The position numbers and the translations under genes are program-made. Positions 1-64,000 of a stretch of DNA of 64,000 bases are shown here, in pieces (positions within the stretch are counted from its first letter, which is position 1; each line of letters begins with the position of its first letter). This stretch comes from Acidomonas methanolica (lineage in GTDB: Bacteria; Pseudomonadota; Alphaproteobacteria; Acetobacterales; Acetobacteraceae): positions 1-64,000 of the forward strand of contig NZ_SLZN01000013.1 in assembly GCF_004346035.1 (NCBI RefSeq), written 5' to 3'. Below the pieces are notes generated by a model that saw only the letters and a list, made by a program, of their open reading frames with translations, ran no database searches and was not told the origin of the DNA.

Positions 1-2
1 CC

Positions 3-149
3 AGGCTGATGGTGTTCACCCTCGTTCAGGCCGCGTCAAAAACCTGGCGACGGCTTCAGGGCGCAAACCAGTTGCCCCGCATCATCGAAGGCGTCATCTT
101 CACCAACGGCGTCGCCAAAACCGACGCCATCACACACAGCGCCGCCTGA
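3..149 (+). pseudogene. IS256-family transposase, C-terminal end (cut by window edge)
   Basis: An open frame runs from the window edge to TGA at 147-149. It encodes 48 residues of the conserved C-terminal tail of IS256/Mutator-type transposases, with the typical stretches LMVFTLVQAASKTWRRL and NQLPRIIEGV. The catalytic domain lies outside the window, so intactness cannot be judged. The bases just after the stop, up to about 180, look like the element's terminal inverted repeat and abut an IS3-family transposase that lacks its N-terminus. This suggests the IS256 element jumped into the IS3 element. The family call is from recognition of the tail motif. Confidence 0.75.
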
Positions 150-180
150 TCAGAACGCGTCACCCAAATTCGTGCATAGC
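148..180. repeat. Probable IS256 right terminal repeat / junction into IS3 orfB
   Basis: The short non-coding stretch after the IS256 stop ends around 'ttcgtgcatagctc'. Immediately after it the reading frame becomes recognisable IS3 OrfB sequence (KTTAPNQLWQTDF). The position is that expected for a terminal inverted repeat, but the partner repeat and the target duplication are outside the window. The exact boundary is uncertain by several bases. Confidence 0.4.
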
Positions 181-845
181 TCGAAGACGACGGCGCCGAA
201 CCAGCTCTGGCAGACCGATTTCACCTATCTCAAGGTGATCGGGTGGGGATGGTTCTACCTGTCGACCCTCCTCGACGATTTCTCGCGGTATATCATCGCC
301 TGGAAGCTCCGCACGACCATGGCGGCGTCCGATGTGACGGACACGCTGGAACTGGCCCTGCAAACCGCGGGGCTCGAACAGGTCACAGTCAGGCACAGGC
401 CGCGCCCGCTCTCCGACAACGGCCCCTGCCACGTCGCCGAAGACCTCGCGAAATGGCTGGATCAGCACGCAATGGACCATGTGCGCGGCGCCCCGAACCA
501 TCCCCGGACGCAGGGAAAGATCGAGCGGTGGCACCAGACCCTCAAGAACCGCGTGCTCCTCGAGCATTACTACCTGCCAGGCAATCTCGAACGGCAGATC
601 GAGGCGTTCGTCGAAAACCATAACCATCGCAGGTATCACGAGAGCCTGAACAATCTCACACCGGCGGATGTCTGGTTCGGACGGGGACAGACCATCCTGA
701 TCGAAGGTGAGCGCATCAAACGCGCCACCATCCAGAAACGGCGCTTGCTTCATCAGCAGCGTGCCGCCTAAACAGCATAACCAGAGGGGCCAGTTCCTCC
801 GTTATCTCACACCATCCAAACTCCCAAATCTTTCGACGACGGACA
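150..845 (+). mobile_element. IS3-family insertion remnant (left end lost under IS256)
   Basis: The right end is placed at 845. The sequence on the opposite strand beginning TGTCCGTCGTCG there interrupts an otherwise continuous minus-strand coding frame (846-992). The left end has been destroyed or is beyond the IS256 element. This is nesting of two elements in one target gene. The boundary at 845/846 is supported by the coding frame next to it, and the left boundary is nominal. Confidence 0.55.
172..771 (+). pseudogene. IS3-family transposase OrfB, 5'-truncated
   Basis: This encodes the integrase core (rve) of an IS3-family transposase: TDFTY carries the first Asp, LSDNGP the second, and GKIERWHQ the Glu, so the DDE triad is present. 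The open frame begins at a GTG at 172 that lies in the IS256 junction. Full OrfB proteins carry an additional N-terminal HTH_21 region, and OrfA is absent, so the gene is probably dead. The 3' end is intact, with stop TAA at 769-771. The non-coding tail runs to about 845, where the element appears to end in ...acggaca, matching the TG...CA ends usual for IS3 elements. Confidence 0.8.
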
Positions 846-992
846 ATGCCAACGCCGCTCGTTAGGATGATCATACCCTTGAATCGAGCCATCCGCGCCG
901 AAGAGAAGGGTCTGCGTGAGAAAGGGTCCTCCCACTTGGCCATAAGCCCACGGAAGGCTCTGTAACCGCTGCACCGTAAGTTTCTGACTCAC
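846..992 (-). pseudogene. 5' fragment of a gene interrupted by the IS3 element
   Basis: Reading the minus strand from GTG at 992 gives exactly 49 codons up to the IS3 end, starting MSQKLTVQRLQSLPWAYGQV. A clear Shine-Dalgarno sequence (aaggag, about 9 nt upstream) precedes the GTG. The segment FGADGSIQGYDHPNERRW resembles a short motif seen in proteins linked to surface-polysaccharide synthesis, but I would not assign a function from 49 residues. The rest of the gene would lie to the left of the IS elements, outside the window. This explains an otherwise empty stretch. Confidence 0.55.
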
Positions 993-1223
993 TGTCTGAT
1001 TCTCCTTGAATCGCCCCCGAAATCATAAGCCGGACACATCAATCAACGGTTCTTCGATCCCTCCAGATGCCTGGCTCATCCCCGCTGTCTACCATAGCAA
1101 CGTTAACATGGCATCACCGGTGGGCGCCCGCTGCTGAGTTCGCCGAATTTTCTGCGGGAGTTTTTCGTAACTTGCTGAAATTCAGAAATCATGACAAAAT
1201 CCACGACGAAAACAAGGTAAGGT

Positions 1224-1736
1224 GTGGAGTTTTGGAGTCGATATAATGAACTTTGTGCTAGGCCCGCTAAGGCGTCACTGGTTTTATTTTGCGATTCCCT
1301 TTTTTTAGCAATCGATTTATATTCCAGGTCAAAGTTTTCTTGGGAAGAAAACCCTCGCTTGGGGGAAATAATTGTACTTTGCGACTGGTGTCTTCTGGTG
1401 CCTATATTATACATTATTTGTTACAGGGCGCTGACAACTAGAGCTCTTGTTATTAGGACTGCAGCCATTTCGTGCGCTGGCCTGTGGATAGCGCATAAAA
1501 TAATTCCTATTGCAAATGGCACTATTATCGCCCGTTTATATTGGATTCGCATTGTGGGAACAGTCGTCGTAGCGATCGCCGAGGCGGTTGCGTTGGTTGC
1601 TGCTCTTAGAGTGATGTTTGGAGGGGAACCTGATCAGGACAAATTGGCTCTAAGCGGTGTGCCTCCGTTCATGGTTAAGCTGATGCTTGCCGAGGCGCGA
1701 TTTTGGCGCTGGGTTTGGAGCAAACTTCGAGAGTAG
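1224..1736 (+). CDS. Hypothetical multi-pass membrane protein, AT-rich
   Basis: A 170-residue protein with GTG start and an upstream aaggtaaggt that can serve as ribosome binding site. Hydrophobic segments fall near residues 17-32, 50-68, 78-92 and 105-130, so perhaps four membrane spans. The C-terminus is charged (RFWRWVWSKLRE). I do not recognise a family. Base composition is far more AT-rich than the rest of the window and codon use differs. It lies between remnants of three IS families, so recent horizontal acquisition is likely. A non-functional relic cannot be excluded. Confidence 0.55.
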   Translation: MEFWSRYNELCARPAKASLVLFCDSLFLAIDLYSRSKFSWEENPRLGEIIVLCDWCLLVPILYIICYRALTTRALVIRTAAISCAGLWIAHKIIPIANGTIIARLYWIRIVGTVVVAIAEAVALVAALRVMFGGEPDQDKLALSGVPPFMVKLMLAEARFWRWVWSKLRE

Positions 1737-1766
1737 ATTAAATACGGGCAGGTGATCAGGTCATGG

Positions 1767-2125
1767 GGTGCCGTCACGTTAACTTTGGTTATGCACGTAG
1801 CAGCCCAGCATGTTGGCTTCAGGCGGCGGGAGTGGTCGCACGGTTCCATTGGGCGAAAGCCCGGAGACGGTGGACGTGTCGGGCCGGGGCAGTGTTGATG
1901 GAGGCGGGCGGGACGAAGAGGTTGCGTAAGGGCGAAAAAGACGGAGATGAAACGCTGGCATCCGCCTGGTGAACGGAATTTCTGCATGACCCGCTCCCGT
2001 TTTCGTAAGGGCAGATGGCTGTTTTCGGCGCGGTTGTTCAGTCCCTGCGGATTCGTCGTTCGACATCGGTCTGCCGGGCCGGGACGTAAGGGAGCCGCGA
2101 CCCGGACGCAGCGGATCGGACCGCA
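1767..2125 (-). pseudogene. IS6-family transposase remnant, frameshifted
   Basis: The minus strand encodes the hallmark IS6 C-terminal block NNRAENSHLPLRKRERVM, then QKFRSPGGCQRFISV. The frame then shifts by one base, and the following frame carries NLFVPPAS...RAFAQWNRATTPAA with a stop at 1819-1821. A second shift separates the NNRAEN block from an upstream piece resembling the preceding IS6 segment (2045-2125). The catalytic N-terminal two-thirds is missing. Around 1767-1784, 'ggtgccgtcacgttaac' sits where the terminal repeat would be. It is a decayed, truncated copy and cannot make an active protein. Confidence 0.7.
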
Positions 2126-2431
2126 AGGGGGATTGTAAGGCCGTGCCGGAGGCGGCTAATATCCTGATCCGGATTCCGGCGTCGTGCAGTCGTCAATTTT
2201 TCGGCGCGTCATATGCGAATGCCTGTTCCGGACAAGAAGAACCGCTTGCGGGGATGACGGCTTTGGAGAAGATCGTGGCGTTTCCGATATCGTCGCGGCT
2301 TCCGTTGACTCCCGGCTTGTGTGTCATGACCCCCCGCGTTGCGCGACGTTGCGGTTTCCGACGCAGTTGACGGCGCAATGATGTCCATCCATGCGGCGGG
2401 AGCGGAAAGACGTTTCATATTCCGGTCGCAC
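2126..2431. other. Intergenic scar between IS6 remnant and MFS gene
   Basis: About 300 bases with short open frames only, none with a convincing ribosome binding site or family match. The likely content is leftover sequence from the IS insertions plus the promoter of the MFS gene at the right end. I see no RNA gene or repeat in it. Confidence 0.4.
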
Positions 2432-3664
2432 ATGCAGATTCGGACCCGCGCCACCTGGGCGTTGTGCGCGCTCAATTTCTTCATGGCGGACATGCAGGCG
2501 GGCATTGGCCCGTTTCTGGGCGTTTTCCTGCAACATCACGGATGGCACCCCGGCCCCATCGGCTCGGTCATGACGGCGGGCGGCATCGCGGGGATGCTCG
2601 TGACCATCCCCGCGGGCGCCTTCATCGACCATACGACGAAAAAGCGTCTCACCGTCGTCGTGACGGGGCTTTGCACCGTCCTCGCTTCCTTTCTGATCCT
2701 TTGGTCGCAGACGCCGCTCGTCGTCACGGCGAGCCAGCTCGCGACCGCCATCGCCGGGGCTGCGATCGGGCCGACCGTGGCGGGCATGACGCTGGGGATC
2801 GTCCGGCAAAGCGGCTTCACCGCACAGATGGGCCGGAACCAGGCCTGGAACCATGCCGGGAACATGGTGGGCGCCGGCCTGTCGGGCTGGCTCGGCTGGC
2901 GCTTCGGCATGACGGCGATCTTTTTCCTGGCCGCCGCGTTCGGCGCGCTCGCCATCGCCTCCGTCCTCAGAGTGCCCGAAGACGCGATAGACCATCAGGC
3001 CGCCAGAGGACTGGAAGAGAGCGGACTGGAAGCAAGCGGAACCAATGACGCGAAGACCGCCGCGCGGGCCGAGGGGTTGAGGCCGTTTCTGCATCACAAG
3101 CCTTTGCTGGTCCTTGCGGCGTCCCTCGCCTGCTTTCATCTCGGCAACGCGGCGATGCTGCCACTCTACGGCATGGCGGTCGTCAGCGCGGGCAAGGGCG
3201 ATCCCGCGATGTTCACGGCGACCACGGTCGTCGTCGCGCAAGGCGTCATGATTCTCGCCAGCCTCGCCGCGATGCGGCTCGTCGCCCGCTGGGGCTATTG
3301 GCCGGTCCTGCTCATGTCCTTCGCGGCGCTGCCCTTGCGCGGCGCGCTGGCCGGGAGCTTCATCACGCATTGGGGAGTGTGGCCTGTCCAGGCGCTCGAC
3401 GGCATCGGGGCCGGGTTGCAGAGCGTCGCCGTGCCCGGTCTCGTCGCGCGGCTGCTGGACCGGACGGGGCGCGTCAATGTCGGCCAGGGCGTCGTGATGA
3501 CGGCGCAGGGCGTGGGCGCGTCGCTGTCGCCCGCTCTCGGAGGCTGGCTCGCCCAGGACCTGGGCTACGCCGCCGCCTTCCATGTGCTGGGCGCCATCGC
3601 CGTCCTTTCGCTCGTCCTCTGGATCGGCTTCGGCCGGGCGATTCGTTCCGCCAGTGCGCCATGA
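2432..3664 (+). CDS. MFS transporter
   Basis: A 410-residue major facilitator with about twelve hydrophobic segments in two halves, split by a charged central loop near residues 190-215 (RGLEESGLEASGTNDAKTAAR). The N-terminal half has the MFS pattern of a cytoplasmic loop with basic residues (DHTTKKRLTVV) after the second helix. The frame is open further upstream, but the ATG at 2432 begins MQIRTRATWALCALNFF directly before helix 1 and is preferred. The substrate is unknown. Its stop overlaps the ArsB-like gene start by four bases (ATGA), so the two are probably co-translated. Confidence 0.8.
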   Translation: MQIRTRATWALCALNFFMADMQAGIGPFLGVFLQHHGWHPGPIGSVMTAGGIAGMLVTIPAGAFIDHTTKKRLTVVVTGLCTVLASFLILWSQTPLVVTASQLATAIAGAAIGPTVAGMTLGIVRQSGFTAQMGRNQAWNHAGNMVGAGLSGWLGWRFGMTAIFFLAAAFGALAIASVLRVPEDAIDHQAARGLEESGLEASGTNDAKTAARAEGLRPFLHHKPLLVLAASLACFHLGNAAMLPLYGMAVVSAGKGDPAMFTATTVVVAQGVMILASLAAMRLVARWGYWPVLLMSFAALPLRGALAGSFITHWGVWPVQALDGIGAGLQSVAVPGLVARLLDRTGRVNVGQGVVMTAQGVGASLSPALGGWLAQDLGYAAAFHVLGAIAVLSLVLWIGFGRAIRSASAP

Positions 3665-4911
3665 CCGTGACTGACGCGATCTGGGCGATCGCCGCGCTGG
3701 CCACGGCGGGCGTCATCGTGCGACCCTGGCGGGTGCCGGAATGGATCTGGGCGGTGGCGGGGAGCGTGCTGCTGGTCGCGGCGGGGCTCATGCCGGTCGC
3801 CGCCGCCGGCGCAGCCGTGGTGAGGGGCCTCGATGTCTATCTCTTCCTGAGCGGCATGATGCTGCTGAGCGAGGCCGCGCGCGAGAACGGGGTTTTCGAC
3901 TGGATCGCGATGGCGGCGGCCGGGCACGCCGCGGGCTCGTCGACGCGGCTGTTCACGCTGGTCTATCTCGCCGGGATCGCGGTGACGGCCCTCATGTCCA
4001 ACGACGCGACCGCCGTGGTGCTGACGCCCGCGGTTTTCGCCGCCGCGACGCGGGCGAAGGCCGATCCTCTGCCGATGCTGTTCGCCTGCGCGCTGATCGC
4101 CAACGCGGCGAGTTTCGTTCTGCCGATCTCCAACCCGGCGAATATCGTGCTATATGACGGCAGTCTGCCCGCCCTCACCCGATGGCTGACGTCCTTCGCC
4201 CTGCCGTCGCTCGGCGCCATCGTCGTCACTTATATCGTCCTGCGCCTCGTCTATCGCGAGCAACTGAGGGGCAGTTGCGCCGCCCATGTCGGGACGGCGC
4301 CGCTCGGCGCGGGCGGCAAGGCGGCGCTCTGCGGCATCCTGCTGACCGCTCTCCTGCTGGTGACGTTCTCCGTCTTCGGCCGGCCGCTGGGACTGCCGAC
4401 GGCGTTGGCGGGGCTGGCGACGGCGCTGGGTGTCTCGGCGCTCGGGCGGCGCTCGCCGCTCGCACTGGCGCGTGGCGTGTCCTGGGGGGTTCTGCCGCTC
4501 GTGGCCGGTCTTTTCGTGCTGGTGGAGGCAGTGGACCGCACCGGCCTCGTCAGCCGGATCGCCACGGCGCTCGGAGGGGCGGCGCGGCATGATGCCGGGG
4601 CGACGGCGCTCTGGTCGGGCACGATTCTCGCCTTCGCGTCCAACCTGACGAACAACCTGCCCGCCGGGCTGGTCGCCAGCACGGCGATCGGCCAGGCGCA
4701 TGTGCCGCACCTCGTCGTGGACAGCCTGCTGATCGGCGTCGATCTCGGCCCCAATCTTTCGATCACTGGCTCGCTGGCGACGATCCTCTGGCTCCAGGCG
4801 ATCCGCCGCGAGGGCGAGGACGTCAGTTTCCTGCAATTCCTGAAACTGGGCGCCATCGCAATGCCCACCGCCCTGGCCGCCGCTTTGGGCGCGCGGCTCT
4901 GGATCGGGTAG
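3661..4911 (+). CDS. ArsB/SLC13-type anion permease
   Basis: A 416-residue integral membrane protein of the ArsB/NhaD/SLC13 ion transporter group. Diagnostic stretches are SNDATAVVLTPAV (from about residue 113), ISNPANIV (about 157) and SNLTNNLPAG (about 327), the paired helix-hairpin motifs of this fold. ArsB proteins export arsenite or antimonite using the membrane potential. No arsR, arsC or arsA is adjacent, so the substrate may be another anion. The start overlaps the stop of the MFS gene (ATGA at 3661), which excludes the longer upstream frame as coding. Confidence 0.8.
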   Translation: MTVTDAIWAIAALATAGVIVRPWRVPEWIWAVAGSVLLVAAGLMPVAAAGAAVVRGLDVYLFLSGMMLLSEAARENGVFDWIAMAAAGHAAGSSTRLFTLVYLAGIAVTALMSNDATAVVLTPAVFAAATRAKADPLPMLFACALIANAASFVLPISNPANIVLYDGSLPALTRWLTSFALPSLGAIVVTYIVLRLVYREQLRGSCAAHVGTAPLGAGGKAALCGILLTALLLVTFSVFGRPLGLPTALAGLATALGVSALGRRSPLALARGVSWGVLPLVAGLFVLVEAVDRTGLVSRIATALGGAARHDAGATALWSGTILAFASNLTNNLPAGLVASTAIGQAHVPHLVVDSLLIGVDLGPNLSITGSLATILWLQAIRREGEDVSFLQFLKLGAIAMPTALAAALGARLWIG

Positions 4912-4993
4912 GCGGACAGACTCCGACTCCGGACGCGCCCGATCTGAAAATCCGGGCGTTGAAATCCGTCACGGGCCTCGCCATGTCACGATC

Positions 4994-5410
4994 ATGATAG
5001 ATGCCGGCGTTCTTACTGGAGATATCCTGCCACCCATCGGGGCCGACACGGCCCGTCGTTTGCGGCGCGTCAAACGGCTGGCTTGGCTGCTGGACGCTGC
5101 CTTCCGCCTGCCGGGCACACGGTTCCGGCTGGGGATCGATGCGCTGATCGGGCTGATCCCCGGCGGCGGAAATGTCGTGATGGGGCTGATTTCGCTCTAC
5201 ATCGTTCTGGAGGCGTGGCGCATGGGCGTGCCGAACGATCTGCTCCTGCGCATGGTGGGGAATGTCGCCGTCGAGACGGTGGTCGATACCGTGCCTCTCG
5301 CAGGCGATCTGTTCGACGCCGCCTTCAAGGCCAATCTGCGGAATGTCGCCCTGATCGAGCGTCATCTGAACGGCCGCCCGATGTCGGGTCCAGGGCGTAC
5401 CGCGGCGTGA
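4994..5410 (+). CDS. DUF4112 domain protein
   Basis: A 138-residue protein with the DUF4112 signature: RRVKRLAWLLDAAFRLPG, then IDALIGLIPGGGNVVMG with a hydrophobic helix, then VPLAGDLFDAAFKANLRN. The central segment (about residues 50-75) is probably membrane-embedded. The family is common in alphaproteobacteria and has no established role. It is monocistronic here, 82 bp after the ArsB-like gene and 116 bp before sucA. Confidence 0.75.
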   Translation: MIDAGVLTGDILPPIGADTARRLRRVKRLAWLLDAAFRLPGTRFRLGIDALIGLIPGGGNVVMGLISLYIVLEAWRMGVPNDLLLRMVGNVAVETVVDTVPLAGDLFDAAFKANLRNVALIERHLNGRPMSGPGRTAA

Positions 5411-5526
5411 GTACAGGCCGACGCCCGATCCGCCGCCGCTGAAAAGGCTTGGGTCCGCGCCGTCATCCGGTCTATTCGCAACAGGGTCGCTAGAGCGTCG
5501 AAACGGACGGAGGGGATGGACCAGCC

Positions 5527-8418
5527 ATGGGTGAAATCGGCTTTTCCAGCATGTTGAACGGGGCGAATACGGTGTATCTCGCGGACCTTCAGGCGCGCTG
5601 GGCGCAGGACCCGAACAGCGTGGACCCGTCCTTCGCGCAGTTCTTCGCGACGCTCGACGACGAGAGCGCCCGGATTCTCGCCGATGCGAGCGGCGCGAGC
5701 TGGGCGCCGCACCACTCCTTCATCGAGGGCATCGAGGGGGGGACGTCCGTCAACGAGGCCGAACGCATGGCGCCGATGGCCCCGGCGACTCCGGCCGGGC
5801 TCGCGGGTTCCATCGATGACAGCCTGCGCGCCGTCCAGTTGATGCGGGCCTATCGCGTGCGCGGCCATCTGGAGGCGCGACTCGATCCGCTCGGGCTGAA
5901 AATCCCGGCGCCCCATGCCGATCTCGATCCGGCGACCTATGGATTCGGCGAGGACGACCGGGAACGGCCGATCTATCTCGGCCGGGTTCTGCACGCGCTG
6001 ATGCCCGACCGGGACGCCGCGACCATCCATGAACTCGTCGCCGCCCTGCGCGCGACCTATTGCGGGTCGATCGGCGCGGAATTCATGCATATCCAGGCGG
6101 CGGACCAGCGCGCCTGGATCCAGAAGCGGCTGGAAGGCGACAACTGGCAGGCCGGGCTGCCCGCCGACGCCAGAAAGGTGGTCCTGACGCAACTGACCGA
6201 GGCGGAAGGCTTCGAGAGCTTCTGCCAGAAGCGCTATACCGGCACGAAGCGCTTCGGACTGGAAGGCAGCGAAATCACGATTCCGGTGCTGCATGCGATC
6301 ATCGACCAGTCGGTGCGCAGCGGCACGGCGTCCGTTTCGCTGGGCATGGCCCATCGCGGGCGGTTGAACACCATGGCGAACATCGTGCAGAAGCCCTTCG
6401 CCGCGATTTTCAGCGAGTTCGCCGGGGCGAGCTTCAAGCCGGGCGACGTGCAGGGCTCCGGCGACGTGAAATACCATCTCGGCACGGCGGCGACGCTGCG
6501 CGTGGCGGGGCACGACGTGCGCGTGTCGCTGCTGCCCAATCCCTCGCATCTCGAAGCCGTCGATCCGGTGGTGGTCGGCCGCGTGCGCGCCTTGCAGGAT
6601 CGCGACGGCTCCGTCGGCAAGGCGGAGCGCCACCGGCATCTCGGCGTTCTGGTTCATGGCGACGCCGCTTTCGCGGGGCAGGGCATCGTGTATGAGACCA
6701 TGGCGATGTCGCAACTGATCGGCTACCGCACCGGGGGCACCGTCCATGTGGTGACGAACAACCAGATCGGCTTCACGACGGTCTCCGCCCATGCCTATTC
6801 CGGCATGTATTGCACGGATATCGCCAAGGCGGTTCAGGCGCCGATCCTGCATGTGAATGGCGACGATCCGGACGCCGCGGTGTATGCGGCGCGGCTGTCG
6901 GCCGATTTCCGCCGGGAATTCGCGACCGATATCGTGCTCGATCTGGTCGGGTATCGCCGTCATGGCCATAACGAGGCGGACGAACCGGCCTTCACGCAGC
7001 CGGTGATGTATCAGGCCATCGCCGCGCGCCCGACGCTGCGGACGCTCTATGCGCAGAAGCTGGCGGAAGAGGGAGTGATGGACAAGGCCCTGTCCGATGC
7101 GCAGTGGCAGGACTTCCAGGATCATCTCCAGGCCGAATTCGAAGTGGCCAAGGGCTACAAGCCCAATCTCGCCGACTGGATGGATACCGGGCAGGATCCG
7201 AGCCAGATCGCGCAGGGCCGCAAGGCGGGCGAGCCGCTGACCGGGATCGGCGAGACGGCATTGGAGGAAATCGGCCGCGCGATGACGCAGGTGCCGAAGG
7301 ATTTCACGCTGCACCCGCGCCTCAAGCGCGTGATCCAGGCGCGGGCGGACGCGATCGAAGGCGGGGACGGCATCGACTGGGCGACGGGCGAGGCGCTGGC
7401 CTTCGGGAGTCTGATGCTCGAAGGGCATCGCGTGCGCCTGTCCGGCGAGGACTGCCAGCGCGGCACGTTCAGCCAGCGTCACGCGGTGCTGATCGACCAG
7501 AAGACGCAGACGGAATATACGCCGCTCAACGCGATGCCGAATGCGCGGGCGAAGCTGGAAGTCTATAATTCGCTGCTGTCGGAATTCGGCGTGCTCGGTT
7601 TCGAATACGGCTACAGCCTGACCGATCCCGCGACATTGGTGTTGTGGGAAGCGCAGTTCGGCGATTTCGCGAACGGCGCGCAGGTCATCATCGACCAGTT
7701 CATCGCGTCGGGCGAGACGAAATGGCTCCGCACCTCGGCGCTGGTGATGCTTTTGCCGCACGGCTTCGAGGGACAGGGGCCGGAACATTCCTCCGCGCGG
7801 CTGGAGCGCTATCTCCAACTTTGCGCCGAGGACAACATGCGCGTGGGCAACATCACCACCCCGGCGAACTATTTCCACGCGCTGCGCCGCCAGCTTTTCC
7901 CCGGATCGCGCAAGCCCCTGGTGCTGATGACGCCGAAATCGCTGCTGCGGAACAAGGCCGCCGTGTCGAAGCTGGCGGATTTCCTGCCCGGCACGGCGTT
8001 CCAGCCGGTTCTGGCGGAGACGGACGAACTGGCGCCGGATGTGGAAATCAGCCGCGTCGTCCTGTGCAGCGGCAAGGTCTATTATGACCTGCATGCCGCA
8101 CGGCAGGAGGCCGGACGGCGCGACATCGCGATCCTGCGTCTGGAGCAGTTCTATCCCTTCCCGCAGGCCGATCTGGCCGCCGCACTCGCGCGCTACCCGA
8201 ACGCCACCGTCATCTGGTGCCAGGAAGAGCCGGAGAACAGCGGAGCGTGGAGCTTCGTCGATCGGCGCATCGAGAAGACGCTGACGGCGGTCGGGCACAA
8301 GGCGGGCCGTCCGTCCTATGTCGGACGTCCGGAAGGCGCGTCGCCTGCGACGGGTCTGGCGAGCGAACACGTCGCGCAGCAGCAGCAGCTCATCGCGGAG
8401 GCGCTCGGCCTGGCGTGA
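5527..8418 (+). CDS. sucA: 2-oxoglutarate dehydrogenase E1 component
   Basis: A 963-residue thiamine-diphosphate enzyme that decarboxylates 2-oxoglutarate in the TCA cycle and passes the succinyl group to the E2 lipoyl domain. Visible features are the N-terminal segment NTVYLADLQARWAQDP used to contact E2, GMAHRGRLN near residue 273, GDVKYHLG near 312, and the C-terminal RLEQFYPFP...WCQEEPENSGAW block. The length is typical. An ATG follows a purine-rich ggaggggatgg. Unusually, sucB and lpd do not follow; the next gene is gltX. The E2 and E3 subunits must be encoded elsewhere if the complex operates. Confidence 0.97.
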   Translation: MGEIGFSSMLNGANTVYLADLQARWAQDPNSVDPSFAQFFATLDDESARILADASGASWAPHHSFIEGIEGGTSVNEAERMAPMAPATPAGLAGSIDDSLRAVQLMRAYRVRGHLEARLDPLGLKIPAPHADLDPATYGFGEDDRERPIYLGRVLHALMPDRDAATIHELVAALRATYCGSIGAEFMHIQAADQRAWIQKRLEGDNWQAGLPADARKVVLTQLTEAEGFESFCQKRYTGTKRFGLEGSEITIPVLHAIIDQSVRSGTASVSLGMAHRGRLNTMANIVQKPFAAIFSEFAGASFKPGDVQGSGDVKYHLGTAATLRVAGHDVRVSLLPNPSHLEAVDPVVVGRVRALQDRDGSVGKAERHRHLGVLVHGDAAFAGQGIVYETMAMSQLIGYRTGGTVHVVTNNQIGFTTVSAHAYSGMYCTDIAKAVQAPILHVNGDDPDAAVYAARLSADFRREFATDIVLDLVGYRRHGHNEADEPAFTQPVMYQAIAARPTLRTLYAQKLAEEGVMDKALSDAQWQDFQDHLQAEFEVAKGYKPNLADWMDTGQDPSQIAQGRKAGEPLTGIGETALEEIGRAMTQVPKDFTLHPRLKRVIQARADAIEGGDGIDWATGEALAFGSLMLEGHRVRLSGEDCQRGTFSQRHAVLIDQKTQTEYTPLNAMPNARAKLEVYNSLLSEFGVLGFEYGYSLTDPATLVLWEAQFGDFANGAQVIIDQFIASGETKWLRTSALVMLLPHGFEGQGPEHSSARLERYLQLCAEDNMRVGNITTPANYFHALRRQLFPGSRKPLVLMTPKSLLRNKAAVSKLADFLPGTAFQPVLAETDELAPDVEISRVVLCSGKVYYDLHAARQEAGRRDIAILRLEQFYPFPQADLAAALARYPNATVIWCQEEPENSGAWSFVDRRIEKTLTAVGHKAGRPSYVGRPEGASPATGLASEHVAQQQQLIAEALGLA

Positions 8419-8565
8419 CCGTTGTCCTCCGCTCGCGGCGGATCGGTCCCGCCCCTGCCTGAAGTCAAGGGAGCCGAGAAGGCGTAAGCGGGACGGGCGG
8501 CCGGGACACGCTCGACCCGACGCCTCCACTTCATGCGCGCGGTCGGGCATGCTAAGGGAGCGCGC

Positions 8566-9972
8566 ATGACCGTCCGCACGCGCTTCGCCCCCTCCCCGAC
8601 CGGCCTGCTGCATATCGGCAACGCCCGCGCCGCCCTGTTCAATTTCCTCTTCGCCCGCCACCATGGCGGGCAATTCCTGTTGCGGATCGAGGATACCGAC
8701 AAGGAGCGCTCGACCCAGAAGGCGGTCGAGGTGATTTTCGACGGGCTGGCCTGGATGGGCCTGACGCCGGACGAGGCGCCCGTCTTCCAGTCCACGCGCC
8801 AGCCGCGCCATACGGAAGTGGCGCTCGACCTGCTGGAACGCGGGCTGGCCTATCGCTGCTACTGCACGGCGGAGGAGCTTCAGGCGATGCGCGAGGAGGC
8901 GGTCGCGAAGGGACTGCCTCCGCGCTATAATGGCTACTGGCGCGACCGCGATCCCGCCGAGGCCCCGCCCGGCGCGCCCTTCGCCGTCCGGCTGAAAGCC
9001 CCGCGCGAGGGCGAGACCGTGATCCGCGATCTCGTCCAGGGCGAGGTGCGCGTCGCCAATGCGGAGATGGACGACCTCATCCTCCTGCGCTCCGACGGCA
9101 CGCCGACCTATCTGCACGCCGTGGTGTGCGACGATCATGACATGGCGATCACCCACGTCATCCGCGGCGACGACCACCTGACCAACACCTTCCGCCAGGC
9201 GATGATCTACCGGGCCATGGGCTGGAATCTGCCGCATTTCGCGCATCTGCCGCTGATCCACGGGCCGGACGGGGCGAAGCTGTCCAAGCGTCACGGCGCA
9301 CAGTCGGTCGTCGATTTCCGCGAGGCGGGCTACCTGCCGGAGGCGCTCTGCAACTACCTGCTCCGCCTCGGCTGGGGCCATGGCGATGCGGAAATCCTCT
9401 CGCGCGACGAGCAGATCCGCCTCTTCGACCTCGACGGCGTCGGGCGCTCGCCCTCCCGCATGGACTACCTCAAACTGACCCATGTGAACGGCGTCTATCT
9501 GCGCAAGGCGGATGACGAGCGGCTGACGGCGGATGTGATGGAGCGGCTGACGGGGCGCGAGGGCATCGACACCGACGAGACCGTCCGCGCCCGGGTGCGC
9601 GCCCTCATGCCGGACCTCAAGGAGCGCGCCAAGCTGCTGACGGAGCTGGCCGACAACGCCGCCTTCCTCGGGCGCTCCGTGCCCCTGACCTACAACGCGA
9701 AAGCACTCAAGCTGCTGGACGCGGCCGGCAAGGCGACGCTCAAGGGCCTCTCCCACACGCTGGCGCTGGTCGAACCCTTCAGCGCCGGGGCGATCGACGC
9801 GGCGCTGCGCGGACATGCCGATCGTCACGGTTTGAAGCTCGGCCAGATCGCCCAGCCGCTGCGCGCGGCGATGACGGGCAACACCGTCTCCCCGGGGATC
9901 GACCAGACCCTCGCGGCGCTGGGCCGGGACGAGGTGCTGGCGCGCATCGGAGCCGCGATCGCCCATGGCTGA
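8566..9972 (+). CDS. gltX: Glutamate--tRNA ligase
   Basis: A 468-residue class I aminoacyl-tRNA synthetase. The HIGH-type motif is [16 protein letters not shown] (His near residue 16), and KLSKRHG near 238 is the KMSKS equivalent. The start ATG at 8566 follows 'aaggga'; the frame is open upstream but lacks conserved sequence. Many Acetobacteraceae carry two GltX paralogues, one charging tRNA-Gln for later amidation; which one this is cannot be told by eye. It overlaps pyrB by eight bases, suggesting a shared transcript. Confidence 0.96.
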
Positions 9973-10918
9973 GACGGCCGCCCGAGACCCTCTCCCCCGG
10001 CACCATCTCCTCGGCATCGAGGGGATGACCCAAGCCGAGATCGAGCCCTATCTCGATCTCGCCGCCAGCTACGCCCTGCTGTCGCGCTCCCGCACCGCGC
10101 CGCGCGACGCGTTGCGCGGGCGCACGCTCATCAACCTCTTCTTCGAGGACAGCACCCGCACCCGCACCAGCTTCGAACTCGCGGGCAAGCGCCTCGGCGC
10201 GGACGTCATCAACATGACGGTCGCCACCTCCTCGGTGAACAAGGGCGAGACGCTGCTGGACACGGCGGCGACGCTGAACGCCATGCGCTGCGACCTGCTC
10301 GTCGTGCGTCATGCCGCCTCCGGCGCGCCCGCCCTGCTGGCGCGCAAGGTCGAGGCCAGCGTCGTCAATGCCGGGGACGGGATGCACGAGCATCCGACGC
10401 AGGCGCTGCTGGATGCGCTGACCCTCCGTCGTCACCTCGGCACGCTGACGGGGCTTACCGTCGCAATCTGCGGCGATGTCGGCCATAGCCGGGTCGCGCG
10501 CTCGAACATCCACCTGCTGACGGCCATGGGCAGCCACGTGCGCGTGGTCGGGCCGCCGACCCTGGTGCCGGAGGCGATCGCCCGCCTCGGCGCGGTCGAG
10601 GTCTTCCACACGATGGAAGAGGGCCTGCGCGACGTGGACGCCGTCATGGCGCTGCGCCTCCAGCGCGAACGCATGGGGGCCGGTCTGGTGCCCAGCGCGC
10701 GCGAGTTCTTCCGCTTCTACGGGCTGGACGGCCGTCGCCTCGCCCTGGCAAAGCCCGGCGCGCTCGTCCTCCATCCCGGTCCGATGAACCGGGGCGTGGA
10801 GATCGCCTCCGACGTCGCCGATTCGGTACAGAGCGTGATTCAGGAACAGGTCGAGATGGGGGTCGCCGTGCGTATGGCCGTGCTGGATCGTCTCTCCCGC
10901 ATGAGGGTGCCCGCATGA
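9965..10918 (+). CDS. pyrB: Aspartate carbamoyltransferase catalytic subunit
   Basis: A 317-residue ATCase that joins carbamoyl phosphate to aspartate in pyrimidine synthesis. The carbamoyl-phosphate motif [13 protein letters not shown] lies near residue 60, the [11 protein letters not shown] motif near 140, and the C-terminal [12 protein letters not shown] is present. No pyrI regulatory subunit follows. Instead the stop overlaps (ATGA) a dihydroorotase-like gene, the arrangement of bacterial class A ATCases that form a complex with a dihydroorotase or its inactive homologue. Confidence 0.96.
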
Positions 10919-12225
10919 GCCCGACCGCTCCGCCCGCCGCTCTGGTCTTCGAGAATGTGCGGCTCTTCGATCCGGAGGCCCAGACCATCGCGCCGGGACG
11001 GCTGCTCCTGCGCGACGGCCGGATCGCCGGGCGCGATACGCCGGGGGCCGAAGGCGCGCCGGAAGGGGGCGTGACCGTCGATGGCGGCGGCGCGATTCTT
11101 TCTCCCGGCTTCGTGGACATGCGCGTGGCCATCGGCGAGCCGGGCTTCGAATATCGCGAGACCATCGCTTCCTGCGCCCGCGCCGCGGCGGCGGGCGGGG
11201 TGACGACGATCGGCGTTCTGCCCAATTCCCGCCCGGCCATCGACGATCCCTCGCTGGTGCGCCTCCTGCGCTCGCGCGGCGAGGAGACGGGCCTCGTCAC
11301 GATTCTCCCCTACGGCGCGCTGACCAAGGGCTGCGACGGCGAGGAGATGGCGGAACTCGCGATGCTGCGCGAGGCCGGGGCAATCGCGTTCACCGACGGC
11401 ACGCGCGCGATCGCCGACACCAAGCGGATGCGCCAGCTTCTCGCCTATGCGCGGGGGATCGGCGCGATCGTCGTGCAGCATCCGGAAGATCCGTCGCTGG
11501 CCAGGGGCGGCTGCGCGACCGCCGGCCCTCTGGCGACCACGCTGGGTCTCCCGCAGATCCCCGCCGCCGCCGAGGCGATCCTGATCGCGCGCGACATCCG
11601 CCTGGCGGAAATGACCGGGGCGCGGCTGCATTTCAGCCATGTCTCGACCGGCGAGGGGCTCGATCTCATCCGCGCGGCGAAGATGCGGGGGCTGGCGATC
11701 ACCTGCGACACCGCCCCGCCCTATTTCGCGCTGAACGAGGAGGAGATCCGCGATTACCGCACCTATGCGAAGCTGTCCCCGCCCCTGCGCTGCGAGGCGG
11801 ACCGGCTCGCCGTCTGCGCCGCGCTGGCGGACGGGACGATCGACGCCATCGCCTCGGACCACACGCCCTGGGACGCGGACGACAAGCGCCTGCCCTTCGC
11901 CCAGGCGGCGGCGGGCGGCACGGGTCTGGTGACGCTGCTGGGCGTCACGCTGGAACGAGTGACGGCGGGCGACATCACGCTGGAGCGCGCCCTGCATCTG
12001 CTGACGGCGGGACCGGCTCACCTCTTCGGCGTGGCGGCCGGATCGCTGGCGCAGGGGCAGCCGGGCGATCTCTGCCTGTTCGACCCCGAGGCGGAATGGA
12101 CCGTTCATGCGCGCGAGTTGCCGGGCCGGGCGCAGAACACGCCATTCGACCGGCGGACGCTCCGAGGCCGCGTGCTCGGAACGTGGAAAGCCGGGCTGCG
12201 CGTCTTCGAAGGAGCCGCATCATGA
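10915..12225 (+). CDS. pyrX: Dihydroorotase-like protein (probable inactive PyrX type)
   Basis: A 436-residue amidohydrolase-fold protein of the class I dihydroorotase family. Active enzymes have Asp-x-His-x-His followed by Leu-Arg-Glu-Pro-Gly after the first strand. Here the segment reads [11 protein letters not shown], with Arg70 and Ala72 in place of both zinc-binding histidines and Gly74 in place of the substrate-binding Arg. The [18 protein letters not shown] and ASDHTPW blocks are otherwise kept. Such PyrX proteins are known structural partners needed by PyrB. Coupling to pyrB (ATGA) supports that role. A separate active pyrC is then expected elsewhere in the genome. Confidence 0.85.
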
Positions 12226-12887
12226 GCGTTCCGCACCATGTCCCGCCCGCGCTCCTTCTGGCGGCAGCACTCGCCTATCTGCTGGGCAGCATCCCGTTCG
12301 GCCTTTTCCTCACCCGGCTGGGCGGAGCCGGGGACATCCGCACGATCGGCTCGGGGAATATCGGCGCGACCAACGTGCTGCGCACCGGGCGCAGAGGGCT
12401 GGCGGCGGCGACTCTGGTGCTGGACGCGCTCAAGGGCGTGGCGGCGGTGCTGATCGCCCGCCGCCTTTGCCCCGGCGACGCGACGATGGCGGCGTCCGTC
12501 GCGGCGCTGCTGGCGGTGATCGGCCATTGCTTCCCGATCTGGCTGGGCTTTCGCGGCGGCAAAGGCGTGGCGACAGGGCTGGGCGTGATCGGCGCGCTGT
12601 GCTGGCCGGTCGGGCTCATCTGTTGCGCGATCTGGCTCGCCGTGGCGAAGCTCACCCATATCTCCTCGGCGGGCGCGCTGGCGGCCTTCCTCGCGGCTCC
12701 CATGCTGATGCCCGTCCTGAGCGCGCAGCCGTTCCGTTCCCCCTTGTGCATCGCGACACTGCTGCTCACCCTGCTGATCCTGCTGCGGCACCGGGAGAAT
12801 ATCGAGCGGCTCATCGCGGGCAAGGAGTCCCGCATCCAGCTCGGCGCGACGCCGCAAAAAACACCGCAACATAAAATCGATCCGTAA
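12222..12887 (+). CDS. plsY: Acyl-phosphate:glycerol-3-phosphate acyltransferase
   Basis: A 221-residue membrane enzyme making lysophosphatidic acid from acyl-phosphate and glycerol-3-phosphate. Family motifs are LGSIPFGLFL, SGNIGATNVLRTG and GFRGGKGVATGLG, with about five membrane helices. The start ATG overlaps the pyrX stop (ATGA). The C-terminal 20 residues are hydrophilic and unconserved. It ends the first tightly packed part of the gltX-pyrB-pyrX-plsY group; dprA starts 41 bases later. Confidence 0.95.
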   Translation: MSVPHHVPPALLLAAALAYLLGSIPFGLFLTRLGGAGDIRTIGSGNIGATNVLRTGRRGLAAATLVLDALKGVAAVLIARRLCPGDATMAASVAALLAVIGHCFPIWLGFRGGKGVATGLGVIGALCWPVGLICCAIWLAVAKLTHISSAGALAAFLAAPMLMPVLSAQPFRSPLCIATLLLTLLILLRHRENIERLIAGKESRIQLGATPQKTPQHKIDP

Positions 12888-12928
12888 GCGTTAACCATTC
12901 GGAAAGGTTCTGCGGCCAGAATGGCGGC

Positions 12929-14104
12929 ATGACCGCCACGCCTTCAGATCGATTCGACATGATCCGCCTCGCCCGGTCCGAAGGGATCGGGCCGATCAAT
13001 TTCCCGCGATTCCTCGCCTGTTACGGATCGGCGGCGGCGGCGATCGAAGCGATTCCCGAGCGCATGCGCCGCGCAGGACGGGACGGGCCGTCGCACATCC
13101 CCTCCCGCGCCGAAATCGAGGACGAGATCGCGGGAACGGAGCGTCTGGGCGGGCGCATGCTCGTGCTGGGCGATGCCGATTATCCGCTTCTCCTCGCCCA
13201 TATCGTCGATCCGCCGCCCGTTCTTTCCGTTCTCGGCGATGTCGCGCTGGCTTCCCGCCGGGGCGTGGCGATCGTGGGCGCGCGCCATCCGTCGGCGGCG
13301 GGGCTGAGCCTTGCCGAATCGCTCGGCCGGGAGTGCGCCGCGGCGGGGTTATGCGTGATGTCCGGCCTGGCGCTGGGCATCGACGCGGCGGCGCATCGCG
13401 GGGCGATCGAGACCGGCGCGACGGTCGCCGCGATCGGGGGCGGCGCCGATTCGATCTATCCCGCGCAAAATCGTGATCTGCAGGCGCTGATCGCCGCGCG
13501 GGGCTGCATCGTCACCGAAGCGCCGCTCGGCACGGTGCCGACCGCGCGCCATTTTCCCCGGCGCAACCGGCTGATCGCCGGCATGACGCTGGGCACGCTC
13601 ATCATCGAGGCGGCGGAGCGCTCGGGCACGCTGATCACCGCGCGTCTGGCGCTGGAATACGGGCGCGACCTCTTTGCCGTCCCCGGTTCGCCACTGGACG
13701 CGCGGTCGCGCGGCGGCAACCGCCTCCTGCGCGACGGCGCGATCCTGACCGAGACGGCCGAGGACATCCTGGCGGAATTGCCGGAGTCGCTGCCCCCGGC
13801 TTTTGTTCCGCCATGGGTGCGGCCGGAGGGGTTCGCGGAGGCGAAATCGGCGTGGAACGGAGCCGGCCGGCTAGGCGCGCATGCGGTCGCGACGGTGCGA
13901 TCCCTGCTTTCTCCCGTACCCGTGCCGGTTGACGCGATCGTGTCCCGCTGCCAGTTCTCCGTATCGGCCGTCATGGCCGCGCTGTCGGAACTCGAACTGG
14001 GGGGTCATGCCGCCTTCGTTCCCGGCGGGCGCGTCATGGCGCGGGCCGACGGGCGGAACAGCCCGGTGACAGGGACGCCGCAAGGGATACCGGAAGAGAC
14101 ATGA
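12929..14104 (+). CDS. dprA: DNA-processing protein DprA
   Basis: A 391-residue protein that loads RecA onto incoming single-stranded DNA in natural transformation. The Rossmann core shows VAIVGARHPSAAGL, then SGLALGIDAAAHRGA, PRRNRLIAGM, and ALEYGRDLFAVPGSPLDARSRGGNRLLRDGA shortened across the usual block. An N-terminal SAM-like region precedes it, and a winged-helix tail follows (residues 315-375). It is translationally coupled to topA by an ATGA overlap, a gene order common in alphaproteobacteria. Confidence 0.94.
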   Translation: MTATPSDRFDMIRLARSEGIGPINFPRFLACYGSAAAAIEAIPERMRRAGRDGPSHIPSRAEIEDEIAGTERLGGRMLVLGDADYPLLLAHIVDPPPVLSVLGDVALASRRGVAIVGARHPSAAGLSLAESLGRECAAAGLCVMSGLALGIDAAAHRGAIETGATVAAIGGGADSIYPAQNRDLQALIAARGCIVTEAPLGTVPTARHFPRRNRLIAGMTLGTLIIEAAERSGTLITARLALEYGRDLFAVPGSPLDARSRGGNRLLRDGAILTETAEDILAELPESLPPAFVPPWVRPEGFAEAKSAWNGAGRLGAHAVATVRSLLSPVPVPVDAIVSRCQFSVSAVMAALSELELGGHAAFVPGGRVMARADGRNSPVTGTPQGIPEET

Positions 14105-16704
14105 CGAGCGTCGTAGTGGTCGAAAGCCCGGCAAAAGCCAAGACCATCAACAAATATCTGGGCGACAGTTTTACGGTGCTCGCCTCCTTCGGCCATGTGC
14201 GCGACCTACCGCCCAAGGACGGCAGCGTGCGTCCGGACGAGAATTTCGCGATGGACTGGCAGACCGACGAGCGCGGCGCCAAGCAGATCGCGACCATCGC
14301 CAAGGCGCTGAAGGGCGCGCGGCACCTCTATCTCGCCACCGACCCCGATCGCGAGGGCGAGGCGATTTCCTGGCATGTGCGCGCGGCCTTGCAGGAGCGC
14401 AACGCGCTCAAGGGCGTCGATGTCCAGCGCGTGACGTTCAACGAGATCACCAAGAGCGCGATCCAGACGGCGATGGCCCATCCCCGCGAGTTGGACATGC
14501 CGCTGATCGAGGCCTATCTGGCCCGCCGCGCCCTGGACTACCTCGTGGGGTTCACCCTCTCCCCGGTGCTCTGGCGCAAGCTCCCGGGCAGCCGGAGCGC
14601 CGGGCGCGTGCAATCCGTCGCATTGCGGCTGATCTGCGAGCGCGAAGCCGAGATCGAGGTCTTCCAGTCGCGCGAATACTGGACGGTGACGGCGGATTTC
14701 GCCACGGCCACCAACGCGCGCTTCACGGCGCGGCTGACGCATTTCGGCGGCAGGAAGCTGGAGCAGTTCGACCTCGCCAACGAGACGGACGCCCATGCGG
14801 CGCGCGACGCGGTCGCCTCGGCGCCCTTCACCGTGCGGTCGGTCGAGAAGCGCAAGGTCAGGCGCAACCCGCCCCCGCCCTTCACCACCTCGACGCTGCA
14901 GCAGGAAGCCTCCCGCAAGCTCGGCATGAGCGCGCAGACGACGATGCGGACGGCGCAGCAGCTTTACGAAGGCGTGGATATCGGCGGCGAGACGGTCGGG
15001 CTCATCACCTATATGCGGACCGACGGCGTGCAGATGGCCAATGAGGCGATCGTCGCGATCCGCTCCCATATCGGCGGCGCGCTGGGGGCCGAGTACGTGC
15101 CCGAAAAGCCGCGCCACTACGCCACCAAGGCCAAGAACGCGCAGGAGGCGCACGAGGCCGTGCGCCCGACCGACGTGACGCGCACGCCGGAACAGCTCGC
15201 CCGTCACCTTTCGGACGAGCAGAAACGGCTGTACGATCTGGTCTGGAAGCGCGCGGTCGCCTCGCAGATGCAGTCGGCGGAACTCGACCAGGTGATCGTC
15301 GAACTCGTCGATCCGACCGGACAGATCGTGCTCCGGGCCACCGGCTCGGTCATCGCTTTCGACGGCTTTCTCAAGCTCTATTCCGAAGGGCGCGACGACG
15401 CGAAGAGCGAGGACGAGGAAGGCCGCCTGCTCCCGCCCCTGCGCGAGGGCGACAGGCCCAAGACCCTCGGCGCGCTGGCGGAGCAGCATTTCACCCAGCC
15501 GCCGCCGCGCTATTCGGAGGCCAGCCTCGTCAAGCGGATGGAGGAGATCGGCATCGGCCGCCCTTCCACCTATGCCTCGATTCTCAGCGTGTTGCGGGAG
15601 CGCAATTACGTCCGGCTGGACAACCGGCGCTTCGTGCCGGAGGATCGCGGCCGTCTGGTGACGGCGTTCCTCGTCTCCTTCTTCGAGCGTTATGTGGATA
15701 CCGGCTTCACCGCCGGGCTGGAGGAGCAGCTCGACGATATTTCCGGCGGCCGGGCGGACTGGCACGACGTCATGGCCGCATTCTGGCGCGATTTCTCCCA
15801 TGCGGTCGAGCAGACGAAGGATCTCAAGATCTCGGATGTCATCGACGCGCTGGACCGCGACCTCGGCCCGCATTTCTTCCCGTCCCGCGAGGATGGCGGC
15901 GATCCGCGCGCCTGCACCGCCTGCGGCACGGGGCGTCTGGGGCTGCGGCTGGGCAAGTTCGGGGCGTTCATCGGCTGCTCCAACTACCCGTCCTGCCAGT
16001 TCACCCGCCGCCTCGTCGCGGAAGACGCGGCGGAAGGCGACGCGCTGAAGGACGGGATGCGCGTGCTGGGACAGGACCCCGCCACGGGGCAGGATGTCAC
16101 GGTCCGGCGTGGGCCGTACGGGCTCTATATCCAGCAGGGCGAGGCGGACCCCGAGAACAAGAAGATCAAGCCGAAACGCACCACCATTCCCAAGGGTGTC
16201 GAGGGGGACAAGATCACGCTGGAACAGGCGCTCGGCCTGCTTTCCCTGCCGCGACTCGTCGGCGTCCATCCCGAGACGGGCGAGCCGGTCGAGGCGGGGC
16301 TGGGGCGGTTCGGCCCCTACGTGAAAATGGGGGCGATCTACGGCACGCTGGATGCGGATGACGACGTGCTCACCATCGGCCTCAACCGCGCCATGGACGC
16401 CCTGGCCAAGAAAATGGCCTCGATCCGCACGCTCGGCGCGCATCCGGGCGATGGCGAGCCCGTCATGATCCGCAAAGGGCGCTTCGGCCCCTACGCCCAG
16501 CATGGGCAGATCATAGCGAATCTGCCGAAAGGCGTGTCCATGGACGAGGTGACGCTCGACGAAGCGGTGGAGTTGCTGCGGGAAAAGGGCAAACCGCTGA
16601 AGGCGAAGGCCGGAAAGGGCAAATCCTCCGGAAAGGCGGCCCCGAAGGCGAAAACGAAGGCCAAGGCGCCCGCGCGGCGCGGCGCGGCGAAGGTGGACGC
16701 GTAG
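14101..16704 (+). CDS. topA: DNA topoisomerase I
   Basis: An 867-residue type IA topoisomerase that relaxes negative supercoils. The N-terminal Toprim domain begins VVVESPAKAKTINKYLG and contains DPDREGEAISWH. The active tyrosine is Tyr304 in GLITYMRTDG. One C4 zinc-ribbon is visible (Cys605, 608, 626, 632). After it come several GRFGPY-type repeats and a Lys/Ala-rich tail (about residues 830-867), a common alphaproteobacterial arrangement. No promoter gap to dprA; the genes overlap by four bases. Confidence 0.97.
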   Translation: MTSVVVVESPAKAKTINKYLGDSFTVLASFGHVRDLPPKDGSVRPDENFAMDWQTDERGAKQIATIAKALKGARHLYLATDPDREGEAISWHVRAALQERNALKGVDVQRVTFNEITKSAIQTAMAHPRELDMPLIEAYLARRALDYLVGFTLSPVLWRKLPGSRSAGRVQSVALRLICEREAEIEVFQSREYWTVTADFATATNARFTARLTHFGGRKLEQFDLANETDAHAARDAVASAPFTVRSVEKRKVRRNPPPPFTTSTLQQEASRKLGMSAQTTMRTAQQLYEGVDIGGETVGLITYMRTDGVQMANEAIVAIRSHIGGALGAEYVPEKPRHYATKAKNAQEAHEAVRPTDVTRTPEQLARHLSDEQKRLYDLVWKRAVASQMQSAELDQVIVELVDPTGQIVLRATGSVIAFDGFLKLYSEGRDDAKSEDEEGRLLPPLREGDRPKTLGALAEQHFTQPPPRYSEASLVKRMEEIGIGRPSTYASILSVLRERNYVRLDNRRFVPEDRGRLVTAFLVSFFERYVDTGFTAGLEEQLDDISGGRADWHDVMAAFWRDFSHAVEQTKDLKISDVIDALDRDLGPHFFPSREDGGDPRACTACGTGRLGLRLGKFGAFIGCSNYPSCQFTRRLVAEDAAEGDALKDGMRVLGQDPATGQDVTVRRGPYGLYIQQGEADPENKKIKPKRTTIPKGVEGDKITLEQALGLLSLPRLVGVHPETGEPVEAGLGRFGPYVKMGAIYGTLDADDDVLTIGLNRAMDALAKKMASIRTLGAHPGDGEPVMIRKGRFGPYAQHGQIIANLPKGVSMDEVTLDEAVELLREKGKPLKAKAGKGKSSGKAAPKAKTKAKAPARRGAAKVDA

Positions 16705-16866
16705 CGCGCTCGCGCTCCCCTTGTGCCGCGGCCCTTTACGCCGTTGTATCCGTGACACATATGGGCAAAATTGCGGCGCTTGGACGTCGAACCATATCGG
16801 AAATACGCCGTTCAGCGTATGCCCGGGAAGAACCCCTCCTGATCTGGTCCGATTTCTCGGTACGGA

Positions 16867-18480
16867 ATGACTGCCCTGCACCACAGTTCAAGCGTTCGGC
16901 CTCGCGCGACAACGTGTCGTCGGCACATCGCCTTCGGCTGTGTCCTGCTGGGACTGTTCTGTGCGCCCGCCCATGCGTCGCCTGGCGCACCGGATACCGC
17001 AACCCCGGACAATGCGATCCTCGGGGCGGTATTGACCAGCGGCCTGCGTTTCATCGCGCCGCGCACGCTCGAACAACACAGCATCCGCGAATTCACACTC
17101 TGGGGGCTGGACGGGCTTTCCGCGCTCGATCCCGCGCTGGTGGTGCAGGAAGAGCCGGCGGGCAAGGAGACGCCGGCCCGAATCGCGCTCATGATGAGGC
17201 AGCAGATTCTGGGGCGATTCGACGAGCCGGCAAAGGATGACATCGCCGGATGGACCGCCCTGACGCTGAAAGCGATGGACGCGGCGTGGAGCGTCTCGGA
17301 CGCCGTCCGCAGCGCGGGATCGGGCGCGCTGTTGCAAAGTTTTTATGATGAACTGTTCAACCATCTCGATCCGTATTCGCGCTATGTCGCCCCCAGCCCG
17401 GCCATGCAGGACCGGCGGGCGCGACTCGGCAGCGGAGCGACGGTCGGGCTCACGCTCGATCACGGACCGCACGGCCTGATCATTTCGGCGGTCAATGCCA
17501 ATGGGCCGGCCTGGGCGGCGGGCGTGAACAATGGCGACCGGCTGATGGCGGTGAACGGCCACGCCACGCGGGGCCTGTCGCCGTCCATGGTCGAGTCCTG
17601 GCTCGACGGCGACGCGGAAACGCCGGTGACGCTGACGATCGCGGACGGGGCGGGGAAAGTGACGACCTTCTCCATGCGCCGCGCCGTCGTGCCGCCGGAA
17701 ACGGTCTTCGCCTATCACAAGAATGACATGACCATTCTGCGCGTCACGGCCTTCTCCAGCCAGACCGCGGAGGAGATGAGCCAATATCTCGACCAGATGA
17801 TGCAGGATCATCTGACGCACGGGTTGATTCTCGATCTGCGCGGCGACCGGGGCGGCGTGCTGCAACAGGCGGTGACGGCGGCCTCCCTCGTGCTGGCGCG
17901 CGGCGTCGCGGTGGTGACGCAAGGGCGCGATCCGCAGGCGAACCACGTCTGGGCGGTGCGGGGCGGCGACATGACCGACGGCATGCCCGTCGTGGTGATG
18001 GTGGACGGGCGGACGGCGAGCGCGGCCGAGATCCTGGCCGCGGCGCTGGCGGATCATCGCCGCGCCGTGGTCATCGGGAGCGCGACGCTGGGCAAGGGAC
18101 TCGTGCAGACGATCGGCCAGATGCCCGATGACGGCGAGTTGTTCGTCACCTGGAGTCGCGTGGTGGCGCCTCTGGGCTGGCCGCTCCAGGGCCTGGGCGT
18201 CATGCCGCAGCTCTGCACCTCGCGCGGGGCGACGGATGTGGCGCACCAGCTCGCGGAACTCGCAGAAGGCCGCCAGCCCGAGGCGCCGACCGTGCGGGCG
18301 AGTCGCGCCATGCGCTATCCGGCGTCGGTCTCGGGGATTCTCGATATTCGGCGCGACTGTCCCGCCGCCATCGGCACGGACGGCGATCTCGACGCCGCCA
18401 TCGCCCTGCTGGGCAACCCCACCGCCTACAGGGCGGCGCTGACGGAGATTCCCGACGATCTCGCCGAGGCGTCGCCATGA
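16867..18480 (+). CDS. S41-family C-terminal processing peptidase, secreted
   Basis: A 537-residue protein with an N-terminal basic region and hydrophobic stretch (IAFGCVLLGLFCAPAHA, cleavage after AHA near residue 37). A PDZ domain spans about residues 195-270 (VGLTLDHGPHGLIISAVN...AGVNNGDRLMAVNG). The catalytic dyad is Ser385 in RTASAAEI and Lys410 in TLGKGLVQT, the usual 25-residue separation. Such enzymes cut periplasmic proteins at their C-termini. The N-terminal 150 residues are not recognisable. The stop overlaps the next gene (ATGA). Confidence 0.85.
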   Translation: MTALHHSSSVRPRATTCRRHIAFGCVLLGLFCAPAHASPGAPDTATPDNAILGAVLTSGLRFIAPRTLEQHSIREFTLWGLDGLSALDPALVVQEEPAGKETPARIALMMRQQILGRFDEPAKDDIAGWTALTLKAMDAAWSVSDAVRSAGSGALLQSFYDELFNHLDPYSRYVAPSPAMQDRRARLGSGATVGLTLDHGPHGLIISAVNANGPAWAAGVNNGDRLMAVNGHATRGLSPSMVESWLDGDAETPVTLTIADGAGKVTTFSMRRAVVPPETVFAYHKNDMTILRVTAFSSQTAEEMSQYLDQMMQDHLTHGLILDLRGDRGGVLQQAVTAASLVLARGVAVVTQGRDPQANHVWAVRGGDMTDGMPVVVMVDGRTASAAEILAAALADHRRAVVIGSATLGKGLVQTIGQMPDDGELFVTWSRVVAPLGWPLQGLGVMPQLCTSRGATDVAHQLAELAEGRQPEAPTVRASRAMRYPASVSGILDIRRDCPAAIGTDGDLDAAIALLGNPTAYRAALTEIPDDLAEASP

Positions 18481-18821
18481 CGGCGCGGCTCAAGGCCGGG
18501 CTCTGGGTGCGGGCGCTGCTGCGGCAAACGGCGATGCAGGGCCATTCCGCCATGGTGCTGCGTCGGGGCGATGAGGATGCCGGCGCGGTGATCGTGGTGC
18601 TGATCGACCGTGCGGGCGGCCTGGCCGTCTTGCGCGAACAGGCTGCGTTCGGCGAGGATGAGGCGGGATGGACGCGGGTGGAGGTGGCGGATCAGGCGGC
18701 GCTGGACGCCTATCTCGACCGTCAGCGGCGCTATGATCCCGATCTCTGGGTCATCGAGCTGGAAGTGCCCGCCGTATCGGACCCGGTGGAAGGGACCTTG
18801 GGAACGCGAGGCGCCGCCTGA
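18477..18821 (+). CDS. DUF1491 family protein
   Basis: A 114-residue cytoplasmic protein. It carries the DUF1491 pattern: RLKAGLWVRALLRQ at the start, VLRRGDEDAGAVIVVL in the middle, and RRYDPDLWVIELE towards the end. The family occurs almost only in alphaproteobacteria and its function is unknown. The start overlaps the S41 peptidase stop, so translation is coupled. Confidence 0.8.
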   Translation: MTARLKAGLWVRALLRQTAMQGHSAMVLRRGDEDAGAVIVVLIDRAGGLAVLREQAAFGEDEAGWTRVEVADQAALDAYLDRQRRYDPDLWVIELEVPAVSDPVEGTLGTRGAA

Positions 18822-19030
18822 CGGACGAGCGCTCAAAACGCCCCCCCGACTGTTGCAGCAGACACACACCTGCTGAAAGATCGCGCGTCGTCCTCCCCTT
18901 GCGGCCGCACCCGGACGGGAACGATGCGTTGCGCTGGGCAGGGTGTTTCGGCAAGAAACGGGAGACAGAACCGATCGGTCAGGCGGGTTCGCCCGAACCG
19001 GGCGCTGGTGTTGAGGAATGGAGACAAGAC

Positions 19031-20197
19031 ATGACGTTGCGTGAGAGACTGACCGGCCTCTTCCGGTCCCGCCCCTCGCGCGCCGCGCGATGGGCCGTGC
19101 TGACGGGCATCCTGTTCACCGCCGGGGCCGCCTGCGCCCAGCCGGTCCGGGGGCTGTATGTGACCGGCCTTGGCGGGGCGAGCTTCAATCAGGACCAGAC
19201 GATCCGGCTCTCTCCGGTCTTTCCCAGCGGGCGCGACCACTACAATGCCGGGGTGACGGGAATCGGCGCGATCGGCTGGGGTCTGGGCAACGGCTTCCGC
19301 GTCGAGATCGAGGGCAATTACCGCAACAATCAGCTCCAGCACTTCAAATCGAGCTATTTCCCCTCCTCCACCGGCGGGCGGCAGCAGGAATACGGCGTGA
19401 TGGCCAACGCCCTTTTCGATCTCGATATCGGCAAGAGCTGGATCTACCCGTATTTCGGCGCGGGTGTCGGCTATGGCTGGCAGGCGATGAACACCTATGT
19501 CCGCGCGCCCAACAACTATTTCAGCCAGCATGTCACCGGGACGGCGGGAAATTTCGCCTATCAGGGGATATTCGGCCTGTCCTTCCCGGTGCCCTGGGTC
19601 GTGGGGCTCTCCTTCACCACGGAATATCGCTTCTGGACGATGCTCGGGCCGCAGGGGCATCACGCCACGGCGGACGGGTGCATCGGCGGATACGATCTGG
19701 CGCGCCCCTGCGGGTCCATGACGGGCAACCGCGATTCGCGGACGGATTTCAACCATTCCCTGCTTCTGGGGCTGCGCTACGAGTTCAATCCCGCTCCGCC
19801 GCCGGTCGTTCCGGCCGCCGCTCCTCCCGTCGCGCCCGCTCCGGCTCCCGCGCGGACCTATCTCGTCTTCTTCGACTGGGACCGCGCCGAACTGACGCCG
19901 CATGCGCGCGACATCGTCGCCAAGGCGGCGCAAAGCTCGACGCGGACCAGCGTGACGCGCATCGAGGTCGACGGCTATACGGATAACAGCGCGGCCCATC
20001 CCGGCCCGCGCGGCGCGGCGTACAACATGAAGCTGTCCGTCCGCCGGGCGATGACGGTGAAGGCGGAGCTGATCCGCGATGGCGTGCCGGGCGGCATCAT
20101 CACGACGCAGGGCTTCGGCGAGACGCACCCGCTGGTGGCAACGGGACCCGACACGCGCGAACCGCAGAACCGGCGTGTGGAAATCATCCTCAAATAG
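19031..20197 (+). CDS. OmpA-family outer membrane protein
   Basis: A 388-residue envelope protein. The ATG at 19031 follows ggagac and begins a signal peptide (WAVLTGILFTAGAACAQ, cleavage near residue 37). Residues 40-255 form an eight-stranded-type barrel (alternating aromatic strands such as WIYPYFGAGVGYGW). A Pro/Ala/Val-rich linker follows (about 256-275), then an OmpA C-terminal peptidoglycan-binding domain with FFDWDRAELTP, GYTDNS and PQNRRVEIIL. It anchors the outer membrane to the cell wall. The longer open frame upstream lacks any signal and is not used. Confidence 0.9.
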   Translation: MTLRERLTGLFRSRPSRAARWAVLTGILFTAGAACAQPVRGLYVTGLGGASFNQDQTIRLSPVFPSGRDHYNAGVTGIGAIGWGLGNGFRVEIEGNYRNNQLQHFKSSYFPSSTGGRQQEYGVMANALFDLDIGKSWIYPYFGAGVGYGWQAMNTYVRAPNNYFSQHVTGTAGNFAYQGIFGLSFPVPWVVGLSFTTEYRFWTMLGPQGHHATADGCIGGYDLARPCGSMTGNRDSRTDFNHSLLLGLRYEFNPAPPPVVPAAAPPVAPAPAPARTYLVFFDWDRAELTPHARDIVAKAAQSSTRTSVTRIEVDGYTDNSAAHPGPRGAAYNMKLSVRRAMTVKAELIRDGVPGGIITTQGFGETHPLVATGPDTREPQNRRVEIILK

Positions 20198-20292
20198 GCT
20201 CGCCTGCATGGGTGAACTGTCCAAAAGGACACGGCTTTGCTATATTGCCGGAAGTTTAAGCCCATGCTCTTGCAGGAAAGGAAGTAGCCGGG

Positions 20293-20739
20293 ATGTATCT
20301 ACGCCGGGATCGCACCATGATCGCTGTCGTCATCATGGTCGACGTGGCGTTCCATGCCGGACGCGCGGGCCTCGTTTCCGGAGCGGATATCGCCGAGCGG
20401 GCGGGGCTGGCGCGGCGGGGCATCGAGCCGCTCCTGCAGGCGCTGTCGCGGTCCGGCCTGCTGGACAGCGTGCGCGGCCCGCGGGGCGGGTATCGGCTGG
20501 GCCGGCCCGCACGTGACATCACCCTGGACGATGTGGTGCGGGTGGCCGCGCATGACGACGCGCCGGAAGCCGGTCCGGAAGGCCACCTGTTCGAACGGGT
20601 GATCTCACCGGGCTGGAAGAAGCTCGACGAACTCGTCGGCAAGCAGATGGCGGTCCTGACACTGGAGGAAATGGTGCGCCGGGCGGAGACCTCGGGGCTC
20701 CGCCGCCCGGTTCAGGAGCCGATCTCCTTCTCGATCTGA
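20293..20739 (+). CDS. Rrf2-family regulator lacking Fe-S cysteines
   Basis: A 148-residue protein with an N-terminal winged helix. The recognition region AGLARRGIEPLLQALSRSGLLDSVRGPRGGYRL contains the GPxGGYxL wing typical of Rrf2 proteins (IscR, NsrR, RirA). Members that sense iron-sulfur or NO carry three cysteines in the following loop; here the whole protein has none. It must therefore use another signal, or be a plain repressor. An aggaaggaag upstream serves as ribosome binding site. Downstream genes converge on it, so it is probably monocistronic. Confidence 0.75.
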   Translation: MYLRRDRTMIAVVIMVDVAFHAGRAGLVSGADIAERAGLARRGIEPLLQALSRSGLLDSVRGPRGGYRLGRPARDITLDDVVRVAAHDDAPEAGPEGHLFERVISPGWKKLDELVGKQMAVLTLEEMVRRAETSGLRRPVQEPISFSI

Positions 20740-20761
20740 GAAGACGGGATCTGAGAAGACC

Positions 20762-20782
20762 GGGCGCGCCGGGGCGCGCGCC
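20762..20782. terminator. Possible GC-rich hairpin between convergent genes
   Basis: A six-base-pair stem (ggcgcg with cgcgcc, loop of about eight bases) lies between the ends of the convergent Rrf2-like gene and the lipoprotein gene. There is no run of T on either side, so termination efficiency is doubtful. A 15-base near-perfect tandem duplication (20734-20763) overlaps the Rrf2 stop codon just before it. Confidence 0.3.
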
Positions 20783-20790
20783 GCCGGCGT

Positions 20791-21366
20791 TCAGTGATGG
20801 GTGGAATGAGACCGCGTGCGCGTCTTCTTGTGACTCGTGCTCTTGGGCGTCGGGGCGGTCACGGCCGGAACGACAGGTTTCGGCACGGGGACGCCCGTCG
20901 CGTCCACCGTCGCATCCACCGCCAGATGCGTGCGCGGCTTGCCGGGAGCGGCGATGAGGATCACGACGAACCTGTCCGGCCCCGCGTAAGCGGTGGTCGG
21001 CGTGTAATCCACCACGGTCGAATCGTCATAATTGTAGAGGAACGCCTTGCCGTGCGTCGGGGAGGGATCGACGCCGAAAGAGGCATAGCTCTTCCCGCCG
21101 GGCTGCTGGATGCGGAGCGAGCAGAGACCATCGTCGCTGCGCACCTTCATGCTGACCGACATGCTGCCGTCCGGTGCGGTCTTGACCGGAGAGGTCTGGC
21201 ACACTGCCGAGACCTTCTGATACCCGAAGGGGTTGGGCGGCGCGATATGCTGGGGCAGCGGCTTTTGCGCGCAGGCGGCGAGCGCAAGCACGGCCCCCAC
21301 GGACATACCCCTGAACACGCTCGCGCGCAGAACCGAACCTCGCACCTGAACCATGAAGAGACGCAC
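20791..21366 (-). CDS. Putative lipoprotein, unknown function
   Basis: A 191-residue protein. The N-terminus has a hydrophobic stretch ending LALAAC, a good lipobox with Cys near residue 32, so it is probably lipidated. The mature part carries two further cysteines (about residues 56 and 82) that could form a disulfide. The C-terminus is Pro/Thr-rich and then basic with many His/Arg/Ser residues (SHKKTRTRSHSTHH). I recognise no family. Internal ATG starts a few codons in are also possible. Confidence 0.6.
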   Translation of the reverse strand: MRLFMVQVRGSVLRASVFRGMSVGAVLALAACAQKPLPQHIAPPNPFGYQKVSAVCQTSPVKTAPDGSMSVSMKVRSDDGLCSLRIQQPGGKSYASFGVDPSPTHGKAFLYNYDDSTVVDYTPTTAYAGPDRFVVILIAAPGKPRTHLAVDATVDATGVPVPKPVVPAVTAPTPKSTSHKKTRTRSHSTHH

Positions 21367-21652
21367 TGCTCACTCCGCTCGAAATCATGGGCGCCGCGTC
21401 GCTACATTGACGGGCGGCAGAAGGAAAGGCTGGCCTAGCGCAACTTCGTCACGTGCGAAAGCCGTCCACCGTCAAATGACCGCGCGTTGCGGCAGGTTGA
21501 GCGATTTTTCCGGAAAATTGCGGCGCATGACGGGCGGCTGCCATTTTCCTGCCCTGATTTTTGTTGCATTATAGGGGCTTGCCTGCCGTCCTTCATGTGG
21601 CATGGAATATCCTGTACCGTTTTCCACGATTTCCCGATCCGGAGTCCCGCTG

Positions 21653-22192
21653 ATGAGCCTTCTCGCGTGGCGTCGCCCCGCCTCCCTTCTCGCCGTCATG
21701 GCGCTGGCCGCTCCTTCCGCGTTTGCCGCCACCTGCGGCGAATCGCCCGCGCATGAAGCGTTCGACGTGCAGGGCTTGAAGAGCGAGCTGATGGTGACGG
21801 CGCTCTCCTGCAATGCGCAGGATCGCTACAACGCCTTCGTCGGCAAGTTCCGCCCCAATCTCCTCGCCGAGGAAGACCGGCTGCAGGGCTATTTCCGCAC
21901 CACCTACGGCAAGAACGCCAAGAAGGAGCATGACGACTACATCACGCAGCTCGCGAATGTTCAGTCCGAGGGCGGCCTGCGCGCGGGGACGATCTTCTGC
22001 ATGCAGCGTGTGGCGATGTTCGACGAGGTGAACGCGCTGGAGAGCAATGCGGATCTCGCCCATTACGCCGAGGCGAAGGACATCGTGCAGCCGGCCTCCT
22101 ATGAAACCTGCGAGGCAAAGCCGGTCTCGGGCAGTGCACGCCACAGGGCGTCGGCCCAGTCCTCGCACGGCCGTCATCGCACGCGCGCCTGA
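21653..22192 (+). CDS. Exported protein of unknown function
   Basis: A 179-residue protein from ATG at 21653 (upstream ggagtcccgctg). The signal peptide LLAVMALAAPSAFA cleaves near residue 24. The mature region has four cysteines (CGES, SCNA, FCMQ, TCEA), fitting two disulfides in the periplasm. The C-terminus is basic (ARHRASAQSSHGRHRTRA). The sequence suggests a small, mainly helical secreted protein; I do not recognise a family. The ORF is open upstream to 21602, but the later start places the signal peptide correctly. Confidence 0.65.
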   Translation: MSLLAWRRPASLLAVMALAAPSAFAATCGESPAHEAFDVQGLKSELMVTALSCNAQDRYNAFVGKFRPNLLAEEDRLQGYFRTTYGKNAKKEHDDYITQLANVQSEGGLRAGTIFCMQRVAMFDEVNALESNADLAHYAEAKDIVQPASYETCEAKPVSGSARHRASAQSSHGRHRTRA

Positions 22193-22245
22193 GACGCGAA
22201 CAAGGACGCTTGACGACCCGCCGCGCGGGTCGGCAAGAGCGTTCC

Positions 22246-24260
<2,015 letters not shown>

Positions 24261-24264
<4 letters not shown>

Positions 24265-25181
24265 GCGTTTCGTCCGGGTCGGCGGGGGAGTCGGCGGGGA
24301 CGCCGCGTCTCGGCCATGCGGGAGCGGTGCTGTTCCTGATCGGCGGCATTTCCTCCTTCCAGATCGGCGCGGTGCTGGCCAAGGGACTGTTCCCGTTCTT
24401 CGGCGCGGCGGGAATGGTCGGGCTGCGCGTCGGACTGGCGGCGATCATCCTCGTCCTCGTGCTGCGTCCGAAAGCCGCGATCTCCCAGCCGGGCGCATGG
24501 CGGCGACTGCTGCCCTATGGCGCGTCCATCGCGATGATGAACAGCTTCTTCTATCTCGCCCTCGAACGCCTGCCGCTCGGCCTGACCGTGGCGCTGGAGT
24601 TCATGGGGCCGCTCACTCTCGCGCTGGCCGGGTCGCGCCGCATACTGGATCTGCTCTGGGCCGCGCTGGTGGCGACGGGGGTTTATCTCCTCCTGCGTCC
24701 GGAAGGCGGCCTGCCCCCGCTCGATCCGGTCGGGGTCGTCTTCGCCCTCATCAGCGGCAGCGGCTGGGTGGTCTATATCCTGACCGGCACGCGCATCGGG
24801 CGGAGCATGGCGGCCACGGAGGCGACGGCGCTCGGCATGGCCGTGGCGGGGCTCATCCTCTCGCCTCTCCTCCTCGCCGCCGTGCCGGTGGCGTTCCGTC
24901 ATCCGGTGCAGGGCGGCGAGGCGGTCTGCGTCGCCATTCTCTCCTCCGCGGTGCCGTATCTTCTCGACATGATGGCGATGCGACGGCTGAAACCGCGCGA
25001 TATGGGCATCCTCCTCAGCATGGAACCCATGCTCGGTGCGCTGTCCGGCCTCATCCTGCTGGGCGAGGTGCTCTCGGTCTCGCGCTGGGCCGGGGTGGGA
25101 TGCATCGTCGCGGCCTCAGCGGGCAATGTATTGGCCAGTCGCCGCACGACGGCGATGGAGACGCAATTGCCGCCGAACTGA
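24261..25181 (+). CDS. EamA/RhtA-type exporter
   Basis: A 306-residue drug/metabolite transporter with ten hydrophobic segments in two EamA repeats. Its sequence style (ISSFQIGAVLAKGLFPFFGAAGM near the start and SMEPMLGALSGLILLGE in the second half) is that of the RhtA threonine/homoserine exporter branch. It is coupled to parE by a four-base overlap, although the functions have no obvious link. The substrate is inferred from family resemblance only. Confidence 0.8.
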
Positions 25182-25298
25182 ACTCTACACTATACGCTTT
25201 AAAAAATACTTAATTCATTTCACCCACAACTCGCGACCCTGAAACCCGTTACCCGGTCAGGCAATGTGTCCGGGAACCAGGATCAGGAGAATCCGTCA

Positions 25299-25994
25299 AT
25301 GCGTTCAGTCCTCAGAAATGCAGCCGCAGTTTCGGCTGTTTTCGTCATGCCCTCGGCCTTTGCCGCCACGCATCAGGCCGGGCAGGTGACGCCCGCCGTC
25401 GTCGACAAGGATTTTTCGAAGCTTTCGGCGGAGGGGCAGAAGGCGTTCATCGATATTTCCGCCGCGCTCGACGCCATCGCGCAGAACAAGACGAGCGACG
25501 CCAAGACGCTGCTGGCGGACGCGCAGACGCGTCTCGCCCATGCCGCGAAGGACAGCAAGGTCTTCATCAAGGCGGAGAGCGAACTGACGCCCGCGCCGGG
25601 CGCGCCCGTTTCGCCGACGCACAAGCCGCAGGCCGCGCCGACGAGCTGGGCTCCGGTCGTCGGCTTCTACACCACCACGGAGACTCTCGCCCCCGAGAAG
25701 CAGGCGGCGCTCGGCAAGGCCAACCAGCAGGCGGCGCAGGGCAGCAAGCAGCAGGTCGCCGAGAACCTCCAACTCGTCAATGTCAACGTGGATTACACGA
25801 TCGGTCTGGCGCCCATCGCGGCCAGCTCGGCGGATGTCTATCGCGCCTCGATGCTCCTCGACGGCGGCGACACGAAGGACGCCGCGGCGGCGTTGCAGGA
25901 TGCGTTCAATACGGTGGTTTTCGTCTCGGATGACACCTTCGCGACCCTGGCGCCGCAGGGACAGCACGGGAAGCACACCGCTCACAAGGCGTAA
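25299..25994 (+). CDS. YfdX family periplasmic protein
   Basis: A 231-residue exported protein. The ATG at 25299 follows caggaga; the signal peptide ends SAFAA near residue 23. The mature part is helical with the YfdX pattern: EGQKAFIDISAALDAIAQNKTSDAKTLL split around residue 60, then a Pro-rich loop, LVNVNVDYTIGLAPI and a C-terminal ALQDAFNTVVF block. In enterobacteria yfdX belongs to an acid-response operon. Here it stands alone behind the EamA-type exporter gene with its own AT-rich upstream region (25182-25298). A role in acid or envelope stress is inference. Confidence 0.75.
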   Translation: MRSVLRNAAAVSAVFVMPSAFAATHQAGQVTPAVVDKDFSKLSAEGQKAFIDISAALDAIAQNKTSDAKTLLADAQTRLAHAAKDSKVFIKAESELTPAPGAPVSPTHKPQAAPTSWAPVVGFYTTTETLAPEKQAALGKANQQAAQGSKQQVAENLQLVNVNVDYTIGLAPIAASSADVYRASMLLDGGDTKDAAAALQDAFNTVVFVSDDTFATLAPQGQHGKHTAHKA

Positions 25995-26053
25995 GCCGCT
26001 TACGCTCATTCAGGCTTTCCGGCGAAGCGGCGTCGCCGGAAAGAACCCGCCGC

Positions 26054-27790
26054 TCAGCGCGTCCGCCCGAAGAGCCGTTCGAGTTCGGTCCGGCTCAATT
26101 TGAGCCATGTCGGGCGGCCATGCGAGCAGGTCGCGGCGCGCGGGGTGCGCTCCATCTCGCGCAGCAATGCCGACATCTCCTCGGCGTTCAGACGCCGACC
26201 GGCGCGGATGCTGCCATGACACGCCATGCGGGCGATCACCGCGTCGATCCGGCGTTCGAGCGCGCCGGTCTCGCTGGCGGCCAGAGCGGGTTCGTCCGCC
26301 AGTTCGTCCGCGAGATCGCGAATCAACCCTTGCGCGTCGCCCCCCGCCAGCAGGGCGGGCAGTGTGCGCAACAACACCGCTCCGCCCCCGAACGATTCGA
26401 GTTCCAGCCCGAGCGCCGCCAGCTCGGCGGCACGGGCGAGCAGCGCCTCCGCCTGACCGGACGGAAGATCGACGACTTCCGGCAGAAGAAGTCTCTGAGC
26501 GCGAATCTGCCCGGCCTGATGCTGGGCGAGAAGCCGCTCATGCGTGAGTCGTTCATGGGCGGCGTGCTGGTCCACAAGAACCAGATCGCCATCGGGAGCG
26601 ACGGCGATGACATAGGTGTCCAGCACCTGCGCGACGGGAGCGCCCAGCGGATGCGGCGTGTCCGCCTCGGGAGGGGCGATCTGCCGGGCGGAGGGCGCGA
26701 AGGAGCGGTGCATCTCCGCGAAACCGGCGGCCTGCCCGGCAGGGCGCGGCGCGGGCGGCGCCGGAGGGGACGGGCGATCCGGCGCGGGATAGCGGATCTG
26801 CGCGCCGCCGCCACGCAATCGGGCTGAAACGGACGCGCCGCCAGCCCCCTGGCCCAGCGCGCGCTGCACCGCGCCGATGACGAAGCCCTTCACCTCGTTC
26901 TCGTCGGCGAAGCGCAATTCGGTCTTGGCGGGATGGACATTCACGTCCACCCGCTCCATCGGCAGCGACAGATGCAGGGCCAGCACGGGCTGACGCCCCG
27001 GATCGATGACCGGCCGATAGGCGACGCGCAGCGCCGTCCGCAGAAGCGGGTCGATCACCGGCCGGCCATTGACCAGCAGGAATTGCGCGGCCGTTGTCGG
27101 GCGGGTCGCGGCCGGTCCGGCGACATAGCCCGTCAGCCGCATCTCGCCGCGCGTTTCCTCCACCGGGATCAGCGAGTCCGTCTCGCCGAGAATGGCCTGG
27201 GCCCGATCACGCGGCGACTGGGCGGGGAGATCGAGCGCCAGCCGCTCGTCCAGGGTAAGACGGAACGCGCAATGCGGCGCGGCGAGCGCGAGGCGGCGGA
27301 TGACCGCCTCGGCATGCCCCGCCTCGACGCGGGGACTCTTGAGAAACTTGCGCCGGGCGGGAGTCGCGAAGAACAGATCCTCCACCACGGCGCGGGTGCC
27401 TTTCGGGCCGGAGGACGGCGCGGGCGGCGTCACGACCCCTGCCTCCACCCGCAGGCGCCAGGCGCTGTCCGCCTCCGCCACGCGCGAGGTCAGGGCGAGT
27501 TTCGCGCTCGCGCCGATGGACGGCAGCGCCTCGCCGCGAAACCCCAGCGTGCGGATACGGACCAGCGTGTCGTCGGACAGTTTGGACGTGCAATGGCGCT
27601 CGACCGCGAGGACGAGATCCTCCGGCGTCATGCCGCAGCCGTTATCGACGATCTCGATCCGCCCGATCCCGCCCTCCGTCAGCGCGACGGTGATCCGGGT
27701 CGCGCCCGAATCGAGGGCGTTCTCGACCAGTTCCTTGATGGCGGCGGCGGGGCGCTCGATCACCTCGCCCGCCGCGATCAGGTCGATCAC
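26054..27790 (-). CDS. mutL: DNA mismatch repair protein MutL
   Basis: A protein of at least 578 residues. The GHKL ATPase domain shows ELVENALDSGATRI, DNGCGM and GFRGEALPSIG. The C-terminal domain carries DQHAAHERLTHE, ACHGSI and CSHGRP, the metal-binding motifs of MutL proteins with nicking activity. The frame begins at GTG 27790, inside the conserved N-terminal helix. Upstream in the same frame RRLSPH is also conserved-looking, but no ATG, GTG or TTG precedes it before the stop of the neighbouring lipoprotein gene. Either a rare start (an ACG is available) or the internal GTG is used. Confidence 0.93.
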   Translation of the reverse strand: MIDLIAAGEVIERPAAAIKELVENALDSGATRITVALTEGGIGRIEIVDNGCGMTPEDLVLAVERHCTSKLSDDTLVRIRTLGFRGEALPSIGASAKLALTSRVAEADSAWRLRVEAGVVTPPAPSSGPKGTRAVVEDLFFATPARRKFLKSPRVEAGHAEAVIRRLALAAPHCAFRLTLDERLALDLPAQSPRDRAQAILGETDSLIPVEETRGEMRLTGYVAGPAATRPTTAAQFLLVNGRPVIDPLLRTALRVAYRPVIDPGRQPVLALHLSLPMERVDVNVHPAKTELRFADENEVKGFVIGAVQRALGQGAGGASVSARLRGGGAQIRYPAPDRPSPPAPPAPRPAGQAAGFAEMHRSFAPSARQIAPPEADTPHPLGAPVAQVLDTYVIAVAPDGDLVLVDQHAAHERLTHERLLAQHQAGQIRAQRLLLPEVVDLPSGQAEALLARAAELAALGLELESFGGGAVLLRTLPALLAGGDAQGLIRDLADELADEPALAASETGALERRIDAVIARMACHGSIRAGRRLNAEEMSALLREMERTPRAATCSHGRPTWLKLSRTELERLFGRTR

Positions 27791-27859
27791 ATGCGGGCTG
27801 AGTCGGCGAAGGACAGGGCGATGGAGAACGGGACGATCCTGCGTCGGACGACTCCGTTC

Positions 27860-28399
27860 TCAGAAAACGCCCAGGAATTTCGAATCGGCGGCGTGAATGG
27901 TGGGCGTCGCCCCCGTGTCGGGCTTCCTGCCGAGCGCCGACTCCTTGTGCAGACGCCGGTTCTCCGCCGCGCCGTCCACGACCGACCCGGCGCTGCCGCC
28001 ATGCCAGAACATCAGGCTGTCCACGAATCCGGCCCCGGCCGCGCCGAGTTCCGCGTTTTCCGGCGCTTTCGAGGAACGGTCCACCTCACTGACCAACGTG
28101 CTCTGCCCGGCGCTGGGGGAGCCGTCGATCGGGTGCAGCGCGGCGTTCGGCGACAAGGTTTCCAGCGCCTGCATACGCGGACTCTGGTCCACCGCCGGAG
28201 GCGCCGCGCCGGGAAGGTTCAGCTTCTCCGACGGCGGCATGGAAAGGGGTGCGCGGGTCGTCACCGTGTATTCGTCCGGCGTCTCGCGCTCCAGGCTGAA
28301 AGCGCGTGAAATGTCGGAGCCGGAGCAGCCGGCGAGCATCAGGGCCGCCCCGGTCAGGGGCAGTACGATCAGACGGTGCGGGCGGACGATCTGGGCCAT
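27860..28399 (-). CDS. DUF3035 / BamF-like lipoprotein
   Basis: A 179-residue protein with a lipobox (LMLAGCSG, Cys near residue 25). After it comes the DUF3035 pattern ETPDEYTVTTRAPLSMPPSEKLNLP. In alphaproteobacteria this protein is reported as an accessory subunit of the beta-barrel assembly complex (BamF) and usually lies next to lspA, as here. It is probably attached to the outer membrane facing the periplasm. mutL follows after 69 bases in the same frame. Confidence 0.8.
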   Translation of the reverse strand: MAQIVRPHRLIVLPLTGAALMLAGCSGSDISRAFSLERETPDEYTVTTRAPLSMPPSEKLNLPGAAPPAVDQSPRMQALETLSPNAALHPIDGSPSAGQSTLVSEVDRSSKAPENAELGAAGAGFVDSLMFWHGGSAGSVVDGAAENRRLHKESALGRKPDTGATPTIHAADSKFLGVF

Positions 28400-28444
28400 G
28401 GCTTATTCCTACGCAAGCGCCGGGATTCGGACAAGTGGAGTGTT

Positions 28445-28557
28445 GGAGACTGTTTCAGGAGTCCCGCCGCTCGCGATCCGACACATGTCTTGTGCGCTCC
28501 GGCGCTCACGGCCCGCAGGGCCGCTCTCGCTGGGCGCCGGAACGTCTGAAACTGTCT
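28445..28557 (-). repeat. Structured palindromic element between lspA and bamF-like gene
   Basis: The gap is bounded by an imperfect inverted repeat (agactgtttcag at 28448-28459 against ctgaaactgtct at 28546-28557, one mismatch). Inside is a strong hairpin: ccggcgc at 28499-28505 with gcgccgg at 28534-28540, and a nested cggccc/gggccg stem at 28509-28523. On the minus-strand transcript this would fold between two genes. It could be a repetitive intergenic palindrome, an attenuator or an mRNA stabiliser. Confidence 0.45.
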
Positions 28558-28558
28558 T

Positions 28559-29068
28559 TTAGACGAGCTCGCGCGGCTTGTCCTTCTCAAAGCAGATCGT
28601 GTCGATCAGCCAGAGCGCCACGCCGCAGACGATGGCCGAATCGGCGACGTTGAAGACGTACCAGCTCCAGCCGAACGCATGGGCGTGGATGAAATCCACC
28701 ACCGCGCCGAAGCGCATCCGGTCGATCACATTGCCGATCGCCCCGCCGGCGATCCCGCCCGTGGCGATGGCGACCAGCATTTTCGGCGTGCGCGTCATGT
28801 GCCAGAGCAGGGCGATCACCGCCAGCAGGGCGATGACGCAGAACAGCACCGGGCCGGACCGGCCCAGCCCGCCGAGCATGCCGAAGGTCACGGCGTGGTT
28901 CCAGACCATGGTGAAGTTCAGGAACGGCGCGATCACCACGCTGCCGCGCGCGGGCAGGTCGAATCGGTAGAGAATCCACCATTTGCTTGCCTGGTCCGCC
29001 GCCAGCACCGCCAGCAGGACAGCGAGCCCGACGAGAATACGGCGCTGTCCGGATGCGGCGCCCGTCAT
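28559..29068 (-). CDS. lspA: Lipoprotein signal peptidase
   Basis: A 169-residue inner-membrane aspartyl protease that removes signal peptides from prolipoproteins. It has four hydrophobic helices. The two catalytic Asp motifs are GNVIDRMRFG and NVADSAIVCG. The start ATG overlaps the ileS stop by four bases; the ileS-lspA pair is common in bacteria. Its product would process the lipoprotein encoded by the next gene. Confidence 0.95.
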   Translation of the reverse strand: MTGAASGQRRILVGLAVLLAVLAADQASKWWILYRFDLPARGSVVIAPFLNFTMVWNHAVTFGMLGGLGRSGPVLFCVIALLAVIALLWHMTRTPKMLVAIATGGIAGGAIGNVIDRMRFGAVVDFIHAHAFGWSWYVFNVADSAIVCGVALWLIDTICFEKDKPRELV

Positions 29069-31962
29069 GCCCCCTGCCCCTCGACGACGGCGACGCAGCG
29101 CAGGCAGAGCGCGGGATGCGCCAGTTGCGCCCCGACCTCCGGCAGCACCCGCCAGCACCGATCGCAACGATGACCGGGCGCGGCCGCGACCGTCGGACCG
29201 AGATGCGGCTCCGGCGCGCCGGGCAGCGTCTCGTCCTGCTCGTCGTCGAGATAGATCGACGGCGCACCCGTCAGGATATCGACTTCCAACTGGGAGACGA
29301 TGGCCAGTTCCGCCCAGTCCACATCGCCGAAGAGCAGCGTCTCCCGCTCGGTCAGCGGCAGCTTGACCTTCGCCTCCAGCGAGGAGCCGATCAGCCCCGC
29401 GCGGCGCGCGGCTTCGAGTTCCGTGGTGATGACCCGGCGCAAGGCGCGCAGGCGGGTCCAGCGATCGGCCAGTTCCGGATCGGCCCAGTTCGTCTCCGGT
29501 TCGAGGAAGGCTTCGAGATGGACCGAGCCTTCCTCCCCGAAACGCGCGGTCCAGGCTTCCTCGGCGGTGAAGACCAGCACCGGCGCGAGCCAGGTGCAGA
29601 GCGCGCGATGGAGGATGTCCAGCACCGTGCGCGCGGCGCGGCGGCGCGGCGCTTCCGGCGCGTCGCAATAGAGCGAATCCTTGCGCACGTCGAAATAGAA
29701 GGCCGAGAGATCGGTGGTGCAGAACTGATGCAGCGCGGGATAGACGCCGACCCATTGATGCGTCTCCACCCCGCGCCGCACCAGCGCGTACATCTCCGTC
29801 AGGCGGTGCAGGATATAACGTTCGAGCTCGGGCAATTCTTCATACGGCACCGCCTCACCGGGCGTGAACCCGTCCAGCGCGCCGAGACACCAGCGCAGCG
29901 TGTTGCGCAGGCGGCGGTACAGCTCGCCCTGCTGCTTGAGGATCTCGTTGCCGATCCGCAGATCCTCGTTGGTGTCGGAATTGACGACCCACAGGCGCAG
30001 GATGTCCGCGCCAAGCTTGTCCGTGACATCGGCGGGCGCGATGACGTTGCCCAGCGACTTGGACATCTTCCGCCCCTGCTCGTCCAGCACGAAGCCGTTG
30101 GTGACGAGCGTCCGGAACGGCGCGACGCCGCGCGTGCCGACACTTTCCAGCAGGGAGGCCTGGAACCAGCCGCGATGCTGGTCCGAGCCTTCGAGATAGA
30201 CGTCGGCGGGGAAGTTCAATCCGTCCTCGCCCAGCACGAAGGCATGGGTCGAACCCGATTCGAACCACACATCGACGATGTCGAAGACCTGCTCGTAATC
30301 GGCGGGGTCGCGGTCCGGCCCCAGGAAGGCCGAGGGCGCGGCGCTGTACCAGATATCCGCCCCGTGCTCCCGCATGGCGTCCACGATCCGCCGCATCACC
30401 TCCGGATCGCGCAGCACCTCGCCCGTGCCCTTCTGCACGAAGACGGCGATCGGCACGCCCCAGGCGCGCTGGCGGCTGATGCACCAGTCCGGGCGCTGCT
30501 CGACCATGGCGGTCAGGCGGTTGCGTGCCATCTCCGGGACGAAGGCGACATCGCGCAGGGCCTCCAGCGCGTCGCGGCGGAGATGGCGTTCGCCGTCCAT
30601 GCGGATGAACCATTGCGGCGTGGCGCGGAAGATGACCGGCTTCCGCGACCGCCAGCTATGCGGATAGGAATGCACGATGCTGCCGCGCGCCAGCAATCCC
30701 GCGGGGGCGTCGCCATTGCCCGTCCAGCGCTGCATGGCCTCGGCGAGCGCCTCGCAGACCGGATCGGCGGCCTTGAAGACGTGAATCCCCGCGAAATGCG
30801 GCGTCCACGCGGCGTAGGTGCCGTCATCGCGCACCAGCTCCGGCACCTCGATCCCGTATTTCTGCGTCAAGGCGAAGTCGTCCTGACCATGGGCGGGGGC
30901 CAGGTGGACGAGTCCCGTGCCCGCCTCGGTGGTGACGAAATCGCCCGGCAGCATGGGCACGTCGAACTCGTACCCCTTCCCGCGCAGGGGATGGGCGCTG
31001 ATCGCGCCCTCCAGCGCCTCGCCGGGGAGGGTGTAGAGGATGTGATGCGCGAGGATACCCGTCTCGGCGCAGAAGGCGGCGACGCGCTCCTCGGCGATCA
31101 GCAGCTTCGCACCCGGCGGCACGAGGCTCGATTCCGTCACCTCGTCCGCGCGCAGCACGACATAGGTGATCTCCGGCCCGTAGGCGAGGGCGCGATTCGC
31201 CGGAATGGTCCAGGGCGTGGTCGTCCAGATCACGGCCGAGACGTCCGCAAGGGCCTGGCCGGGCGTCGGGTCGGCGATGATCGGAAAGGCGACGTGGATC
31301 GTCGTCGAGACGATGTCGTGGTACTCGATCTCCGCCTCGGCCAGCGCCGTCTTCTCGACCGGGCTCCACATGACGGGCCGCAGGCCGCGATAGAGCTGGC
31401 CGTTCAGCAGGAAGCGCCCGATTTCCGCGACGATCGCCGCCTCGGAGGCGAAATCCATGGTGGCGTAGCGATGGTCCCACTCGCCCTGCACGCCGAGCCG
31501 CTGGAATTCCTCGCCCTGGATCTTCACCCAGTTGCGCGCATAGTCGCGGCATTCCGCGCGGAATTGCAGGACGGGAACGGCGTCCTTGTCCTTGCCCGCC
31601 TTGCGGTACTCCTCCTCGACGCGCCATTCGATCGGCAGGCCGTGGCAGTCCCAGCCGGGAATGTAGCGCACGCGCTTGCCGCTCATCCGCTGGGCGCGGT
31701 TGACGACGTCCTTGCTGATCTTGTTCAGGGCGTGGCCGATATGCAGATGGCCGTTCGCATAGGGCGGCCCGTCATGCAGGGTGAAGACCGGCTTGCCCTT
31801 CCCGGCGTCGAAAATCTTCCGGTCCAGCTCCATCGCCTTCCAGCGGGCCAGCATTTCCGGCTCGCGGGTCGGCAGGCCGCCGCGCATGGGGAAACTCGTG
31901 CGGGGAAGAAAAACCGTCTCCCGATAACGGTCCTGCGCCGTGGTGCTGCTCTGGTCGGACAT
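29065..31962 (-). CDS. ileS: Isoleucine--tRNA ligase
   Basis: A 965-residue class I synthetase. The HIGH motif is PPYANGHLHIGHALNK, the KMSKS motif is GRKMSKSLGN, and the editing (CP1) domain lies between (TTTPWTIPANRALAYGP). The C-terminal zinc finger is present (HRCDRCWRVLP and ALCLRC). The length is typical. It is the first gene of the ileS-lspA-BamF-mutL group transcribed leftwards. Confidence 0.97.
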   Translation of the reverse strand: MSDQSSTTAQDRYRETVFLPRTSFPMRGGLPTREPEMLARWKAMELDRKIFDAGKGKPVFTLHDGPPYANGHLHIGHALNKISKDVVNRAQRMSGKRVRYIPGWDCHGLPIEWRVEEEYRKAGKDKDAVPVLQFRAECRDYARNWVKIQGEEFQRLGVQGEWDHRYATMDFASEAAIVAEIGRFLLNGQLYRGLRPVMWSPVEKTALAEAEIEYHDIVSTTIHVAFPIIADPTPGQALADVSAVIWTTTPWTIPANRALAYGPEITYVVLRADEVTESSLVPPGAKLLIAEERVAAFCAETGILAHHILYTLPGEALEGAISAHPLRGKGYEFDVPMLPGDFVTTEAGTGLVHLAPAHGQDDFALTQKYGIEVPELVRDDGTYAAWTPHFAGIHVFKAADPVCEALAEAMQRWTGNGDAPAGLLARGSIVHSYPHSWRSRKPVIFRATPQWFIRMDGERHLRRDALEALRDVAFVPEMARNRLTAMVEQRPDWCISRQRAWGVPIAVFVQKGTGEVLRDPEVMRRIVDAMREHGADIWYSAAPSAFLGPDRDPADYEQVFDIVDVWFESGSTHAFVLGEDGLNFPADVYLEGSDQHRGWFQASLLESVGTRGVAPFRTLVTNGFVLDEQGRKMSKSLGNVIAPADVTDKLGADILRLWVVNSDTNEDLRIGNEILKQQGELYRRLRNTLRWCLGALDGFTPGEAVPYEELPELERYILHRLTEMYALVRRGVETHQWVGVYPALHQFCTTDLSAFYFDVRKDSLYCDAPEAPRRRAARTVLDILHRALCTWLAPVLVFTAEEAWTARFGEEGSVHLEAFLEPETNWADPELADRWTRLRALRRVITTELEAARRAGLIGSSLEAKVKLPLTERETLLFGDVDWAELAIVSQLEVDILTGAPSIYLDDEQDETLPGAPEPHLGPTVAAAPGHRCDRCWRVLPEVGAQLAHPALCLRCVAVVEGQGA

Positions 31963-32059
31963 CTTCGATCTTCGGTTACGAAAGGAACCGCGTGTTATGG
32001 GAAGATGCCGGAGCCCGGGTCAAGCCTCGGAAGCAGGGGAACGTCGCCTCACGCGCCTC

Positions 32060-32239
32060 TCAGGCGCGATGCAGCAATGCGCGCCACGCCGGTCGCGACG
32101 GTCCGGCGAAGCTCGCCCTCAAGGCGCGGTGGACGGCGTAGGGCGAGGGCTCCCGCCCCGCCGCGCGCGCCTCCGCCGCTTCCCGTCTCAACACGTAATG
32201 GCGGAACGTCAGGTACCGCAGCATGATGACCGAACCCAT
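32060..32239 (-). CDS. Small basic protein, unknown
   Basis: A 59-residue ORF from ATG at 32239 with a good ribosome binding site (gggaggag, 7 bases upstream). It starts MGSVIMLRYLTFRHYVLRREAAE and is rich in Arg and Ala with a net positive charge. It occupies the otherwise empty 580-base gap upstream of ileS and points the same way. No family recognised. Coding potential rests on the start signal and codon pattern. Confidence 0.45.
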   Translation of the reverse strand: MGSVIMLRYLTFRHYVLRREAAEARAAGREPSPYAVHRALRASFAGPSRPAWRALLHRA

Positions 32240-32542
32240 TTTCCGCTCCTCCCTTGTCCATGGCCTCGCGCTGTGCCCAGGCCTTGCCCGGTCCTCCGGG
32301 TCGGCCTTGCCGATCCGGGACGTCAGTCTATCAGCTTTCAACGCGGACGGGGAAGAAATGTTGCCTTTTTGTCATGTGGTCCCGGCGCGCCCCGGGACCG
32401 ACATTCCGGACCGACATTCCGGGGCCCACACGTTCCCTGCGGTCTATTGAAGGGGGCTGTGAATTCCCGTAACGTTCGGTATCCGAACGGACAAATCCGC
32501 CTCCGCCGCGCGCGATACGGCGGCCGCCCGAAAGGTCGCCTG

Positions 32543-33400
32543 ATGACCGGCACGCCGCCCCCCGATCCGTTGCAGATCAGCGGTCTCGTCAAGACCTACG
32601 GCGACAGGCGGGTTCTCGACGATGTCGGCCTGACGATCCATCCGGGCGAGATCACCGCGCTGCTGGGGCCGAACGGGGCGGGCAAGACGACGCTGATCAG
32701 CTGCCTGCTCGGGTTCCTGACGCCGGATGAAGGCTCGGTCCGGCTCTGGGGCGAGCCGAGCGCCGGGCTGAGCGCCGGGACGCGGGCGCGGATCGGCTTC
32801 GTGCCGCAGACGCTGACGGGGTTCACCTGGTTCCGGGTGCGTGAGCTGATGGCCTATCTCGCCGCCTATCGGGAGCGCCCCGGCGATCCCGAGGACAAGG
32901 TCTGGGAGGACTGGGCGGCGCTCGACCCCTCGGCCCGGGTCCGCGCGCTTTCGGGCGGCGAGCGGCAGCGTCTGGCCATCGTGCTGGCCTTGCGCTTCAT
33001 GCCCGATCTCGTGGTGCTCGACGAGCCGGTGGCGAGTCTCGATCCGCAGGCGCGGCATGATTTCATGCATCTGCTGCCCGACTATGCCCGCAGGCGCGGG
33101 GCGAGCGTGCTGATTTCCTCGCATATCATCTCCGATCTGGAAAACATCTCGGACCGGGTGGTCATCATGCGGCACGGCAGGATTCGCCTCGACATGCGGG
33201 AGGCGGACATCATGGCCACAGTCCGGTCGCTTTCCGCGCCGCCGCCCACGGCGTGGGGGCTCGAAATACTGGGCGGGGACACGGCCGGCCCGGTCTGGGT
33301 GCGGGGCTGGCGCGACGGGCTGGACGATTCGGCGCGGGCGCACGGGCTGGATGTCGGCACACCGGAGATCGAGCGGCTGTTCCTGGCGCTCTCGCGGTGA
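32543..33400 (+). CDS. ABC transporter ATP-binding protein
   Basis: A 285-residue ATPase: Walker A is LLGPNGAGKTTL near residue 42, the signature ALSGGERQRLA, Walker B DLVVLDEPVASLD, and the switch His in LISSHIISDLE. The arrangement is that of exporter-type ATPases of the ABC-2 group. About 65 residues after the switch region form an extra C-terminal domain. The stop overlaps the following membrane gene (GTGA), making that the probable permease. The frame is open far upstream, but ATG 32543 starts the conserved domain. Confidence 0.88.
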   Translation: MTGTPPPDPLQISGLVKTYGDRRVLDDVGLTIHPGEITALLGPNGAGKTTLISCLLGFLTPDEGSVRLWGEPSAGLSAGTRARIGFVPQTLTGFTWFRVRELMAYLAAYRERPGDPEDKVWEDWAALDPSARVRALSGGERQRLAIVLALRFMPDLVVLDEPVASLDPQARHDFMHLLPDYARRRGASVLISSHIISDLENISDRVVIMRHGRIRLDMREADIMATVRSLSAPPPTAWGLEILGGDTAGPVWVRGWRDGLDDSARAHGLDVGTPEIERLFLALSR

Positions 33401-34800
33401 GGGACACGCTGCGCGCCCTGCGCCTCTATGTTTCGCCCGTCCTGTCGCGCGAGAATCCGGCCCTGTTATGCGGCGGGATGTATGTGCTGCTGCTGGGCGC
33501 GCAGATGATCGGGCACCATCATGGCAGCCTGCGCCATGGCGATCATGTCACCATGCCCCGCGACATGGGAATCTGGTGGTGGCTGACCCAGCAGATGATC
33601 TTCACCGCGCTGGCCCATCAATACTGGCGGCAGGTGCGCTCCCCGCTCGCCGCCTTCTATCCGCGCCTCGTCATGGCGGAACATCGCGCGGCGCTCGTCG
33701 CGCTCGCCGTGGCGGTGAGCGCCTTCGCCTTGCCTCTGGCCCTGCTCGGCGCGCCTCTGCTCAACGTGCTGGCGCTCGAAGCCGTCGCCTTGCCGTTCTG
33801 CCTCCGCAGCGACATCGCGACCCCCAAGGCGTTGCGCGGCCGCATCCGTTGGGTGCCGACGATTCTCAGCCTGGGGGTCTCCCTGGTCTTCCTGCTTCCC
33901 TCCATGCAGGACCGGGTTCTCTCCGCGCCGTGGTACGCGGCACTCATCCTGCTGGCGACCGGGCTGACACTGGGCGTTTTCGAGTTGCGTCCGCCCGTGG
34001 GACAGGCGCCGCCGGAACCCGCAGCGCCTGCCCGGAGGGCGGAACCGGACAGTTCGCGGGCGGCCGGACAGCCGAGCCCGGTGCTCCGCATCCTGCTCTG
34101 GCAGCCGCCTTGGCTCCGCGTGGCCCCGGTGCCGCAGGCGTTCGATCAGACCTCGCCCGGCATGATGGTGGTGACGAGCATGGTCATGTCCGGCGTCTTC
34201 ATGGTGATCGTCGCCGTGACCATCATGCTTTCGAAGGGTCACCTCCCCTCATGGAAGGAGATCGCCTCCGGCATCGATTCCGTGCCGCGACTCCTGTGCA
34301 TGATGGCCGGGTTCGGGTTCTCGCAATGGCTGACATTGCGCCGGGACTGGCCCTTCCTGCTCACGCTCGGGCCCTTCGGCAACCGGGCGGCTTTCGCCCG
34401 CCGCATGTATCGGGTCCATTTCCTGCGGGCCGTGCAGGGAAGCGTTCTGTCCGTCCTGCTCGCCGGAAGCATCGCCTGCGGGATCGGCCTGATATCGCTC
34501 CACCGCCTTGCCTTGGCCGCGCCGGGACTGATCTGCGTGATGATGGGCGTCGCCTATGTCCCGAGTCTCGCCGTCTTCCATGCGCGGCTGGCGCGCCCGG
34601 CGCTTATCCAGTTCCTCGCAACGATGAGCGCCGCGTTCGGAATCCAGATCCTCGCCGAGATTTTCCTCGGACGTCATCCCGTGCCGCTCTGGGCATGGGG
34701 CGTCGCCGCGGCGGCCGTCCCGTTCAGCGCCTTCGTCGCGTGGCGCGCGCCGGGTGCGCTGGCGCGGGCGGACTGGCCGCTCGAGCCCCCGCCGCTTTGA
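33397..34800 (+). CDS. Membrane protein, probable partner permease of the ABC ATPase
   Basis: A 467-residue protein with about ten to twelve hydrophobic segments, in two halves joined by a Pro/Ala/Arg-rich loop near residues 205-235. The GTG start overlaps the ATPase stop, and an N-terminal amphipathic stretch (LRLYVSPVLSRENP) could contact the ATPase. I cannot place it in a named permease family. Function as export permease is inferred only from coupling with the ATPase. Confidence 0.7.
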   Translation: MRDTLRALRLYVSPVLSRENPALLCGGMYVLLLGAQMIGHHHGSLRHGDHVTMPRDMGIWWWLTQQMIFTALAHQYWRQVRSPLAAFYPRLVMAEHRAALVALAVAVSAFALPLALLGAPLLNVLALEAVALPFCLRSDIATPKALRGRIRWVPTILSLGVSLVFLLPSMQDRVLSAPWYAALILLATGLTLGVFELRPPVGQAPPEPAAPARRAEPDSSRAAGQPSPVLRILLWQPPWLRVAPVPQAFDQTSPGMMVVTSMVMSGVFMVIVAVTIMLSKGHLPSWKEIASGIDSVPRLLCMMAGFGFSQWLTLRRDWPFLLTLGPFGNRAAFARRMYRVHFLRAVQGSVLSVLLAGSIACGIGLISLHRLALAAPGLICVMMGVAYVPSLAVFHARLARPALIQFLATMSAAFGIQILAEIFLGRHPVPLWAWGVAAAAVPFSAFVAWRAPGALARADWPLEPPPL

Positions 34801-34840
34801 GCCGTTTCACGCCGCGACGGGGGAGGCCGGGCGCTGAAAA

Positions 34841-35545
34841 TCAAGCCGAGGCGCGTTCCGTGGCCGGCTCGGCCGGCAGGCACCAGTCGATCGGCGCTTC
34901 GCCATGGCTGACCAGGAAGTCGTTGGCCTTGGAGAAGTGGCGGCAGCCGAAGAAGCCGTTATGGGCCGAGAGCGGCGAGGGATGCGCCGCTTTCAGCACC
35001 AGATGGCGCGATGAATCGACGAAGGCCGCCTTGCGCTGGGCGTAGCTGCCCCAGAGCATGAACACGACCGGGTGCGGCAATCCGTTCACGCGGGCGATCA
35101 CGGCATCGGTGAAGCGCTCCCAGCCTTTCCCCTGATGCGAGGCGGCGCGGCCACGCTCTACGGTCAGCACGCTGTTGAGCAGCAGCACGCCCTGCCGCGC
35201 CCAGGCGTCGAGACAGCCGTGATGGGCGCGCGGAATGCCCAGATCGCTTTCGAGTTCCTTGTAGATATTCACCAGCGAAGGCGGAATCCGGATGCGGGGC
35301 CGGACGCTGAAGCAGAGCCCCTGCGCCTGCCCGTCGCCGTGATAGGGGTCCTGCCCGAGGATGACGACCTTCACCTTGTTCAGCGGCGTCAGGTCCAGCG
35401 CGCGGAATATGTCCGACCCCTTCGGGAAGATCACCTGCCCGCGCGCCTTTTCCTCCAGCAGGAACGTGCGCAGCGCCGCCATGTAGGGCGCGGCGAATTC
35501 CGCCTCGAGCGCCTTGCGCCAGCTTTCCTCCAGCCTGACCGTCAT
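34841..35545 (-). CDS. ung: Uracil-DNA glycosylase (family 1)
   Basis: A 234-residue base-excision repair enzyme removing uracil from DNA. The catalytic water-activating loop is GQDPYHG near residue 64, and the C-terminal His loop is [14 protein letters not shown]. The minor-groove and uracil-binding segments ([12 protein letters not shown]) are also clear. ATG at 35545 overlaps the stop of the upstream Nit-type hydrolase by four bases, so the two are co-translated. A much longer minus-strand open frame through this region is a GC artefact. Confidence 0.96.
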
Positions 35546-36360
35546 GCGCGCGGCTCCGCGGCGGGGGCGGACCGGGGCGGTTTCAGGACGGGATCGGCGA
35601 AGCGGCGATTGTCCAGCACGGGGAGAATGGCGCGGGCATGGGCGAGGCGCTCGCGCGCGAGCGTCGCCACGCCGAGGCCGGGCGCCTCCCCCAGCGACAG
35701 CGCGATGACGCCCAGCGGATCGACGACCATGCTCTGGCCGATATTGCGCGGCCCGCATTCCCCGACGGCCACCACGTAGCAGGTGTTCTCCAGCGCGCGG
35801 GCGACGTTCAGCACCTCCCAGTGCCGCTCCTTGTTCGGTCCCCGGAACCAGGCGGCAGGGGTGACGATCACCTCCGCCCCGCCGACGGCCAGGGCGCGCG
35901 CGAGCTCGGGAAAGCGCAGATCGTAGCAAGTCATGACGCCCACCTTCATGCCGGCGATCTCCACGACGGGCGGCAGCGCGTCGCCCGGCGCGGTGCGCTC
36001 GGATTCGCGGGCGGAGAAGGCGTCGTAGAGATGCAGCTTGCGATAGGACGCGGCGATCGCGCCGTCGCGCAGAATGAACAGCGTGTTGTGAAAGCGGCCT
36101 TCCCCGTCGGGCACGTTGACGCAGCCCATGACCACGATCCCCCGCGCCGCCGCGACGAGTTGCGTCATGAACGGGCCGTCCAGCGGCTGGGCGGTGCGCG
36201 GCATGATCTCGGGGTTGTTGATGTCCTGCGCCAGCACGCCTTCGGGCAGCACCAGCAGGTCGGCCGCCTCGGCCTTCGCGCGGGCGATCAGGTCGAGGCA
36301 GGTGCGCTGGTTGTCCGTCCAGTCCGGCGCGACGGCGAATTGTCCCAATGCAACTTTCAT
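35542..36360 (-). CDS. Nit-type carbon-nitrogen hydrolase
   Basis: A 272-residue nitrilase-superfamily amidase. The catalytic triad is visible: Glu in LVLPEGVL, Lys in [10 protein letters not shown], Cys in [11 protein letters not shown]. The length and the RFPELARAL block match the Nit1 branch, which includes deaminated glutathione amidases. Start ATG at 36360 gives [14 protein letters not shown], the usual N-terminus; the open frame further upstream is not conserved. It is upstream of and coupled to ung, and divergent from the DMT exporter. Confidence 0.87.
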
Positions 36361-36475
36361 GCGGCGATCCCCGGCGAAACGAAACGGCCCCGCATAGCAT
36401 GGCTTGTGCGACGGACCGAAGCGGGATACGCATCCCTCCCCGGTTTTTCCGCCCTCTCCTCCGCGCAGGACCGCA

Positions 36476-37378
36476 ATGAAACGCTCCCTTGCTTCGGTCG
36501 AGACGGCGACCGGCACGGCCCTCGCCGCAATCGTCGCCCTCCTCTCCTGGGCCAGCGCCTATCCGGTGACGCGCGTCGCCCTGCGCGACATGCCGGCGAT
36601 CCCCCTGGCGGCGGCGCGATACGGCCTGGCGGCGGTGCTGGCCATCGGATGGCTGCTCTGGAAGCGCCCGGGCGTCCCGGCACGGGCGGACTGGCCGCGC
36701 TTCCTGCTCTGCGGCGCGGTCGGCATCACGCTCTACAACATCCTGTTCAACACCGGAGAAGAAACGGTCTCCGCGGGCGCCGCGAGCCTCATCATCGCCT
36801 CCGCGCCGATTCTCGCCACCATGATCGCCGTCACGCTGATGGGGGAGAAGCTGACGGGCTGGGGCTGGACCGGCTCGCTCATCAGTTTCGCCGGGGTGGC
36901 GGTCATCGTGCTGAACGGACGGCGCGAACTGGCCTTCGGCTCCGGGGCGGTGCTCGTGCTCGGCTGCGCCCTGTGCGGCGCGATCTACACCACGGCGCAG
37001 CGGAAGCTGGTGCTTCGTTACGGCGCGCTGAACGCGATCGCGTGGATTCTGATCATCGGCGCGGCGTTGCTCGCTCCCTGGTGGGGGACGATGATCCGGG
37101 CGCTGCCCACGGTGTCGCCGCTCACGCGCTTCTCGATTCTGGAGCTGGGGATTTTCCCGGCGGCGCTGGGCTATGCCGCCTGGGGGCATGTGATCGCCGT
37201 GCGCGGCGCGGCGCGGACGGCGGCGCTGCTCTACCTGCTGCCGCCGCTGGCCGTCGTCATGGCCTGGCTGCTGACCGGCGAATGCCCTACCCTCGAGACT
37301 CTGCTCGGCGGCGCGATCGTGATGGGCGGCGTCATATTGACGAACACCAGGGGCAAGCCTCGGCGTGCGGTTCTCTAG
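36476..37378 (+). CDS. EamA/DMT-family transporter
   Basis: A 300-residue protein with ten hydrophobic segments in two EamA repeats ([15 protein letters not shown] near the start; [21 protein letters not shown] in the first repeat; [16 protein letters not shown] in the second). The ATG at 36476 begins just before helix 1. Probably a metabolite exporter; the substrate is unknown. It is divergent from the Nit-type gene with 115 bases between, which must hold both promoters. Confidence 0.82.
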
Positions 37379-37480
37379 GCGTTATGAACGCTTCTATCAA
37401 AGATGTTATATATATCACTCCATCCGTGTATATGATACGCTCGGCGGTTAGACGGCGTTCGACACGAAGGGGAGAAGATC
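37379..37480 (+). promoter_or_regulatory. AT-rich promoter region of the DeoR-family gene
   Basis: The 102 bases before the regulator are strikingly AT-rich for this genome (tatatatcactccatcc then gtgtatatgatac), as expected for a promoter and possible autoregulatory operator. A ggggag precedes the ATG as ribosome binding site. No exact -35/-10 assignment is claimed. Confidence 0.4.
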
Positions 37481-38299
37481 ATGAGCGACAGTATCGACGA
37501 TCCGTTGGATGAAGATCACGTTTCTCCCTCCCGCCGACGCGACAATACGAGCCGTCAGCAGCGTATTCTGGACGTGCTGTTCGAAACGGGCAATGCGACG
37601 ATCGAGAGCCTGTCGGAGCGGTTTGGCGTCAGCCGCATGACGATTCACCGCGATGCGCACGCGCTCGCGAAACAGGGGCTGATCGACAAGCTGCACGGCA
37701 GCATCGCGCTCAAGAACCGCGCGGTCACGCAGAAGACCGTCAATTACCGCCGGTCCCGCGCCACGCTGCTGAAGCAGGCGATCATCAACCGCGCCATTTC
37801 CCTCATCGAGCCCGAGCAGGTTCTCGCCCTGGACGATTCGACGACCGTGGCGGAAATGCTGCCGCTTCTCCCCGCGCGCGCGCCGCTGACGATCATCACC
37901 AACGCGGCAGGCGTGGTGCAGGCGCTCGCCCCCTATTCGAGCCTGCGGCTGATCTGCCTCGGCGGCGAATACAACACGCCGCGCAACGCGTTTTTCGGCC
38001 TGCTGACGGAGCAGGCTTCCCATTCGCTGCGGGCGAACATGATGTTCCTCTCCACCACCGTCATCCACGAGACCACGGCCTTCCAGAATGACGAGGACGT
38101 GGTGAAGGCGAAGCGGGCGATGATGGGCATGTCCGATCAGTGCGTCCTGCTGGCCGACAGCACGAAATTCCAGAAGGGCGGGCTGCATCGTCTGGCCTCC
38201 CTCACGGAATTCGACCGCGTGCTGACCGACACGCAAATCAGCGTGCAGGCGCGCCAATGCCTTCAGGATGCCGGCGTGAACGTCGAAATCTGCGACTAA
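37481..38299 (+). CDS. DeoR/GlpR-family transcriptional regulator
   Basis: A 272-residue repressor-type protein. The N-terminal HTH (about residues 24-75) reads RQQRILDVLFETGNATIESL then FGVSRMTIHRDAHAL, typical of DeoR. The C-terminal sugar-phosphate sensor shares the fold of ribose-5-phosphate isomerase and shows ALDDSTTVAEML and LADSTKF. It probably responds to a phosphorylated sugar or sugar alcohol. No sugar operon lies next to it, so its targets are elsewhere or it regulates the serine hydrolase downstream. Confidence 0.85.
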   Translation: MSDSIDDPLDEDHVSPSRRRDNTSRQQRILDVLFETGNATIESLSERFGVSRMTIHRDAHALAKQGLIDKLHGSIALKNRAVTQKTVNYRRSRATLLKQAIINRAISLIEPEQVLALDDSTTVAEMLPLLPARAPLTIITNAAGVVQALAPYSSLRLICLGGEYNTPRNAFFGLLTEQASHSLRANMMFLSTTVIHETTAFQNDEDVVKAKRAMMGMSDQCVLLADSTKFQKGGLHRLASLTEFDRVLTDTQISVQARQCLQDAGVNVEICD

Positions 38300-38308
38300 G
38301 TTTGCGCT

Positions 38309-38325
38309 CTTAACCTCAGGTTAAG
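38309..38325. repeat. Perfect 7-3-7 palindrome after the DeoR-family gene
   Basis: cttaacc, three bases, then ggttaag. It lies between the regulator stop and the serine hydrolase gene. It is too weak and lacks a T run for a convincing terminator, so an operator is as likely. Confidence 0.3.
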
Positions 38326-38401
38326 CCAAACGCGCGTCTTGTCTCTATCAGCACTCCGAGAGTTTCGTTAGCGTGACGACTCCGATTGCGCCGGAGACAT
38401 C

Positions 38402-39964
38402 ATGACGCGCCGCCTGCTTTCCCTGCTTGTCCTCCTGCTCATCTGCGCCGGGCCCGCGCACGGCCAGGAGGCCGGACAGATCTTCCCCGGATTCTCGACG
38501 CAGGATCTGGATCGGCTGGTGGCGGGAACGCAGGCGGCATTTCACGTGCCGGGCGTCGCGGTCGCGGTGATCCGCGACGGCAAGGTCGTGCTGGCGAAGG
38601 GATATGGCGTCCGCAAGGCGGGCGACCCCGCGCCGGTGGACTCACTCACACAGTTCGCCATCGGCTCCAACACCAAGGCCTTCACGACGGCCGCCCTGTC
38701 GATTCTCGTTCATGCGGGCAAGCTGGGCTGGGAGGATCCGGTCTGGGAGCACATGCCGGATTTCGCGCTGGCGGACCCGTATCTGACGCGCGCCTTCATC
38801 GTCACCGACCTGCTGACCCATCATTCCGGCATGGAGATCGGCGCGGGCGATCTCATGCTGTTCGAAGGCTCGCAATTCACGCGGCGCGAGGTCGTGGACC
38901 GGCTGCGCTACATGCCGTTCACCGCCCCGTTCCGGCTGAAATACGCCTATAACAATCTGCTCTACGTGACGGCGGGGCGATTGCTCGAAGAGGTCTCCGG
39001 CGAAAGCTGGGAGCGATTCGTGCAGGACCGCATCATGACGCCCGCCGGCATGCGCGCCTGCACGCCCGCGCCGCACGCGCCGGAACCGGGCGAGGATCGC
39101 GCCGCCGGTCACGACGTGGAGAACGGGGCGGCGCGGCCCGTGCCATGGGACAACCTGCCCGCCGTCGCACCGGCGGGCGGAATCGAGTGCAGCCTCGACG
39201 GCATGACGCATTGGGCGCGGATGCTGCTCGGGCATGGCAGTCTGGACGGCCACGTCATACTCGCGCCGGATCAGGTGGACACGCTCTGGGCGCCCCACGC
39301 GCTGCTGCCGTTGCCGGACTACGCGGCGAAGACCGGCACGCATTTCCGCGCCTACGGCCTGGGCTGGTTCATGGAGGATTTCTTCGGCCACAAGCGGATC
39401 TGGCATACGGGGACCATCCAGAACTCCACCAGCTATGTCTCCTTCCTGCCGGAGGAGAACATGGCGGTCGTCGTGTTGACCAATCAGGACGACCATCACG
39501 CGCCCTACACCATCGCGACCACGGTGAGCGCCGCGGCACTCGGCCATCGGGAGACGGACTGGCTGGCCTATTTCCGCGAGGACGAGGCGGCGAGCGACGC
39601 GGCGCGCAGGAAGCGGGCGGAGGAAACCGGCCCCGGCTCCAGGGCACGGCCATTCATCACCCTCTCCGACCCGGAATTGCGGGATTACGCCGGCACCTAT
39701 CACGACGTATGGCGCGGGGACGCCACCGTCACGCTTTCACCGCAGGGCCTGCGGATGCGCTTCGCCAGATCGGCCACTCTGGCGGGCACGCTGCATCCCC
39801 TGCCCCATGACCTCTTCCTCATCCGCTGGGACAATGACAGCGACGACGCCTATGTGCAGTTCCATCGCGACATGACGGGGAAGATCGCGTCCATCTCCAT
39901 GGCGCTGCTGGAGCCGGATTTCAGTTTCGACGTACAGGATCTCGATCTGAAACGGATACGCTGA
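38402..39964 (+). CDS. Secreted class C beta-lactamase-fold serine hydrolase
   Basis: A 520-residue protein. The signal peptide is LLSLLVLLLICAGPAHG (cleavage near residue 22). The serine beta-lactamase fold carries SNTK with nucleophile Ser89, YNN in KYAYNNLLYV as the YxN motif, and HTGT in place of KTG near residue 335. A C-terminal DUF3471-like beta domain (about residues 420-515, DYAGTYHDVWRGDATV) follows. Such enzymes are peptidases or esterases more often than antibiotic-degrading lactamases. It probably acts in the periplasm. Confidence 0.85.
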   Translation: MTRRLLSLLVLLLICAGPAHGQEAGQIFPGFSTQDLDRLVAGTQAAFHVPGVAVAVIRDGKVVLAKGYGVRKAGDPAPVDSLTQFAIGSNTKAFTTAALSILVHAGKLGWEDPVWEHMPDFALADPYLTRAFIVTDLLTHHSGMEIGAGDLMLFEGSQFTRREVVDRLRYMPFTAPFRLKYAYNNLLYVTAGRLLEEVSGESWERFVQDRIMTPAGMRACTPAPHAPEPGEDRAAGHDVENGAARPVPWDNLPAVAPAGGIECSLDGMTHWARMLLGHGSLDGHVILAPDQVDTLWAPHALLPLPDYAAKTGTHFRAYGLGWFMEDFFGHKRIWHTGTIQNSTSYVSFLPEENMAVVVLTNQDDHHAPYTIATTVSAAALGHRETDWLAYFREDEAASDAARRKRAEETGPGSRARPFITLSDPELRDYAGTYHDVWRGDATVTLSPQGLRMRFARSATLAGTLHPLPHDLFLIRWDNDSDDAYVQFHRDMTGKIASISMALLEPDFSFDVQDLDLKRIR

Positions 39965-40044
39965 CCGTCAGCCGGGCGCCTTTGCGGGGCAACCTTGCCA
40001 CAGCACTTCCGGGGAAGCGGCCGAGGCAAGGGGTGAACCGCCCC

Positions 40045-41373
40045 TCAGGCCCGCGCCGGTTCTCTGCGCGGACCGTTCCGCCGCTGGCTGTTGCCGCCGG
40101 GCGAGCGCCCGCCGGGACGGCCGCCGCTCGGGCGTCCGTGACCGTTATGTCCCGAACCGTTGCGCGGCGGACCGCCGCGCCCGCGACCACCGCCGCCGCC
40201 CAGAACAGGCGGACGCAGGGTGGAGAACTGCGCCGCCTCGGAATGATAGGGATGATCCGTCACGACCGTCACCGGCTTGCCGATCGTCTTCTCGATGTCG
40301 CGCAGCCACGCGCGCTGCTCGGGATCGCAGAGCGAGACGGCCCAACCCTCGCGCCCGGCGCGCGCCGTGCGGCCGATCCGATGGACATAGGATTCGGGCA
40401 CGTTCGGCAGGTCGTAATTGAACACGTGCGTCACGTCATCCACGTCGATGCCGCGCGCGGCGATATCGGTGGCCACGAGCACTCTGATCGAGCCGCCGCG
40501 GAAACCGCTCATCGCCCGTTCGCGCGCGCCCTGCGACTTGTTGCCGTGCAGGGCCTCGGCGGTGATGCCGTTCTTGTTCAGGAATTCCGCGACCTTGTTG
40601 GCCTCGTGCTTCATCAGCGTGAACACGACGGCCCGCACGACCTTGGGATTGTCCACGAGCATCAGCGTCGCGGCCTTCTTGTTCTCGCTCTCGACGAACA
40701 TCACGGCCTGGCGGATGCGATCGACGGTCGAGGCGGGAGGCGTCACCTCCACGCGTGCGGGATCGCGCAGGAGCGAGGCGGCGAGATCCTCGATCGTGAC
40801 CGGCATGGTGGCGGAGAAGAGCAGGGTCTGCCGTTTCTCGGGCAACAGGGCGACGATCTTGCGGATGTCGCGGATGAAGCCCATGTCCAGCATCCGGTCG
40901 GCCTCGTCGAGAACGAGGATTTCCAGGCCCGACAGGTCGATGAAGCCCTGCCCGATGAGATCGAGCAGGCGGCCGGGCGCGGCCGTCAGCACATCGACGC
41001 CGTTGCGCATCGCCTCGACCTGCCGTCCCTGCCCCACGCCGCCGAAGATGACGGCATGGCGCAGCTTCATATGGCGCCCATAGGTCTTGAAACTGTCATC
41101 GATCTGGGCGGCGAGTTCGCGCGTCGGCGCGAGCACGAGCACGCGCGCGCCCTTGGCCGGGGCGCGGCGCGGATTGCGCAGCAGATAATCTAGAATGGGC
41201 AGGGCGAACGCGGCGGTCTTGCCCGTGCCCGTCTGGGCGAGGCCAAGCAGGTCACGCCCCTGCAACAGATGGGGAATTGCGCCCGCCTGGATGGGCGTAG
41301 GGGTGGTGTAACCTTCCTCGACCAAAGCGCGCTGGATCGGCTCGGCGAGATTCAGGTCGGCAAAACTTGTCAT
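40045..41373 (-). CDS. rhlE: DEAD-box RNA helicase, RhlE type
   Basis: A 442-residue helicase. It has a Q motif (TTPTPIQAGAIP), motif I AQTGTGKT, motif II DEADRMLDMG, motif III SATMP, and motif VI HRIGRTARAGREG. The C-terminal tail from about residue 385 is low-complexity Gly/Arg/Asn-rich and basic, suited to RNA binding. RhlE-type proteins remodel ribosomal and messenger RNA. It is transcribed alone; the 260 bases upstream (41374-41636) contain its promoter and the 3' flank of the sugar kinase. Confidence 0.92.
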   Translation of the reverse strand: MTSFADLNLAEPIQRALVEEGYTTPTPIQAGAIPHLLQGRDLLGLAQTGTGKTAAFALPILDYLLRNPRRAPAKGARVLVLAPTRELAAQIDDSFKTYGRHMKLRHAVIFGGVGQGRQVEAMRNGVDVLTAAPGRLLDLIGQGFIDLSGLEILVLDEADRMLDMGFIRDIRKIVALLPEKRQTLLFSATMPVTIEDLAASLLRDPARVEVTPPASTVDRIRQAVMFVESENKKAATLMLVDNPKVVRAVVFTLMKHEANKVAEFLNKNGITAEALHGNKSQGARERAMSGFRGGSIRVLVATDIAARGIDVDDVTHVFNYDLPNVPESYVHRIGRTARAGREGWAVSLCDPEQRAWLRDIEKTIGKPVTVVTDHPYHSEAAQFSTLRPPVLGGGGGRGRGGPPRNGSGHNGHGRPSGGRPGGRSPGGNSQRRNGPRREPARA

Positions 41374-41636
41374 ATTGTAAAAAACGCCTCCTTGAGGGCG
41401 AAACAGGAACGGCAGCCGCCGGTCGCATCATTGTGACCGGCGCGACGCGACCCGCCACGATATTTTTCCCTCAGGCGACAGCATTACAGCGAGAATGAGG
41501 GCTTGCACGGTCCGATATATGGACCGTCATCCGGTTTCGCAAGCGGTTTCGCCGACAAGATATGTTCCAATGTGATTTTCGGCCCTGGCCCGAATCCGCC
41601 GGGCGCTACAGGTTGCCGGATCTCACATATTTAAAA

Positions 41637-42584
41637 TCAAGGGCTTCCGGCAGGTTGCGAGTCCTGCCTATCGGTGCTGAAAAGACGCCGCAGGCCCGGC
41701 TGTGTCCCGGCCTCCAGGCCCTGACGGGCCAGCAGAAGCGCACCGTCCACCGCGTTGCCGCGCGGCGCATGCAGAGTCCTGCGGCTCTCAGGCGAGAGAC
41801 GGGGCACGAAGACCTGCCCGAGGCCGCCGAGCAGGCAGAGGGGCAGATCGGCAAATCCCTCCGGCCGACACAAGGCGGCGATCTGCGCGTCGATTTCGGC
41901 TGCCGCGTCCCTGAGGATGGCCGCCGCCTGCGGGCTGCCCTCGGCATCCGCCGCGAGAACGAGCGGGGCGAGTCGGGCGAATTCCGCCGGGCGGCGATTG
42001 ACGGCCCAGGCGGGAGGATCGTCCTCGATGGCGAGGCGGGACCAGCAGGCGCGGGTCAGCGCGTCGGGAGCGATCCGCCCGTCATGCGCCTGAAGCATGG
42101 CGGCGACGGCGCGGCGGCCGATCCACGCCCCGCTGCCTTCGTCGCCCTGCGGAAAGCCCCAGCCTCCCACGCGACGGCGCAGGGTCTCGCCCGCGCGGGT
42201 CAGCAGCGCATAGCCGATCGAGCCGGTGCCGATGGCCATGATCGCGCCATCCGCTCCGCCATGCGCGCCGAGGCAGCTCGTATGGGCGTCAGTCTCGACG
42301 ATGAGCGTGGCGAAATCGGCGGGACGCCGCGTAAGAAACCGTGCCCGCGCACCGTGAACCTCCGCTCCGGCGAGACCGGCGGCGACATGCAGGACGGCGT
42401 CCCGCGGCAGATGGGCGCGCGTCTGGGCGAGGGCGTCGGCGATGGAGCGCCAGGCCTGATCGGGGTCCGTCGCGATATTCGCGGGACCGCCGGTGCCGCT
42501 TGCGACGGGCGCGCCCCCGGGCGTGGCGACGCGCAGCCGCGTGCCCGTGCCGCCGCCGTCGATTCCGACGAGCAGGACCGTCAC
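41637..42584 (-). CDS. BadF/BadG-type sugar kinase (N-acetylglucosamine/glucosamine kinase-like)
   Basis: A 315-residue ASKHA-fold kinase. Phosphate-binding segments are GIDGGGTGTRLR at the start and IGTGSIGYAL near residue 115, with GGWGFPQGDEGSGAWIGR in the middle, a sequence typical of GlcNAc/glucosamine kinases. The GTG start overlaps the metW stop (GTGA on the minus strand). The true start could not lie further upstream without running into metW. It is the last gene of the metX-metW-kinase unit. Confidence 0.82.
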   Translation of the reverse strand: MTVLLVGIDGGGTGTRLRVATPGGAPVASGTGGPANIATDPDQAWRSIADALAQTRAHLPRDAVLHVAAGLAGAEVHGARARFLTRRPADFATLIVETDAHTSCLGAHGGADGAIMAIGTGSIGYALLTRAGETLRRRVGGWGFPQGDEGSGAWIGRRAVAAMLQAHDGRIAPDALTRACWSRLAIEDDPPAWAVNRRPAEFARLAPLVLAADAEGSPQAAAILRDAAAEIDAQIAALCRPEGFADLPLCLLGGLGQVFVPRLSPESRRTLHAPRGNAVDGALLLARQGLEAGTQPGLRRLFSTDRQDSQPAGSP

Positions 42585-43189
42585 CGCCCCCCCCTGCGGC
42601 GAAGAAGGAAGAGCGCCTGTTCGCCGAACAGATTCGCCAGCCGGATGGAGCGCCGCCAGGGCGAGCGATCGCCCTCCTCGTCGATGGCGAGCCAGCGTTC
42701 GACGACGTAATCCTCCTCCTCGCAGAGCGCGAGGAAATCCCGGATCGTGCAGGGATGGATGTTCGGCGTCTCGTACCAGGGCGTATGCCAGACGGCGGTC
42801 ATGGGCATCCGTCCGCTGGTCAGCAATTGCAGGCGCAGGCGCCAATGGCCGAAATTGGGAAAGGAGACGATCGCATAGCGCCCGATCCGCAGCATCTGCG
42901 CCAGCACCTCGCGCGGACGCTCGACGGCCTGGAGCGTGCGCTGGAGCACCACGTAATCGAACGCGGCGTCGGGATAATCGCTCAGGTCATGGTCCGCGTC
43001 GCCATGCATCACCGGCAGGCCGTGGGCGACGGACTGGGTGACGGCGCGCATGTCGATCTCGATGCCCCGCGCGTCGCAGTTCCGCGTGCGGTAGAGATGG
43101 TCGATGAGCGTGCCGTCGCCGCTGCCGACATCCAGCACGCGGGAGCCGGGGCGGATCATGTCGGCGATCAGCCGCTGGTCGAGGCGCAT
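42581..43189 (-). CDS. metW: Methionine biosynthesis protein MetW
   Basis: A 202-residue methyltransferase-fold protein. The SAM-binding motif VLDVGSGDGTLIDHL lies near residue 19, and the family blocks GIEIDMRAVTQSVAHG and VSFPNFGHWRLRLQLL are present. MetW acts together with MetX in homoserine acetylation. The start ATG overlaps the metX stop by one base (TGATG), the standard metX-metW order. Confidence 0.95.
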   Translation of the reverse strand: MRLDQRLIADMIRPGSRVLDVGSGDGTLIDHLYRTRNCDARGIEIDMRAVTQSVAHGLPVMHGDADHDLSDYPDAAFDYVVLQRTLQAVERPREVLAQMLRIGRYAIVSFPNFGHWRLRLQLLTSGRMPMTAVWHTPWYETPNIHPCTIRDFLALCEEEDYVVERWLAIDEEGDRSPWRRSIRLANLFGEQALFLLRRRGGR

Positions 43190-44430
43190 CAGGCTGAATC
43201 CCCCGAATCGCCGGGTTCCGAATCGCCCCGGTTCAAACCGGCCTGCTCCGCCGCGCCGTTGAGGAAGCCGCGCATGGTGCGGTCCAGATCCGGCTCGTCG
43301 AGCAGGAAGGCGTCATGGCCGCGATCGGTCTCGATCTCCACGAAGGAGACGTTCACCCCGGCGCGATTGAGCGCCCGCACGAGGCTGCGCGAGGCCGAGG
43401 TGGGAAACAGCCAGTCCGAACTGAGGGAGACGACGCAGAACCGCGTCTTCACCCCCCGGAACGGCGCGGCGAAATCGCCGTCGAAAGCGGCGCTGAGATC
43501 GAAATAATCCAGCGCTCGGGTGATGGTCAGATAGGAATTGGCGTCGAATCGGCGGACGAAGCTCGATCCCTGATGCCGCAGATAGCTCTCCACCTCGAAC
43601 ATCTCGCCGAAGAGGGAGGCGGTGCCGAGCGCGCCGCCGGTGCTGCTGCCCGCGGCGGCGCGGGCCTCGCGCCGGACGCGACGGCCGAACTTGGCGGCCA
43701 GCGCCTCCTCGGACAGATAGGTGATGTGCGCCATCATGCGCGCCACGGCCAGCCCGCGCGCGGGCACCGTGTCATGCGCCCAGTAACGGCCGCCATGCCA
43801 CTCGGGATCGGCGAAGATCGCCTGGCGGCTGACCTCGTTGAAGGCGATGTTCTGGGCGGAGTGATAGGGCGCCGTCGCGATCGGCATGGCGGCGAACACG
43901 CGCTCGGGATAGGTCGCCACCCATTCCAGCACCTGCATCCCGCCCATCGACCCGCCGATCGCGGCGAAGAGACGGTCGATGCCGAAATGATCCAGCAGCA
44001 GCGCCTGGGCGCGCACCATGTCGCGGATGGTGATGGGCGGAAACTCCGTCCCCCAGGGCTCGCCCTTCGGCCCGATGGAGCGCGGCCCGGTCGAGCCCAT
44101 GCAGCCGCCGAGCACGTTGGTGCAGAGGACGAAGAACCGGTCCGTGTCGATCGGCAGACCCGGCCCGACCATGCGGCTCCACCAGCCGGGCTTTCCGGTC
44201 AGCGGGTGGGGGGCCGCGACGTATTGATCGCCGGTCAGGGCGTGGCAGACGAGAATCGCGTTGTCGCGCGCGGGGTTCAGCGTGCCATGGGCGCAATAGG
44301 CGATGTCGATCGGGCCGAGAGACTGGCCGCACTCCAGCGTCAGACCCGCCTCGATCCGCACGACATCGCTCCGGCCGACCGGAGCGGCGGCGGGAGGCTG
44401 GAGAAGGGTAGTGGGGCTGACCTGCTGCAT
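43189..44430 (-). CDS. metX: Homoserine O-acetyltransferase
   Basis: A 413-residue alpha/beta hydrolase-fold enzyme starting methionine synthesis by acetylating homoserine. The nucleophile elbow is [12 protein letters not shown], the catalytic Asp lies in [13 protein letters not shown] and the His in [13 protein letters not shown]. The substrate segment [14 protein letters not shown] is intact. Upstream, 44431-44595 is the shared region with the divergent glycosyltransferase; I could not recognise a SAM riboswitch there. Confidence 0.95.
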
Positions 44431-44595
44431 CTGTTCCGGTTTCCGGCCCTCTGGAACGGCAAGCCGCCTCCTATGGCACCCGGAGCCGCCAAACGCAATC
44501 TTCGCCGGGGAGCGGGCGCGGACGGCCGCCAGAAAATCATCATTACGGTGAAAGAGCGGATTGTCTCCCTCACTTGTTAATGATATTTTAACGAA

Positions 44596-47500
44596 ATGTT
44601 GAGTACATTAAGCCGCATTGGACATTCCGGATTGTTCGACGCGGCTTTCTATCTCGCGCGCAATCCCGATCTGCGCGCGCTCGGCAGCGGCGTACTGGCC
44701 CATTATCACGAGCATGGCTGGCGCGAGGGGCGCAAACCCAACCCCTATTTCGATCCGCACTGGTATCTGTCGCAAAATCGCGACGTGGTGAGCGACCCGC
44801 TCCTGCATTATATCTGCGAGGGGGAACGGGAGGGACGCCGGCCGATCGCGTGGTTCGACCCCGTCTGGTATTCCGCCCATCACGACGTGCCGGAGGGCAT
44901 GCTCGCCCTCGCCCACTACCTCGCCAACCGGCACAAGCCGGGCATCCGCCCCCTGCCGGAATTCGACGCCGCATTCTACCTGCGCGCCTATCCGGACGTC
45001 GCCGCTTCGGGGCTCGACGCCCTGGAACATTATATGATCCAGGGGTTCCGCGAGGTGCGCAAACCCTTCGAGGCGTTCGATCCGGTCTATTATCGCACGC
45101 AATATCTCCGGCATGCGCCGGATGAGAACCCGCTGCTGCATTACATCGCCCATCGCGACCGGCCCGGAATCCATCCCGCCCGCCCCGCGGCGGAAACGAC
45201 CATTCCGCGCGAGGTCCGCCGCACGACCGCGCCCGGCCCGTTCTTCGAGGAATTCCGCCCGCTCCCCGCCAGTGCGCAGAGGCGGGCGCGGCTGCTGGCC
45301 TATTACCTTCCGCAATTCCACGCCACCCAGGCCAATGACCGCTGGTGGGGCAAGGGCTTCACGGAATGGACGAACGTCGCGCGCGGGATGCCGCGATTCG
45401 CCGGGCATTACCAGCCGCGCATTCCGCGCGACCTCGGGCATTACACGCTGGATTCGCCCGACATTCTCGCGCGGCAGGCGGAGATGGCGCGGCTGGCGGG
45501 GATCGAGGGCTTCGTCTTCTATTTCTACTGGTTCGGCCCCGGTCAGCGCCTGCTCGACGGCCCGCTGGAACTGCTGCTCGCCCATCCGGAGATCAACCTG
45601 CCCTTCTGCCTCATGTGGGCCAATGAAAGCTGGAGCCGGCGATGGGACGGGTCGGAGGAGGACGTCCTCATCGCCCAGGACTATGCGCCGGAACACGAGG
45701 CCGATCTGGTCGCGTGCTTCGCCCGTCATATGCGCGACCCGCGCTACATCCGCGTCGGCGAGCGCCCGCTGCTCATGATCTATCGCCCCGGCAAGCTGCC
45801 GGACGCGCCGGACGCGATCGCCCGCTGGCGGCTGATTTTCCGCGAATCGCACGGCATGGACCCGCTGATCGTCATGGCGCAGGCCTTCGGCGACACCGAC
45901 CCACGCCCCTTCCGCCTCGACGGCGCGGTGGAGTTCCCGCCGCACAAGCTCGTCGAGGACTGCGCCCTCATCACCGAGGAGTTGCACCTGCTCGACGACG
46001 ATTTCACCGCGCAGGTCTACGACTACAAGGACGTCACCGACCAGGCGCTGGCCGCGCCCGCGCCGGACTTCCCGCTGATCCGCACCGTTGCCCCCTCCTG
46101 GGACAATGACGCCCGCCGACAGGGGCGCGGGCTGGTCCTGCACGGCTCGACGCCGCCTCTCTACGAAAACTGGCTGGCGGGGGCGATCGCCGCGGCGCGC
46201 GCCCATCCCTTTCATGGCGACTCGATCGTCTGCATCAATGCCTGGAACGAATGGGCGGAAGGCGCCTATCTCGAACCGGACCTGCATTTCGGCGCCGCCT
46301 ATCTCAACGCCACGGCCCGCGCCTGCACGGGGTTCGAGCAGGCAACGCGCAAGGGCCGCCTGCTCCTGATCGGGCATGACGCCTTTCCCGCCGGCGCGCA
46401 GCAGCTTTTGCTGGCCATCGCGCGGCAGCTTCGCGCGCGCCATGGCCTCCATGTGCTGGTCCTCCTGCTCGAGGACGGGGCGCTGAAAGAGCGGTATCAG
46501 GCGGTCGCGCCGGTCGAGATCCTGCGTCCGGGCACCCAGGAGACGCGACTTCGCCTCCGCTCGCTGGCGCGGGAGGGATTCTCCACCGCGCTCGTCAACA
46601 GCTCCGCCGCCTCCCCGCTCGCCCCCGATCTGGACGCGGCGGGAATCGGCTTCACCCTGCTGATCCATGAACTGCCGAGCCTGCTGCGGCAACGCGACCT
46701 CTGCGCCAGCCTCGCCCGGGCGGAGGCGCTCGCGCGACACGTCGTCGTCCCCGCCGCCGCGATGCTGCCGGGACGACGGGCCGACGCCACGCATGTCCTG
46801 CCGCAAGGGCTCTACACGCCCGTCGCCTTTTCCGCCGCAGACCGGGAGACCCTGCGCGGCGGCCTCGGCCTCAGGCCCGGCGACCGGCTCGTGGTCGGGG
46901 CGGGCTATGCGGACATGCGCAAGGGGTTCGACCTCTTTCTCCAGCTCTGGCAGCGAATCGGCACGCATCGCCCGCCGGGGCGTCAGGCGGCGACCCATTT
47001 CCTCTGGCTCGGCGACATGGACCCCGCCCTGCGCGACGGCCTCGCCCCCGATATCGCCATCGCGCTGGCCTCGGGCTGCTTCCATATGCCCGGACGCGTC
47101 GAGGGAATCGGAGCCTGGCTCTCCGCCGCCGACGCCTTCGCCCTCACATCGCGCGAGGACCCGTTTCCGTCCGTCGTGCTGGAGGCGCTCGCCGCCGGGC
47201 TGCCCTGCTGCGCCTTCGTGGGAAGCGGCGGCGTCGCGACCCTGCTCAGCGCCCTGAATGACGATGCGAACGGCGCGCATGGACTCGCGCCGATGGGCGA
47301 TCTCGGTGAAATGGCGCGGCATCTGACGGCGCTGATGCGGGGCATGCGCGACCGCACCGCCGCCGCGCGCAGGCGACTCGGGCGTCGGATGGCGGCGCGA
47401 TTCGCGTTCGACACCTATGTCGAGCGCCTCATGGCGCTGACCTGCCCGGACATGCCGCGTCTGTCCGTGGTGGTGCCGTCCTACAATTACGCGCGTTATC

Positions 47501-48321
47501 TGGCGGCGCGGCTCGTCTCGATCTTCGCCCAACACATGCCCGTGCTGGAAATCATCGTGCTGGACGACGCCTCCACGGATGGCAGCGTCGCGGTCGCGCG
47601 CGCCACGGCGGCGGAATGGGGCCGCGACATCCGCATTCTGGAAGGACGGCGGAATTCCGGCTCCGTCTTCGCCCAGTGGCGCAAGGCGGCGGAACTCGCG
47701 CGGGGCGACTGGCTCTGGATCGCCGAGGCGGACGACCTCTCGGAGCCCGACCATATGGCGCGGCTCTTCAACGCCCTCGCCCAGACGCCCGGCGCGGTCA
47801 TGGCGTTCTGCGACAGCCGCGCCATCGACGCGGCGGGGGCGACGGTCATGCCGAGCTATCAGGCCTATTACGCCCATGCCGGCGGCGACCGGCTCGCCCG
47901 CGACGGCGCGCATGAGGGGACGGCGTTCCTGCGGGACTGCCTCGGCGCGCGCAACCTGATCCTGAACGCCAGCAGCGCCGTTTTCGACCGCCGCGCGCTG
48001 CTGGCGGCCATGAAGCGATGCCGGGACGACCTGAGCGGGCTGGACGTCGCCGGAGACTGGCGCGTCTATGTCGAGATGCTGGGCGAGCCGGGCGCGCGGC
48101 TGGCCTATGTCGCCGCGCCGCTCAACATCCATCGCCGCCATGACCTTTCGACGAGCGGCCGCCTCTCCCGCGAGGCGCACCTCGCTGAAATCATTGCGGT
48201 TCAGGACAAGGTGTCCCATCTGTTTCCTCAGGACGCCACATTGCATAGCCGGCAGCGCGGCTATCGGCGCGAGCTCATCACGCAATTTGGTTTGACGCCG
48301 CGAATCGTCGTAAACGACTGA
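44596..48321 (+). CDS. Fusion: repeats + WbsX/GH99-like domain + GT4 + GT2
   Basis: A 1241-residue cytoplasmic protein with no signal peptide. Residues 10-200 contain about five repeats of the form FD..(F/W)YL...PDV...L.HY...G..EGR.P. Residues 236-575 are a WbsX domain ([55 protein letters not shown]), as found in O-antigen and rhamnan biosynthesis enzymes. Residues 586-945 are a GT4-like transferase with [19 protein letters not shown]. From about 954 a GT2 domain follows ([34 protein letters not shown]). It probably assembles or trims a surface polysaccharide. GC content is normal for the genome. Confidence 0.88.
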
Positions 48322-48627
48322 CCCTGAGTGAAGGGGCAGGCCGGAGTCGCCGCCCTTCTCGGCTCTCTCCGCGCGGCTCTGCGCGCACGCCCGCCAAGCG
48401 TTAATTATGGTGAATCAATCGTTAACGACCTTCGAGCGCACGACTTCACTAGCTGTAGGTAAAATGGCGGCAGTTTGTTTTAGCAAAAAGAACGTTAAAA
48501 TACAGTCAATACGCAACACTGGGTTGATGTTTCAGACGTTGGATGACCAGTCGGGGGCGACTTATTGTCACGTCACACCAAGTGACAACTATCCAGTCAA
48601 AACCAGCATTAAAAAGGAAACACGGTC
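48322..48627. promoter_or_regulatory. AT-rich upstream region of the repeat-protein gene with palindrome
   Basis: About 305 bases without a gene, noticeably AT-rich (attatggtgaatcaatcg and following). A pair of inverted 7-mers, ttgtcac at 48565-48571 and gtgacaa at 48582-48588, flank a ten-base spacer about 40 bases before the ATG, a plausible operator. An aaaggaaac forms the ribosome binding site. This region likely contains the promoter of the small repeat gene. Confidence 0.5.
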
Positions 48628-48888
48628 ATGCGCCGCACCCTCGTGCTCGCCGGTCTTGCCGCTCTTGCATTCGTTACTTCCAGCGCTGCCCCGGCCCGTC
48701 AGCAGACACAACAGAACGTCACGGTCGCCTACCGCCATGGTTGGCCCCAAGAGGAAATCAAGCTTGCCTACCGCCATGGTTGGCCCCAGGAGGAAATCAA
48801 GGTCGCTTACCGCCACGGTTGGCCCCAGGAAGAAATTAAGCTCGCTTACCGCCACGGTTGGCCCCAGGAAGAAATTAAGCTCGCGTGA
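48628..48888 (+). CDS. Secreted tandem 13-residue repeat protein
   Basis: An 86-residue protein. The N-terminus is a classical signal peptide (MRRTLVLAGLAALAFVTSSA) with cleavage near residues 21-24. A short linker (RQQTQQNVTV) is followed by four consecutive copies of AYRHGWPQEEIK[L/V] (residues 34-85) and a final Ala. The third and fourth copies are identical at DNA level; differences among the others are synonymous except Leu/Val at position 13. The repeat makes up over 80% of the mature protein. I know no family like it. It lies between the glycosyltransferase fusion and a large diguanylate cyclase sensor. A processed peptide or a matrix/adhesive protein are both possible. Confidence 0.8.
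   Translation: MRRTLVLAGLAALAFVTSSAAPARQQTQQNVTVAYRHGWPQEEIKLAYRHGWPQEEIKVAYRHGWPQEEIKLAYRHGWPQEEIKLA
48727..48882 (+). repeat. 4 x 39-bp in-frame tandem repeat
   Basis: Four units of 39 bases (13 codons). Units 3 and 4 are identical. Units 1 and 2 differ at three positions, units 2 and 3 at five, almost all at third codon positions. Copy number could change by slippage without breaking the reading frame. There are no spacers, so this is not a CRISPR array. Confidence 0.95.
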
Positions 48889-48968
48889 GATTTCTCACAG
48901 GGATTTTGCCGGCAACATAATTGTGACATAAGTGTCTGCTGGCTTATACTCTCTTTTTTCCTGATGAA

Positions 48969-51866
48969 TTGACCTACGTGCGCAGTCGTAATCTTACTAA
49001 ACCTTTACTGATTGCCATTCTCTTTCTTCTGATTATGCGCAGCGAAAGGTCGTGCGCTCAAAATCTTGTTCCCCGGTACTATGGGGAGGCAGATGGAATT
49101 TCAGAGACAGAGATTCATTTGGCGGACGAGATGAGTGATGGCCGCCTTTTATTGGCTACGCCCAAGGGCTTCAGTCTATGGGACGGTCGGCAAACCGTCC
49201 CCCTTCTGCCATCTTCCGACGATAGTTTTAGTGCCGGTATCGCAGCGATAGAGTTGCCGAATCATCGCCTGTTCGCTGTTTATCCACATTATTTCGTACT
49301 TTACGCGCCCACCAAGTCTGCCACCTCATTTTCCTTTCCCCGTTACCAAAAAATCTGGACGGCTCGTTTACCTAAAGAGATGTCTTTACCCATAGCTGGG
49401 ATACGTCCATTCGTCGCCCCCTGGAAAGACGGCGTTCTATGGTGCAGCCAGAGTAAATGTTTACTCATCGAAATCGGTGAAAAAAATGGGTATCACCTGA
49501 TCACAAACCAGGCCGAAATTGGTCTGCCCGATTCTATCGCCGCGATTTCAGCTCTCTTCTCACGCGACGGTCATTTATGGATCGGCACGCGCAAGGGTGA
49601 AATCTGTCAAGTCGCGGAAGTGAGCAGTGTCTGCATGACTGCGGAAAATGGTCTCTTGAAGGAGCGCATCCGCGCTCTCACGGCGACAGATCCCCAGCAT
49701 GTCTTCGCCCGTACGCTGAATTTCGTCGAGACGGTGGATATGGAACACAACACGGTCCGTATCTCCCATCTTCCTGCTCAATCCCGACATATCGGAACAT
49801 CGATCAATTTCCTCAAACTGATCCCTCGCAAGAAATTCGGTCTTCTGACGCAGGGAAATGACGGGATTTTCTCCCTCAAGCCTGATGGGCGATGGTCGGC
49901 AGCAATATTGTCGGCTGATTCGGCGTCGGTCGATCTGGCGTCCTTCTCACTCGATCCACAGGACAATCTCTGGGTCGGCACGCTGGGCAGCGGTCTCTTC
50001 CGTGCTCTGGGTTATGGCGTTTTCGCGAATTACACCCATGCGGGCGGATTATCCCGCAATACGGTCTGGCAGACCCTCTATGTCGCTGAGGATATGCTGC
50101 TGGTCGCGACGGATAACGGGATCGACAGTCTCAACCCCCTGACATCGAAAATCCGGCATCTACGCGATGCGTCGACCTATACGCTGGCTCGTGACAATGA
50201 CGGAACGATCTGGTCGGCAAGTAATAGTCATGAGATCGTCAATTTCAACCCCATGAATGGCGAGGAAAAATCCTACCCGGTCTCCTATGTCAATGACATC
50301 CTGATCGACCGGACCGGGATCGTCTGGTGTCTTACCGATCTCGGCGTGTATCGTCTCGACCCGACCACGGATACCGCGCCCCAACTCGTTCCCGGATTGG
50401 CACAGCCCTCCCCCGCCGGCGTCATCATGCAGGACGGAACGATCTGGCTGCTCAGCGGCAAGCACCTGTATTTCATGCCCCCGGGATCCGCGCCACACCG
50501 CCTTGAGATTGAATGGTCCCAGCCGGATTTCAATCCTTTGTCGCTTACGGTGAAGAGCGCCTCGGAGATATGGGTGGGCGGAGATGGCGGCGTGATCCGA
50601 GTGATGCATGATGGCAATGTACTGGTCTCCCAGACCTATTTCGATCGTTCGGCTTTGATCGGCGATAGCATCTACAGTGTTTTCGCCGATTCACGCGGCT
50701 GGATCTGGGTCGGCACGAATCGCGGGGTGGCGGTCTTCAACGGCACACGCTGGGCCTATGCCGATTCGTCGGACGGACTCGCCGCCGACAATCTCAGCCA
50801 GAACGCCATCTCCGAGACGCCCGACGGCACGATCTGGATCGGCACCGCCAACGGCCTCACGCATGTCCTCCGCCCCGACACGCTCTTCGTACAACGCCCG
50901 CTTCATCCGTTCGTTGACAGCGTGCAGGCCGGAGGCAAGCCCTATACGGGTGCGAAGCTCCCCTATAGGGATGCGCCGCTCGAAATCCATTTCGGCAGCC
51001 TCGATTTTGCGGACGAACAGCATATCAGCTTCCGCTATCAGCTCAACGACGTCGATCCCGGCTGGGTCGTCACCGGGCAGAAGACCGTCCGCTACCCCGC
51101 CTTGCCGCCCGGCACACATTTTTTCACGCTCATCGCCTTCGATCAGAGGACGCACCGCGAGTCCGCGCCGATCGTCGTCCGGCTCTGCATGGCCTATCCC
51201 ATGTGGAAACGCTGGGAGGCGATCAGCCTCTATATTCTGATGACCCTCATCGTTGGATATGGTCTGTGGAACTGGCGCATGGCCATATCGACCCGGCGCA
51301 TCCGGACGCTCGAACGTCTGGTGTCCGAGCAGACGGCGCAGCTTGCCCAACAATTGCGCACCGACAGCCTGACCGGCCTGTTCAACCGGCGCGCCATCCA
51401 GGAAATACTGGAGAATATCCCCGGCCTCGCGGCCGGAAGCCGCACGATCTATATCGTCCTGATCGATATCGACCATTTCAAGACGATCAACGATATTTAC
51501 GGCCATGTCGCCGGCGATGACGTGCTCGTCGAATTCGGCCGCAGACTCCGGGAGACGATGCTGGACGGAGAGACGATCGGTCGGTACGGCGGCGAGGAGT
51601 TCATGGGGATCATTCTCAGCATGCCGGACCAGATTTTTCCGCGCCTCGCCGCGATTCGTGAGGCGGTCGAGACGAAGCCGTTCTCCATCTCGGGCGCGGA
51701 TGTGCGGGTCACGTTCAGCGCGGGCATCACCGCCCTTCATTTGAACGAAGGCTGGGTCCAGGCCGTGGCGCGCGCCGATTTCGCCCTCTATCGCGCCAAG
51801 AACAACGGCCGCGCCCACACGCTCGCGATGTTCGATACGATCCTCTCCGGCGAACCGGGATCTTGA
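48969..51866 (+). CDS. Periplasmic propeller sensor diguanylate cyclase
   Basis: A 965-residue membrane sensor. It starts with a signal peptide or anchor (PLLIAILFLLIMRSERSCA). Residues about 40-640 carry two-component-propeller repeats (LWIGTRKGEI, LWVGTLGSGLF, IWVGGDGGVI, IWVGTNRGVAVF, IWIGTANGLTHV). A Y_Y_Y domain follows (about 645-740), then one membrane helix (about 751-772) and a GGDEF domain with GGEEF at 874-878, so catalysis of c-di-GMP synthesis is expected. The RxxD inhibitory site is absent at the usual distance. No ATG fits; TTG 48969 or GTG 48978 must start translation. The 5' half is less GC-rich than neighbouring genes. Confidence 0.88.
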   Translation: MTYVRSRNLTKPLLIAILFLLIMRSERSCAQNLVPRYYGEADGISETEIHLADEMSDGRLLLATPKGFSLWDGRQTVPLLPSSDDSFSAGIAAIELPNHRLFAVYPHYFVLYAPTKSATSFSFPRYQKIWTARLPKEMSLPIAGIRPFVAPWKDGVLWCSQSKCLLIEIGEKNGYHLITNQAEIGLPDSIAAISALFSRDGHLWIGTRKGEICQVAEVSSVCMTAENGLLKERIRALTATDPQHVFARTLNFVETVDMEHNTVRISHLPAQSRHIGTSINFLKLIPRKKFGLLTQGNDGIFSLKPDGRWSAAILSADSASVDLASFSLDPQDNLWVGTLGSGLFRALGYGVFANYTHAGGLSRNTVWQTLYVAEDMLLVATDNGIDSLNPLTSKIRHLRDASTYTLARDNDGTIWSASNSHEIVNFNPMNGEEKSYPVSYVNDILIDRTGIVWCLTDLGVYRLDPTTDTAPQLVPGLAQPSPAGVIMQDGTIWLLSGKHLYFMPPGSAPHRLEIEWSQPDFNPLSLTVKSASEIWVGGDGGVIRVMHDGNVLVSQTYFDRSALIGDSIYSVFADSRGWIWVGTNRGVAVFNGTRWAYADSSDGLAADNLSQNAISETPDGTIWIGTANGLTHVLRPDTLFVQRPLHPFVDSVQAGGKPYTGAKLPYRDAPLEIHFGSLDFADEQHISFRYQLNDVDPGWVVTGQKTVRYPALPPGTHFFTLIAFDQRTHRESAPIVVRLCMAYPMWKRWEAISLYILMTLIVGYGLWNWRMAISTRRIRTLERLVSEQTAQLAQQLRTDSLTGLFNRRAIQEILENIPGLAAGSRTIYIVLIDIDHFKTINDIYGHVAGDDVLVEFGRRLRETMLDGETIGRYGGEEFMGIILSMPDQIFPRLAAIREAVETKPFSISGADVRVTFSAGITALHLNEGWVQAVARADFALYRAKNNGRAHTLAMFDTILSGEPGS

Positions 51867-51954
51867 GCACGCCGGGATCGGAATACCGGCGACACTCCAA
51901 ATTGTTTCGATATAGGTTTATTTCAGCGCCGTGATACGGGGTCCGGCGGCGCGA

Positions 51955-52860
51955 TCAGGACGGCAGGACGGTCGCGACGATATGCGAGTCCAACGCCTCG
52001 TATTCGTGGTAGCGCAAGGTGGCGTACAACTCCGCGCGGGTCTGCATCCGGTCGAGCATCGCCTTCGTGCTGCCGGTCTCCCGCAAGGTGCGATAGAGTT
52101 CCGCCTGCGCGAAATTCGCCACGCGCAACGAACTCACCGGCCAGATGATCATCCGGTAGCCCATCTCCTCGAATTCGGACGCGGTGAAAAACGGCGTGCG
52201 CCCGAACTCGGTCATGTTCGCCAGCAGCGGCACGCCGGGCAACGCCCTGGCGAAGGCGCGGAACATCTCAGCATCTGTCAGCGCCTCGGGGAAGATCGCA
52301 TCCGCTCCCGCCTCGCGATAGAGCCGCGCGCGCGCGACGGCGGCATCGAAACCCTCGCTCCCCGCGGCGTCGGTCCGGGCGACGATCACCATATCCCGCG
52401 CGGCGCGGGAGGCGGCGGCGACCTTGCGCGCCATCTCCTCCGGCGTCACGAGTTTCTTGTCGTTGAGATGACCGCATTTCTTGGGCAGGATCTGGTCCTC
52501 CAGATGCACCGCCCCCGCTCCAGCCGTCTCGAAGACACGCACCATGTTCATGACGTTGAGTGCTTCGCCATATCCCGTGTCGCCGTCCACCAGCAGGGGA
52601 AGCCCAGCGGCATTGACGATCTGGCTGATGAAGAACGCAACCTGATCGACGGTGATGATCCCGAGATCGGGCAGGCCCATGGAGGCCGTCATCGCCGCGC
52701 CGGAAAGATAGAGCGCCTCGAACCCCGCATCGCGCGCCTGGAGCGCCGCCTGGCCGTTATGCGCGCCGGGCAGGCGCAGGATGCCGGGACGCTCCAGCAG
52801 GCGGCGGAAACGCAGCCCCGCGGTTTCGCCGGGAAGGGCCCCGGCTGTCAGAGAGATCAT
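51955..52860 (-). CDS. prpB: 2-methylisocitrate lyase
   Basis: A 301-residue TIM-barrel lyase of the ICL/PEPM family, cutting 2-methylisocitrate to pyruvate and succinate in propionate degradation. The catalytic KKCGH motif is present (DQILPKKCGHLN), as are VDGDTGYG and VARTDA. ATG at 52860 shares a base with the prpC stop (TGATG), so translation is coupled. The longer frame upstream overlaps prpC and is rejected. Confidence 0.95.
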   Translation of the reverse strand: MISLTAGALPGETAGLRFRRLLERPGILRLPGAHNGQAALQARDAGFEALYLSGAAMTASMGLPDLGIITVDQVAFFISQIVNAAGLPLLVDGDTGYGEALNVMNMVRVFETAGAGAVHLEDQILPKKCGHLNDKKLVTPEEMARKVAAASRAARDMVIVARTDAAGSEGFDAAVARARLYREAGADAIFPEALTDAEMFRAFARALPGVPLLANMTEFGRTPFFTASEFEEMGYRMIIWPVSSLRVANFAQAELYRTLRETGSTKAMLDRMQTRAELYATLRYHEYEALDSHIVATVLPS

Positions 52861-54032
52861 CAGGCCACCTCCTCCAGCACGCCGCGCTCGCCGATGGGCA
52901 CGAAGACCTGTTTCTCCGGCCCGACATAGGCGGCGGACGGGCGGATGATCTTCCCCTCCGCGCGCTGCTCGATGACATGCGCGCTCCATCCCGCCGTCCG
53001 CGCCATGACGAAGAGCGGGGTGAACATCGCGGTCGGCACGCCCATCATGTGGTAGGCCACGGCGCTGAACCAGTCGAGATTGGGAAACATCTTCCGGGTA
53101 TCGGCCATGACGCGCTCGATGCGGTCGGCAATGGTGAAAAGCCGCGCCGACCCCGCGAGGCGGGAGAGCGCCCGGGCGCGATCGCGGACGATGCCGTGGC
53201 GCGGATCGGCGATCGTGTAGACCGGATGACCGAAGCCGATGATGACCTCCTTCGCCTCCACGCGGCGGCGGATATCCGCCTCGGCCTCGTCCGGCGTCAG
53301 GTAGCGTTGCTGGATGTCGAGCGCCACCTCGTTCGCGCCGCCATGCTTCGGGCCGCGCAACGCGCCGATCCCCGCCGTGATGGCCGAATACATGTCCGAC
53401 CCCGTCCCCGCGACCACGCGGCAGGCGAAGGTCGAGGCGTTGAATTCATGCTCGGCATAGAGAATGAGCGACGCGTGCATCGCGCCCACCCACTCCGGAC
53501 GCGGTTTCCGCCCGTGCAGGAGATGCAGGAAATGCCCGCCGATGCTGTCCTCCGGCGTCTCCAGCTCGATGCGGCGGCCATGGTGGGAGAAATGATACCA
53601 ATAAAGCAGCATGGACCCGAGCGAGGCGAGCAGCCGGTCGGCGATCTCCCGCGCGCCGACTGGATTACAGTCCGCCCGCTCCGGCAGGACACAGCCGAGC
53701 GTCGAAACGCCCGAGCGCAGCACGTCCATCGGATGCGCGGCGGCGGGAAGACTCTCCAGCGCGCGCCGCACGCTGTCGGGCAGCGCGCGGAACGTCCGGA
53801 GCCTTTCCTTGTAGGCCGCAAGCTCGGCGCGATCGGGCAGACGCCCATGGACGAGGAGATGCGCGACCTCCTCGAATTCGCAACCCTCGGCCAGATCGCG
53901 GATGTCATAGCCGCGATATTGCAACTCGTCCCCGCGCTGGCCGACGGAGCTGAGGGCGGTGTTGCCGGCAGTGACGCCGGAGAGCGCCACCGATTTCTTG
54001 GGGCGCGGCGCGGTGTCGGAACGGTCGGTCAT
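52860..54032 (-). CDS. prpC: 2-methylcitrate synthase
   Basis: A 390-residue citrate-synthase-fold enzyme joining propionyl-CoA and oxaloacetate. Features are [18 protein letters not shown] at the start, the GPKHGGANE block and GFGHPVYT with catalytic His residues, and the C-terminal RPSAAYVGP. The length and sequence style match PrpC rather than GltA. ATG at 54032 precedes [11 protein letters not shown], with an upstream non-conserved open extension rejected. It lies 67 bases after prpD. Confidence 0.95.
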
Positions 54033-54099
54033 GGGATGGACCCCCTGATGCGGATGACGCCTCGCGGCGCTCCTTGCGAACTTGCCTCTGCCGGTCGGC

Positions 54100-55617
54100 T
54101 CATGCAGGCTGGAAGCCGAAGATCCCGCGCGCGCGGCTCTGCTCGATGCGCGCGGGGTCAATGCGGATTTCGAGCTCCGGCAGTTCCCGGGCCGTCAGGG
54201 ACGGCAGGGCCTGCACGACCGAAAGGAAACGCTCAGCCTCGGCGGACGTGACGATGCCTTCCGTCAACATGCGGAATTTGCGAATGTAGTCAGCGCGCTG
54301 CCACGGGGTCGCGCCAAGCGTGTGCGCATTGGCCACGGCCAGCTCGTCCGCGAGAACCGATCCGTCGCGGAAGCGGATGGTGATGCGGCCGCCGAACGCC
54401 TTTTCCTCCGGGTCCTCGGCATGGTAGCGGCGCGTCCATTCCGGGCTCTCGATCGTATGGATCTTGCGCCACAGACGCACCGTGTCCTCGCGCTGCGCGC
54501 GCTCCGGCAGGTAGGATTTCACATGATGCCATGCGCCGTCCTGCAATGCGACGGCGACGATATACATGATCGAGTGGTCCAACGTCTCGCGCGAGGCGTG
54601 CGGGTCGAATTTCTGCGGATCGTTCGAACCCGTGCCGATGACGTAATGCGTATGGTGGCTGGTCTCGATCAGCACGTCCTCGACATCGTCCCAGGATTTC
54701 ACCTGCCTGCCCATGCGGAAGGCGAGGTCGATCAGCGCCTGGCTCTGATATTCGGCGGAATGTTCCTTGGTGAAGGAGGACAGGATCGCGCGCTTGGGCT
54801 CGCCCGCCGACGGCAGCGGCACGCGATACAGCGCGTCCCTGCCGTCGAGCATCCAGGCGATCACGCCGTCCTCGCCTTCATAGATCGGGCTCGGCGACGT
54901 TTCGCCGAGCATGGCGCGATCGACGGATTCCACCGCCATCTTGCCCGCATGAGCCGGCGCATAGGCCTTCCAGGAGGAGATTTCTCCCTTGCGGCTCTGG
55001 CGCGTCGCGGTCGTCAGATGCAGCGCCTGCTGGACGGACTGGTAGATCGTCTCCACCGGCAGGCCCAGCAGCGTGCCGAGTCCCGCCGCGACGGACGGGC
55101 CGAGATGCGCCACATGGTCGATCTTGTGCTTGTGCAGAGAGATCGCCCGCACGAGATCGATCTGGATTTCATATCCCGTCGCGATGCCGCGCACGAGTTC
55201 GTGCCCCGACCGCTCGCATTGCTGGGCGACGGCGAGAATACCCGGAATATTGTCACCCGGATGCGAGTATTCCGCGGCGAGGAAGGTATCGTGATAATCG
55301 AGTTCGCGCACGGCCGTGCCGTTCGCCCAGGCCGCCCATTCGGCATGGACGCGCCGGTCGGGGCCCATGCCGAACAGCGTCGCCCCGCCGGGACGGGCAT
55401 GGGCGAGCGCCTCGGCCCGCGCGGAGATGACGGAATGACGGTTGATCGACGCGATCGCCACGGACGCATTGTCGATGATCCGGTTGACGATCATCTCCGC
55501 CACCTCCGTCTCGACCGCGACCGGATCGGCGGCGACGGAGGCGATCTTCCAGGCCAGTTGCCCTTCGCGCGGCAGGCGGTCGCTCTCCGGATGGACGGTG
55601 ACATCGTGAAACTGCAT
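54100..55617 (-). CDS. prpD: 2-methylcitrate dehydratase
   Basis: A 505-residue MmgE/PrpD-family enzyme dehydrating 2-methylcitrate. Conserved stretches are [39 protein letters not shown] and [18 protein letters not shown] at 55617 ([11 protein letters not shown], preceded by ggtccgagag) is preferred to an in-frame GTG at 55632. It is the first gene of the prpD-prpC-prpB operon, divergent from the regulator at 55741. Confidence 0.94.
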
Positions 55618-55681
55618 CTCTCGGACCTTCACTCATCTGATGGCGATGCCCGCATCTCGCGCCTTACGGGCGATTGACGAA

Positions 55682-55740
55682 AGAGGCGCAAAGGCGGAAA
55701 GAGGCGAAATGGCGAAGGCAGGTTTGCGAATGTTGCGAAT
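55682..55740. promoter_or_regulatory. Repeated motifs between prpD and its regulator
   Basis: Two direct copies of ttgcgaat, nine bases apart (55724-55731 and 55733-55740), abut the regulator start. Upstream, 55684-55720 contains several ggcgaaa-like units. ScfR/RamB-type regulators are known to bind TTTGC-type motifs, so these are candidate operators for autoregulation and control of prpDCB. This is inference from position and pattern. Confidence 0.45.
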
Positions 55741-57213
55741 ATGACCGTGGCGCATAAAAAAATCTTCTCGGGCGCGCGCATCGCCCGGCTGCGCGGCGAT
55801 CACGGCATGACGCAGGCGGCGCTGGCGCGGCGGCTCGGCCTGTCGGTGAGCTATTTCAACCAGATCGAACGGGACCAGCGCCCGCTCCCGCCGCGCCTGC
55901 TGGGCGAATTATGCGCGATCTTCGATGTCGGGGCCGATTTCTTCGACGACATGGAGGAAAATCGGGGCATTCAGGCCCTGCGCGAAATTTTGACGGATCG
56001 CGTCTTTTCCGGCGAAAGCGTGCCATTCGCCGCGCTTCAGGCCGCGATGCGCGTCGCCCCCGCTCTGTGCAGCGAGTTCGTGCATCTCTATCGCGCCTAT
56101 CTCTCGACGCAGGAACGCGGCGTCATCCAGTCCTCGGACGCCATGCACTCCCGCGCCCCCGCGACCGGCGCGGCGCAGGAGGAACCTTATGAGGCGGTCG
56201 CGTCCTGGGTGCAGGCCCATCACAATTACTTCGACACGCTGGACCGGATGGCGGAGGCGCAGTATCACGCCCTCGGTCTCGGCGAGGGCGGAATGGCCGC
56301 GCGGCTGTCGCGTCATCTGCGCGACCGCCATAATTTCCGCGTCGCGATGGATGCGGAGATGACGAAAAGCGGCGACACATGGCGCATCGACCGCAAAAGC
56401 CGCACCATCTGGCTGCCTGACGGCGAGCGTTATTCCCGCACCTGCTTCCGTCTGGCCCAGGCGATCGGCGAGGCGGAATGTCACGCGGCGTTCGAGCGAA
56501 TCCTGCGTCATTCGCCGCTGCGCGACACGGGCGCCGCGACGCTCGGGCGGCTCTTCCTGATGAATTACTATGCCGGCGCGCTGATCCTGCCCTACGGCAT
56601 CTTCCGCGACGCCGCCCTCGCCATGCGCCATGACATCGAACGCCTGCGCCGGGTTTTCGGCGCGAGCTTCGAGCAGGTCTGCCATCGCCTCAGCACGCTC
56701 CAGCGTCCCGGCGCGGAAGGCGTTCCGTTCTATTTCATGAAAATCGACATCGCGGGAAACATTCTCAAGAGTTACAGCGCCAACAGCTTCTTCCCCTCGC
56801 GCTTCGGCGGACCATGCCCGCTCTGGAGCGTGTTCCGCGCCTTCCAGATGCCTGCCCAGGTGCAGGTGCAACTCGCACGGATGGACGACCACAAGAATTA
56901 TCTCAGCATCGCGCGTCAGGTCGGGCGCAGCAGCACGTCCAGCTTCGACCAACCGCGCCAGACGGCCGTGATGCTGGGTTGTTCCATCGAACATGCGCGC
57001 GATCTGGTCTACAGCGTCGGGCTTGATCTGGCCGAGCCTGCGACGCTCGTCCCGATCGGGCCGGGATGCCGCGCCTGCCTGCGGGACAATTGCGCCCATC
57101 GCGCCCTTCCCGCCTCGGGCCATCGGCAGGCCGCCGCGCGCGACGCGCGGGGACGCCTGCCGGAGCCCGTCCACCCGCTCAGCGCGACAGCGCGAAATTC
57201 AGCCCCGTCATGA
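55741..57213 (+). CDS. ScfR-type short-chain fatty acyl-CoA regulator
   Basis: A 490-residue protein. The XRE-type HTH occupies residues 10-65 (RIARLRGDHGMTQAALARRL, SYFNQIERDQRPLPPRLL). The large C-terminal part resembles IrrE/DUF2083-type sensors that bind acyl-CoA, with a cysteine-rich GCRACLRDNCAH near residue 442. The family includes RamB, PrpR and ScfR, controllers of propionate and acetate metabolism. The divergent arrangement with prpDCB strongly supports that role. Its 3' end overlaps the convergent receptor gene by 35 bases. Confidence 0.88.
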   Translation: MTVAHKKIFSGARIARLRGDHGMTQAALARRLGLSVSYFNQIERDQRPLPPRLLGELCAIFDVGADFFDDMEENRGIQALREILTDRVFSGESVPFAALQAAMRVAPALCSEFVHLYRAYLSTQERGVIQSSDAMHSRAPATGAAQEEPYEAVASWVQAHHNYFDTLDRMAEAQYHALGLGEGGMAARLSRHLRDRHNFRVAMDAEMTKSGDTWRIDRKSRTIWLPDGERYSRTCFRLAQAIGEAECHAAFERILRHSPLRDTGAATLGRLFLMNYYAGALILPYGIFRDAALAMRHDIERLRRVFGASFEQVCHRLSTLQRPGAEGVPFYFMKIDIAGNILKSYSANSFFPSRFGGPCPLWSVFRAFQMPAQVQVQLARMDDHKNYLSIARQVGRSSTSSFDQPRQTAVMLGCSIEHARDLVYSVGLDLAEPATLVPIGPGCRACLRDNCAHRALPASGHRQAAARDARGRLPEPVHPLSATARNSAPS

Positions 57214-59308
57214 CCGTCAGCCCCTGATTGGGAATGGCCGCCAGAGAGCTCGCATAATACTGGCGGTTGGTCACGTTGTCCGCGCTGGCGAAAAGCTGGA
57301 GCCGCTTAGTGATCTGATAATTGCCGAAGAGATCGAACACCACATAGCCGGCGCGGATCGTGGTCAGTCCCGTATCGACGCTCGGCTGCCCGCGCGTATG
57401 CGTCGCCGCGCGGATGCGGCCGCCGATCGTCAGCCGGTCGTTCCAGAAATGCACCCCCAGCGTTCCGGCCAGAACCGAACGCGGCGGCTTGGTCACGACC
57501 TGATCGTAGCCGGAATAATCCTCGCCCGGCAGTTTCGTCGTCGTGTCCGTATAGGAGAGCGAGGCGAAAAGGCGGCGCGCGTCGTATTTCACCTGCCCCT
57601 CGAAACCGCTCGTATGGGTGTTGCCCGCGATGTTCTGGAAGAAATATCCGTAGTTCGGAATATAGGAGCCCGGGCTCGGCGCGCCTGTGACCAGCGTCTG
57701 TCCGATATAGTTCTTGATGCGCGTATTGAAATAATCGCCGCTGAAGGTCAGGCGGTCGTGATCGACGAGAACGTCGTCATAATGCAGCTTCGTGCCGACC
57801 TCCCAGCCATAGGTCCGCTCCGGACTCAGATTCGGGTTGGGAATGAATTTGAGAAAGCCGAGACCGGGATGGGAGCCGGAATACAGCGTCTCCGTCGTGG
57901 CGGGAGGGCGGAAGCCGAGACCGTAATTCGCATAGATCTGCAAGCCCTTCACGGGATTGACGGCCAGCGTGACCTTGGGATTGACCGCATCCGACCCCTT
58001 GTTGATATGGAAGGGCCCGGCGGGAACGCTCGTGAAGCCGCCGATCTCGTTCACCCCGCCGCCCGAGAGGCTGTAGCTGTCATAGCGCAGCGCGCCGGTG
58101 AGCTGGACGATCTTCCAGCCCAGCGTGGCCTGGGTGAAGGCGGAGCCGACGCCGCGCCCGCCGCTCGGCGTCGCGCCGGTATAGCCCGTCTGGTCCGTGG
58201 TGTTGACGTGATCATGGTAATATTCGCCGCCGTAATTCAGCGCGATGCTGACCGGCCCGGCGCGCAGGAGGGAGGTGTTGTCCGCCTCGAAACCGAGAGT
58301 CGTCAGGTTGTAATGGGTGAGATCCGCCGCCGCCACGGTCACGCCCTGAAAGGAGGGGGTCTCATTCGCCATGCTCGTGCTGACGATATAGCCCTTCACG
58401 TGCAGCGCCACGAGCGGGTTGTCGTGCGGCGTGAAGCGATATTCGATCGTGCCGGTATTGTTCTGCACCTCGTCCGCCGTGGCGATCCCTTCAGTCCCGA
58501 CGCCGAACTGGTTGTGATAGATCACGGTGCCGAGCTTCAGGCTCTGGTCGATCCCCGGCGTGATGTCGATCTTGAACAGCCCCGATTGCAGGCGCTGGAA
58601 CGTGTGGGCGATCTGATTGCCGTCGCCGTCGTCGTAAGCGCCCGAACTGCGCATGGAAAACGCGGCGGCCACGCCCAGCCAGTCCGTCACCCGCGCGCCC
58701 GCGCCGACCATGCCCGATCCGTCATAATTGTTCGTGCCGCCCAGAGCGCGCGCCTGCATGCCGTAGTGTTTTCCGGCCTCGACCAGATCGTCCACATCGA
58801 GCGTGTGCAGGTTCATCACACCGGCGATCGCGCCCGCGCCGTCCGCCGTGGCGACCGTGCCGCGCTGCACGTCCACTCCGGCCAGCAGCCCGGGATCGAC
58901 ATAGACGCTCCCGTTCGCGCCATGGCCGCTTTCCTGGAAATTCTGGCGCGCACCGTCGATCATGACGTTGACGCGCCCGAAATCCTGCATCCCGCGCATG
59001 GAGACGGCGAGAGAGGGCGTGCCGTCATTCTGGAAATACACGCCCGGCAATCCGGTGAGAATCGCATAGGGCTCGTTGGGCTGTACGCGCAGCATCTCCT
59101 TGCGCGATGCATGAGCCGAGGCCTGCGGCACCTCGGGCGCGGCGGTGCGCCCGCGCACCGTCACTTTCCCGAGGCGGATGGTGGACCCGCCCTTCTCGTT
59201 CGCCTCCCCGGTCGCGGTAACGGATTGGGTTTCGGCGAGAGCCGGCGCGGCGACGCAGAGGGCGAGCGTCGCGACGGACAGGCTGAGCAGGCGGCGGGTC
59301 GGCGGCAT
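57179..59308 (-). CDS. TonB-dependent haem receptor
   Basis: A 709-residue outer-membrane receptor. The signal peptide is LLSLSVATLALCVAAPALA. The plug domain follows (residues about 60-170, including VSMRGMQDFGRVNVMIDGAR). In the barrel, FRPPATTE and IPNPNLSPERTYGWE resemble the FRAP and NPNL motifs of haem receptors. ATG at 59308 is chosen over an in-frame TTG at 59317. It is divergent from hmuTUV across a region with Fur-box-like palindromes, so haem import is the likely role. Confidence 0.9.
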   Translation of the reverse strand: MPPTRRLLSLSVATLALCVAAPALAETQSVTATGEANEKGGSTIRLGKVTVRGRTAAPEVPQASAHASRKEMLRVQPNEPYAILTGLPGVYFQNDGTPSLAVSMRGMQDFGRVNVMIDGARQNFQESGHGANGSVYVDPGLLAGVDVQRGTVATADGAGAIAGVMNLHTLDVDDLVEAGKHYGMQARALGGTNNYDGSGMVGAGARVTDWLGVAAAFSMRSSGAYDDGDGNQIAHTFQRLQSGLFKIDITPGIDQSLKLGTVIYHNQFGVGTEGIATADEVQNNTGTIEYRFTPHDNPLVALHVKGYIVSTSMANETPSFQGVTVAAADLTHYNLTTLGFEADNTSLLRAGPVSIALNYGGEYYHDHVNTTDQTGYTGATPSGGRGVGSAFTQATLGWKIVQLTGALRYDSYSLSGGGVNEIGGFTSVPAGPFHINKGSDAVNPKVTLAVNPVKGLQIYANYGLGFRPPATTETLYSGSHPGLGFLKFIPNPNLSPERTYGWEVGTKLHYDDVLVDHDRLTFSGDYFNTRIKNYIGQTLVTGAPSPGSYIPNYGYFFQNIAGNTHTSGFEGQVKYDARRLFASLSYTDTTTKLPGEDYSGYDQVVTKPPRSVLAGTLGVHFWNDRLTIGGRIRAATHTRGQPSVDTGLTTIRAGYVVFDLFGNYQITKRLQLFASADNVTNRQYYASSLAAIPNQGLTVMTGLNFALSR

Positions 59309-59358
59309 TTCGGTCAATCCCAGGCGATGAGGTTCGAAACAGGGTGGAGCGACTCAAT

Positions 59359-59377
59359 AGTAAGAATGAATCTTACT
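59359..59377. promoter_or_regulatory. Fur-box-like palindrome 1
   Basis: agtaaga, five bases, tcttact: a perfect 7-5-7 inverted repeat in the divergent promoter region between the haem receptor and hmuT. It is AT-rich and of the right size for Fur or a related iron repressor. Confidence 0.55.
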
Positions 59378-59380
59378 TGC

Positions 59381-59399
59381 AATAAGAATCATTCTCATT
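59381..59399. promoter_or_regulatory. Fur-box-like palindrome 2
   Basis: aataagaatcattctcatt is a 9-1-9 inverted repeat with one mismatch and closely resembles the classical Fur box pattern. It lies 41 bases before hmuT and about 70 bases before the receptor start, so it could repress both when iron is abundant. Confidence 0.7.
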
Positions 59400-59439
59400 T
59401 AATCAATCGTCACGACCTTGCCCCAGGAGACGATCCACC

Positions 59440-60369
59440 ATGTCCACACGCCTTCTTCGCCGCAGGACGCTCGGGCGCGCGACAATGGGCGCGCTCCTCG
59501 TCTCGGCCCCGCCGCTCCGCCTGCTGGCGGCGACCGGGCCGGCGACGCGCCTGACCGACGCGCGCGGACGGCATGTGATCCCTGGCCCCGCACGGCGCAT
59601 CGCCTGCATCGGCGGCACGATCACCGAGACGCTCTACGACCTCGGCGCGGCGGACAGGATCGTGGCGGTGGACACGACATCGACGCGGCCGCCCGCCGCG
59701 CTGCGTGAGAAGAAATCCCTCGGCTACATGCGCACGATCTCGGCGGAAGGCGTGCTCTCCCTTCAGCCGGATCTGATCCTCGCGATGAACGACGCGGGAC
59801 CGCCGACGGCGATGGACCAGCTCATCGCCTCGACCCTTCCCGTCGTGTTCGTGGATGCGACCCCCTCTCCCGACGCCATACTGGAGCGCACGCGCTTCCT
59901 GGCGCGGTTGATCGACGCGGAGAAAGCCGGCGACGCGCTCGGTGCCTCGATCGAAGCGCGTTTCCACGACCTCGCGGCCTGGCGCGCGGCGCATCCCGTC
60001 GCGCGGCGCGTGCTGTTCATCATGAGGATGACCAACGGCCATCCCATGGCGGCGGGCACAGGAACCGCGGCGGATGCGGTCATCCGGCTCGCCGGGGCGA
60101 TCAACGCCGGAGGCTCCATGCAGGGCTACAAGATCGTCGAGGACGAGGCGCTCATCACGCTTCAGCCCGATATCGTGCTGACCATGGCGCAGGGCGCGGA
60201 CCAGATCCGCACCGCTCTGGGAGCCGATCCCGGCTTCCGCCTGACGCCTGCGGGACGGCGCGGGACGATCATCGCCATGGAGGGCGAGCGGCTGCTGGGC
60301 TTCGGGCCGCATACGCCGGACGCTGCGCTCGATCTCGCCCGCATGATCGCCGCGGCCTCGCCCGCATGA
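59440..60369 (+). CDS. hmuT: Haem ABC transporter substrate-binding protein
   Basis: A 309-residue periplasmic binding protein. The N-terminus (LRRRTLGRATMGALLVSAPP) combines basic residues with a hydrophobic stretch, and RRRT may allow Tat export. The HmuT fold is shown by RIACIGGTITETLYDLGAADRI, LSLQPDLILAMNDAGPP and the C-terminal GFGPHTPDAALDLARMI. It collects haem passed in by the receptor and delivers it to HmuUV. The stop overlaps hmuU (ATGA). Confidence 0.92.
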   Translation: MSTRLLRRRTLGRATMGALLVSAPPLRLLAATGPATRLTDARGRHVIPGPARRIACIGGTITETLYDLGAADRIVAVDTTSTRPPAALREKKSLGYMRTISAEGVLSLQPDLILAMNDAGPPTAMDQLIASTLPVVFVDATPSPDAILERTRFLARLIDAEKAGDALGASIEARFHDLAAWRAAHPVARRVLFIMRMTNGHPMAAGTGTAADAVIRLAGAINAGGSMQGYKIVEDEALITLQPDIVLTMAQGADQIRTALGADPGFRLTPAGRRGTIIAMEGERLLGFGPHTPDAALDLARMIAAASPA

Positions 60370-61367
60370 CGCTCTCGCGTCCGTCCTCCGTATTGCTGAT
60401 CTCGGCTCTCCTGCTTCTCCTGCTGCTCGCGGCGCTGCTGGCGCTGTCCACTGGCGCTACGGGCTTCGGCCTGCCGCGCGGGAAGCTGGGTTGGCTGGTG
60501 TTCAGCCAGATCCGCGCGCCGCGGGCGACGCTCGCGGCGCTGACCGGCGCGGTGCTGGCCGTGTCAGGCGCGGTGATGCAGGGATTGTTCCGCAATCCGC
60601 TGGCCGATCCGGGGCTGATCGGCGTGTCCTCCGGCGCGGGGCTGGGGGCGGCGCTGATGATCGTCCTGGGTGGCGGCGCGCTGGGCAGCGGCGTGCTGGC
60701 GGCCTGGGCCGTGCCGCTGGGCGGCATGACCGGCGGGCTGCTGGCCACGCTGCTGCTCTATCGCTTCGCCACACGGGGCGGCGTGACCTCGACCGGCATG
60801 GTCATCCTCGCCGGCGTGGCGCTCAGCGCCTTCGCGGGGGCGATGACGGGGATTCTGGTGTTCCGCGCCAACGACACCGCGCTGCGCGATCTCACCTTCT
60901 GGACGATGGGCAGCCTCGCGGGGGCGGGATGGACGCATATCGGCCTGCTGCTCCCCTTTCTCCTGCTCGCCGCCATCATCTTCTCCGGTCTCGCCGGGCC
61001 GTTGAACGCCCTGCTGCTCGGCGAGGCGGACGCGGCGCTGATGGGCTGTCGCGTCGAGCGGTCCAAGCGCCTCGCCATGCTGGGCGTGGCGCTCGCCACC
61101 GGGCCGGTGGTGGCCTTCGTCGGGGTCATCGGCTTCATCGGCGTGATCGTGCCGCATCTGGTGCGCCTTGTGACGGGGCCGGATCACCGCATCGTGCTGC
61201 CGGGCAGCGCCCTGCTGGGGGCTGTCCTGCTCTTGACGGCGGATACGATCGCGCGCGTCATCGCCAGCCCAGCCGACGTGCCCGTGGGCGTGGTGACGGC
61301 GGCGATCGGCGCGCCGCTCTTCGTCTGGCTCCTCGCGCAGGTGAACGAGGTGGAGATCTCCTCATGA
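60366..61367 (+). CDS. hmuU: Haem ABC transporter permease
   Basis: A 333-residue FecCD-type permease with about ten helices. It shows RAPRATLAALTGAVLAVSGA, QGLFRNPLADPGLIGVSSGA, and the coupling segment FIGVIVPHLVRLVTGPDHR. It forms the membrane channel with HmuV. It overlaps both neighbours by four bases, so hmuTUV is one translationally coupled unit. Confidence 0.94.
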   Translation: MTLSRPSSVLLISALLLLLLLAALLALSTGATGFGLPRGKLGWLVFSQIRAPRATLAALTGAVLAVSGAVMQGLFRNPLADPGLIGVSSGAGLGAALMIVLGGGALGSGVLAAWAVPLGGMTGGLLATLLLYRFATRGGVTSTGMVILAGVALSAFAGAMTGILVFRANDTALRDLTFWTMGSLAGAGWTHIGLLLPFLLLAAIIFSGLAGPLNALLLGEADAALMGCRVERSKRLAMLGVALATGPVVAFVGVIGFIGVIVPHLVRLVTGPDHRIVLPGSALLGAVLLLTADTIARVIASPADVPVGVVTAAIGAPLFVWLLAQVNEVEISS

Positions 61368-62248
61368 CGCTGCGGTTCGACCACGTCTCCTGCCATGTCG
61401 GGTCCCGTCCCCTGCTGGACGACATCTCGTTCGAGATCGCTCCGGGCGAGGCGGCGGCGATCATCGGGCCGAACGGCGCGGGCAAGAGCACGCTGCTGCG
61501 CGTGGCCAGCGGGCTGCTCGCGCCGGGCGCGGGCAGCGTGACGCTCGACGGCGCCCCCCTGCGCGCCATGACGCCGGAGCGCCTCGCGGCGCGGCGCGCG
61601 ATGCTGGCGCAGGACTGCCCCCTGCGCGCCCGGTTCACGGTGGCGGAGCTGGCGGGAATGGGCGTGCGCGGCCTGCCGTCGCCGGCGCGCGACCGCCTCG
61701 TGGCCGCCCAGTTACGCCGCGTCGGGCTGTCGGCTTTCGCGCGGCGCGACATCATGAGTCTCTCCGGCGGCGAGCGCCAGCGCGCTCATTTCGCGCGGGT
61801 GCTGGCGCAGCTCGATGCCGGCGCGCAGGAGGGCCGGCCCGGCCTTCTGCTGCTCGACGAGCCGATTTCGGCGCAGGATCTCGCCCATCAGGGGCGGAGT
61901 CTCGACCTCGCGCGCGAGCATGTGCGGCGGGGCGGCGCCTGTCTGATGGTGCTGCACGATCTGAACTGGGCAGCCTCCCGCGCCGATCGTATCATCGTGC
62001 TGAAACAGGGACGGATCTTCGCGCAGGGCCCGCCCGAGGCGGTCCTGACGCCGGAGACCCTCGGCGCGGCGTTCGGCGTCGCCGCGCCGCATGTTCGCAT
62101 CCACGCCGAAACGGGCAGGCCATTCGTCATTCCGCATGATCTGGCCCGTTCCAACATTCATTCAGAGGAAGACATCCATGTATATCGCCATGAACCGTTT
62201 CAGGGTCGCACCGGATTGCGAGGAGGCGTTCCAGCGCCGCTGGCTTGA
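61364..62248 (+). CDS. hmuV: Haem ABC transporter ATP-binding protein
   Basis: A 294-residue ATPase. Walker A is IGPNGAGKSTLL, the signature MSLSGGERQRAHFARV, Walker B LLLLDEPISAQD, the switch region MVLHDLNWAASRADR. These match HmuV. HmuV proteins are usually about 260 residues; here the frame runs on for about 24 codons inside the next gene, giving an unconserved tail (EEDIHVYRHEPFQGRTG). The overlap with the monooxygenase gene is 71 bases. Confidence 0.93.
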   Translation: MTLRFDHVSCHVGSRPLLDDISFEIAPGEAAAIIGPNGAGKSTLLRVASGLLAPGAGSVTLDGAPLRAMTPERLAARRAMLAQDCPLRARFTVAELAGMGVRGLPSPARDRLVAAQLRRVGLSAFARRDIMSLSGGERQRAHFARVLAQLDAGAQEGRPGLLLLDEPISAQDLAHQGRSLDLAREHVRRGGACLMVLHDLNWAASRADRIIVLKQGRIFAQGPPEAVLTPETLGAAFGVAAPHVRIHAETGRPFVIPHDLARSNIHSEEDIHVYRHEPFQGRTGLRGGVPAPLA

Positions 62249-62492
62249 CCGCGAGGTGCTGCTGAAAACCGTGCCCGGCTTCGTGTCCTTCCAGTTCCTC
62301 AAAGGCCCGAAGGCGGAGGATCACACGCTCTACGCCTCCCATACGGTCTGGGCCTCCTATGAGGCGTTCCTCGCCTGGACCCAGTCCGAACAGTTCCGCC
62401 AGGCCCACGCCTCCGCGGGCGACGGGCGCAAGCTGACGATCGGCGGGCCGGTCTTCGAAGGATTCGAGGTGCTCCAGACCGTGGAGAACTGA
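62178..62492 (+). CDS. IsdG/HmuD-like haem-degrading monooxygenase
   Basis: A 104-residue ABM-fold (antibiotic biosynthesis monooxygenase) protein: YIAMNRFRVAPDCEEAFQRRW at the start, TVPGFVSFQFLKGP and YASHTVWASYEAFLAW in the middle. These match the IsdG/HmuD branch, which opens the haem ring to release iron. The start follows agaggaagacatcc inside the hmuV frame. Its place at the end of the haem import operon supports this call over a general ABM enzyme. Confidence 0.82.
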   Translation: MYIAMNRFRVAPDCEEAFQRRWLDREVLLKTVPGFVSFQFLKGPKAEDHTLYASHTVWASYEAFLAWTQSEQFRQAHASAGDGRKLTIGGPVFEGFEVLQTVEN

Positions 62493-62659
62493 GGCCGCCC
62501 GTCATCGTCCCTCCAGCCCTGCCCGGCCGCTCACATCGGGGCGAGGGCAACCTCGTCCGCATACGAGATATCCGCGTTTTTTCATGGCGCCGGACTGTGA
62601 TTCGGTTCTGATATGAGCGTGTCGCGCGACTCGGTGCCTGGAGGGAGAAAGGCGGGACG

Positions 62660-63064
62660 ATGGGCGAAGTGGAGGCAGGGCTGGTCGTCTTCCCCGGCAA
62701 GGCGATCCTTTCCCCGGTCGAGGCGGCGGGGCTGCTCGGCATTTCATGCGGGCTGCTGCGCGCGCTGGCCTGGACGCGCTGCGGGCCGCGCCCGATCACC
62801 GTGGGCGGCAGGCGGCTCTACACGCGGGAGGAACTCAACGGGTTCCGCACCCAGTTGCTGTCGGAATTCGGCATCGAGGCGGGAAAACGGCCTTACCGGC
62901 TGGCGCCGCCCGCTGAGGACGAGTCCGCGCGGGAAAGTGACCCGCTGATGCGGCTGCTTTGCCGTCATCGCCTGCGTCACCACTGTGTCGTGCGGGCGCT
63001 ATGGGGTATGCTCGTCTTCGGCATGGGGCTGCTGCTCCTGCTCCTGTTGTTCGGCGCCCATTGA
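62660..63064 (+). CDS. HTH protein with C-terminal membrane anchor
   Basis: A 134-residue protein. Residues 17-58 look like a MerR/excisionase-type helix-turn-helix (LSPVEAAGLLGISCGLLRAL, then PITVGGRRLYTREELNGF). A charged linker follows, then a strongly hydrophobic C-terminal helix (ALWGMLVFGMGLLLLLLLFGAH, 112-134, shortened here). That would make it a tail-anchored DNA-binding protein. The start at 62660 follows ggagaaaggcggg. It may read out membrane state. No named family recognised. Confidence 0.6.
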   Translation: MGEVEAGLVVFPGKAILSPVEAAGLLGISCGLLRALAWTRCGPRPITVGGRRLYTREELNGFRTQLLSEFGIEAGKRPYRLAPPAEDESARESDPLMRLLCRHRLRHHCVVRALWGMLVFGMGLLLLLLLFGAH

Positions 63065-63159
63065 GGACGATCCGGCCGATAGAAACGTTGGGAACCCGAA
63101 AATATGATGCGCGTTAACTCTGCCGCAACATTGAGTTGGCCGTTTAAGGAGAGTTTTCC

Positions 63160-63354
63160 ATGAACACCCGTTCCGCTGTCCGCCTCGCACTGACGTTCGC
63201 GTTGTTCGCAGGCACGGCAACCACGTTGTCCGCGTGCAACACCGTTGCCGGCGCGGGCAAGGATGTCAGTTCGGTCGGCCATGATCTGAGCCATGGGGCG
63301 AACTACACGCAGGACAAATGGCACCAGGCCATGCCGCAGGCCGCCACGCACTGA
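63160..63354 (+). CDS. Entericidin-like small lipoprotein
   Basis: A 64-residue protein with lipobox LSACNTVAG (Cys near residue 26). After it come GAGKDVSSVGHDLSH, the Gly/Asp/Val-rich pattern of the entericidin EcnA/EcnB family. The start follows aaggaga. A strong terminator lies 25 bases after the stop. In other bacteria such lipoproteins form an antidote/toxin pair; only one copy is seen here, so that role is not implied. Confidence 0.8.
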   Translation: MNTRSAVRLALTFALFAGTATTLSACNTVAGAGKDVSSVGHDLSHGANYTQDKWHQAMPQAATH

Positions 63355-63379
63355 TCCGGACAATACACGCAGCAATGGA

Positions 63380-63408
63380 AAGGCCGGACGGCAACGTCCG
63401 GCCTTTTT
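63380..63408 (+). terminator. Rho-independent terminator
   Basis: An 11-base stem aaggccggacg / cgtccggcctt with a gcaa tetraloop, running straight into a T tract (63404-63408). It ends the entericidin-like transcript before the riboswitch. Confidence 0.92.
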
Positions 63409-63458
63409 GCTTTTCGACCTTGAAAAGGGCGGCCGTTCGTCCGATATCCGCAACTGAT

Positions 63459-63603
63459 GTTCTCAGGGCGGGGTGCAATTCCCCACCGGCGGTAGGTGCA
63501 GTCCCCTGCACGAGCCCGCGAGCGCCTTCGGAGTTTCTCCGGAGGGTCAGCAGATCCGGTCCGATTCCGGAGCCGACGGTTACAGTCCGGATGAAAGAGA
63601 ACG
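63459..63603 (+). ncRNA. FMN riboswitch (RFN element)
   Basis: The RFN consensus is clear: tctcagggcggggtgcaatt, ccccaccggcggtaggtgca, and near the 3' end agccgacggttacagtccgg then atgaaagagaacga. It binds flavin mononucleotide and represses riboflavin synthesis or transport genes. It lies 84 bases before the ribD start. The intervening segment would hold the expression platform; no clear terminator stem is seen there, so it may act on translation. Confidence 0.95.
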
Positions 63604-63686
63604 ATGCCGGTGCGTCGCGCATGCCGTTCGCATGTGCGGGCTGACCGTCATGACGCCCTGAGTCCGTCCACGCGGTGGAGGAACAG

Positions 63687-64000
63687 GTGCAGTCGGCGGA
63701 TGTCATCACGGATTTGAAGCAGGTCGCCGCGGCGTTCGACAGCGCGATCGCCGAAGCCGCGCGCTTCATGGGTGCGACGGCCCCGAATCCCCCAGTCGGC
63801 TGTGCCCTGCTCGATGACGAGGGGGAGATCCTCGTCACCGCCGCGCATCATCGCGCCGGAACCCCCCATGCCGAAGCCCGCGCCCTGGCCGACGCCGCGC
63901 GCCTCGGCGTTCTGCATCGCGCCCGCAGCGCCGTCGTCACGCTGGAGCCCTGCAACCATACCGGCCGCACGCCACCATGCAGCGAGGCCCTTCGCGCCAG
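63687..64000 (+). CDS. ribD: Riboflavin biosynthesis protein RibD (partial, runs off window)
   Basis: The visible 104 codons belong to the N-terminal deaminase domain of RibD: APNPPVGCALL, the zinc-binding HAEARAL, and TLEPCNHTGRTPPC with both zinc-binding cysteines. A GTG at 63687 with ggagg seven bases before it is preferred over the GTG at 63675. The gene is controlled by the FMN riboswitch just upstream. The reductase domain lies outside the window. Confidence 0.93.
   Translation, partial: MQSADVITDLKQVAAAFDSAIAEAARFMGATAPNPPVGCALLDDEGEILVTAAHHRAGTPHAEARALADAARLGVLHRARSAVVTLEPCNHTGRTPPCSEALRA

Follow-up and report, generated by a model that had tools for sequence, protein, structure and literature searches.

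In the genome of Acidomonas methanolica, a short secreted protein built of repeated peptide units is encoded directly upstream of a propeller-type diguanylate cyclase, and comparisons of genome sequences across the Acetobacteraceae suggest, with a probability that we put at roughly 70%, that such multi-copy periplasmic or secreted peptides are the cognate ligands of these enzymes. Indeed, the two genes change fast together and are swapped as a unit between close species, which makes the peptide probably the private signal of its sensor. The locus lies in a stretch of 64,000 nucleotides (hereafter the window; contig NZ_SLZN01000013.1, positions 1 to 64,000), whose relevant features are the following:

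44596..48321, forward strand: WbsX/GT4/GT2 glycosyltransferase fusion of 1241 residues, 69% identical and syntenic in genome G025
48628..48888, forward strand: peptide precursor gene, 86 aa, with a Sec signal peptide at about residues 1-23, then 4 x AYRHGWPQEEIK[LV]
48727-48765, 48766-48804, 48805-48843 and 48844-48882, forward strand: the four tandem 39-bp (13-aa) units
48921..48950, forward strand: promoter-like sequence just 5' of the sensor gene, TTGTGA-18-TATACT or GTGACA-16-TATACT, recognised by consensus match only
48969..51866, forward strand: sensor diguanylate cyclase, TTG start, 965 aa, beginning 80 bp downstream of the peptide ORF
49056..50903, forward strand: propeller region, residues ~30-645, putatively ligand-binding and hypervariable in peptide-bearing relatives
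51360..51833, forward strand: GGDEF output domain, residues 798-955, with the active-site motif GGEEF

Open reading frames, repeat finding and Pfam searches confirmed the arrangement given in a preliminary description of this DNA, namely an 86-residue signal-peptide protein with four 13-residue copies, 80 bases before a 965-residue sensor. The precursor has a Sec-type N-terminus (MRRTLVLAGLAALAFVTSSAAPA), and its unit, with the core R-H-G-W-P-Q-E-E-I, would read AYRHGWPQEEIKL as a free single peptide. Tandem Repeats Finder placed the 39-bp array (48725-48884, 4.1 copies, score 243) at the top of the window by a wide margin. The copies differ by synonymous changes and one L/V change (pS 0.48, pN 0.016, pN/pS 0.03), and this low pN against a high pS indicates that the array is translated and that its unit is kept by selection at the protein level; across the arrays of the family, the window included, pN/pS ranges from 0.03 to 0.63. 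The block at 48.3-51.9 kb has less G+C than its surroundings (GC3 0.66-0.69 vs 0.80-0.87). No significant sequence match to the repeat was found in 100 relatives, 397 family genomes, genome contigs, viral contigs and plasmids, and family matches with E between 1e-4 and 1 were judged collectively, from their scores and alignments, to be due to chance. The initial remark that the repeat has no homologue was thus correct by sequence, yet analogues in position and design are common.

The sensor comprises, in order, an N-terminal signal or anchor, periplasmic Reg_prop beta-propellers, a Y_Y_Y domain, a transmembrane/coiled-coil segment and a GGDEF domain. It belongs to the Reg_prop/Y_Y_Y sensor family by its Pfam matches to Reg_prop (5e-19) and Y_Y_Y (0.005, under the cut-off and backed by model strands at residues 671-741), the GGDEF match being at 1.4e-33. 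The AlphaFold model (pLDDT 87) has strands to about residue 741, a long transmembrane/coiled-coil helix at 749-797 and then the GGDEF domain, and Foldseek found its fold to resemble the periplasmic parts of BT4663 (4a2l/4a2m; top match), BT3049 and BT4673, with E of about 1e-38 to 1e-31. The periplasmic fold is therefore the same as in these hybrid two-component sensors (HTCS), whereas the latter combine a kinase and response-regulator output with a carbohydrate ligand and a PUL neighbourhood, and the protein described here has a GGDEF output, no recognised PUL genes and an adjoining peptide gene. The ligands known for HTCS propellers are sugars rather than peptides, which tells against a peptide ligand here. 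With a complete domain and a GG[DE]EF active site, the output part qualifies by sequence as a probable diguanylate cyclase: its GGEEF is intact, R-GGEE is invariant across the 41 homologues described below, and an RxxD inhibitory site is absent from the usual position. Promoter-like sites in the region number five against 0.3 expected, which suggests that the sensor gene might be transcribed from a promoter of its own.

The periplasmic region of the sensor was detected in 41 of 397 Acetobacteraceae genomes (one per species; E<=1e-10), and no sensor outside the family reached E<=1e-15 in 289 sampled genomes of the class, the window's own aside. Fifteen of the 41 sensors, window included, are preceded at 75-280 bp by a repeat ORF that is exported or N-terminally truncated, so that the conserved pairing proposed as a check in the preliminary description was indeed found, in the form of clade-specific repeat ORFs. 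A stringent scan, demanding a signal peptide and at least 80% self-identity, was applied to 604 kb around the family sensors and the window and picked out 13 ORFs, equal to 12 loci because two frames overlap at L173, all directly upstream of a propeller-GGDEF gene, within 252 bp, and none elsewhere in these 604 kb; relaxed criteria added L141, L146 and L149, the latter with an array truncated by a contig end. Over 903 kb of other GGDEF loci, the stringent scan detected nothing close to a sensor and a single Ala-rich locus away from one. A small signal-peptide ORF lies no more than 300 bp upstream of 21/41 sensors against 12/165 other genes (Fisher p=9e-10), in an automatic test that overlooks some real arrays and calls signal peptides by a simple script.

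Searches with two of the units retrieved true relatives beside sensors only. The GPRP...C...C unit is present in exactly the nine genomes of genus g125 (presumably Asaia) that carry the sensor, adjacent every time and in 1 or 3-6 copies, the three other matches lying near E=1e-3; similarly, all six HHWP-type units found adjoin a sensor. Repeat genes away from the sensor, which the preliminary description had counted as evidence against the link, were thus not encountered for these two units. Sensors lacking a repeat gene, which it had counted likewise, do exist in the separate clades g42, g31, G047 and G118, where a peptide gene was looked for upstream and none was found. These clades speak against the ligand reading in so far as their propeller would work without a peptide or take its ligand from elsewhere; hypervariability is missing, however, from those of their sensors that were amenable to the test, and this makes the link between peptide and sensor stronger. 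The relatives of the sensor in genus g42 (L136, L137, L143-L145) stand divergent beside a predicted alpha/beta-hydrolase-like gene, with no peptide gene, and G360 carries two such sensors in tandem. The HHWP query also matched D/P/G-rich 'SDSDPND' secreted repeats in genus g29, with no such sensor nearby, and these were set aside as a different thing. At these loci (L224:6439-7909, L225:2237-3241), small exported proteins that carry 'GNSDSDPNDRPGRGRPTT'-type tandem repeats are encoded side by side between genes predicted by eye as alpha/beta-hydrolase and lytic-transglycosylase-like, no propeller sensor being seen nearby; they form an unrelated repeat family. Since exported tandem repeats occur away from sensors, our claim is limited to the paired units and does not cover all repeats. 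Cassettes or sensor genes borne on plasmids, with IS elements nearby, were observed at L205 and L207 (Lichenicola cladoniae) and L206 (Kozakia baliensis), Lichenicola having two near-identical copies, one on each of two plasmids; plasmid location and nearby IS elements suggest mobility.

Each sensor clade has its own unit, and the classes seen besides that of the window include the following:

G025: VASLRQWPAPNA[IT]R, 12 copies (SLRQWPAPNA)
G290: DPKIFHHWP, 4 copies, on the two Lichenicola cladoniae plasmids
G220: LDPAISHHWA, 8 copies
G055: DPNIFHHWP, 7 copies
G258: IDPSSRHEWP, 7 copies
G048: DPSIFHHWP, 3 copies
G110: LKDRPTINA, 7 copies, in an ORF cut by the contig end, its start unseen
G022: RVGNEHRNFRIG, 3 copies
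G009: IRHPSE/D, 6-7 copies
Genus g125, multi-copy: GPRPPxGxxxDPCxxxGxCV, 3-6 copies
L163, L167, L169, L172 and G366: single-copy precursors of ~70 residues with a C-terminal GPRP...C...C unit
Probable single-copy units: ...NIAHHYPG; ...HTFILHPAGPR; ...FLPGMYHNPRSFSES
Probable two-copy form: ...DVVHHFAPDVVHHFP

Peptides and sensors are inherited together. A tree of the 41 sensors, with good support for 26 of its 38 inner branches, assigns one sensor clade apiece to the HHWP, GPRP and R-x-WP classes, groups elsewhere the sensors for which no peptide was found, and makes the window sensor sister to that of G025 (100/100); G025 and G220 each possess two paralogous sensors carrying different peptides. 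Peptide and propeller 1 correlate in a Mantel test (r=0.64, p=0.001; GGDEF r=0.54), a correlation that also reflects common ancestry and alone does not separate interaction from kinship. Between the window and G025, gene order is kept, the helicases are 90% and the glycosyltransferases 69% identical, the sensors share 38%, and the only likeness of the units is an R-x(1-2)-WP core.

Variation is concentrated in the same two genes. The g125 locus is syntenic, with 82-100% identity between species for the best-conserved flanking proteins and 55-74% for the sensor. Over 36 pairs of g125 genomes, mean nucleotide identity is 0.80/0.79 in the flanks, 0.60 in the peptide kilobase, 0.58 in the propeller and 0.72 in the C part, and the dip of peptide and propeller (~59%) below the flanks (~80%) recurs in 36/36 pairs. 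It is nearly absent from peptide-less sensors (flanks 0.85/0.83, propeller 0.83), a small and phylogenetically narrow control set drawn mostly from one genus. In the sister pair G188 and G298, flanks are ~96% and the block inside ~67% identical, with synonymous sites saturated within the sensor. The block has sharp edges: it opens ~0.33 kb upstream of the peptide gene and closes inside the final 40 nt of the sensor gene. As this block holds exactly the peptide plus the sensor, a diverged allele must have replaced the other. The window and G025, compared above, repeat the pattern at larger scale. Such shared hypervariability and allele swapping are also typical of toxin-immunity and kin-recognition loci, and the two-Cys units are like small disulfide peptides in design, hence a reading in which the producer makes the repeats as antimicrobial or receptor-targeting peptides, its sensor perceives this product or gives the response, and conflict drives the variation. 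This is very improbable: immunity-like, modification and transport genes are not linked, the partner is a signalling enzyme, and unit chemistry is very diverse.

The simplest account of joint adjacency, inheritance, hypervariability and replacement is that peptide and sensor are ligand and receptor. The original proposal, in which the sensor next door has the repeat protein as its ligand, thereby gains strong indirect support from clade-specific pairing, co-inheritance and joint allelic exchange. The small protein would be a multi-copy peptide precursor that leaves the cytoplasm through Sec, and its unit, whole or cut to single units in the periplasm or outside, would bind the double propeller of the membrane sensor encoded next to it, altering the activity of the cytoplasmic GGDEF domain and hence c-di-GMP. 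Tandem multiplication may raise ligand dose or avidity, and the existence of single-copy relatives indicates that one unit would suffice. Ligand and propeller would diversify together and cross species as one cassette, giving a private, pherotype-like specificity. Binding, processing, the direction of the effect on c-di-GMP and the place of action, from cell to cell or in the cell's own periplasm, are what we infer from sequence. Cleavage at the Lys-Leu/Val-Ala joints, as first suggested, did not prove general, many units having no Lys or Arg: only the window and G025 have K/R joints, K and R are absent from HHWP units such as IDPNIFHHWPTTGVAE, and a general cleavage joint was rejected, no joint signal being common to the classes. 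Processing at the Lys/Arg joints of the window and G025 is therefore not a general feature.

The main rival is a periplasmic partner without pheromone function. The repeat protein, intact and multivalent, would remain periplasmic and serve the propeller as co-sensor or inhibitor, much like YfiR with YfiN, reporting envelope or metal status, with repeats providing avidity. The precursor has a Sec signal, yet no protease or export gene is linked to the peptide-sensor pairs and no maturation gene was recognised beside those inspected; the sensor domain is itself periplasmic, units containing His, Trp or Cys could bind metals or form disulfides, and the pairing data are equally compatible with such a role. 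Porins pass about 600 Da, so that it is not evident that a 13-mer could leave the periplasm by diffusion. On the other hand, hypervariability and cassette replacement are not expected for a housekeeping co-sensor, 1 to 12 copies with variable spacers suggest independent units, and the precursor model is of low confidence (pLDDT 57, a weak argument as it stems from a single sequence), all of which renders this alternative unlikely.

The glycosyltransferase fusion upstream had led to the proposal of an exopolysaccharide signalling module, and it invites a reading in which the repeat protein is a secreted matrix or adhesion element that binds exopolysaccharide or surfaces while the sensor responds to the polymer instead of the peptide. 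Adhesins and matrix proteins often have tandem repeats, and the glycan-binding propellers of HTCS would fit. The fusion is common to the window and G025 only, however, and was not found at the other fetched sensor loci; in G025, the order glycosyltransferase-peptide-sensor is part of a shared chromosomal synteny. No PilZ effector was found in the window's own genome (G000, rated 100% complete), which encodes five GGDEF domains. Moreover, one-unit precursors of down to ~70 aa are too small for a scaffold, and variation is shared with the propeller. The module claim is thus weak, and a matrix role appears highly improbable.

The ligand-receptor reading finds its closest parallel in pherotype loci (ComQXPA, Agr, ComCDE), in which pheromone and receptor genes are jointly adjacent, inherited, hypervariable and replaced (PMC4408185, PMC5629823). 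Here too, an exported precursor, going by its export signal, is encoded next to its putative receptor, polymorphism is confined to the precursor and the extracytoplasmic sensor part, and alleles are exchanged jointly. Unlike in these systems, the candidate receptor is a propeller diguanylate cyclase and neither a histidine kinase nor a cytoplasmic RRNPP protein, the hosts are Gram-negative, the precursor is multi-copy, and no dedicated maturation enzyme was seen. In the present case, the peptide may act between cells. The precursors recall yeast alpha-factor (PMC5850478) in that one exported ORF carries several identical or near-identical units (1-12 here) in a species-dependent number; they differ in being bacterial, in lacking conserved dibasic or dipeptidyl processing joints and in having units down to ~9 conserved residues. 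Similarly, YfiBNR associates a membrane diguanylate cyclase with a periplasmic protein encoded beside it (PMC3375315); that protein controls the cyclase, as the repeat protein would here, and YfiR is a folded, conserved repressor acting on YfiN, whereas the present partner is a hypervariable short-repeat protein facing a propeller receptor. No peptide-sensing propeller diguanylate cyclases or precursors of this kind were found described in the open-access literature.

Peptide pheromones are known mainly from Gram-positive bacteria, and, to our knowledge, most diguanylate cyclases lack an identified input. A Gram-negative, pherotype-type intercellular system, with multi-copy peptide pheromones, propeller diguanylate cyclases and cassettes swapped between species, is a tentative proposal to which we give slightly less than even odds; if true, kin-specific peptide sensing would set c-di-GMP in one step in bacteria that are used in fermentation and occur in insects and lichens. 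The gene-pair family would supply c-di-GMP sensors with genome-readable, genetically encoded candidate ligands, and would offer, for studies of specificity, a natural set of ligand-receptor pairs that diversify together.
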